From: Lachnospiraceae bacterium
GTDB taxonomy: Bacteria > Bacillota > Clostridia > Lachnospirales > Lachnospiraceae
Reading direction: 5' to 3'
Assembly (NCBI GenBank): GCA_017482485.1
Contig: JAFUMV010000023.1
Coordinates: 1-33,465 of the forward strand
DNA: 33,465 nt
The position numbers and the translations under genes were made by a program. This document shows positions 1 through 33,465 of the stretch, piece by piece (positions within the stretch are counted from its first letter, which is position 1; every line of letters starts with the position of its first letter). A model generated the notes under the pieces. It did no database searches and was not told the DNA's origin. It saw only the letters and a list, made by a program, of their open reading frames with translations.

Positions 1-265
<265 letters not shown>

Positions 266-382
266 CTGATAGGTTGTTAAAATGGATGTAGAGATGAAGG
301 TTTAATGTTCAGTTTTGAGGGTACAAAATCAGAAATGATGAAGTGCTTTCAGGCTAAAAGATCTGTGAAAATGGATCAATTT
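266..382 (+). other. 23S-tRNA spacer without a 5S rRNA gene
   Basis: These 117 bases join the 23S end to the first tRNA. A 5S gene is about this long, but nothing here resembles one: the conserved 5S stretch around CCGAACCC/CCGAACAC with its flanking helices is absent and the sequence is AT-rich. It is best read as a transcribed spacer. The 5S gene must lie elsewhere. Confidence 0.7.
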
Positions 383-455
383 TCCTCCTTAGCTCAGTCG
401 GTAGAGCATGCGGCTGTTAACCGCAGTGTCGTTGGTTCGAGTCCAACAGGGGGAG
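383..455 (+). tRNA. tRNA-Asn (GTT)
   Basis: A complete cloverleaf is visible. Acceptor arm TCCTCCT (383-389) pairs with AGGGGGA (448-454), followed by discriminator G. The anticodon loop CTGTTAA carries GTT, and the T loop is TTCGAGT between GTTGG and CCAAC. CCA is not encoded. It is the first of three tRNAs downstream of the rRNA gene, probably processed from the same transcript. Confidence 0.96.
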
Positions 456-538
456 TACAGAAGCAGCGTGGACGAAGGTCTTTGATGCTCTGGGAGTTTG
501 CAAGGCAAGCTCGGGGATTGTGAATCCCGCAGTTAACT

Positions 539-610
539 GGCTCCATGGTCAAGCGGTTAAGACATCGCCCTTTCACGGCGGTAACACGGGTTCGATTCCC
601 GTTGGAGTCA
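539..610 (+). tRNA. tRNA-Glu (TTC)
   Basis: Acceptor arm GGCTCCA (539-545) pairs with TGGAGTC (603-609), with discriminator A610. The anticodon loop CTTTCAC carries TTC, and the T arm is ACGGG-TTCGATT-CCCGT. CCA is not encoded. It is separated from tRNA-Asn by 83 bases with no recognisable feature. Confidence 0.96.
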
Positions 611-643
611 TCTTTCACCAAGTGAGAGCATATAATAAAGTAT

Positions 644-714
644 GGCGCGATAGCCAAGTGGTAAGGCACGGGTCTGCAACACCCTTATCGCCGGTTCAAA
701 TCCGGCTCGCGCCT
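644..714 (+). tRNA. tRNA-Cys (GCA)
   Basis: Acceptor arm GGCGCGA (644-650) pairs with TCGCGCC (707-713), with discriminator T714. The anticodon loop contains CTGCAAC, anticodon GCA, and the T loop is TTCAAAT between GCCGG and CCGGC. CCA is not encoded. It is the last gene before a terminator, so it closes the rRNA-tRNA transcript. Confidence 0.96.
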
Positions 715-720
715 CTTCTA

Positions 721-754
721 AACCTTGAAAATAATGTGTTTTCAAGGTTTTTTT
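721..754 (+). terminator. Rho-independent terminator of the rRNA-tRNA operon
   Basis: AACCTTGAAAA (721-731) pairs perfectly with TTTTCAAGGTT (739-749) across a seven-base loop, and the T-run continues to 754. It lies six bases after tRNA-Cys. Confidence 0.9.
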
Positions 755-887
755 GTTGCATAAATGAGACAATATATTTTTTAATTTTCATCTATTGTGA
801 AAATGCGGAACAGCGGATGAAAAAACGAATATAATAAATTTCATAAAAAATTGTTATAAAAAAGAAAATCTCAACATCCGCAAAGAG

Positions 888-916
888 TTGTCGCAAAAGC
901 GTTTTTTTTATAAAAT
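888..916 (+). promoter_or_regulatory. Candidate sigma-A promoter of pulA-malQ
   Basis: TTGTCG (888-893) and TAAAAT (911-916) are 17 bases apart, which places the transcription start near 923, just ahead of the operator at 938-949. The rest of the 755-984 gap is very AT-rich and shows no gene. An inverted pair GCGGATG (813-819) / CATCCGC (875-881) lies upstream and has no known role. Confidence 0.55.
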
Positions 917-937
917 AGGAATATCGCAGCGAGTTTT

Positions 938-949
938 GGTAACGTTACC
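938..949. promoter_or_regulatory. LacI-family operator palindrome
   Basis: GGTAACGTTACC is a perfect 12-base palindrome with the central CG typical of LacI/MalR/CcpA-family sites. It sits downstream of the candidate -10 box and 35 bases before the pulA start, so a bound repressor would block early transcription. It is nested in a longer pair, GCGAGT (929-934) and ACTCGC (961-966). The regulator that binds it is not identified; no LacI-type gene adjoins this operon. Confidence 0.65.
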
Positions 950-984
950 GAACATTTAGGACTCGCGAAGAAGAGGAGAGGAAA

Positions 985-2979
985 ATGAGTATTGTGATTA
1001 CGCAGAAACGCTCCCCTGTTGAGTGGAAGCATCTTTTTGAGTCGGAAGAATTCGAACAGAAATATGCATATGATGGTGATGATCTGGGAAGTATTTATTC
1101 GCCTGACATGACAACTTTTAAGGTATGGGCGCCCACGGCAGAAAAGGTGGAATTAAAGCTGTACGCTACAGGAAGTGATGAAGAACCTGAAGCTGCTTTG
1201 CTTCGGCAGTTGCCGATGGTACGCGGCGAAAAGGGGATCTGGCATGCCTCTGTTAAGGAAGATCTGGAAAATGTTTATTATACATATCTGGTGACAGCAG
1301 ACGGAGAGACAAGGGAATGTGTAGACATTTATGCGAAGGCGACAGGTGTAAACGGAAAGCGCGGTATGGTGGTTAATCCGGAAGCGACTGATCCGGAAGG
1401 CTGGGCCCAGGAACGTATGGCACTGCAGTCAGAAGAAGGATTAAAGTGCCCTGTGATTTATGAGGTGCATGTAAAAGATTTTTCCAATGATGAGCACAGC
1501 GGTGTTCCGAAAAAGTACAGAGGAAAATTCATGGCGTTTACATGCGAAGATACCGGACTGGACGGTGATTTGAGCCGGCCTACCTGTGTTTCTTATCTGA
1601 AAAAGCTGGGAATTACGCATGTACATATTTTGCCCATGTATGATTATGGTTCCGTGGATGAAGCTGGTGATCCGGCGCAGTTTAACTGGGGGTATGATCC
1701 GGTCAATTATAATGTACCTGAAGGTTCTTATTCCACCGATCCATATCACGGAGAAGTGCGCATTAAAGAGTGTAAGAAAATGATCCAGGCACTGCACAAA
1801 GCAGGGATTCGTGTGGTAATGGATGTGGTTTACAATCATACCTACTCCATTAATTCATGGTTTCAGGCAACGGTACCCTATTATTATTACAGGTTGAATG
1901 AGGACGGAAGTTTTTCCAATGGTTCGGTCTGCAGCAATGATACTGCGAGCGAGCGGGCCATGTATCGGAAATTTATGGTGGACTCGGTTATTTACTGGGC
2001 GAAGGAATATCATCTGGATGGCTTTCGGTTTGACCTGATGGGGCTGCACGATGTGGAAACCATGAATACCATCAGGCATGCGTTAAACGAATTGCCGGAC
2101 GGAAAAAATATCATGATGTATGGAGAGCCCTGGGCCGGCGGTCCCACAGCGATGAAAAACGGCAGCGTGCAGGCGTTGAAAGCAAATGTTGCGCTTTTGG
2201 AGGAAGGTATTTCTTTCTTTAATGATGATACAAGAGATGCCATTAAAGGAAGCGTTTTCATTGCTGAAAAGCCGGGATTTGTAAATGGGCAGAAGGGTCT
2301 GGAAGATAAGATCAGATCTTCCGTGCTGGCGTGGTGCGACGGAAAGGGCGGTTATGAGCCGCATGGTCCGAAACAGGTGCTTTCCTATGTATCCGCACAT
2401 GATAACTATACCTTATGGGATAAACTTTTATATACAAAATATGAGAAGCCGGACTTCAAAGCAAAAGATGAGGTAATTCTGACGCAGAACCGTCTGGCGG
2501 CAGGAATTTATTTTACATGCCTGGGAATTCCGTTTTTTCAGGCAGGAGAAGAGGGCGTAAGAACAAAATTGGGCATTGGAGACAGTTATTGTTCTCCCGC
2601 AGACGTAAATCAACTGGACTGGAAACGAATTTACGAGTATAATGAAATGAGTGAATATTATGCGGGGCTTATCGCGTTGAGAAAGGCTTTTTCGGGATAT
2701 CAGGAAGCTGATAAGACCGTGACAGAACGGATTCGTTTTGTGGAGGTTCCCAAGGATATGGCAGCATTTGTTTTTGAGGACGGAAAAGGCAGGGAACTTT
2801 TTGTCGTTTACAACGCGGGAAATGATTCGCAGGAGATTGCTTTGCCTGAAGGTGAGTGGAAAGTGATTTCTGATGGTATTCAATTTAAAAGAGATGGCGA
2901 TGGCGGGCTTTTGGCACTCGGCACAGCTGAGGGCACTGTAAGAGCGGCCGCTGTAAGCGTTACCATACTCGGAAGATAA
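985..2979 (+). CDS. pulA: Type I pullulanase (alpha-1,6 debranching enzyme)
   Basis: A GH13 enzyme that hydrolyses alpha-1,6 branch points of pullulan, glycogen or amylopectin-derived dextrins. An N-terminal CBM48-like beta domain (about residues 25-130, FKVWAPTAEKVEL) precedes the catalytic barrel. The type I signature FNWGYDP is at 233-239, followed by VNYNVPEGSYS. GH13 conserved regions are DVVYNHT (280-286), GFRFD with nucleophile Asp350, YGEPW with acid/base Glu381, and SAHDN with Asp473. There is no signal peptide, so it acts in the cytoplasm on imported maltodextrin or stored glycogen. AGGAG at 974-978 supports the ATG. malQ follows after 16 bases, so the two are co-transcribed. Length (664 aa) fits intracellular type I pullulanases. 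Confidence 0.95.
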   Translation: MSIVITQKRSPVEWKHLFESEEFEQKYAYDGDDLGSIYSPDMTTFKVWAPTAEKVELKLYATGSDEEPEAALLRQLPMVRGEKGIWHASVKEDLENVYYTYLVTADGETRECVDIYAKATGVNGKRGMVVNPEATDPEGWAQERMALQSEEGLKCPVIYEVHVKDFSNDEHSGVPKKYRGKFMAFTCEDTGLDGDLSRPTCVSYLKKLGITHVHILPMYDYGSVDEAGDPAQFNWGYDPVNYNVPEGSYSTDPYHGEVRIKECKKMIQALHKAGIRVVMDVVYNHTYSINSWFQATVPYYYYRLNEDGSFSNGSVCSNDTASERAMYRKFMVDSVIYWAKEYHLDGFRFDLMGLHDVETMNTIRHALNELPDGKNIMMYGEPWAGGPTAMKNGSVQALKANVALLEEGISFFNDDTRDAIKGSVFIAEKPGFVNGQKGLEDKIRSSVLAWCDGKGGYEPHGPKQVLSYVSAHDNYTLWDKLLYTKYEKPDFKAKDEVILTQNRLAAGIYFTCLGIPFFQAGEEGVRTKLGIGDSYCSPADVNQLDWKRIYEYNEMSEYYAGLIALRKAFSGYQEADKTVTERIRFVEVPKDMAAFVFEDGKGRELFVVYNAGNDSQEIALPEGEWKVISDGIQFKRDGDGGLLALGTAEGTVRAAAVSVTILGR

Positions 2980-2995
2980 CATAGGAGGATTTTTT

Positions 2996-4486
2996 ATGAG
3001 AGCAAGTGGCATTTTGCTTCCTGTTTTTTCCCTTCCCTCTCCGAATGGGATCGGATGTTTTTCGAAGGAAGCGTATCAGTGGATTGATTTTTTGGTAAAA
3101 GCGGGTCAGAAGTACTGGCAGATTCTGCCTTTGGGACCGACCAGTTACGGTGATTCTCCGTATCAGTCTTTTTCTACATATGCAGGCAACCCGTATTTTA
3201 TCGATCTGGAAGAGCTGGTTAAGGAAAAGCTGCTGACCAGAGCAGCTGTGAATGCAGCAGATCTGGGAGATAATGAAAGAGACATTGACTATGGCAAACT
3301 GTATGCAAATCGCATGCCTCTTTTGAAAAAAGCTTATGAAAAGAGCAAGCAGAAAGAAGATTCTGAGTTCGTGCAGTTCTGGACTGAGAATGCATGGTGG
3401 CTGGATGATTATGCACTGTTCATGGCGGTAAAAGATATTTTTGGCGGCGTGTGCTGGGATCAGTGGGCCGAGGATATTCGTCTGCGCTGGGACAATGCGA
3501 TGTGGTATTACAGGAACAACTATGCTGATGAAATTCGTTTTTATGCATGGCTGCAGTATCTGTTCGCAAAGCAGTGGAAGAAGCTGAAAGCATATGCGAA
3601 TGAAAAGGGAATTCAGATCATCGGCGATATCCCGATTTATGTGGCATATGACAGCGCTGATGTATGGGCCCATCCTGAACTGTTCCAGCTGGATGAAGAC
3701 AGAAAGCCTTCTGCAGTAGCAGGTTGTCCTCCGGATGGATTTTCTGCAGATGGTCAGCTGTGGGGAAATCCGCTTTACCGTTGGGATTACCACAAAAATA
3801 CCGGCTACGACTGGTGGGTTGGCCGTATTGATTATTGCTTTAAGATGTATGATGTGGTTCGTATCGATCATTTCAGAGGATTTGATGAATATTTCTCCAT
3901 TCCTGCAGGGGATAAGACTGCGGTGAATGGTCACTGGGAGAAAGGCCCCGGCATTGAACTGTTCAATGTGATCAAGAGCAGACTGGGCGACAAGAATATT
4001 ATTGCGGAAGATCTTGGTTACATGACCGACAGCGTTCGTCAGATGGTGAAAGACAGCGGTTTCCCGAACATGAAGGTGCTGGAATTTGCATTTGACGCAA
4101 GAGATTCCAGCGGCGCAGGCGAATATCTGCCTCACAACTACGGAACCAACTGTGTGGCATATACCGGAACTCACGATAATGAGACTATCTATGGCTGGCT
4201 GTTCAGCATCAAGAAAGCGGAGAAGAATATGATTCGCAAGTATCTGAATCGTATGAACGAAACAGATAAGGAATTGGCGGCTGAACTGGTACGTGCAGCA
4301 GTGGCTTCTGTAGCGAAGACCTGTATTATTCCGATTCAGGATTATCTGCTTTATGATAATACTGCCCGCATCAACTTCCCTTCTTCTCTGGGCACAAACT
4401 GGCGCTGGAGAATGACAAAAGAAGATATCACCAAGGACCTTGCAAAAGAGATCAAGGCGCTGAACAGCATGTACGGAAGAGTATAA
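2996..4486 (+). CDS. malQ: 4-alpha-glucanotransferase (amylomaltase)
   Basis: A GH77 enzyme that transfers alpha-1,4-glucan segments between maltodextrins and releases glucose; it complements the debranching step of PulA. The protein (496 aa) opens with RASGILLPVFSLPSPNGIG, typical of MalQ, then WQILPLGPTSYGDSPYQ. GDIPIYVAYDSADVW precedes the loop that covers the active site (PPDGFSADGQLWGNPLY). Catalytic residues are nucleophile Asp291 in RIDHFRG, acid/base Glu338 in AEDLGY, and Asp394 in THDNE. All three are intact. AGGAGG at 2983-2988 lies seven bases before the ATG. It is the second gene of the operon and a terminator follows at 4532. Confidence 0.96.
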   Translation: MRASGILLPVFSLPSPNGIGCFSKEAYQWIDFLVKAGQKYWQILPLGPTSYGDSPYQSFSTYAGNPYFIDLEELVKEKLLTRAAVNAADLGDNERDIDYGKLYANRMPLLKKAYEKSKQKEDSEFVQFWTENAWWLDDYALFMAVKDIFGGVCWDQWAEDIRLRWDNAMWYYRNNYADEIRFYAWLQYLFAKQWKKLKAYANEKGIQIIGDIPIYVAYDSADVWAHPELFQLDEDRKPSAVAGCPPDGFSADGQLWGNPLYRWDYHKNTGYDWWVGRIDYCFKMYDVVRIDHFRGFDEYFSIPAGDKTAVNGHWEKGPGIELFNVIKSRLGDKNIIAEDLGYMTDSVRQMVKDSGFPNMKVLEFAFDARDSSGAGEYLPHNYGTNCVAYTGTHDNETIYGWLFSIKKAEKNMIRKYLNRMNETDKELAAELVRAAVASVAKTCIIPIQDYLLYDNTARINFPSSLGTNWRWRMTKEDITKDLAKEIKALNSMYGRV

Positions 4487-4531
4487 GGTATGAATTTCGG
4501 ATTTTTCGTGTAAAAATTCACTGATAGCAGG

Positions 4532-4586
4532 AAAAAGAATGTGATGTCACTGGGGCATGAATCAGTTGATACCACATTCTTTTTTT
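4532..4586 (+). terminator. Rho-independent terminator after malQ
   Basis: AAAAAGAATGTG (4532-4543) pairs with CACATTCTTTTT (4573-4584), and the T-run continues to 4586. The 29-base loop can partly fold on itself (TCACTG with CAGTTGA). Confidence 0.75.
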
Positions 4587-4671
4587 ACCCGATGGAAATC
4601 AAATTGTACTGAACTATTGTGGGAACTCATATATATAAAAGGAATTCTGGAAAGTAAAGAGGTGCCTGTTA

Positions 4672-5346
4672 ATGCTGAATTATATATGGGCATTTATGAT
4701 TATTATCGGAATCCTTTATGGCGCGTTCACCGGAAATATTGAGGCAGTTTCCAATGCAGCGCTGGCTTCCGCGCAGGAAGCTGTAGATTTGTGCATTACA
4801 ATGCTTGGAATCATGGGACTGTGGATGGGGCTGATGGAAATTGCGCAGAAATCGGGAGTGATTGCCAAACTCACACAGGGAATTCAACCGTTTATCTCCT
4901 TTATGTTTCCGCGGATTCCCAAAGGGCACATAGCGAGAGAATATATTTCAACGAATATTATTGCAAATATTCTTGGACTGGGTTGGGCGTGTACACCGGC
5001 CGGATTAAAGGCCATGGAAGCGCTGGCACAGCTGGAGGCTGAACGGGGAAATCCGGAATATCTTGGAGACGGGGGAGTAAAAGGGCATGAAAGTGGGACG
5101 AATGTGCATAAGGGCGCCCATGTTGAATGCCAATGTGGAAAAGTCCGCATAGCCAGCGATGAAATGTGCACATTTCTGATTCTCAACATCTCATCCCTGC
5201 AGCTGATTCCGGTTTCGATGATCGCTTATCGCAGCCAGTACGGTTCTGCATCGCCGACCGCAATTGTAGGGCCTGCGATTATTGCAACACTTGTGAGCAC
5301 GCTTGTGGGAATTGTGTTTGCGAAGGCTGCAGAGCGGAAGCGGTGA
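4672..5346 (+). CDS. spmA: Spore maturation protein A
   Basis: A membrane protein of the nucleoside-recognition (Gate) domain family. SpmA acts with SpmB in dehydrating the spore core in Bacillus and Clostridium; the transported substance is not known. The N-terminus is hydrophobic (MLNYIWAFMIIIGILYGAFT), followed by GIMGLWMGLMEIAQKSGV, FMFPRIPKGHIAREYISTN and NILGLGWACTPAGLKAMEA, all typical of SpmA. At 224 aa it is longer than the roughly 196 aa Bacillus form; a hydrophilic stretch around residues 122-162 accounts for the difference. The start is supported by AAGAGGTG at 4657-4664. Its usual partner spmB does not follow: a cyclase and a large surface protein come between. Confidence 0.9.
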   Translation: MLNYIWAFMIIIGILYGAFTGNIEAVSNAALASAQEAVDLCITMLGIMGLWMGLMEIAQKSGVIAKLTQGIQPFISFMFPRIPKGHIAREYISTNIIANILGLGWACTPAGLKAMEALAQLEAERGNPEYLGDGGVKGHESGTNVHKGAHVECQCGKVRIASDEMCTFLILNISSLQLIPVSMIAYRSQYGSASPTAIVGPAIIATLVSTLVGIVFAKAAERKR

Positions 5347-5419
5347 GGGGTAATCAAAAGGTGTGAAGGTCAAAACTGCCTGCAGGACGGTTATTTATGA
5401 CAAGAGTACATATTTTATA

Positions 5420-5448
5420 TTGCACATCAAAAAGTACAGGGGTATAAT
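5420..5448 (+). promoter_or_regulatory. Promoter of the diguanylate cyclase gene
   Basis: TTGCAC (5420-5425) and a perfect TATAAT (5443-5448) are exactly 17 bases apart, about 42 bases before the GTG start. This gives the cyclase its own sigma-A promoter, independent of spmA. Confidence 0.75.
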
Positions 5449-5489
5449 TTAAGTTATATTTCGTAAAAAACTAGAGAGGAGCGGATGCT

Positions 5490-7094
5490 GTGAAAACTGG
5501 AAAAAAGCTCATGGTTTGCTTTAGAGTGATGGCGATTGCAGCCGTTCTTTTTCTGATCTGTTTTTGGGGGAGATATGGCGAAGTTCAAAACAGATTTGAA
5601 GTAGAATATACGATAGAAATGAACGGGGAGCGCAGCCAGGAAGGTCCGGTAAAAACACTGTCCGTGGAATTACCCGATGATTTTGCTGACGGGCAATATA
5701 TTTTATTCAAAACAACACATACCAAAGTGGAAGTGGCTGTAGGGAATGAAGTGATATATCGTTATGGCTGGGAAGAAAATTCACCGGACTTTTTAAAATC
5801 GCCGGGGACTTATTGGCATGTGGTTTCTGTGCCCGGGAACAGCGACCAAAAGACCCTGATGCTGCAGCTGCATTCGGTATATGATGACTATTTCGGCGAT
5901 GAAATTGTATTAAAATACGGTTCCAGAGGGGATTGCGTGCTGGAGCTTGTCCTGGGATCCAGCGGATTTCTGGTGATTAACAGCATCATTATTTTCGCAG
6001 GACTGCTCAGCTTTCTGATGCATTTTGTGACCAAAGGGCGCAGCCGGGACGAAGTTGGAAACTTTCTGTGCGTTGGTTATCTGGCATTTTTGATTGCAAT
6101 CTGGTCACTTTGCCAGAGCGGCTTTTTACAGTTTATCATTCCCAATGGAAGAATCCTGTATTTCGTGGATCTGTTCAGCTTTTTTCTGTTTCCTGTGCCT
6201 TTTAATCTTTTTGTATATAATATATGTGGGAAGAAGTACAGAAAGGGATTTACTGTTCTGACAGCCCTGTATCTGATCAATATGGCAGTGGAGATAATCA
6301 TACAGCTGACAGGATGGAAGGATATTTTTGAAATGATTTCCTTCACCCATGCAATGATGGCGGTGAATGTGGTTTATGTCTTTTGGGCAATTCACAGCGA
6401 AATCAAAGCATACGGCAATGCCACGGCCAGAAAATTCCGGGTGCCGCTGTATATCGTCATGCTGTTTGCTGCGGCCGAGCTGGTAACGTATTATGTGAAT
6501 GATCTTACCAAAACGTCCTTCTTTCTGCCGATCGGAACGATTGTGTTCATTTCGATGCTGATCTGGATTCAGGTGAATCAGTATTATCAGTCGATGATGG
6601 AAGAAGAAAAACTGTTGTATTTTGAAAAGCTGGCGAACACGGATATGCTCACGGAGGCGATGAACCGCAACGCCTACGAAAATATGCTGAAGGCGCTGGA
6701 GAAACAGGAACATCAGATGTTGGCGGCAAATGTTGTTATGTTTGATGTGAACGATATGAAATACATCAATGATAACTTCGGACATGAAAAGGGCGATGAA
6801 GCGCTGCGGCTTTGCTATAGATGTATCTGCGAAGTGTTTGGAAAGATGGGAAAGTGTTACCGTATCGGAGGCGATGAGTTTGTTGTGCTTTCAGGAATGA
6901 ATTACGAATTGGAACATGCGGTAGAACGTTTTGAACGATTGATAGATACCAAAAAAGAAAATCTTGATTTTCCGTTTAGTATAGCGGTGGGATATGCACG
7001 GTATGATCCGCAGAAGGATGAAAATTTCAGAAATACAATTCGCAGAAGCGATGAGATGATGTACCTCGATAAAAAAAGAAAAAAGAAACACTGA
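5490..7094 (+). CDS. Membrane diguanylate cyclase with extracellular sensor region
   Basis: Predicted to make cyclic di-GMP from two GTP. The order is one transmembrane helix (residues 11-27), an extracytoplasmic beta-rich region (about 30-150), seven further helices (about 158-180, 190-209, 222-245, 254-273, 285-302, 317-336, 344-361), then a cytoplasmic GGDEF domain (about 378-534). This resembles 7TM-DISM sensor cyclases. The active-site loop RIGGDEF is intact (GGDEF 460-464), and NTDMLTEAMNRNAYE is the usual domain opening. I see no RxxD inhibitory site at the expected place before GGDEF, so product feedback through that site is unlikely. The start is GTG with AGAGGAG upstream. It has its own promoter and terminator. 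The ligand is unknown. Confidence 0.9.
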   Translation: MKTGKKLMVCFRVMAIAAVLFLICFWGRYGEVQNRFEVEYTIEMNGERSQEGPVKTLSVELPDDFADGQYILFKTTHTKVEVAVGNEVIYRYGWEENSPDFLKSPGTYWHVVSVPGNSDQKTLMLQLHSVYDDYFGDEIVLKYGSRGDCVLELVLGSSGFLVINSIIIFAGLLSFLMHFVTKGRSRDEVGNFLCVGYLAFLIAIWSLCQSGFLQFIIPNGRILYFVDLFSFFLFPVPFNLFVYNICGKKYRKGFTVLTALYLINMAVEIIIQLTGWKDIFEMISFTHAMMAVNVVYVFWAIHSEIKAYGNATARKFRVPLYIVMLFAAAELVTYYVNDLTKTSFFLPIGTIVFISMLIWIQVNQYYQSMMEEEKLLYFEKLANTDMLTEAMNRNAYENMLKALEKQEHQMLAANVVMFDVNDMKYINDNFGHEKGDEALRLCYRCICEVFGKMGKCYRIGGDEFVVLSGMNYELEHAVERFERLIDTKKENLDFPFSIAVGYARYDPQKDENFRNTIRRSDEMMYLDKKRKKKH

Positions 7095-7105
7095 AATGAG
7101 AAAAG

Positions 7106-7152
7106 CAGTGCTGAAATTGCAGAAAAACAAAGCGATTTCAACACTGTTTTTT
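7106..7152 (+). terminator. Rho-independent terminator after the cyclase gene
   Basis: CAGTGCTGAAAT (7106-7117) pairs with ATTTCAACACTG (7135-7146) with a single mismatch, followed by six T. It separates the cyclase from the surface-protein gene. Confidence 0.8.
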
Positions 7153-7226
7153 ATGGAGAATGATGGATTGATGAAATTTTGGAATAAACAGCCGTTTATT
7201 TGGAATTATGCGCGTATTATCGGGAA

Positions 7227-7255
7227 TTGATTTTTTGAATCATATCTGATATGCT
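7227..7255 (+). promoter_or_regulatory. Candidate promoter of the surface-protein gene
   Basis: TTGATT (7227-7232) and TATGCT (7250-7255) are 17 bases apart, 65 bases before the start codon. Both boxes match the consensus only partly. I looked for a c-di-GMP riboswitch in this leader and saw none. Confidence 0.4.
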
Positions 7256-7320
7256 GAAAGGTACAAAGAAAATGCAACTTAAAACTGACAAAACATACAT
7301 GGAAAAAGAAGGAGCAAATT

Positions 7321-10300
7321 ATGTCAAAAAGAAGCAGAGTTTTGCGGAGAGGATTCGTATGGCTATTATGTATTATGCTTGCCGTGCAGCCGGTTATGGC
7401 AGCTGATAGCACCGGAACCGGCAGTGGAGGCAGTTTGATTGGAAACAGCCTGGAAGAGGAATCCTCATCGGGAGAGGAAGTGCCCGAGTCATCGGAATCT
7501 TCAGCGGAGGAGGAAGTGCCCGAGTCATCGGAATCTTCAGCGGAGGAGGAAGTGCCCGAGTCATCGGAATCTTCGGCGGAGGAAGATTCGTCAGAGTCAT
7601 CAGAGTCTGCATCAGAAGACGAAAATTCTGAGTCATCGGAATCTTCATCTGAAGAAGTGTCTGAGGCAGAGGAGTCTTCGGCGGAGGAAGAGGTGTCCGA
7701 GGCTGAGGAATCCTCATCAGAGGAGGAAGGGTCTGAGGCAGAAGAATCCTCATCGGAAGAAGCATCAGAGAGTGCATCAGAAGAAGTGTCTGAATCAGCG
7801 GAGAGTGAGTCCGAGGAAGAATCCGAGTCAGTAACGGAGTCTGAGAAAAATGATATGGAAGGGTATGAGCCTGTCATTTGTGATTCGGAAAGTGTCAGTG
7901 CGGCTTATTATCCTCCGGTTGTCATGATGAGTCTGCGAAGCAGAAGTATTTCCAATTTTAAAAATGAAACATCAATTCAGCTGATCAATGATTCAGACAC
8001 TAATATTCCTGATCGTTATATCAATGAAAACAGTGTGACTGGCTGGAATGGTCTGACTAAGATGGGCCAATATGAATATCTCGGATATGGCAATCTGAAA
8101 GTTCAGGTGGATTATGAGCTGGCGGATGACTATGAACCTGGCGAACTGAAGGTAACTCTGCCCAAGCTTTTGACGAAAGAGGATACCAGCATATGGGAAA
8201 AAGGATGGAGTGATACCTATCCTGCCTATGATATCGGTGGCGGAGACAGCTTATGGGAGCTGGACGCATCAGATGATGACGTTGTGGTGCTGACGAATAA
8301 GATCAAAATGATCAAAGGATCCAGCGGTTATTTCCAGCTGAAGTATTGTAATATTTGCGCTTCCTATTTTGTAGATGATAAATGGACTAAAGAGATTACC
8401 GCTTCCTGGTCAAATGCTTCCGGAGAATTTATTATGAAATCGGAAGAGAGCGTAACTGTTGCGTATATTGGCAGCCAGAAAGACTACTATATCAAAACGC
8501 TGGTAAACCGCAGCGTGGATTACATTGACATTTTGCCGGAAGACTATTTGCCGGCTGACGAGGTCGCAAAATATCATTGGACCGCATATGAATTCAGGAT
8601 CGGTGCCCGTTCTGATGACGCAATAGAATCAGAGGATTCCTACCTTCTGATCACCTTGCCTAAAGGGACGAAATTCCTGAATACAATCAGTACGGTAGCT
8701 ACGCCGGTATACACGGATCCGGAGAGCGGAGAAAGCCTCTATTTAGTTAATACTGCGTATAACTATAAATATTGTGCAATCGGCTATGACACCAATATGT
8801 ATAATCCGAAAGATGCTGTCACAATGGTTGATGTCAAGGCAGATCTGATTTTACGCTACAAAATAGAAACAGACGTACAGCGCGGTGAAGACGCAGCGAC
8901 TCATTATGCAAATGAAATATATGCATCTAAACTGATGACGGCTTTGGGAAGCGTTCCGGATGGAAAGCCGGGCTGGCGCTATATGGAAAGCAAAACATAT
9001 TCCAAAAATCTTTCAGAATTGGATTTTGATTATGGTGGTACGGGACATCATCCGCTGTTTTGTGATAGCGCATTCGATGCAGGCGGGACAGCAACTGTTT
9101 CCAAAAATGATATGGAGACAGAACAGGGAGCTTTATTCCGTTATGCGGTGACCACCGGTATTTCCAGAAGCTATGTCTGTGATCTGGTTTTCGGCGGGGA
9201 TTATATTTACTATAACACCCAGGATTCCGGACTGGTACAGGCTGGAAAAGATGAATATTATTACACCAAGGCTACTTTCAAGACCAGCCGGCTCTGGTAT
9301 GCGGAAGAAGGAGCAGAATCATCCAAATACAGCAAAGCGGGAACTGACCTGTACTATAATATTTTTTATCGTACAGCAGGCAGCAGCGATTACAGGAGTG
9401 TGTATACTGAAAAGAAGTTAATTCCTCATGATAACAGCCAGCTGACGGTCTCTTTCGATAAGAGCCAGCAGGTGATTGATGTTCAGTTCCGTATTTATGA
9501 TATACCGGCGGGATGTACGGTTGACGGAGATATCGCTTTTATTTTGGAGGGCAGAATAAAGCCTTCAGCTGCCAACATTGACCGCATTATTCCAAATACA
9601 GAGACTCGCCAGGATGGAAAAATGGTGTTTTTGGGATATACGAAAGTGTATAATTCTGCAACTCAGGAGCATATGGACGGCAGAGTTGAAGAGAACTTTC
9701 TTGGAACACCGGAACTGGATGATGCGCTGATTGCTCAGGATCGGTCATTACATGACAACAATATTCTGTACAGAAGGAAGGCGGAAGCCGCTGTAAAAGA
9801 ATATTTTCTGGAAGGCTATGTGAGAAAGGATATGTCGGATGCTGAGGAAGACCAGGTCAATAACGGTTGGAATGTTCAGACCCGGCTGTATGTGGACTGG
9901 TCAGAGGACAGTCTGCTTCCGAATGGGATTGCCAAATATACCATGTATGATCTGCTTCCGGAAGATCTGCAGTATCTGGGCGATGAAGATGATATTAGCT
10001 ACAAAGTAACCGAAATAACAATGGATTCTCTTTTGAGCGGTTATACAGAATCTGCGCTTTCTCTGGTGGACGGAACGGTGATTCCGGCGGCGGCATCTGC
10101 GGAATATGTGCGTCAGCATTGCAACTTTACGGTGCAGAAAAATTATAATAACACAAATCGGATCATGCTGAAGTGGGAATTTGACTTTTCCGATAATCCG
10201 CTGACACAGGGAGGAGAATACGGTTTGTTCCCCGTGATTATGGTGAAATTTGATTTCTTCATTCCCAGGGCAAGTTATGTGAAAAACCAGGGAGAATACA

Positions 10301-11739
10301 CCAATCTGGCAGCTGCAATGGTGGATGTTCCGCTGAACGAAAATGGCAATGACAGCTTTAAGGTTGTTGCGGAAGAAAATGTTTATCGTTCTCTGACGGG
10401 AACAGATAATGGTCAATGGGTCGGCAGCAGTGATGATCAGGATGACTGGAAGAATCTGGACGGAAAAGAAGCAAACGATGACAGCAGAGTGGTAATGGGC
10501 GCCTGGGACAGTGTGAGTGTGAAAAATATTACATATGCGCATCAGAATATCAGAAAACAGGTACAGACAGATTTGTATCAGGAGTGGACTGATAAGGCGG
10601 TTGCTACCATAGGAAGTAAGTATCGATATAAGATGAATGTTTCCAGCTCGTCAAAGTATAAAGTGGGAAATATCGTTTTATATGACATTCTGGAAAATGA
10701 AGACGGGTCGGAATGGAAAGGAACTTTCCTTGGTATTGACTGCAGCGAGGCGGAAACGCTGTATGATGAGCAAGATAATAAATCTAATCCGGATCCCGTT
10801 GTTTATTATGCAACAGTGACCAATCCGGGACTTATTGACAGCGGAAGCTGGACGAAAGCGGGAAATTTTAAGGAAGATCTCAGCAAAGTAAAGGCGGTGG
10901 CAATTGATTTAAGAAAGGATAAGGACGGGAATGATTTTTATCTTGAAAATTCAGATAGTTTCAACCTGTATCTGAGTCTGAAAGCCCCCACAGATCCTGA
11001 ATTGTTTGACTGTGTGACCAGAAATACCTTTTTTGCGAAAGATATTAAAATAGTAGACCCCTATGACATCAGTAACATTCATTTTGAGGGTGATCTTTAT
11101 ACAGAAGCAACAGCGGTAACGATCGGAGAAAAGCAGTATTCGGTTGTGTTCTGGAAATTGGATGAGAATAAGGACTTCCTGGCAGGTGCTGTATTCATAC
11201 TGAAAGATGAAAACGGCGAAGTTTATGGAGAAGCGACAAGCGGCAGTAATGGAATTGTCCGCTTCGAAAATGTGAAAGCAGGAAAGTATACACTGGAAGA
11301 GAAAGCAGCGCCGGAAGGATACCAAAAGACGGATGATGTGTGGACGGTGACGGTACATACCGATGGAATTGATTATGTAAGTTTCCAAAAGAACGGTGAA
11401 AATGCAAAAAGATCGCTCTTTGTCAGCAATGCGCCGGTTTCTGAAAACAAGCCCGGGTCCGAACCGGAAAGCACACCTGAATCTGAACCGGAGTCAGAAC
11501 CTGAAAGCAAGGTGCCCGAAGAGCCGAAGGAAAGCGAATCGATCAGCCAGGCAAATGGAAGTGCGGACAGGATATCCGGAATTACCGGAAGAGTTCTGGG
11601 CGCAATGAGAGGCGTTCTGGGTGTAAGAACCGGAGCCGCAACCGGAGATGATACTTCTGTATTGCCCTGGGGAATCGCTCTTGTGGCAGCGCTGGCAGCA
11701 GCAGTTGTAATCATTGTGCGGCGCAAAAAGAAAAAATAG
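7321..11739 (+). CDS. Large secreted Ser/Glu-repeat surface protein with SpaA-like domain and LPXTG-like anchor
   Basis: A 1472-residue exported protein, probably an adhesin. A signal peptide (residues 1-28, basic RSRVLRR then a hydrophobic core ending VMA-A) is followed by a Ser/Glu-rich stalk (about 45-180) that includes three identical 12-residue repeats. The central part (about 190-1265), rich in Tyr, Asp and Gly, is not recognised. A SpaA/Cna-B-type domain lies at about 1272-1365; its Lys1279 (FWKLDE) and Glu1326 (TLEEKAAPEGY) fit the residues that form an internal isopeptide bond. A Pro/Ser/Glu linker (about 1380-1412) leads to ATGDDTS, a hydrophobic helix and the tail RRKKKK. This looks like a sortase signal but has no canonical LPXTG. 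AAGGAG at 7309-7314 supports the ATG. No sortase gene is in the window. Confidence 0.85.
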   Translation: MSKRSRVLRRGFVWLLCIMLAVQPVMAADSTGTGSGGSLIGNSLEEESSSGEEVPESSESSAEEEVPESSESSAEEEVPESSESSAEEDSSESSESASEDENSESSESSSEEVSEAEESSAEEEVSEAEESSSEEEGSEAEESSSEEASESASEEVSESAESESEEESESVTESEKNDMEGYEPVICDSESVSAAYYPPVVMMSLRSRSISNFKNETSIQLINDSDTNIPDRYINENSVTGWNGLTKMGQYEYLGYGNLKVQVDYELADDYEPGELKVTLPKLLTKEDTSIWEKGWSDTYPAYDIGGGDSLWELDASDDDVVVLTNKIKMIKGSSGYFQLKYCNICASYFVDDKWTKEITASWSNASGEFIMKSEESVTVAYIGSQKDYYIKTLVNRSVDYIDILPEDYLPADEVAKYHWTAYEFRIGARSDDAIESEDSYLLITLPKGTKFLNTISTVATPVYTDPESGESLYLVNTAYNYKYCAIGYDTNMYNPKDAVTMVDVKADLILRYKIETDVQRGEDAATHYANEIYASKLMTALGSVPDGKPGWRYMESKTYSKNLSELDFDYGGTGHHPLFCDSAFDAGGTATVSKNDMETEQGALFRYAVTTGISRSYVCDLVFGGDYIYYNTQDSGLVQAGKDEYYYTKATFKTSRLWYAEEGAESSKYSKAGTDLYYNIFYRTAGSSDYRSVYTEKKLIPHDNSQLTVSFDKSQQVIDVQFRIYDIPAGCTVDGDIAFILEGRIKPSAANIDRIIPNTETRQDGKMVFLGYTKVYNSATQEHMDGRVEENFLGTPELDDALIAQDRSLHDNNILYRRKAEAAVKEYFLEGYVRKDMSDAEEDQVNNGWNVQTRLYVDWSEDSLLPNGIAKYTMYDLLPEDLQYLGDEDDISYKVTEITMDSLLSGYTESALSLVDGTVIPAAASAEYVRQHCNFTVQKNYNNTNRIMLKWEFDFSDNPLTQGGEYGLFPVIMVKFDFFIPRASYVKNQGEYTNLAAAMVDVPLNENGNDSFKVVAEENVYRSLTGTDNGQWVGSSDDQDDWKNLDGKEANDDSRVVMGAWDSVSVKNITYAHQNIRKQVQTDLYQEWTDKAVATIGSKYRYKMNVSSSSKYKVGNIVLYDILENEDGSEWKGTFLGIDCSEAETLYDEQDNKSNPDPVVYYATVTNPGLIDSGSWTKAGNFKEDLSKVKAVAIDLRKDKDGNDFYLENSDSFNLYLSLKAPTDPELFDCVTRNTFFAKDIKIVDPYDISNIHFEGDLYTEATAVTIGEKQYSVVFWKLDENKDFLAGAVFILKDENGEVYGEATSGSNGIVRFENVKAGKYTLEEKAAPEGYQKTDDVWTVTVHTDGIDYVSFQKNGENAKRSLFVSNAPVSENKPGSEPESTPESEPESEPESKVPEEPKESESISQANGSADRISGITGRVLGAMRGVLGVRTGAATGDDTSVLPWGIALVAALAAAVVIIVRRKKKK
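7474..7581 (+). repeat. Three tandem 36-bp repeats in the surface-protein stalk
   Basis: Units 7474-7509, 7510-7545 and 7546-7581 each encode EEVPESSESSAE; the DNA is identical apart from a single change (TCAGCG to TCGGCG) in the third. Degenerate versions (SESSAEE, EAEESSSEE) continue to about 7850. Near-identity at DNA level points to recent duplication or slippage, so copy number probably varies between strains. Confidence 0.92.
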
Positions 11740-11832
11740 TATTCTGAAGCCGGATGGCAAACAATCTGCATGATTGTGACAGTGTCGGAATAAGATGAAC
11801 AGAGAACATGTTTCCGGGAAAGGAAACGAAAA

Positions 11833-12366
11833 ATGGCGAATGTTTTGGCCCACTTCTCAAACATCATTATTCCGGCGCTGATTTTTTATATTGTGGCCTA
11901 TGGATTGATAAGCAAAAGCAATGTATATGAGGATTTTATTAAAGGTGCAGCAGATGGCTTTAAAACCGTGATACAGATTATGCCAACCCTGGTAGGGCTG
12001 ATGATGGCGGTTGGCATTCTGCGGGCATCGGGTATTCTGGATTTTCTGGGAAACTCCATAGGAGGGCTGACAGAACGGATCGGCCTGCCGGCGGAACTGG
12101 TGCCGCTTATCTTTATTAAGTTATTCTCTTCTTCTGCGGCAACGGGACTGGTGCTCGATATTTTTAAAACCTACGGGACAGATTCGAGGATCGGACTGAT
12201 CACCTCCATCCTGATGAGCTGTACGGAAACGCTGTTTTATACCCTTTCCGTATATTATATGGCGGCGAAGGTGACAAAAACCCGATATACAGTGGCGGGA
12301 GCGCTGGCGGCCACAGCGGCGGGCGTGGTGATGAGCATTGTGATGGCAGAATTCATGATAAAATAA
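11833..12366 (+). CDS. spmB: Spore maturation protein B
   Basis: The usual partner of SpmA in spore core dehydration, a membrane protein of the same Gate-domain family. At 177 aa it matches the Bacillus length (178). Diagnostic stretches are PALIFYIVAYGLISKSNVYE, DGFKTVIQIMPTLVGLMMAV, PAELVPLIFIKLFSSSAATG and LMSCTETLFYTLSVYYMAA. The ribosome binding site is weak (GGAAAGGAAAC at 11818-11827). The gap to the preceding surface-protein gene is 93 bases with no clear terminator or sigma-A promoter, so it may be read through from upstream or use an unrecognised sporulation promoter. A terminator follows at 12376. Its separation from spmA by two unrelated genes is unusual. Confidence 0.92.
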   Translation: MANVLAHFSNIIIPALIFYIVAYGLISKSNVYEDFIKGAADGFKTVIQIMPTLVGLMMAVGILRASGILDFLGNSIGGLTERIGLPAELVPLIFIKLFSSSAATGLVLDIFKTYGTDSRIGLITSILMSCTETLFYTLSVYYMAAKVTKTRYTVAGALAATAAGVVMSIVMAEFMIK

Positions 12367-12375
12367 TACAGAAAT

Positions 12376-12423
12376 AAAAAAGCGTGCTGCTGTTGCCTGA
12401 AAGGGGATGAGAGCACGCTTTTT
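12376..12423. terminator. Terminator between convergent spmB and the GntR-type regulator
   Basis: AAAAAGCGTGCT (12376-12387) pairs perfectly with AGCACGCTTTTT (12412-12423). A-run and T-run flank the GC-rich stem symmetrically, so it can serve both converging genes. Confidence 0.85.
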
Positions 12424-12473
12424 ATATTCAAGTACCTGACAGCAGTTGGATGTCAATCAGACGGCGGTGGCAG

Positions 12474-13619
12474 TCACAAACTGCTTTGGACGCGCGGAAC
12501 ACCGGTGGAGGAACGGACCACCAGTTCAACCGGAACAGTTATTCTCTGCGCTTTTCCGGTTGGATTGGCCATGGATGTAAGTAAAACCTGACTGATCTGT
12601 TCACCGATTGTGACAAAATCCTGCTTGATGGTAGTGATATTCAGCTCCTGAGCGATCTCTGTGTTGTCAAAGCCGCAGATACTGATATCTTCCGGAATGC
12701 GAAGTCCAATTTCATTGCATGCCATATGAATAAAACGTGCAACCTGATCGTTTTCCGCAATGATGGCGGTCACTCCGGAATTATATAACTGACGGATGAC
12801 ATGCTGGAAGGAGTTGGGGTCATCGGGCTGCATATCGGATTCTGTAATTTCATGAGGATGATAAAACATATGATTGGAGCTCATTGCGATGCCGGAGGAC
12901 TGCATCTGATAAAGGTAACCGGAAAAACGATTGCGGATGGATGAAACCTCGTCTATGGGAGAAATCGTGAAAAACACTATATTGCGATGCCCAAGCCCGA
13001 TCAGATGCTCGGTTAAAAGTCTGCCCCCTTCAAAGTTATCACTCACGATGTTATGCAGGTAAGGACAATCGGTAGATTTATCAACTATGATAACCGGAAT
13101 ATGCGCATACACAAATTCATTGAGCAGATTCAGGCTGATCATATCTCTTGTAGGGTAGTATACTAGCCCGGAAATATGCTGGGACATGAGCAGACGTATA
13201 TTTGCCTTCTCTTTACTGCTGGAGAGATCGGAAATGTACAGGCTTAAAAAATAGCCGTTGGCGCTCAGCTTTTTGGTAACTACTTCGATTGTTTGAAACA
13301 GATTTCCTTTCGTGCTGTCAACCGGCAGCAAAAAAGATACCATCTTGGAATCGTTATATGGGCGAACGGGAGCGGCAAGGGCGGTCAGGGCATCGCGTGA
13401 AACAAAACTGCCCACACCGCGCTTGCGGTAAAGAACCCCTCGCTGTTCCAGATCGGTAATCGCTCTTTTGGCGGTAATCTGGCTAACACTATATTGTTCG
13501 GCAAGCTGCTTTTCCGTACAGAAAACTGCGTCATAGGAAAAGTCGTTATTATAGATTCTGGCAAGTATATCATCTGTGATTACTTCGTATTTGGGCTTGC
13601 GTGAAGTAGGACTTGACAT
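12474..13619 (-). CDS. GntR-type HTH / LacI-type sensor hybrid transcriptional regulator
   Basis: A DNA-binding regulator of AraR-like layout. The N-terminal winged helix-turn-helix (about residues 9-75) has the GntR signature TEKQLAEQYSVSQITAKRAI followed by LEQRGVLYRKRGVGSFV. The rest (about 95-380) is a periplasmic-binding-protein-like sugar sensor as in LacI regulators: ISGLVYYPTRD, VIIVDKSTD, SDNFEGGRLLTEHLIGLGHR, ISICGFDNTEIAQ. The minus-strand ATG is preceded by AGGAG at 13623-13627. It is divergent from the sugar importer genes and very likely controls them, with release by a sugar from the same pathway. The effector is unknown and no typical AraR box was found in the shared 5' region. 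Confidence 0.88.
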   Translation of the reverse strand: MSSPTSRKPKYEVITDDILARIYNNDFSYDAVFCTEKQLAEQYSVSQITAKRAITDLEQRGVLYRKRGVGSFVSRDALTALAAPVRPYNDSKMVSFLLPVDSTKGNLFQTIEVVTKKLSANGYFLSLYISDLSSSKEKANIRLLMSQHISGLVYYPTRDMISLNLLNEFVYAHIPVIIVDKSTDCPYLHNIVSDNFEGGRLLTEHLIGLGHRNIVFFTISPIDEVSSIRNRFSGYLYQMQSSGIAMSSNHMFYHPHEITESDMQPDDPNSFQHVIRQLYNSGVTAIIAENDQVARFIHMACNEIGLRIPEDISICGFDNTEIAQELNITTIKQDFVTIGEQISQVLLTSMANPTGKAQRITVPVELVVRSSTGVPRVQSSL

Positions 13620-13945
13620 AGTTCTCCTGTTCTTTCATGCTTGGCAGAAAAAAGGGTGGAATGGTCCTTTTGGCCTGCATGATATAAAGTATATTTTGCT
13701 TAGTATAAACAATTATATCTTAAATCAAAAACTAAGTCAAATAAATAATATAATATATTAAATAAATTAAGATATATTAAAACTAAAATGAAAAGATATG
13801 GTTAAAAGCGATAAATTATGGAAAATAAAATCGTTTATAATATACAAAATGATGCAAAAATGGTGAAAAGTTGATAAAACAATGTTGACAAGCGCATATA
13901 ATAATGCTAGAGTTTAGTATATTAAATGACTTAAGCAAGGAAGGG
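13620..13945. promoter_or_regulatory. Divergent, very AT-rich control region
   Basis: This gap separates the regulator from the importer operon. It contains no gene. From 13681 to 13880 it is almost entirely A and T, with an inverted pair TAATATAT (13751-13758) / ATATATTA (13772-13779) that may be an operator or only low-complexity chance. The importer promoter lies at its right end. Confidence 0.55.
13885..13913 (+). promoter_or_regulatory. Candidate promoter of the sugar importer operon
   Basis: A perfect TTGACA (13885-13890) is 17 bases from TAGAGT (13908-13913). An alternative is TTGATA (13871-13876) with TATAAT (13897-13902), but its spacer of 20 is long. Either choice puts the open frame's first ATG at 13904 inside or next to the promoter, so translation must begin further on. 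Confidence 0.5.
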
Positions 13946-14920
13946 ATGAAGGTGTTGAAGAGAAAAGTTACTGCAGCAGAGAACAGGAAAAGTGTTGGCG
14001 GAAGACTTCTGGTTGCATTGAAGAGGCACTGGCAGGTGTATCTGATGATGCTGCCGGCGGCGGTGCTGCTGTTTTTGTTCGCTTATCTTCCCATGGGGGG
14101 ACTCGTAATTGCATTTAAGGATTATCAGTTTCGGGATGGAATATGGGGAAGTGCATGGATGGATCCCTGGTATCGTAACTTTGAAATTCTTTTTAAGAAT
14201 AATGCGAATGCGATGAGAGCCATCCGGAATACGGTTCTTTTAAACCTGCTTTTTATTGTGGGTGGTACGGTATTTTCACTGGCACTGGCGCTGGCATTGA
14301 ATGAGGTTACCAATAAGCAGTTGAAGAAAATTTGTCAATCCTTCAGCTTCCTGCCTTATTTTGTCTCAACGGTTGTTGTGGGAATTTTTGTTACTGGTAT
14401 GCTTGGTTATGAATCGGGCGTTGTCAACAGGTTTATAACGGCATTGAGCGGAGAAAAGGTTGCCTTCTATATGAATCCTGCGTATTGGCCAATCATACTC
14501 CTGATAGTCAACATCTGGAAGGGAGCGGGATATAATGCGGTTGTTTATCTGGCAACGATCAGCGGATTTGATGAGACCTACTACGAGGCGGCCAAAATCG
14601 ATGGAGCATCCCGCGCACAGCAGATCTGGTATATAAGCCTGCCTCTTTTAAAGCCCACTGTCATTATCATGACGCTGCTTTCAATAGGCAGGATAATGAA
14701 TGCAGATTTTGGTCTCTTCTACAACGTCACAGGCGATTCACCATTGCTGTATCCGACGACCGATGTTTTGGATACTTACATCTTCCGGGCACTTCGGGAG
14801 ACCGGGGATATTGGAATGTCATCCGCAACCAGCTTTTTCCAGTCCGTGGTTGGATTCGTAATGGTGGTACTCAGCAACTGGATTGCAAGAAAATATGAGA
14901 AAGATTCGGCGTTGTTCTAG
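13946..14920 (+). CDS. Sugar ABC transporter permease, LplB type
   Basis: One of two inner-membrane subunits of a binding-protein-dependent carbohydrate importer. It has six hydrophobic segments, the first around LMMLPAAVLLFLFAYLPMGG, and the LplB/YtcP-type feature LVIAFKDYQFRDGI. The EAA loop that contacts the ATPase is present: YYEAAKIDGASRAQQIWYIS. The frame is open from ATG 13904, but that lies at the promoter. AGGAAGGG at 13938-13945 better serves ATG 13946 or GTG 13952; I chose 13946. The second permease starts nine bases after the stop, so they are co-transcribed. No importer ATPase gene is here; such systems usually borrow a shared MsmK-type ATPase. Confidence 0.88.
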   Translation: MKVLKRKVTAAENRKSVGGRLLVALKRHWQVYLMMLPAAVLLFLFAYLPMGGLVIAFKDYQFRDGIWGSAWMDPWYRNFEILFKNNANAMRAIRNTVLLNLLFIVGGTVFSLALALALNEVTNKQLKKICQSFSFLPYFVSTVVVGIFVTGMLGYESGVVNRFITALSGEKVAFYMNPAYWPIILLIVNIWKGAGYNAVVYLATISGFDETYYEAAKIDGASRAQQIWYISLPLLKPTVIIMTLLSIGRIMNADFGLFYNVTGDSPLLYPTTDVLDTYIFRALRETGDIGMSSATSFFQSVVGFVMVVLSNWIARKYEKDSALF

Positions 14921-14929
14921 GAGGAAATC

Positions 14930-15817
14930 ATGAAGAAAGAAAAAATGACCGTTGGAAAGGCTCTTGTATACATATACGTAATTTTGTTTGCGCTGATCTG
15001 TCTTTATCCGTTTCTGCTGACGATGGGCGGTTCTCTGATGACGGATCGGGAAGCAACGCTGGAAGGGTTTAAAGTTATTCCATCTGATATCACTTTCGAT
15101 TCCTATCGGTTGATCTGGGCCAATAAGAATATGATTTTAAACGGTTATAAGGTCACGATTATTGTGACGATACTTGGAACGTGCTGCTCTGTTATCGTCA
15201 ATGGCATGATGGGCTATGGTTTGTCACGCAGACAACTGCCGGGAAGAGCTGTGGTTAATCTGTATGTACTTATTACGATGCTGTTTAACGGCGGTATGGT
15301 TTCCTGGTATATCGTCTGCAGCAGGTATCTTCATTTGAAGGATACACTTTTCGCATTGATAGTACCGTCTTTGGTGAATGCCTGGAATATTTTTCTGATA
15401 CGAAATTATTTTTCAGGCGTGCCGGAGGAAATGTCCGAATCGGCCAAGCTGGATGGAGCTTCCGAATTTACAATCTTCTTTCGGATTTATCTGATTCTGG
15501 CGAAGCCGGTGATTGCTACAGTGACGCTGTTTGCAGCATTAGGGTACTGGAATGACTGGTGGCTGGGACTGATGCTGATTGATAATACGGAGCTGCACCC
15601 GCTGCAGATGCTGCTGCGCAGCATGATGGCCAATATCCAGTATTTGCAGACGATGTCACAGCAATCCTCTGAGGCACAGTCCATGCTGGCCAACGTGCCG
15701 GGCAATGGCGTGAAAATGGCGATGACTGTGATTACCACAGGCCCCATCATTTTGCTGTATCCCTTTCTGCAAAGGTATTTTATGAAGGGCATCATGGTTG
15801 GTGCGGTCAAGGGATGA
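14930..15817 (+). CDS. Sugar ABC transporter permease, LplC/YtcP type
   Basis: The second membrane subunit of the importer (295 aa, six hydrophobic segments). The N-terminus shows ALICLYPFLLTMGGSLMTD. The EAA loop is MSESAKLDGASEFTIFFRIY, with the motif's first Glu replaced by Ser as is common in this branch. The C-terminus PFLQRYFMKGIMVGAVKG is the standard ending of YtcP/LplC permeases. AGGAGG (14919-14924) overlaps the stop codon of the upstream permease, so translation of the two is probably coupled. The binding-protein gene follows after about 70 bases. Confidence 0.92.
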   Translation: MKKEKMTVGKALVYIYVILFALICLYPFLLTMGGSLMTDREATLEGFKVIPSDITFDSYRLIWANKNMILNGYKVTIIVTILGTCCSVIVNGMMGYGLSRRQLPGRAVVNLYVLITMLFNGGMVSWYIVCSRYLHLKDTLFALIVPSLVNAWNIFLIRNYFSGVPEEMSESAKLDGASEFTIFFRIYLILAKPVIATVTLFAALGYWNDWWLGLMLIDNTELHPLQMLLRSMMANIQYLQTMSQQSSEAQSMLANVPGNGVKMAMTVITTGPIILLYPFLQRYFMKGIMVGAVKG

Positions 15818-15844
15818 GCGGGACCGGAACGCTGTGAAAGAGAA

Positions 15845-15861
15845 TATGAATAACGTTCATA
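15845..15861 (+). other. Short hairpin before the binding-protein gene
   Basis: TATGAA-TAACG-TTCATA forms a perfect six-base-pair hairpin about 14 bases before the AAGGAG of the lipoprotein gene. There is no T-run, so it is not a terminator. It could be an RNA processing or stability element, or chance in AT-rich sequence. Confidence 0.35.
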
Positions 15862-15886
15862 TAAATAAAAGAAAAGGAGAATGGAT

Positions 15887-17440
15887 ATGAAGAAGAGAAA
15901 GTTACACTCGTTACTGGCAATGACTTTGGCTGCAACGATGTTGCTGGGAAGCGCCTGCGGAAGTACGGGACAGGATGCCGGCGACAGCGGCAAAGAAGAC
16001 GCTGCCAAACAGGAAGCTGCAGTGGATGAAGGGGCAGGAGAGACTGCAGAACTGGAACCGGTTACTTTACATTTTATCTTTTTTGGAGATAAGAAATCGG
16101 CAACAGATGAAGTATGGGACGCTATTGCGGATTACACAAGAGATACCTTAAACTGCGACTATGATGTACAGTTTATTTCCGGTTCAGACTACAATGACAA
16201 GCTGCTGGTAAAAGCTGCTTCCGGAGATGCGTGGGACCTTAACTTTGACTCTAACTGGACCTGCTATTATTCCATGGTGAACAAAGGCGCCTACATGAAT
16301 CTGGATGAGCTGCTGCCGAAATATGCGCCTGATCTGTATGCTGCATATGAAGGCACCGGCGCGTTGGAAGCGGCAAAGAGCAATGGACACATTGTTGCAC
16401 TTCCGTGGACGATGACTATGAACACACGTGAATTCATCCAGTGGAGAGGTGACCTGGTAGAACAGGCAGGAATTGAGGTAGACAAGGAAAGCTTAAAGAC
16501 AATTGAGGGAATTGACAAGTTCTTTTACCAGTTGCACGAGGCTTTTCCTGACAGATACATTCAGGGTAATTCCCTGATCATCTATGCGATGGAAGGCCTG
16601 TGTGATCTGGGACATGGACTTTGCTTTAATCTGAACGATCCGGAATGCAAGGTAATGCCCATTGAAGATACAGAGACATTCAGAATTGCCTGCGAGTATG
16701 CTGAAAAATGGCAGAACGATGGAATTATCTGGAAAGACGTTCTTACAGACGGGCTGGATAAGAACTCCCTGATCAATCAGGGCAAGATTATCAGCAGATG
16801 GGGCAGCCATGAAAACTGCTATATTAACATTCCGTGGGCTGAAGAAGGTGCGTACTGGGATTTCACTGAAATCTATCCGGATGGCTTATATGCGAACAGA
16901 ACACCGCTCGCAAATGCACTGTGCATTCCGGCAACAAGTGAAAATCCGGAAAGAACTTTGATGTTCTTAAATATGCTTGAAACAGATCAGACCCTTTATG
17001 ATATGGTACATTATGGTATTGAAGGTCTGACTTATGAACTGAACGGCGAAGAGGCAGTGTTCCCGGAGGGAATGGATGCATCCAACTCCAATTATATGGA
17101 ATGGGGCGGACGCTGGGCTCTCTGGAAACCGCAGTTTATGCGTCCGGATGCGAGCTATGGAAAAGACTTCTGGGTAAAAGAAGCGGAATTTGCAGCATCC
17201 ACTCCGAACAACGTTGTGTCTCCTCTGGAAGGCTTTAACTTTGAAGCAAACAACGTTAAAACAGAAATTGCACAGAGAGATCAGCTGTACAATGATGCGT
17301 GGAAGGTGCTGGAAGTAGGCCTGAGCGGCGGATACGAGCAGGCAATTGCTAAGCTGAAGGAAGATTCGGAAAAAGCGGGACTGAGCAAAATTCTGGAGGA
17401 ATACCAGAGACAGGTGGATGAATTCCTGGCAAATAAATAA
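15887..17440 (+). CDS. Sugar-binding lipoprotein of ABC importer, LplA type
   Basis: The extracellular substrate-binding component, anchored by lipid to the outer face of the membrane. MKKRKLHSLLAMTLAATML is a lipoprotein signal, with the likely modified Cys at residue 24 (GSAC-G); Gly at -3 is less usual than Leu. An acidic linker (about 27-50) leads to the binding domain. The C-terminal region (GFNFEANNVKTEIAQRDQLY onward) matches the DUF3502-type ending of LplA proteins. An upstream in-frame ATG at 15881 is one base from AGGAG (15875-15879), so the second ATG at 15887, seven bases away, is preferred. Length 517 aa. It completes the importer with the two permeases. Aromatic residues (WGGRWALWKPQF) suit an oligosaccharide ligand, but the sugar is unknown. 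Confidence 0.9.
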   Translation: MKKRKLHSLLAMTLAATMLLGSACGSTGQDAGDSGKEDAAKQEAAVDEGAGETAELEPVTLHFIFFGDKKSATDEVWDAIADYTRDTLNCDYDVQFISGSDYNDKLLVKAASGDAWDLNFDSNWTCYYSMVNKGAYMNLDELLPKYAPDLYAAYEGTGALEAAKSNGHIVALPWTMTMNTREFIQWRGDLVEQAGIEVDKESLKTIEGIDKFFYQLHEAFPDRYIQGNSLIIYAMEGLCDLGHGLCFNLNDPECKVMPIEDTETFRIACEYAEKWQNDGIIWKDVLTDGLDKNSLINQGKIISRWGSHENCYINIPWAEEGAYWDFTEIYPDGLYANRTPLANALCIPATSENPERTLMFLNMLETDQTLYDMVHYGIEGLTYELNGEEAVFPEGMDASNSNYMEWGGRWALWKPQFMRPDASYGKDFWVKEAEFAASTPNNVVSPLEGFNFEANNVKTEIAQRDQLYNDAWKVLEVGLSGGYEQAIAKLKEDSEKAGLSKILEEYQRQVDEFLANK

Positions 17441-17464
17441 GAGTAGTTTTTAACAGACAAAGTT

Positions 17465-17517
17465 TGCCGTGTGGAACCTGGGGAATGCCATCGTATGCTT
17501 CCCGGCGCCATACGGCA
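17465..17517 (+). terminator. Strong hairpin after the binding-protein gene
   Basis: TGCCGTGTGG (17465-17474) pairs with CCATACGGCA (17508-17517), with one G-U pair, and inside it GGGAA pairs with TTCCC. No T-run follows, so complete termination is doubtful. It may protect the 3' end of the abundant binding-protein mRNA, or cut read-through into the GH30 gene. Confidence 0.5.
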
Positions 17518-17561
17518 GCTTTCGTGCCGGAAAAGCCGAAAGAAAAACGGTAAAACAGAGA

Positions 17562-17590
17562 TTGACTTAAGCCGCTTGCGGTTGTTAAAT
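17562..17590 (+). promoter_or_regulatory. Candidate promoter of the GH30 gene
   Basis: TTGACT (17562-17567) and TTAAAT (17585-17590) are 17 bases apart, 46 bases before the start. The spacer contains the small inverted repeat CCGCTTGCGG, a possible operator. Confidence 0.55.
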
Positions 17591-17636
17591 TAGAATTGTA
17601 GGAGTAATTCGGATCATATAGCAAACAGGAGAATTT

Positions 17637-18929
17637 ATGGGCGTGAAAATCAGGCATATTGCCAGTTATGAAGGAAACTGCTGGAAGGAAGAACGTGTAG
17701 AGGAAGCAAAGAATCCGGCAGACAGCCTGGAACTGACAGGCGTAAAAAAACAGAAGGTGCTGGGGTTTGGCGGCTGCTTCAGCGAACTTGGCTGGGAAGC
17801 GCTGCAGCTTGCCAACAAGGAAGAACGGGAAACCTTTCTGGAAGAACTTTTTTCAAAAGACAAATGCGACTTTAATGTTGGACGGGTGCCGATCGGAGCG
17901 AGCGATTTCAGTCTGGCGTGGTACAGCTGCGATGAAGCAGATGGCGACTATGACTTAAAGCACTTCAATATTGAGCGGGATAAACAGTATACGATTCCCT
18001 TTATACGGGAAGCACAGAAACGGCAGAAAGATTTTTCTCTGTTTGCATCTCCCTGGAGTCCGCCTACCTGGATGAAAACGATGAAGGTCTGCAACTACGG
18101 CACAATAAGAATGGAAGACAGGGTGCTGAAAACTTATGCACAGTATTTTATAAAATTTGTGAAAGCATATGAAGCCGAGGGCCTAAAGGTGGCTCAGATC
18201 CATGTTCAGAATGAGCCGATTTCGGATCAGAAATTCCCGTCATGCGTATGGACCGGGGAAAAACTGAGAGTTTTTATCAGGGACTATATAGGACCTGCGT
18301 TGAAAGAGGCGGGGCTGGATACTGAACTTTGGCTGGGAACGATAAACACTACGTTCATGGATTATGCAAATACAGTTCTTGCCGATGAAAAAGCCAGAAG
18401 CTATCTGACCGGCGTGGGATTTCAGTGGGCCGGTAAATATGCCATTGAACAGGTGGAAGAAAGCTATCCGGAACTGCGCCTGATGCAGACGGAAAGCGAA
18501 TGCGGAGATGGAAAAAACAGTTGGGCGTATATGGAATATATTTTCACCCTCATGAGAATTTACTTTAATCATGGTGCTGAGCGTTACGTTTACTGGAATA
18601 TGGCACTGAAAGATGGAGGCATTTCCACCTGGGGATGGTGCCAGAATTCCCTTTGTACAGTCAATCCGGAAACAGGAGAACTGAAATACCAGCCGGAATT
18701 CTATCTGATGAAGCATTTGTCTCATTTTGTGAAGGAAGGCGCAAGGGTGCTTGGAATGAAGGGGCATTGGACGGCAAATTCGCTCGCATTTGAGAATATG
18801 GACGGTTCCATTGTACTGGTGGTGAATAACAATCTGGATTACGACAGGCAGTTTGAATTTGTGCATGGGGAAAAGTCCTTTGCGGCAGAGCTCAAAGCCC
18901 ACAGCCTGCATACATTTTTGATACAATGA
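17637..18929 (+). CDS. Cytosolic GH30-family glycosidase
   Basis: A beta-glycosidase of the glucosylceramidase-like GH30 family (430 aa). Expected landmarks are present: the N-terminal GFGGCFSELGWEAL, the segment RVPIGASDFSLAWYSCDEA, SPWSPPTWMKT, acid/base Glu193 in HVQNEP, and a nucleophile most likely Glu286 in MQTESECGDG. A C-terminal beta domain (about 360-430, NNNLDYDRQFEF) completes the fold. No signal peptide is seen, so it acts on imported substrate, in line with the importer upstream. GH30 covers beta-glucosidase, beta-1,6-glucanase, glucosylceramidase, fucosidase and xylanase activities; I cannot choose between them, though the motifs are closer to the glucosylceramidase-type than to the glucuronoxylanase branch. 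AGGAG at 17627-17631 supports the ATG. Confidence 0.9.
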   Translation: MGVKIRHIASYEGNCWKEERVEEAKNPADSLELTGVKKQKVLGFGGCFSELGWEALQLANKEERETFLEELFSKDKCDFNVGRVPIGASDFSLAWYSCDEADGDYDLKHFNIERDKQYTIPFIREAQKRQKDFSLFASPWSPPTWMKTMKVCNYGTIRMEDRVLKTYAQYFIKFVKAYEAEGLKVAQIHVQNEPISDQKFPSCVWTGEKLRVFIRDYIGPALKEAGLDTELWLGTINTTFMDYANTVLADEKARSYLTGVGFQWAGKYAIEQVEESYPELRLMQTESECGDGKNSWAYMEYIFTLMRIYFNHGAERYVYWNMALKDGGISTWGWCQNSLCTVNPETGELKYQPEFYLMKHLSHFVKEGARVLGMKGHWTANSLAFENMDGSIVLVVNNNLDYDRQFEFVHGEKSFAAELKAHSLHTFLIQ

Positions 18930-18951
18930 GTTTGTTTCGCATTGAAGTGAG

Positions 18952-18984
18952 CACAGATATGTTTCGGCATATCTGTGTTTTTTT
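18952..18984 (+). terminator. Rho-independent terminator after the GH30 gene
   Basis: CACAGATATG (18952-18961) pairs perfectly with CATATCTGTG (18968-18977) across TTTCGG, followed by seven T. The T-run is shared with the start of the palindromic repeat. Confidence 0.92.
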
Positions 18985-19056
18985 GCTCTACAGGAATTTT
19001 CTCCGAAAATTCCTGTAGAGCAAAAATGCGCTTCGCGCAACGATGCGTACTCGCTC
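18980..19056 (+). repeat. Dispersed palindromic repeat, copy 1
   Basis: A perfect inverted repeat with 22-base arms (18980-19001 and 19005-19026) around a three-base TCC loop, core CTCTACAGGAATTTTC, is followed by GCGCTTCGCGCAACGATGCG. A second copy at 21216-21292 is the same over about 77 bases except for a few substitutions, in the same orientation. Both copies begin in the T-run of a terminator. This looks like a REP- or MITE-type element without coding capacity. Weaker similarity to the other copy may continue for about 20 bases. Confidence 0.85.
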
Positions 19057-19094
19057 GCGGTGAAATTGTCGCTTCGTGACCGCGCTCGACGCGG

Positions 19095-19120
19095 AGTGTG
19101 CGCTATTACGCACACTTTTT
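19095..19120 (+). terminator. Second terminator-like hairpin
   Basis: AGTGTGCG (19095-19102) pairs perfectly with CGCACACT (19109-19116), followed by TTTT. It closes a GC-rich, strongly folded stretch (19027-19120) that follows the palindrome and also contains CCGCG-CTCGA-CGCGG. This part is not shared with the second repeat copy. Confidence 0.6.
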
Positions 19121-19173
19121 ATACGGACGGCCACGGTGCGTGGGGATATGGGATAAAAATATGTATGAAATGT

Positions 19174-19202
19174 TTGCATTCGTAAAATGACTTGGTTATA
19201 AT
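19174..19202 (+). promoter_or_regulatory. Promoter of the esterase gene
   Basis: TTGCAT (19174-19179) and a perfect TATAAT (19197-19202) are 17 bases apart, about 100 bases before the start codon. The leader holds a weak hairpin (CAGCATC with GATGTTG, about 19210-19231). Confidence 0.75.
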
Positions 19203-19305
19203 AAAGCAGACAGCATCGGTGGACAGATGTTGCCGGGATGTTTAAAAAGCAGTTTTAAAATATTCGGATTTTAGTGGAGCAGTAGGGCTCAGAGAGGGAA
19301 AAGAC

Positions 19306-20115
19306 ATGAAGTACTTTGAATTTGTGCCGGAAGGCATTGCAGATTGTAATGTACAGGCATATCTGCAGACAGCGGGTAAGTCCAGGGAAATGGCGGAGAG
19401 AGAAATTCCGGCAGTGGTGGTTTGCCCCGGCGGCGGTTATGGGTTTGTATCCGATCGGGAAGCAGAACCTGTGGCTAAGGAATATTTTAACGCCGGATAT
19501 CATGTATTTATACTTACATATTCCGTTTTGGAGAAAGCGGCCGGCTTTTATCCTTTGTGTCAGCTTGCTGCGACTGTGGCGCACATCCGCAAATATGCAA
19601 AGGAGTGGACTGTAGAAGCAGATAAAATTGCAGTATGCGGTTTTTCGGCAGGCGGCCATCTGGCATGCTCTCTGGGAACACTTTATAATGAAGAGAAATT
19701 TTTAAAGGTCTGGAACCGGGAAGATAAGATTCGCCCTGATGCGATGATTTTAGGATATCCGGTAATTCTGTCAAATGAATTGACACATGTACCTTCCATC
19801 GAGAATGTGAGCGGTGCAAAAAAGGGCAGTGAAGAATATGCCTGGTTTGGACTGGACAAACATGTGGATGAGACAACTCCTCCGGCATTTTTGTGGCATA
19901 CTGCACAAGATGGCCTGGTTCCTGTGGAGAACAGTCTCAGTTTTGCTGCTGCCCTTTCCGGCAAAAAGGTACCTTTTGAATTGCATGTTTTGCCCCAAGG
20001 CGGACATGGGATGTCTGTATGCACGAAAGAAGTGGGAACTGCAAATCCGTATAACGCTCGCTGGATGGAGTGGAGCATTGCATGGCTCAACAGATTGTTT
20101 GATTTTGAAAAATAA
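19306..20115 (+). CDS. Alpha/beta-hydrolase, acetylxylan-esterase-like
   Basis: A 269-residue cytosolic serine hydrolase of the BD-FAE/prolyl-oligopeptidase-like group. The oxyanion strand VVVCPGGGYGFVSDREAE is followed by the nucleophile elbow GFSAGG with Ser114; the remaining triad is probably Asp202 (AQDGLVP) and His234 (GGHGM). No signal peptide is present. Relatives often remove acetyl or acyl groups from plant oligosaccharides, which fits a place beside the sugar importer and the GH30 enzyme, but the substrate cannot be read from sequence. It has its own promoter, so it is a separate transcript, and AGAGAGGG upstream serves as ribosome binding site. Confidence 0.85.
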   Translation: MKYFEFVPEGIADCNVQAYLQTAGKSREMAEREIPAVVVCPGGGYGFVSDREAEPVAKEYFNAGYHVFILTYSVLEKAAGFYPLCQLAATVAHIRKYAKEWTVEADKIAVCGFSAGGHLACSLGTLYNEEKFLKVWNREDKIRPDAMILGYPVILSNELTHVPSIENVSGAKKGSEEYAWFGLDKHVDETTPPAFLWHTAQDGLVPVENSLSFAAALSGKKVPFELHVLPQGGHGMSVCTKEVGTANPYNARWMEWSIAWLNRLFDFEK

Positions 20116-20132
20116 AGGTGAGAATGAAAACA

Positions 20133-20153
20133 GAATTTCGCAGCACGAAATTC
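20133..20153 (+). other. Perfect hairpin after the esterase gene
   Basis: GAATTTCG (20133-20140) pairs with CGAAATTC (20146-20153) over the loop CAGCA. No T-run follows. It may stabilise the mRNA end. Read on the opposite strand, GTGCTGCGAAATTCTG resembles GCGCTGCGAAATGCTG next to repeat copy 2 (21290-21305), possibly a decayed relative. Confidence 0.4.
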
Positions 20154-20208
20154 TCGGGCGGAAGCGGGCTGCGAAGGAATAATGTGACAAGGTCTTTCTT
20201 ATAGCATG

Positions 20209-20237
20209 AAAAAGCGGGCTGCCAATTCGGCAGCCCG
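20209..20237 (-). terminator. Terminator of xpt
   Basis: On the minus strand CGGGCTGCC and GGCAGCCCG form a nine-base-pair GC-rich stem (20229-20237 with 20215-20223) over a five-base loop, followed by CTTTTT. It lies 45 bases after the xpt stop codon and between the convergent genes. Confidence 0.75.
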
Positions 20238-20281
20238 TTGCTGTAGCGTAAGAAATTCGGCATTTTGCCCTTTGCGTGAAA

Positions 20282-20866
20282 TCAGTCCTGCTTGCGGAAT
20301 GTGATTTCGCCGGTTTTCTCATCCATACTGTCCACGATGGCGAGAGATTCCAGATGAATCCCTTTGCTGCGGAGAATATTGCCGCCAACCTGAAACCCTT
20401 TTTCAATGACAATTCCGGCGCCCACTAAAGTTGCGCCTGCTTCGCGGACCAGATCTGCCAGTCCTTCCAGCGCCTTCCCGTTGGCAAGAAAGTCATCGAT
20501 CAGAAGTACCTTGTCATTTTCGTTTAAGAATTCTTTTGAAACAATAATGTCATAAACGCGGCCATGTGTATAAGATTCCACCTGACTTGTATACACATCT
20601 CCCGCAATGTTCTTGGTCTTTGTTTTTTTGGCAAAAACAACAGGAACATCAAATGACTGTGCAACGATACAGGCAATGCCGATACCTGACGCTTCGATGG
20701 TCAGGATTTTGTTGATTTCTTCGTTCATGAAACGGCGCTTGAACTCGCGGCCAATTTCTTCAAACAGATGGATGTCCATCTGATGATTTAAAAAGCTGTC
20801 CACTTTCAGGACATTTCCTTCTTTGATTACGCCATCTTTTCGTATTCTGTCTTCCAGAAGCTGCAT
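20282..20866 (-). CDS. xpt: Xanthine phosphoribosyltransferase
   Basis: A purine salvage enzyme that joins xanthine to PRPP to give XMP. The protein (194 aa, same length as Bacillus Xpt) has VLKVDSFLNHQMD (19-31), ILTIEASGI (54-62), VPVVFAKK, and the PRPP-binding loop LLIDDFLANGKA (121-132), then GIVIEKGFQ. The frame is open further upstream, but GGAGG directly before ATG 20866 fixes the start. A promoter at 20898-20926 would give a leader of only about 25 bases, so the guanine riboswitch often found before xpt is absent here. It is divergent from the cation ATPase and has no pbuX transporter partner. Confidence 0.95.
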   Translation of the reverse strand: MQLLEDRIRKDGVIKEGNVLKVDSFLNHQMDIHLFEEIGREFKRRFMNEEINKILTIEASGIGIACIVAQSFDVPVVFAKKTKTKNIAGDVYTSQVESYTHGRVYDIIVSKEFLNENDKVLLIDDFLANGKALEGLADLVREAGATLVGAGIVIEKGFQVGGNILRSKGIHLESLAIVDSMDEKTGEITFRKQD

Positions 20867-20897
20867 GGATTTTTCCTCCAAAATAAAAGATAGCTCT

Positions 20898-20926
20898 ATT
20901 TTACAAATTCTTCGCACGGAAAGCAA
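20898..20926 (-). promoter_or_regulatory. Promoter of xpt
   Basis: On the minus strand TTGCTT (20921-20926) and TAAAAT (20898-20903) are 17 bases apart, giving a start near 20891. Between here and 21057 I see no other feature. Confidence 0.6.
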
Positions 20927-21057
20927 GTGTTAATATGGACTTTATGTGTCTTCTTTTCGGAGAAACGTAACAATTCAGCCTGTATTGTTGAATGCACTCC
21001 GGTCAGAAAAACGGTGACACCTAATATTAAAAATCTGTTAAATAAGTTTTGAATGGA

Positions 21058-21085
21058 TTGACATATTGGGACAAAAAGGTATGAT
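21058..21085 (+). promoter_or_regulatory. Promoter of the riboswitch-ATPase transcript
   Basis: A perfect TTGACA (21058-21063) and TATGAT (21080-21085) are 16 bases apart. The predicted start, about 21091-21093, coincides with the first base pair of riboswitch helix P1. Confidence 0.8.
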
Positions 21086-21091
21086 AAAATT

Positions 21092-21220
21092 ATGAGGGAG
21101 TAATTCCACACCGCGAATCAGCGGTCTGATGTTTGTCCGTCAGAACGGCAGTTGCCCGGACTTCGTTTAAAGAATGAGACTCATACACATGCTAATACTA
21201 GTGTGTGTATGAGTTTTTTT
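21092..21220 (+). promoter_or_regulatory. yybP-ykoY-type Mn2+ riboswitch with expression platform
   Basis: Helix P1 forms from ATGAG (21092-21096) and CTCAT (21180-21184), flanked inside by GGAGTA (21097-21102) and GAATGAGA, the layout of the yybP-ykoY class (GGAGUA ... GAGA). Inner hairpins are ACCGC-GAATCA-GCGGT, and an arm closed by GTCCG/CGGAC whose loop holds CGTCAGAAC, matching the conserved metal-site loop CGUCAnnAC. The P1 3' strand is also the 5' arm of the terminator at 21179-21220. Mn2+ binding should therefore hold P1, disrupt the terminator and switch on the ATPase gene. Confidence 0.82.
21179..21220 (+). terminator. Riboswitch-controlled terminator
   Basis: ACTCATACACA (21179-21189) pairs perfectly with TGTGTATGAGT (21204-21214); the stem extends to 21193/21200 with two G-U pairs. 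T-run 21214-21220. Its 5' arm shares CTCAT with riboswitch P1, so the two structures exclude each other. Confidence 0.88.
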
Positions 21221-21292
21221 ACTCTACAGGAATTTTCTCCGAAAATTCCTGCAGAGCAAAAATACGCTTCGCGCAACGATGCGTACTCGCGC
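21216..21292 (+). repeat. Dispersed palindromic repeat, copy 2
   Basis: Matches 18980-19056 in the same orientation with only a few substitutions. The palindrome (arms 21216-21237 and 21241-21262, loop TCC) carries two A-C mismatches here, so this copy is slightly decayed. It begins in the T-run of the riboswitch terminator and ends about 70 bases before the ATPase ribosome binding site, so it is transcribed in the leader. A 13-base direct repeat TGTTTTGTGGAAA (21305-21317, 21322-21334) follows it. Confidence 0.85.
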
Positions 21293-21375
21293 GCTGCGAA
21301 ATGCTGTTTTGTGGAAATTATTGTTTTGTGGAAAGAATCCCGTGCATACGGAAGTTGCAAAAAGGAGGAAAAAGA

Positions 21376-24027
21376 ATGCAACAGGAGTATCGTCAATCGA
21401 CGCAGGAACTGTTAGAGTCTCTGCAGACAACTCAAAATGGTCTGTCAGGCGAAGAAGCGAAAGCGCGTCTGGAAAAATATGGGCCGAACAAATTAAAGGA
21501 TGCCGAAAAGCCTACACTATTGCAGCGCTTTCTGGAGCAGCTCAAAGACCCCATGCTCATCATTCTGATGGTGGCGGCTGCAGTTTCTGCGGTGACCAAT
21601 ATCATTGCAGGAGAGAGCCTGGCAGAAGTATTTATCATTCTGATCGTAGTGCTTTTAAATGCGGTGCTGGGCGTGTTTCAGGAGAGCAAGGCAGAAGCTG
21701 CAATTGAAGCTTTGCAGACCATGACTGCCGCCACCTGTAAGGTGCTTCGGGATGGTCATCAGATGACACTGCATAGTGATGAGCTGGTGCCCGGTGATGT
21801 GGTGGTGCTGGAGGCAGGCGATGCGGTGCCGGCGGACGGGCGTATTTTAGAGAGCGCATCGCTGAAAATTGAAGAGGCAGCGCTGACCGGTGAAAGCGTT
21901 CCGGTTGAAAAAATCTGTAAGGCGCTTGGATTATTGCCCGGACAGAAAGCGGAGGATGAAGTGCCGCTGGGCGACCGTAAAAACATGTGTTACATGGGTT
22001 CCACGGTGGTATATGGCCGCGGCAGGGCTCTGATTACCCGGACCGGTATGGATACGGAGATGGGCAAAATTGCAGATGCGCTGGCGAACACAGAAAATGA
22101 GGAAACACCTCTGCAGAAGAAGCTGGATGAACTGGGAAAGACCCTGTCCAAGCTGGTGCTCGCTATTTGTGTATTCATCTTTATTTTTAATCTGGTGGCA
22201 GCAGGCAGCTTCACCATAGACAGCGTGCTTTCCACCTTTATGGTGGCTGTTTCCCTGGCAGTGGCGGCAATTCCGGAAGGTCTTGCAACGGTTGTTACCG
22301 TGGTTTTATCCATCGGTGTCACCAATATGTCAAAGCGCAATGCGGTAATCCGGCGCCTGACCGCGGTGGAAACGCTGGGATGTACGCAGGTGATCTGTTC
22401 CGATAAAACAGGTACCCTGACCCAGAATAAGATGACCGTGGTGGAGCATGTAGGAAATACACAGCTTCTGGCCACTGCGATGGCTCTGTGCAGCGATGCG
22501 CAGTTAAAGGAAGACGGCAGTGCCGAAGGAGAGCCTACGGAAGCGGCACTGGTTGTTTTTGCCGGAAAGAATGATTTGCCTAAAAAAGAACTGGAAGGCA
22601 GACAGCCCCGTGTGGATGAAGCGCCGTTTGATTCTTCCCGCAAGATGATGTCCACTATCCATGAAAATGGCAAAGAGTGGATTCAGTATACCAAGGGCGC
22701 ACCGGATGAAGTGCTCAAACGTTGTACGGAGTATGAAGAAAACGGTAAGATTTTGCCGATGACAGAAAAGAAACGTGCGGAAATTCTGGCTGAGAACAAG
22801 CGGATGGCGGACAAGGCTTTGCGCGTGCTGGCAGCTGCAATGCGTAAATGGGACAAAAAGCCTGCAGATAATGCACCTGAATATCTGGAAGAAAACCTGT
22901 GCTTTGTAGGACTGACCGGTATGATCGATCCGGTGCGTCCGGAGGTGAAGGCGGCGATTGAAGAGTGCCGCAGCGCCGGTATTCGTCCGGTTATGATCAC
23001 CGGTGACCATAAGGATACAGCTGTAGCGATTGCCATGGAACTGGGCATCATCACGGACGCCTCCAGCGCGATTACAGGAGCAGAGCTGGATGAGATCAGC
23101 GATGAGCAGCTGGATACAGATATTAAAAAGTATGGCGTATATGCCCGTGTACAGCCTGAACACAAGGTGCGTATTGTCACGGCATGGCGCAAAAACGGAT
23201 CTATTACAGCAATGACCGGTGATGGCGTAAACGATGCGCCTTCCATCAAGTCTGCCGACATTGGCGTGGGCATGGGTATTACCGGTACGGATGTAACCAA
23301 GAATGTGGCAGATATGGTTCTGGCAGATGATAACTTTGCAACGATTGTGGGTGCAGTTGGTGAGGGACGCCGCATTTATGACAACATCCGCAAGGCAATT
23401 CAATTTTTGCTGGCATCCAACATGAGCGAGGTGCTGGGCGTATTCTTCTCCACACTGATGGGCTTTACGCTGTTGAATCCCGTACATCTGTTGTTTATCA
23501 ATCTGATTACGGACTGCTTCCCCGCACTGGCGCTGGGGCTGGAAAAGGAGGAACCTGATATTATGAAACGTCCGCCCCGCCGATCTTCCGAAGGTATTTT
23601 TGCAGGAGGTCTCGGGATTGACATTGCATATCAGGGTGTGTTGATCACAGTGATTACCATCGTGTCCTATATCATCGGACATTGTATGGAAGTGGGATAT
23701 TTTGAAATGCCAAAAGGAGTATCGCCGGAAGGCATGACAATGGCCTTTCTGACCATGAGCATGTGTGAAATCATTCACAGTTTTAATATGAGAAGTCAGA
23801 GAAAGAGTGTATTTTCCCTGCACAGCCACAACAAGGTACTGTGGGGTGCGATGGCGGGCAGCCTTGTGCTGACCACACTGGTTTTAGAGGTCCCTGTTCT
23901 GGCAAATGCGTTTGGCTTTACCCCCATCAGTCTGGCGGAGTATGTGATTGCGCTGGCGCTGGCGGTTGTAGTGCTTCCGATTGTGGAATGTGTAAAAGCG
24001 ATTCAGAGAAGAGTTTCAAAGCGATAA
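21376..24027 (+). CDS. P-type cation-transporting ATPase (Ca2+/Mn2+ type)
   Basis: An 883-residue P2-type pump of the plasma membrane. TGES is at 171-174, the phosphorylated residue is Asp343 in DKTGTLTQNK, and TGDGVND has Mg2+-binding Asp616 and Asp620. Ion-site residues match SERCA-type pumps: Glu301 in PEGL (M4), Asn682 and Glu685 (M5), Asn709, Thr712 and Asp713 in NLITDCFPALALG (M6). By sequence it would be called a Ca2+ ATPase, but the Mn2+ riboswitch in front suggests manganese export, as known for riboswitch-controlled pumps in lactococci and pneumococci. The frame is open back to 21205 through the repeat; AGGAGG at 21363-21368 fixes ATG 21376. A perfect terminator follows. Confidence 0.95.
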   Translation: MQQEYRQSTQELLESLQTTQNGLSGEEAKARLEKYGPNKLKDAEKPTLLQRFLEQLKDPMLIILMVAAAVSAVTNIIAGESLAEVFIILIVVLLNAVLGVFQESKAEAAIEALQTMTAATCKVLRDGHQMTLHSDELVPGDVVVLEAGDAVPADGRILESASLKIEEAALTGESVPVEKICKALGLLPGQKAEDEVPLGDRKNMCYMGSTVVYGRGRALITRTGMDTEMGKIADALANTENEETPLQKKLDELGKTLSKLVLAICVFIFIFNLVAAGSFTIDSVLSTFMVAVSLAVAAIPEGLATVVTVVLSIGVTNMSKRNAVIRRLTAVETLGCTQVICSDKTGTLTQNKMTVVEHVGNTQLLATAMALCSDAQLKEDGSAEGEPTEAALVVFAGKNDLPKKELEGRQPRVDEAPFDSSRKMMSTIHENGKEWIQYTKGAPDEVLKRCTEYEENGKILPMTEKKRAEILAENKRMADKALRVLAAAMRKWDKKPADNAPEYLEENLCFVGLTGMIDPVRPEVKAAIEECRSAGIRPVMITGDHKDTAVAIAMELGIITDASSAITGAELDEISDEQLDTDIKKYGVYARVQPEHKVRIVTAWRKNGSITAMTGDGVNDAPSIKSADIGVGMGITGTDVTKNVADMVLADDNFATIVGAVGEGRRIYDNIRKAIQFLLASNMSEVLGVFFSTLMGFTLLNPVHLLFINLITDCFPALALGLEKEEPDIMKRPPRRSSEGIFAGGLGIDIAYQGVLITVITIVSYIIGHCMEVGYFEMPKGVSPEGMTMAFLTMSMCEIIHSFNMRSQRKSVFSLHSHNKVLWGAMAGSLVLTTLVLEVPVLANAFGFTPISLAEYVIALALAVVVLPIVECVKAIQRRVSKR

Positions 24028-24066
24028 AGGAAGCGATATTATGAGCGGTATTATGGCGTAACAGCC

Positions 24067-24101
24067 CACAAAAAGAGGTCCATTGCGGACCTCTTTTTGT
24101 G
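24067..24101. terminator. Bidirectional terminator between ATPase and symporter genes
   Basis: CACAAAAAGAGGTCC (24067-24081) pairs perfectly over 15 base pairs with GGACCTCTTTTTGTG (24087-24101) across ATTGC. A-run and T-run in the stem serve both converging genes. Confidence 0.92.
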
Positions 24102-24144
24102 CTTTAGGAAAACCCTTTGGGAGATCCCGCTGCGAAAAGCTATT

Positions 24145-25518
24145 TTACTTGAAAAATTTGTCATACCAGCCCATCACGAAGATGAACAGCACGATCAGAG
24201 GAAGGATACAGGTTACATAAAAGCGCGCCCATTTTGGGAATTTCACGCCCTTGCCGGCATCCGCTTCCGCAATGAAATTATCCCAGCCCCAGCCGTAGCG
24301 GCTGGTACAGAAGAGCAGATAAACCAGGCTTCCTAAAGGCAGCAGGTTGTTGGAAACGATGAAGTCTTCCAGATCCTGAATGGTGGAGCCTGCACCGAAA
24401 GGGGCGAATCCGGACCATGCGCTGAAGCCCAGTACACAGGGCATGGAAAGAAGGATGATGAGAATTCCGTTTACCAGTACAGCCTTCTTTCTCGATGCGC
24501 CGAACAGATCGTTGGAGAAGCTGATGATGTTTTCAAATACTGCAATAACTGTAGACATGGCTGCAAAGGTCATGAAGATGAAGAACAATGTTCCCCAGAG
24601 CCTTCCGCCGCTCATCTGGTTGAATACGTTGGGCAGTGTCACGAACACGAGTCCGGGCCCCTGGCCGGGGTCTACGTCAAATGCAAAACATGCGGGGAAG
24701 ATGATCAGACCGGACATCAATGCCACGGAAGTATCCAGGACGCAAATGTTGATGCTTTCTCCGGTCAGAGAATGATCTTTGCTGATATAGCTTCCGAAAA
24801 TTGCCATAGCGCCGATGCCCAGACTTAATGTGAAGAAGGACTGACCCATTGCAGCGTAAATGACCTCACCGATGCCGCTTTCAATCATTTTGCCAAAGTC
24901 TGGAATCAGGTAAAATTTCAGGCCTTCCGATGCACCGGGAAGGGTAACGCTTCTGATGCAGAGGACGATCATGATAATGAGCAGGCAGCTCATCATTCCT
25001 TTGGTGATGCGTTCCACACCGTTCTGAAGACCGAGGCTGCAGATGGCAAAGCAGATAACTGTGACAGCGATCATCCAGAATGTCATTGGTCCAGACTCGG
25101 CCAGCAGGCTGTTAAAAACTTCACCGACAGCGGCTGAATCCAGACCGACGAATTCTCCGGAAGCCATTTTGAATACATAGCTGAGCATCCAGCCCGCAAC
25201 TGCCGTATAGAACATCATCAGCAGATAATTGCCCGCCAGGCAGGCATAGCCGTGCAGGTGCCATTTCGTACCCTCAGGCTCCAGCACATTGAAGGAACGG
25301 GCTGCCGACTTCTGGCTGGCACGTCCAACCGCAAATTCCATAACCATGATGGGCAGCCCCAGAATGATCAGAAATACCAGATAAATCAGCACGAATGCAG
25401 CACCGCCATACTGACCTGTGATGTAGGGAAAACGCCACACGTTTCCCAGTCCAATCGCGCATCCGGCGGAAATCAGAATGAAGCCCAGCCGGGAAGAAAA
25501 ACGTTCTCTTTTTTCCAT
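24145..25518 (-). CDS. Sodium:neurotransmitter-symporter-family (NSS) amino acid transporter
   Basis: An inner-membrane secondary transporter of the LeuT/SNF family (457 aa, about 11-12 helices). The signature first helix GCAIGLGNVWRFPYITGQYG carries the unwound Na+/substrate site. The TM3 segment is LLMMFYTAVAGWMLSYVFKM and the TM6 region GQSFFTLSLGIGAMAIFGSY. The charged cytoplasmic N-terminus RERFSSRLGF is typical. Bacterial members take up amino acids such as tryptophan, tyrosine or leucine; the substrate is not readable here. The minus-strand ATG at 25518 follows GGGGGAT. Its leader has a small hairpin at 25546-25565. It stands alone as one transcript, convergent with the ATPase. Confidence 0.93.
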   Translation of the reverse strand: MEKRERFSSRLGFILISAGCAIGLGNVWRFPYITGQYGGAAFVLIYLVFLIILGLPIMVMEFAVGRASQKSAARSFNVLEPEGTKWHLHGYACLAGNYLLMMFYTAVAGWMLSYVFKMASGEFVGLDSAAVGEVFNSLLAESGPMTFWMIAVTVICFAICSLGLQNGVERITKGMMSCLLIIMIVLCIRSVTLPGASEGLKFYLIPDFGKMIESGIGEVIYAAMGQSFFTLSLGIGAMAIFGSYISKDHSLTGESINICVLDTSVALMSGLIIFPACFAFDVDPGQGPGLVFVTLPNVFNQMSGGRLWGTLFFIFMTFAAMSTVIAVFENIISFSNDLFGASRKKAVLVNGILIILLSMPCVLGFSAWSGFAPFGAGSTIQDLEDFIVSNNLLPLGSLVYLLFCTSRYGWGWDNFIAEADAGKGVKFPKWARFYVTCILPLIVLFIFVMGWYDKFFK

Positions 25519-25545
25519 GAGAAAATCCCCCTGTTGTGTGTAATA

Positions 25546-25565
25546 AAGGCCGCAAAAACGGCCTT
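25546..25565 (-). other. Hairpin in the symporter leader
   Basis: AAGGCCG and CGGCCTT pair perfectly over seven base pairs around a six-base loop, 28 bases upstream of the symporter start. On the minus strand it is followed by TATTAC, too few T for a firm terminator call. A leader attenuator is possible. Confidence 0.35.
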
Positions 25566-25701
25566 AGCTATGACTCTATCATAAAAGGGATCGAATGGCA
25601 ATGAACGATTAACCGTTTCTAAAATGTAAATGAAATTTTTGTGAAAATCGTTGTAAAAATGGATGGAATATTGTAACATTTTTGTACTTGGAGGAGTTTT
25701 T

Positions 25702-26187
25702 ATGGACGAATTGCTGCGTATGGAACAGCCTGTGACGCTGGCGGCAGTCAGTGCAGTGCTGGTATTTTTGATATTTTTGTTGATTGGCCTGGGATTCTGG
25801 CAGGCGCGTCGGCTGGGACGGCGATTTCGGGGGAAAGCGCTGGATGAAATGGAAGGCCATGATTTTGAATATTTTTGTGCGGATTTGCTTAGGAGACATG
25901 GATTTGATGAGGTGGAAGTCACAAAGGCAAGCGGAGATTACGGTGTGGATGTGTTGGCGGAAAAGGATGGCGTGACCTATGCCGTTCAGTGTAAGCGTTA
26001 TGATGCGCCGGTCGGAGTGAAAGCCGTCCAGGAGGCCTGTGCCGGACGGGAATATTATGACCGGATGGTGGGAGCCGTGATGACGAACCAGTATTTTACG
26101 CAGCCGGCGGTGGAGGCGGCCAAGAAGCTGAAAATTTTGCTTTGGGACAGAGGGTATCTGGAATCCATGATGGAAGAAAGGGTGTAA
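25702..26187 (+). CDS. Membrane-tethered Mrr-like restriction endonuclease domain protein
   Basis: A small protein (161 aa) with one N-terminal membrane helix (about residues 12-32, AVLVFLIFLLIGLGFW), a basic patch (RRLGRRFRGK) and a cytoplasmic Mrr_cat-type nuclease domain (about 50-155). The domain opens with GHDFEYFCADLLRRHGFD. The active-site core is Asp83 in GDYGVDVLAEK, then Gln96-x-Lys98 in VQCKRYD; this D-QxK set is intact. In-frame codons extend back to 25663, but GGAGGAG at 25690-25696 fixes ATG 25702. The ABC ATPase begins five bases after its stop, so they are translated from one mRNA. No methyltransferase is near, so a classical restriction role is unlikely; its target is unknown. 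Confidence 0.82.
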   Translation: MDELLRMEQPVTLAAVSAVLVFLIFLLIGLGFWQARRLGRRFRGKALDEMEGHDFEYFCADLLRRHGFDEVEVTKASGDYGVDVLAEKDGVTYAVQCKRYDAPVGVKAVQEACAGREYYDRMVGAVMTNQYFTQPAVEAAKKLKILLWDRGYLESMMEERV

Positions 26188-26192
26188 GGGAT

Positions 26193-26894
26193 ATGAGTTT
26201 TGTAGAATTTAAGGATGTAAAAAAGATTTATCACATGGGTGAGGTGGACATTGAGGCGCTGCGAGGGGTCAGTTTCGAGATTGAAAAAGGAGAATTCTGT
26301 GTGGTAGTGGGCGCTTCCGGTGCCGGAAAAACCACCATTTTAAATATTCTGGGAGGCATGGACACTTTGTCGGAAGGAAGCGTTATGCTGGATGGCAATG
26401 AGATTTCTTCCTATAACAAGAAGCAGCTGACCTCATACAGGCGTTATGACATCGGCTTTGTCTTTCAGTTTTATAATCTGGTGCAGAACCTTACTGCCCT
26501 GGAAAATGTGGAGCTGGCAGCGCAGATCTGTAAGGATCCTCTGGACGCGGCAGAAGTGCTTAAAAGTGTGGGCCTGACAGAACGGATCAATAATTTCCCG
26601 GCACAGCTTTCCGGCGGCGAGCAGCAGCGTGTGGCGATTGCCAGAGCGCTGGCCAAAAATCCCAAACTGCTTTTGTGCGATGAGCCTACCGGCGCGCTGG
26701 ATTACAATACCGGAAAAGCGGTGTTAAAGCTTTTGCAGGATACCTGCAGAAAAAGCGGGGTGACCGTAGTGGTAATCACACACAATCAGGCGATCACGGC
26801 AATGGCAGACCGGATTATTACGGTGAAAAACGGCACCATCACGGATATGCGGAAAAATGATTGTATTGTGCCCGTAGAGCAAATTGAATGGTAG
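26193..26894 (+). CDS. ABC transporter ATP-binding protein, MacB/LolD-like
   Basis: The ATPase partner of the FtsX-type permease downstream (233 aa). Walker A is GASGAGKT (40-47), the signature LSGGEQQR (139-146) and Walker [13 protein letters not shown] with Asp163 and Glu164; the D-loop and H-loop (VVITHNQ) are present. The [19 protein letters not shown] stretch places it in the MacB/LolD/YknY subfamily, which drives mechanotransmission or export rather than sugar uptake. Codons upstream to 26142 are open, but ATG 26193 matches the family start. It overlaps no gene; five bases separate it from the nuclease gene and 18 from the permease gene. Confidence 0.93.
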
Positions 26895-26912
26895 AGCGTT
26901 TTGGAGGTTACT

Positions 26913-29900
26913 ATGAAATCATCAATGATAAAGACGACTCTGCGGGAAATCAAGAACAGCTTCGGACGCTGGATTGCCATTCTGGCGATTGTAGCGCTGG
27001 GAGTTGGTTTTTACGCAGGACTGACGGTAACTACACCGGCGATGGTACGTACCGGCGGGGACTATTTTAATGAAAAAGAGCTTTTTGATCTGCGCCTCTT
27101 ATCCACTTTGGGATTTGAGCAGGATGCCCTTTCCGCTTTTGAGGACAGGGACGGTGTAGAAGCGGTGGAAGGTGCTGTTTTTACGGATTTTCTGGCCGTG
27201 GATGAAAATGGTGAAAGCAGAGTTCTGACGGCCCAGACCATTCTGGAAACCCAAAACCGGATCACTCTGGAGGAAGGGCGCATGCCGGAGAATGCCGGGG
27301 AGTGTGTGGTAGATGCCGCGGTTGTAGACTTGCCGGTAGGCTCTATAATTCGGATTTCCAAGGAAAATGAAGAAGAAACTTATGATTTGTTTTCCTGTGA
27401 AGAATATACCATCGTCGGCAAGGTGAATTCCGTTTATTATGCCCAGTATGAGCGTGGTTCCAGCTCTTTGGGAAACGGCAAGGTAAGCGGATTCGTTTAT
27501 CTTTTGCCCCAGGGGTTTGAAAGGGAATATTATACGGAAATTTTTATCCGTTTTGAGCAGGATTATGAGGTTTACAGCGAGGAATATGAGAAGGCTGTAG
27601 AGGAGTGGAAACAGTGGGCAGAGCCGCTGACTCAAAAGGCGGCCGCACAGCGTTATGATGCGATTCTGGCAGAGGCCAATGAAAAAATAGCCGATGCGGA
27701 GAAGGAGCTGGCGGATAAAACCGCAGAGGCGAAAGAAGAATTGGCAGACGCACAAAAGACCATCGATGAAGGGGAAGCAGAACTGGCAGATGCCCTTGTG
27801 AAAATTGAGGATGGTGAAAAAGAACTGGCAGATGCCAGAAGTGAACTGTCTGCAAAGAAAAAAGAACTTCAGGACAGCGCACAGCAGCTGGCGGACGGCC
27901 GCAGCCAGGTGGAAGCCGGCCTTGCCCAGATTGCAGATGCGAAGGCGCAGCTGGAGGCGGGCATTATAGCGATGAATGCTTCCGATCAGGCAGAGAGCTC
28001 TGCAGCTCTGCAGATGCAGCTGGAGGCATTCAAACAGCAGGAAGCCGGGCTGCAGGCACAGCTTGCCCAGATACAGGAGGGAGAGAAGCAGCTGGCAGAC
28101 GGAAGACGTCAGATTGCCAATGCGGAAAAAACAATCGCTTCCGGCGAGGAAGAACTGGAAGAGAACAGGCAGAAGCTTGCGGATGCGCAGAAAGATCTGG
28201 AAGAAGGAAAACAGGAGTATGAAGACGGCGAAAAGGAACTGGAAGAGGAAACGCTGAAAGCGCAGAAGAAGATCGAGGATGCGAAGGAAGAGATCGCTGA
28301 TATCGAAGAGCCGGACACATATGTGCTTGGCAGAGATACCAACGTCGGCTATGTCTGCTTTGAAAATGATTCCGGCATTGTAGGCGGAATTGCAAAAGTG
28401 TTTCCCATCTTCTTTTTCCTGGTAGCGGCTCTGGTTTGCATCACTACCATGAACCGGATGGTGGAGGAGCAGCGCACGCAGATCGGCGTGCTGAAAGCGC
28501 TGGGGTATGGCGAAGGAAAAATCATGGGCAAGTACCTGTTTTATTCCGGCAGCGCGGCTGTGATCGGCGGTATCATCGGCTTTGCAGCAGGTTCTGTGGT
28601 GTTCCCCACAGTTATTTGGGAAGCCTATAGGATCATGTATAATCTGGGAAAATTTAAGCTGATGTTTGACTGGCGGCTGGCTGTCATCTCTCTGGTGGTG
28701 GCACTTTTGTGTTCCATGGGAACCACATGGCTGACCTGCCGGATGGAGTTAAACCAGGTTGCGGCAGAGCTGATTCGGCCGAAAGCGCCAAAAAACGGCA
28801 AAAGAATTCTGTTGGAGTACGTTCCTTTTATCTGGAAAAGACTTTCCTTCCTGGTAAAGGTATCCATCCGAAACGTGCTTCGGTATAAGAAGCGCTTTTT
28901 CATGATGGTGATCGGCATCGGCGGCTGCACGGCCCTTCTGGTGACAGGTTTTGGTGTCAAGGATTCCATCGTGGACGTTGCGGTGCAGCAGTATGAAGAA
29001 ATTCAGATGTATGAGATGAGTCTGACCTTAAAGGATGCATTTTCGGAAAAAACACAGTCCGTTGCAGATACCGTGCTGGAAAACGGTGCAAAAGCCTACA
29101 CCATAGTATCGGAAAAATCCATGGATATAAGCGGACCGGAAGCAACAAAATCCGTCAACGTGGTAATTCCGAAAAATCCGGAAGAAATGGGGGAATATAT
29201 TAACCTTCACACAGATGATCTGATCCCCATTGCCTGGCCCGAAAAGGGGGAAGCGGTATTAAACCGGGAACTGGCGGAAAAATGCGGCATTAAAGTAGGG
29301 GATACGGTTTCTCTTCGCAATGACGATGGAGACAAGCTGAAAGTAACGGTTGTGGGGCTGAACAGAAACTTTGTGTATGATTATGTATATGTAAGCCCTG
29401 ATACCTGGCAGGCGGACAACGGCAGCGAGCCGGAATATAAGAGCATTTATATGTTGACCCGCAAGGATACGGATGTGCGGGCATTTTCCGAAGAACTGCT
29501 TTCGCTGGAGGAGGTGTCTGCCGTTACAGTCAATCGTGACTTCATGGACCGCATTACCAATATGATGAGCAGTCTGGACTATATTGTATTGCTGATTATT
29601 CTCTGCGCGGGCGCGCTGGCGTTCATTGTGATTTATAATCTGACCAACATCAACATAACGGAGCGTATTCGTGAAATAGCAACCATCAAGGTTCTGGGCT
29701 TTAAGTCCGGGGAGACGGCTTCCTATGTATTCCGGGAAAATATTGTGCTGACTGCCATCGGCGCGCTTGTAGGTGAGGGCCTGGGAGTCTGGCTGCACTG
29801 GTTTGTCATGTCCAAGATTAAGGTGGATATGGTCAGCTTCGATGTGCGTATCCTGCCGGCAAGCTATGTAAAAAGCTTTCTTCTGACCTTTGTGTTCATG

Positions 29901-29975
29901 ATTGTTGTGGATATTTTCATGTATATCAAGCTGGAAAAAATTGATATGGCGGAATCCTTAAAGAGCATTGAATAA
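26913..29975 (+). CDS. FtsX-type ABC permease with long extracellular coiled coil
   Basis: A large membrane subunit (1020 aa). Helix 1 (about residues 20-37) is followed by an extracellular part with a MacB-like region and a long, highly charged coiled coil (about 245-465) rich in ADAEKELAD, ELADARSEL and EEGKQEYEDGEKEL. The first FtsX core has helices at about 492-512, 543-568 and 586-608. Helix 5 (about 661-682) leads to a second extracellular region, and the second FtsX core has helices at about 889-910, 942-965 and 984-1005. The layout matches double-FtsX permeases that work with MacB/LolD-type ATPases. GGAGG at 26903-26907 supports ATG 26913. The cargo or partner is unknown; peptide defence, lipid release or control of cell-wall enzymes are all possible. 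Confidence 0.9.
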   Translation: MKSSMIKTTLREIKNSFGRWIAILAIVALGVGFYAGLTVTTPAMVRTGGDYFNEKELFDLRLLSTLGFEQDALSAFEDRDGVEAVEGAVFTDFLAVDENGESRVLTAQTILETQNRITLEEGRMPENAGECVVDAAVVDLPVGSIIRISKENEEETYDLFSCEEYTIVGKVNSVYYAQYERGSSSLGNGKVSGFVYLLPQGFEREYYTEIFIRFEQDYEVYSEEYEKAVEEWKQWAEPLTQKAAAQRYDAILAEANEKIADAEKELADKTAEAKEELADAQKTIDEGEAELADALVKIEDGEKELADARSELSAKKKELQDSAQQLADGRSQVEAGLAQIADAKAQLEAGIIAMNASDQAESSAALQMQLEAFKQQEAGLQAQLAQIQEGEKQLADGRRQIANAEKTIASGEEELEENRQKLADAQKDLEEGKQEYEDGEKELEEETLKAQKKIEDAKEEIADIEEPDTYVLGRDTNVGYVCFENDSGIVGGIAKVFPIFFFLVAALVCITTMNRMVEEQRTQIGVLKALGYGEGKIMGKYLFYSGSAAVIGGIIGFAAGSVVFPTVIWEAYRIMYNLGKFKLMFDWRLAVISLVVALLCSMGTTWLTCRMELNQVAAELIRPKAPKNGKRILLEYVPFIWKRLSFLVKVSIRNVLRYKKRFFMMVIGIGGCTALLVTGFGVKDSIVDVAVQQYEEIQMYEMSLTLKDAFSEKTQSVADTVLENGAKAYTIVSEKSMDISGPEATKSVNVVIPKNPEEMGEYINLHTDDLIPIAWPEKGEAVLNRELAEKCGIKVGDTVSLRNDDGDKLKVTVVGLNRNFVYDYVYVSPDTWQADNGSEPEYKSIYMLTRKDTDVRAFSEELLSLEEVSAVTVNRDFMDRITNMMSSLDYIVLLIILCAGALAFIVIYNLTNINITERIREIATIKVLGFKSGETASYVFRENIVLTAIGALVGEGLGVWLHWFVMSKIKVDMVSFDVRILPASYVKSFLLTFVFMIVVDIFMYIKLEKIDMAESLKSIE

Positions 29976-30008
29976 TGCTCATACAGCTGAATATGGATGA
30001 TACGGCAG

Positions 30009-30047
30009 GGCCATCGCACGGAATAATCAGTGCGATGGCCTCTGTTT
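30009..30047. terminator. Terminator between permease and DUF885 genes
   Basis: GGCCATCGCAC (30009-30019) pairs perfectly over 11 base pairs with GTGCGATGGCC (30030-30040). The downstream plus-strand sequence TCTGTTT is only moderately T-rich. It can serve the converging genes and abuts the stop codon of the minus-strand gene. Confidence 0.65.
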
Positions 30048-31860
30048 ATGATGCAGTGCTTTTCAGGCGTTCTGTCAGGTTTGGAAAGTCGGAAGGTCCT
30101 GCTTCCAGAACGAACTGATGAAATTTTGTGAGGGAAAAATCATCTCCCCACCAGGCCTGCGCCCGCTGGCGCAGGGCGGTCATTTCCAGATAGCCGACAT
30201 AATATTTTAAGTAGGTGGCAGGAGAGGTGCGCAGATAATCATACATCCGCAGAGCGGTCTCTTCTGGCAGCCCGAAGGAAGTCAGGGATTGCAGGATTTC
30301 TTCTTTTTCGGCGCCGTAATAGTGAAGCGCGATATCCAGGATGGAAAACAGATTGATCTGCAAATCCCGCTGCAGAGAGGTGAGGCGGCAAAGCTGGGCG
30401 GCGGCTGAGCGGGAGTCCGCTCCGGTCAGCAGATCTGCCGCATATTCATAGGAAAGCTGCTCCGTATAATAGGCCCAGCCTTCCACATAGCCCCCGAAGT
30501 AGAGCAGCTCCCGGACGGGCTGGTCATTTTGGACAGAGGAGTACAGCGATGAATAAACGGTCTGGTAAAGATGGCCGGGGTAGCCTTCATGTGCAAGGGT
30601 AGTATAAAGCTCAATGCCATCGGAGGTGGAGGCCTTATTGATGCAGATGGTGTTGTGCAGCAGGTCATCAATGGGCGGAGTCATGTAAAAGGCGGGACTG
30701 GTATAGGATTCCAGCGCAGCGTCCACGTTTTTGATGGTACAGTTGATTTTGTCAGAGGTTAAGGCCGAGAGGGACGGAAAATCCTGCTGCATCCGGGCTT
30801 GCAGATCGGTGAGAATGTCCGAAGGATTGTTCAGGGGAAAACCGTTGGTGAGCAGGGCAGGATCGGGCGTATTGCCGGTCAGCTCCCGGTACTGGGAGAG
30901 CGTGGCTTTCATATCGCTGAATTTTTTCTGAAAGGTTTTCTGCAAAAGGAGATAAATTCCGTCCACATCCAGAGTGGATCCGGTGGTGCGCCTGACAAGC
31001 CATGCATAGTAGGCCCGGCCGTCCGGCTTTTCACAGAGTCCGCCGCTGTAGCGGCCTGAGCCGGAAAGCAGAATGAGGGAATCGCCCAGTTCCTGGTAGG
31101 CGGGAAGCACAACGGTGGTCAGCAGACGGTTGTTATGGGCGATATATTCAATTTTTTCCTGCTGGGTGATCAGCCCGTTGTCCAGCAGCTGAGCCAGACG
31201 ACTTTCAAAGGTGGTCTGCAGAAAATGGGTTCCGGAAAGCAGTTTATCCGCATTCATGACAGAATCGCACTGCTGTACTACATCGGCGGCATCTTCGGCG
31301 GTCATGAAAAGCCCGGCCTTTGATTTTTCCGTTTCATATTCGATCAGCCCCCGAAAATAGGGAGAAACAGATTCCAGCAGAGAAAGGTAGGTGTCCACAT
31401 CCTCTTTGTCACGGAAGGTATATTCTGCAAAAAGCAGCGGAAGCTCGCTCTGCATGCCGGAGGAAGGAGACAGCGGTTCTTCATAATAAGGATAGTTATA
31501 GCCTTCAATCTGCTCTTCCAGCCAGGAAGTGAGAAGGTTATAGGTGTAGTGATCCTCCAAAAGAAGTTTTTGCGGCCGGATGTAGGACAATTGTGTGGCC
31601 ATTGCGCTGACAGAAGCCTGGGACTGCTTTTCATTTTGAGCAGAGTAGACCGGGAGTGCAGCGTTATTGACAGAAATTCCGTATTTTTCGGGCTCCGCCA
31701 GCGTGAAATGGAGTGACAGAGCATCGTTTTCCAGGGATTGGGTAAAAAATGCATCGGTCGTGCGGTGAAATAAAAAGCTGTCATAACCGTACTGATAAAA
31801 AAGAAATCCGAAAAACGGGAATAATAGAAACAAAAGGATGAGATATTTTTTCTTCTTCAA
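30046..31860 (-). CDS. Membrane-anchored DUF885 family metallopeptidase-like protein
   Basis: A 604-residue protein with an N-terminal anchor (basic KKKK, then LILLFLLFPFFGFLFY) and a large extracytoplasmic DUF885 domain. The zinc-binding signature LAHEGYPGH is complete, with His424, Glu425 and His430. The C-terminal part RTSPATYLKYYVGYLEMTAL is also typical. DUF885 proteins are thought to be zinc carboxypeptidase- or oligopeptidase-like enzymes; the substrate is unknown. The start is TTG at 31860 with AGGA ten bases before it: no in-frame ATG exists between an upstream stop and the hydrophobic segment. It is divergent from the transketolase genes and convergent with the ABC operon. Confidence 0.88.
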   Translation of the reverse strand: MKKKKYLILLFLLFPFFGFLFYQYGYDSFLFHRTTDAFFTQSLENDALSLHFTLAEPEKYGISVNNAALPVYSAQNEKQSQASVSAMATQLSYIRPQKLLLEDHYTYNLLTSWLEEQIEGYNYPYYEEPLSPSSGMQSELPLLFAEYTFRDKEDVDTYLSLLESVSPYFRGLIEYETEKSKAGLFMTAEDAADVVQQCDSVMNADKLLSGTHFLQTTFESRLAQLLDNGLITQQEKIEYIAHNNRLLTTVVLPAYQELGDSLILLSGSGRYSGGLCEKPDGRAYYAWLVRRTTGSTLDVDGIYLLLQKTFQKKFSDMKATLSQYRELTGNTPDPALLTNGFPLNNPSDILTDLQARMQQDFPSLSALTSDKINCTIKNVDAALESYTSPAFYMTPPIDDLLHNTICINKASTSDGIELYTTLAHEGYPGHLYQTVYSSLYSSVQNDQPVRELLYFGGYVEGWAYYTEQLSYEYAADLLTGADSRSAAAQLCRLTSLQRDLQINLFSILDIALHYYGAEKEEILQSLTSFGLPEETALRMYDYLRTSPATYLKYYVGYLEMTALRQRAQAWWGDDFSLTKFHQFVLEAGPSDFPNLTERLKSTAS

Positions 31861-31905
31861 GATATCATAGTCCTGTTTTTTATCATTTTATGAATGGTGA
31901 GGGAG

Positions 31906-31915
31906 GGTTATAACC
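31906..31915. promoter_or_regulatory. Perfect 10-base palindrome in the DUF885 upstream region
   Basis: GGTTATAACC lies 46 bases before the DUF885 start. It could be an operator, or part of a -10 box (TATAAC on the minus strand), but no good -35 was found at the proper distance. Confidence 0.3.
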
Positions 31916-32009
31916 TGTAAAATCCTGCTTTGGGGGCAAGGAATCGGCTCAGTTTCCCAAAAAGCTTGACCTCACTGTATTAAATGTGGTAAATATTAGG
32001 TGATAATTA

Positions 32010-32047
32010 TTACATTCGGGAAAATCATGGGATATTGTCGAATGTAA
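32010..32047 (+). promoter_or_regulatory. Inverted repeat upstream of the transketolase genes
   Basis: TTACATTCG (32010-32018) and CGAATGTAA (32039-32047) are perfect inverted arms 20 bases apart, about 25 bases ahead of the ribosome binding site. It may be an operator pair or a leader hairpin. A weak promoter, TTGACC (31966-31971) with TAAATA (31990-31995), lies upstream. Confidence 0.5.
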
Positions 32048-32087
32048 AATAAAAATATAAGCATATTGTTTAGGGAGGATTTTGCAC

Positions 32088-32927
32088 ATGAATAATCTGG
32101 AACTTTCCAGAGTGGCGAATGAAGTCCGCAAGGGCATTATCGCTGCCGTACACGGTGCGAAGGCCGGCCATCCCGGTGGGTCTTTGTCTGCAGCTGATAT
32201 TTTTACCTATCTTTATTTTGAAGAAATGAACATCGATCCCGCCAATCCCAGGATGGAAGGCCGTGACCGTTTTGTTCTTTCCAAGGGTCATACAGCTCCG
32301 GGCCTGTATTCCGCACTGGCAAACCGCGGTTATTTCCCGGTAGAGGATCTGCCTACACTGCGCCATCTGGGTTCTTATCTGCAGGGACATCCCTGCCTGC
32401 AGCATGTGCCTGGCGTGGATATGTCTTCCGGTTCTCTGGGACAGGGGATCTCCGCTGCTGTCGGCATGGCTCTTAGTGCAAAACTTGACAGTAAGGATTT
32501 CCGTGTATATACTCTGCTGGGTGACGGCGAAATTCAGGAAGGTCAGGTCTGGGAAGCTGCCATGTTTGCCGGACACAGAAAGCTGGACAACCTGGTGGTG
32601 ATCGTGGATAATAATGATCTGCAGATTGATGGCCGTGTCGGCGATGTATGCTCTCCCTATCCTATCGATAAGAAATTTGAAGCTTTCAATTTCCATGTGA
32701 TTAATCTGGAAAACGGCAATGATTTTGAACAGATCCGTGCAGCTTTTGAGGAAGCCCGCGCGACAAAGGGCATGCCCACAGCGATTATCGCTCACACTTT
32801 GAAGGGCAAAGGCGTATCCTTCATGGAGGACAAGGCGGACTGGCATGGCAAGGCGCCCAATGATGCGGAATTTGAGATTGCAATGGCAGATCTGGAAAGG
32901 ATTGGTGAAGCATTATGTCAGAAGTAA
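32088..32927 (+). CDS. Transketolase, N-terminal (TPP-binding) subunit
   Basis: One of two separately encoded halves of transketolase, the pentose phosphate enzyme that moves two-carbon units between sugar phosphates. This half (279 aa) binds thiamine diphosphate: GDGE begins at Gly145 (LLGDGEIQEGQVWEAAMFAG) and ends in VIVDNNDLQIDG. It also has AKAGHPGGSLSAADI near the N-terminus and SLGQGISAAVGMALSAK. GGGAGG (32073-32078) lies nine bases before ATG 32088; a TTG two codons earlier is less likely. The next gene overlaps its end by 13 bases, so the two subunits are translationally coupled, as is usual for split transketolases in Clostridia. Confidence 0.95.
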   Translation: MNNLELSRVANEVRKGIIAAVHGAKAGHPGGSLSAADIFTYLYFEEMNIDPANPRMEGRDRFVLSKGHTAPGLYSALANRGYFPVEDLPTLRHLGSYLQGHPCLQHVPGVDMSSGSLGQGISAAVGMALSAKLDSKDFRVYTLLGDGEIQEGQVWEAAMFAGHRKLDNLVVIVDNNDLQIDGRVGDVCSPYPIDKKFEAFNFHVINLENGNDFEQIRAAFEEARATKGMPTAIIAHTLKGKGVSFMEDKADWHGKAPNDAEFEIAMADLERIGEALCQK

Positions 32928-33465
32928 AGAAAATCGCGACCAGAGAAGCATACGGCAATGCGCTGGCTGAGTTTGGTGAATCCTATCCGAATCTGGTAGT
33001 TCTGGATGCCGACCTTGCTGCGGCAACCAAGACCGGTGTTTTTAAAAAGAAATATCCTGAAAGACACATTGACTGCGGTATTGCAGAGGCGAATATGATG
33101 GGTATTGCAGCAGGCCTTTCCCTGACCGGCAAAATTCCGGTGGCAAGCACTTTTGCCATGTTTGCGGCGGGCCGTGCCTTTGAGCAGGTGAGAAATTCCA
33201 TTGGTTATCCTCATCTGAACGTAAAGATCGGTGCAACCCATGCCGGCATTACTGTTGGTGAGGACGGCGCTTCTCATCAGTGTAACGAAGATATCGCCCT
33301 GATGCGCACCATTCCCGGCATGACTATTTTAAATCCTTCCGATGCTGTGGAAGCAAGAGCCTGCGTGAAGGCTGCTCTGGATATGGAAGGTCCTGTCTAT
33401 ATGCGTTTTGGCCGTGCGGCAGTGCCGGTAATCAATGATACGCCGGATTATAAATTTGAAATCGG
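32915..33465 (+). CDS. Transketolase, C-terminal subunit (partial, cut by window end)
   Basis: The pyrimidine-binding half of split transketolase. About 183 codons are in the window; the frame is still open at the edge. It reads MSEVKKIATREAYGNALAEF, then VVLDADLAAATKTGVF, DCGIAEANMMGIAAGLS with the likely TPP-activating Glu58, and IGATHAGITVGEDGASHQ, all typical. The start ATG at 32915 lies within the last codons of the first subunit, and GGATTGGTGAAG upstream provides a weak ribosome binding site, consistent with coupling. The missing C-terminal third lies outside. Confidence 0.94.
   Translation, partial: MSEVKKIATREAYGNALAEFGESYPNLVVLDADLAAATKTGVFKKKYPERHIDCGIAEANMMGIAAGLSLTGKIPVASTFAMFAAGRAFEQVRNSIGYPHLNVKIGATHAGITVGEDGASHQCNEDIALMRTIPGMTILNPSDAVEARACVKAALDMEGPVYMRFGRAAVPVINDTPDYKFEI

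What the first reader, a model, noticed from the sequence alone, without database searches (positions are those of the whole stretch)
18980..21292. A palindromic, terminator-associated dispersed repeat in two copies
Seen: about 77 bases at 18980-19056 recur at 21216-21292, same orientation, with only a few substitutions. Each begins with a palindrome (22-base arms, 3-base loop; perfect in copy 1) followed by GCGCTTCGCGCAACGATGCG. Each copy's first bases are the T-run of a rho-independent terminator. Two of two copies in this exact position suggests that the element targets, or travels with, terminators. Inference: a REP/MITE-like element, perhaps mobilised in trans, or a modular RNA element that reinforces termination.
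Basis: partly seen in the sequence, partly recalled or inferred. Interest (0 to 1): 0.7.

Follow-up and report, generated by a model that had tools for sequence, protein, structure and literature searches.

The report
Jumping repeat that lands behind terminators
A short DNA element, found in many gut bacteria of one family, has copied itself dozens of times in some genomes, nearly always directly behind a stop signal of transcription, and it carries a stop signal of its own; the enzyme that moves it is not identified.

Summary
The 77-base repeat is the 5' part of a ~136-base element (copy 1: 18985-19120) that ends in its own intrinsic terminator; copy 2 has lost that end. The window's genome holds 25 copies of this type plus at least 8 related ones. 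A covariance model matches 58 of 150 same-family genera, but only 2 of 299 genomes sampled from the phylum, both of the same family; names point to Lachnospiraceae. A hairpin abuts the 5' T-run in 105 of 121 scorable copies, against 33 of 397 other T-runs. End hairpins keep pairing while sequence changes. Terminal inverted repeats and target duplication were not seen. A copy between gyrB and gyrA is absent from 22 related loci, so the element moves. Y1 transposase, reverse transcriptase, IS110 and IS1182 families are each missing from several carriers. Best reading: a non-autonomous, directional, terminator-targeting element, in anatomy like palindrome-ended single-strand transposons, in target like group IIC introns, with an unknown enzyme. 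Nine paper searches gave no description of it.

The parts
18953..18984 (+). native intrinsic terminator (hairpin 18953-18976, T-run 18978-18984) behind the GH30 glycosidase gene 17637-18929; the target of copy 1
   Evidence: sequence, terminator scan, Pfam
18985..19120 (+). copy 1 of the element, full length; model R1 matches 18979-19121 with 138 bits (copy 1 is one of the sequences R1 was built from)
18985..19026 (+). left hairpin P1: arms 18985-19001 / 19005-19021, loop TCC, then A-run 19022-19026 complementary to the native T-run
19027..19095 (+). conserved linker and body (GATGCGTACTCGC 19042-19054, then P2/P3 stems)
19096..19120 (+). the element's own terminator: GTGTGCGC-TATTAC-GCACAC and T-run
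   Evidence: hairpin of -6 kcal/mol or better in 31 of 32 aligned relatives (L115, with an odd 3' end, was left out of that alignment)
21058..21085 (+). promoter-like site TTGACA-16-TATGAT upstream of copy 2
   Evidence: consensus match only; 5 found in the stretch, 3.9 +/- 2.4 expected
21179..21220 (+). native terminator (hairpin and T-run) in the presumed leader of the cation ATPase gene; the target of copy 2
21221..21302 (+). copy 2 of the element, 3'-truncated, without its own terminator
   Evidence: 64 bits

Best explanation
The repeat is a short (about 130-160 bp) non-coding, non-autonomous mobile element of Lachnospiraceae. SHOWN: it lies, in one fixed orientation, at the 3' edge of a T-run that in most copies belongs to an existing intrinsic terminator; it has a 5' hairpin followed by an A-run, a conserved middle, and a 3' hairpin with its own T-run; pairing in the 5' hairpin and in a body stem is kept by compensatory change, and the 3' hairpin persists with many different arm sequences; neither terminal inverted repeats nor a target duplication was detected; at least one copy is an insertion absent from relatives; tandem and nested copies occur. 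INFERRED: an enzyme supplied in trans acts on the folded single strand, using the end hairpins, and joins the element behind a T-tract that lies next to a hairpin (the element's A-run could pair with the target T-run, and its own terminator gives the matching right end). Because insertion leaves the native terminator whole and brings another, harm is small and each copy makes a new target. The mobiliser is not identified. My confidence in a terminator-targeting mobile element is about 0.85; in the hairpin/single-strand route about 0.35.
For: Copy number: 25 copies of this type in the own genome, plus at least 8 places of related types (contigs C146, C21, C19, C102, C101, C68, C42, C88); 63 and 75 matches counted in two Butyrivibrio-type genomes, G186 and G195 (flank and overlapping matches included). 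Target: hairpin of -8 kcal/mol or better abutting the T-run in 24 of 25 own, 56 of 68 scorable (69 in all) named-genome and 25 of 28 family copies; controls 33 of 397 T5+ runs and 26 of 300 random places. Structure: 13 of 35 and 12 of 19 consensus pairs with double changes; 3' hairpin of -6 or better in 31 of 32, with 20 different first 8 bases (not all in one register). Ends: end-to-end similarity 4.78 against 4.69 +/- 1.08 shuffled (32 elements); left and right T-runs no more alike than permuted (n = 87, p = 0.32), identical in 1 of 33 where the left is not TTTTTT. Left T-run looks native: of 27 non-T bases in it (the own type's first element base set aside by hand), 7 are mirrored in the element's A-run and 20 are not. 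Empty site: an element at gyrB-gyrA in 1 of 23 loci by the model, flanks 84-87% identical in the nearest empty genome. Nesting: L003 (copy between native terminator and an older-looking one), L070/L076, L083, L084.
Against: No mobiliser: four candidate enzyme families fail. 16 of 121 copies fail the hairpin test; some are long hairpins by eye, but L267 (gyrB-gyrA), L264, L212 and L274 show none by eye, so a T-tract alone may suffice. No base-level empty site behind a true terminator was obtained: same-genus genomes are too far, and the L257 site had no orthologous upstream gene in G195. The gyr empty site is too diverged to fix the exact junction, and it is one site. The 3' end is lost or altered in 6 of 25 own copies. 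The A-run/T-run pairing as a guide is inference.
Confidence: 0.6

Rival explanations
1. RNA-mediated, SINE-like spread: the element is transcribed by read-through, its RNA ends at its own terminator with a U-tail, and a reverse transcriptase (for instance of a group IIC intron, which inserts behind terminators) copies it into the A/T tract of another terminator.
For: Same target as group IIC introns (PMC8919778, passages seen); element ends in a T-run behind a hairpin; RNA-like covariation; a group II intron end abuts one own copy (L016, Rfam Intron_gpII 44.3 bits).
Against: No RVT_1 match at E <= 1e-10 in 9 of 28 carrier genomes, among them the one-contig genome G121 (95% complete). The element is far too short for a group II ribozyme. 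Truncation polarity, which could speak for or against this, was not measured.
Confidence: 0.18
2. A REP element mobilised by a RAYT / IS200-IS605 Y1 transposase now present or recently lost.
For: Hairpins at both ends, no inverted repeats, no duplication, fixed orientation to the target: the anatomy recalled for this class. 17 of 28 carriers have a Y1 match.
Against: 11 of 28 carriers have none, including the own genome; 9 of 20 non-carriers have one. Over 76 loci around Y1, RT, IS110 and IS1182 genes, from carriers and non-carriers, only one (L141) gave matches up to E = 1, both weak (0.0064 and 0.92).
Confidence: 0.12
3. A conserved structured RNA or terminator module of the host, duplicated occasionally but not a mobile element.
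For: Strong covariation, family-wide spread, location at 3' ends of genes, own terminator.
Against: 25 own copies behind sequences that differ by eye, 91-99% identical among 11 equal-length copies; genomes have their own subfamilies by eye; the gyrB-gyrA copy is present in 1 of 23 loci.
Confidence: 0.1
4. MITE of a DDE or IS110/IS1182 element that prefers terminators.
For: IS1272 (IS1182 family) and its transposon TnSha1 are reported to enter terminator hairpins (PMC4923244, passages seen).
Against: No terminal inverted repeats, no target duplication; native hairpin left whole, whereas TnSha1 deletes part of it; IS1182-type DDE domain in 6 of 19 carriers and IS110 domain in 10 of 19; 3 of 19 carriers (G001, G004, G010; G004 only 58% complete) have none of the four enzyme families.
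Confidence: 0.06

Closest known systems
Group IIC (bacterial class C) introns
   Same: Insert directly behind intrinsic terminators, so that host coding sequences stay intact (PMC8919778, passages seen, citing Robart 2007).
   Different: They are ribozymes with a reverse transcriptase gene; this element is ~136 nt, shows no group II match in Rfam over the element, and occurs in genomes where no RT was found.
SPRITE of Streptococcus pneumoniae
   Same: Small interspersed repeat that resembles an intrinsic terminator and is enriched near 3' ends of genes (PMC3049150, passages seen).
   Different: SPRITE is described as an 18-bp duplex with a U-rich tract; here a multi-hairpin element sits behind a separate native terminator and recurs across a bacterial family. 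No direct sequence comparison was made.
REP/RAYT and IS200/IS605-derived palindromic elements (class features recalled)
   Same: Hairpin ends, no inverted terminal repeats, no duplication, oriented insertion.
   Different: No Y1 enzyme found in 11 of 28 carriers; target is a T-run behind a hairpin.
IS1272 / TnSha1 (IS1182 family)
   Same: Targets hairpins, several of them confirmed terminators.
   Different: Element with a transposase and inverted repeats; cuts inside the hairpin and deletes part of it (PMC4923244, passages seen).

Membership tests
MITE (DDE-type) | terminal inverted repeats | tested here: not met
   end similarity equals shuffled (32 elements)
MITE (DDE-type) | target site duplication | tested here: not met
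   n = 87, p = 0.32; right equals left in 1 of 33 non-T6 cases (own-genome copies not in this test)
MITE (DDE-type) | autonomous IS with the same ends | not tested
   whole genomes could not be scanned for all IS; one search covers 76 enzyme loci only
REP/RAYT | short extragenic palindrome in many copies | tested here: met
REP/RAYT | RAYT/Y1 transposase in the genome | tested here: not met
   no match in 11 of 28 carriers incl. G000 (mostly drafts, so not absolute)
Group IIC intron | insertion behind intrinsic terminators | tested here: met
   105 of 121
Group IIC intron | group II catalytic domains V/VI | tested here: not met
   no Rfam Intron_gpII match over the element
Group IIC intron | intron-encoded reverse transcriptase | tested here: not met
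   no RVT_1 at E <= 1e-10 in 9 of 28 carriers
Known Rfam RNA family | match at gathering score | tested here: not met
   none over the element; only sub-threshold matches of its hairpins to microRNA models
Mobile element in general | polymorphic insertion / empty site | tested here: met
   element in 1 of 23 gyrB-gyrA loci
SPRITE | sequence similarity to the SPRITE model | not tested
   only passages of PMC3049150 were seen

The most novel reading that the evidence does not exclude
A family-wide class of bacterial short interspersed elements that use a transcription terminator as both landing site and right end: the T-tract of the target and the T-tract of the element's own terminator are the joined sequences, and mobility depends on an enzyme outside the usual transposase and reverse-transcriptase families (or on a host function), possibly through the element's U-tailed RNA, a bacterial counterpart of SINEs.
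Probability: 0.2. Interest if true: 0.85.

Novelty: new variant of a known kind. Interest (0 to 1): 0.68.

Why it matters
It would be a widespread repeat family of common gut bacteria with an unusually strict target: the end of a transcription unit. It raises a testable question (which enzyme moves it, given that four obvious families are missing from several carriers), it places extra terminators behind genes and even inside T-box and riboswitch leaders of genes such as aminoacyl-tRNA ligases, and it probably breaks short-read assemblies, since several contigs of the window's draft genome end at copies.

Tried and rejected
Same-genus empty sites: flanks only 65-76% identical. Empty site behind a real terminator for L257: upstream gene not orthologous in the nearest genome. 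Plasmids: no match. Phages: 11 records matched, of which I opened 5; those are unverified, unannotated faecal scaffolds and may be bacterial DNA. Viral contigs: 0 with one strict pattern, which would miss some subfamilies. Mobiliser candidates PF01797, PF00078, PF01548, PF13751: none consistent; tested on chosen handles (48, 48, 31, 31 genomes), nearly all drafts; non-carriers were called by BLAST or by the model with at most 21 scored candidates per genome, so some may be carriers. Weaker own-terminator tail at T-box/riboswitch-type sites: not significant (8 against 84 copies, p = 0.23); the window's copy 2 and L004 did lose their terminator upstream of genes, but that is two cases. T-box at L078, L259, L004 and L129 did not reach Rfam's threshold.

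Rows dropped. One search used 69 of the 136 matches: left out were opposite-strand echoes of the same hairpins, copies whose 5' side is cut by the contig end, and weak or partial matches; it used the best match of 28 genera. L016 counts as 'met' there only because of the intron's end hairpin; L010, L245, L220, L224 and L124 count as misses but look by eye like hairpins longer than the 40-nt window. L115 was left out of alignment A3. In one search, raw counts are 540 T positions (532 opposite A) and 50 non-T positions (22 complementary, 21 opposite A); 23 of the 50 are the own type's first element base and were set aside by hand, and 2 of the remaining 27 belong to the intron-interrupted L016. 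L213, one of the 7 mirrored, is in a shifted register.

Literature: 9 searches gave no description of this element; most subscription papers are not held.
Full report
OBSERVATION. Sequence reading shows the order hairpin, T-run, GCTCTACAGGAATTTTC-TCC-GAAAATTCCTGTAGAGC, A-run, TGCGCTTCGCGCAACGATGCG. The stretch 18955-19125 folds far better than shuffles (z = -8.63). Copy 2 is cut at about 21302.

COPIES IN THE GENOME. A search with 97 bases gave 58 matches: 25 are separate copies, most of the rest are the palindromes of the same copies read backwards, and a few are weak partial matches. A search with the body alone (32 matches) added other subfamilies with different palindromes and the same plan. 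The 25 copies, aligned on the hairpin, are preceded by sequences that differ from one another by eye. By eye 24 are terminators; in L016 the preceding sequence is the 3' end of a group II intron (Rfam Intron_gpII, 44.3 bits), which enters the left arm. In 6 of the 25 my rule found no normal right end (L004, L015, L017, L018, L024, L025). Eleven equal-length copies are 91-99% identical, mean 95%.

SPREAD. BLAST with one full element matched 6 of 61 genomes (own, same genus, one other genus). A model of 26 elements from six genomes (R1) matched 58 of 150 genera of the same family at E <= 1e-4 (own genome included; at most 21 candidates scored per genome, so a lower bound). In 299 genomes sampled from the phylum it matched 2, both of the same family (10 candidates scored per genome). 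No plasmid record matched.

TARGET. For 122 copies (25 own, 69 from named genomes, 28 from other genera) I asked for a hairpin of -8 kcal/mol or better whose foot lies within 3 nt of the T-run: 105 of 121 scorable copies have one, against 33 of 397 other T5+ runs and 26 of 300 random places in the same loci. Among the 69 named-genome copies, the nearest long ORF upstream within 400 nt points towards the element in 46, away in 9, and none was found in 14; downstream, 41 run in the element's direction, 16 against it, 12 none.

ANATOMY. The 5' hairpin has a core AGGAAA...TTTCCT and outer pairs that change on both sides. The P2 stem in the body changes from CG to GC pairs in a group of genera. RNAalifold did not place the 3' hairpin in the wider alignment, where it is out of register; folded one by one, 31 of 32 elements have it at -6 kcal/mol or better, with 20 different first 8 bases. 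The ends are not inverted repeats of each other, and the two T-runs are not copies of each other. The left T-run varies like native terminator tails, while the A-run of the element mostly stays A (7 of 27 non-T bases mirrored). So the element most likely begins after the T-run and ends with its own.

MOBILITY. In Butyrivibrio locus L267 the element lies between gyrB and gyrA (gene names from my reading of the ORF starts). Of 23 loci of this junction, only the query's own holds an element by the model (21 loci are seen to come from different genomes, two were not printed there). In all 22 others both flanks match. In the nearest relative the flanks are 84-87% identical and meet with no element between them. 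Two relatives (L328, L331) have other spacers of similar length there, without the element. Tandem and nested copies (L003, L070/L076, L083, L084) show repeated use of the same place.

MOBILISER. Among carriers, Y1 transposase was found in 17 of 28 (9 of 20 non-carriers), reverse transcriptase in 19 of 28 (10 of 20), IS110 in 10 of 19 (6 of 12), IS1182-type DDE in 6 of 19 (4 of 12). None follows the element. Six of 28 carriers (G000, G001, G004, G010, G123, G178) have neither Y1 nor RT. These are mostly drafts; the own genome is 90% complete and the group II intron seen in it is cut by a contig end. Of 76 loci around such enzymes, one gave weak matches (L141, E = 0.0064 and 0.92).

CONSEQUENCES. 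Elements lie behind T-box leaders (L130, L114; L006, L275, L236) and behind a NiCo riboswitch (L123), and directly upstream of genes whose first 140 residues match models of isoleucine-tRNA ligase (L078, L259), pheS (L114, L275), methionine-tRNA ligase (L004), acetolactate synthase (L130) and a tryptophan transporter protein (L006) (fragments, so below the whole-protein cut-offs). Such genes are presumably transcribed through the element, so its terminator cannot be absolute there, or other promoters serve. A test for weaker tails at such sites was negative. In the window, copy 2 sits in what looks like the leader of a cation ATPase gene and lacks its own terminator.

COMPARISON. In target it is like group IIC introns (PMC8919778, passages); in look like SPRITE (PMC3049150, passages; also PMC10969869, passages); in its ends like single-strand palindrome elements (recalled). 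By the tests made it is not a member of the MITE, REP/RAYT or group IIC families; SPRITE membership was not tested. PMC8040213 (passages) lists palindromic RNA candidates of human microbiomes; the examples in the passages are from Bacteroidetes, and its tables were not open to me, so an unnamed entry there could be this element. PMC4923244 was seen in passages. The other papers in the searches were seen only as listings with the start of the abstract.

VERDICT. A real, mobile, terminator-associated repeat family; reader partly right; mechanism open.

Noticed in passing
L016 (G000:C63) 31-107: 3' end of a group II intron (Rfam 44.3 bits) abuts and interrupts the left arm of an element copy; the contig begins inside the intron, so its gene may be missing from the draft.
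   Followed up: partly
G000 contigs C19, C21, C63, C68, C101, C102, C104, C105, C96: Nine contigs of the draft begin or end within about 250 bases of an element copy, so the repeat probably breaks the assembly.
   Followed up: no
window 7438-7791: Direct repeats of a 36-base period inside the long ORF 7321-11739.
   Followed up: no
L238 and L254 upstream, L246 and L256 inside or behind the element: Another repeat (GCCCCTCA..TGAGGGGC..GGGGAGTTGA type) that also ends at a terminator or is fused to the element's 3' part.
   Followed up: no
L328 (gyrB-gyrA spacer of G203): A different insert of about 150 bases with GC-rich repeats lies at the same junction; L331 (G208) also has a longer spacer without the element.
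   Followed up: no
L128 1405-1500, - strand: Sub-threshold match to Clostridiales-1 RNA (33.4 bits, cut-off 48) directly 3' of the element.
   Followed up: no
L023 left/right arms: The A-run mirrors an unusual native T-run (TTTATTT / AAATAAA), with pairing that extends into the native terminator; possible quasi-palindrome correction.
   Followed up: partly
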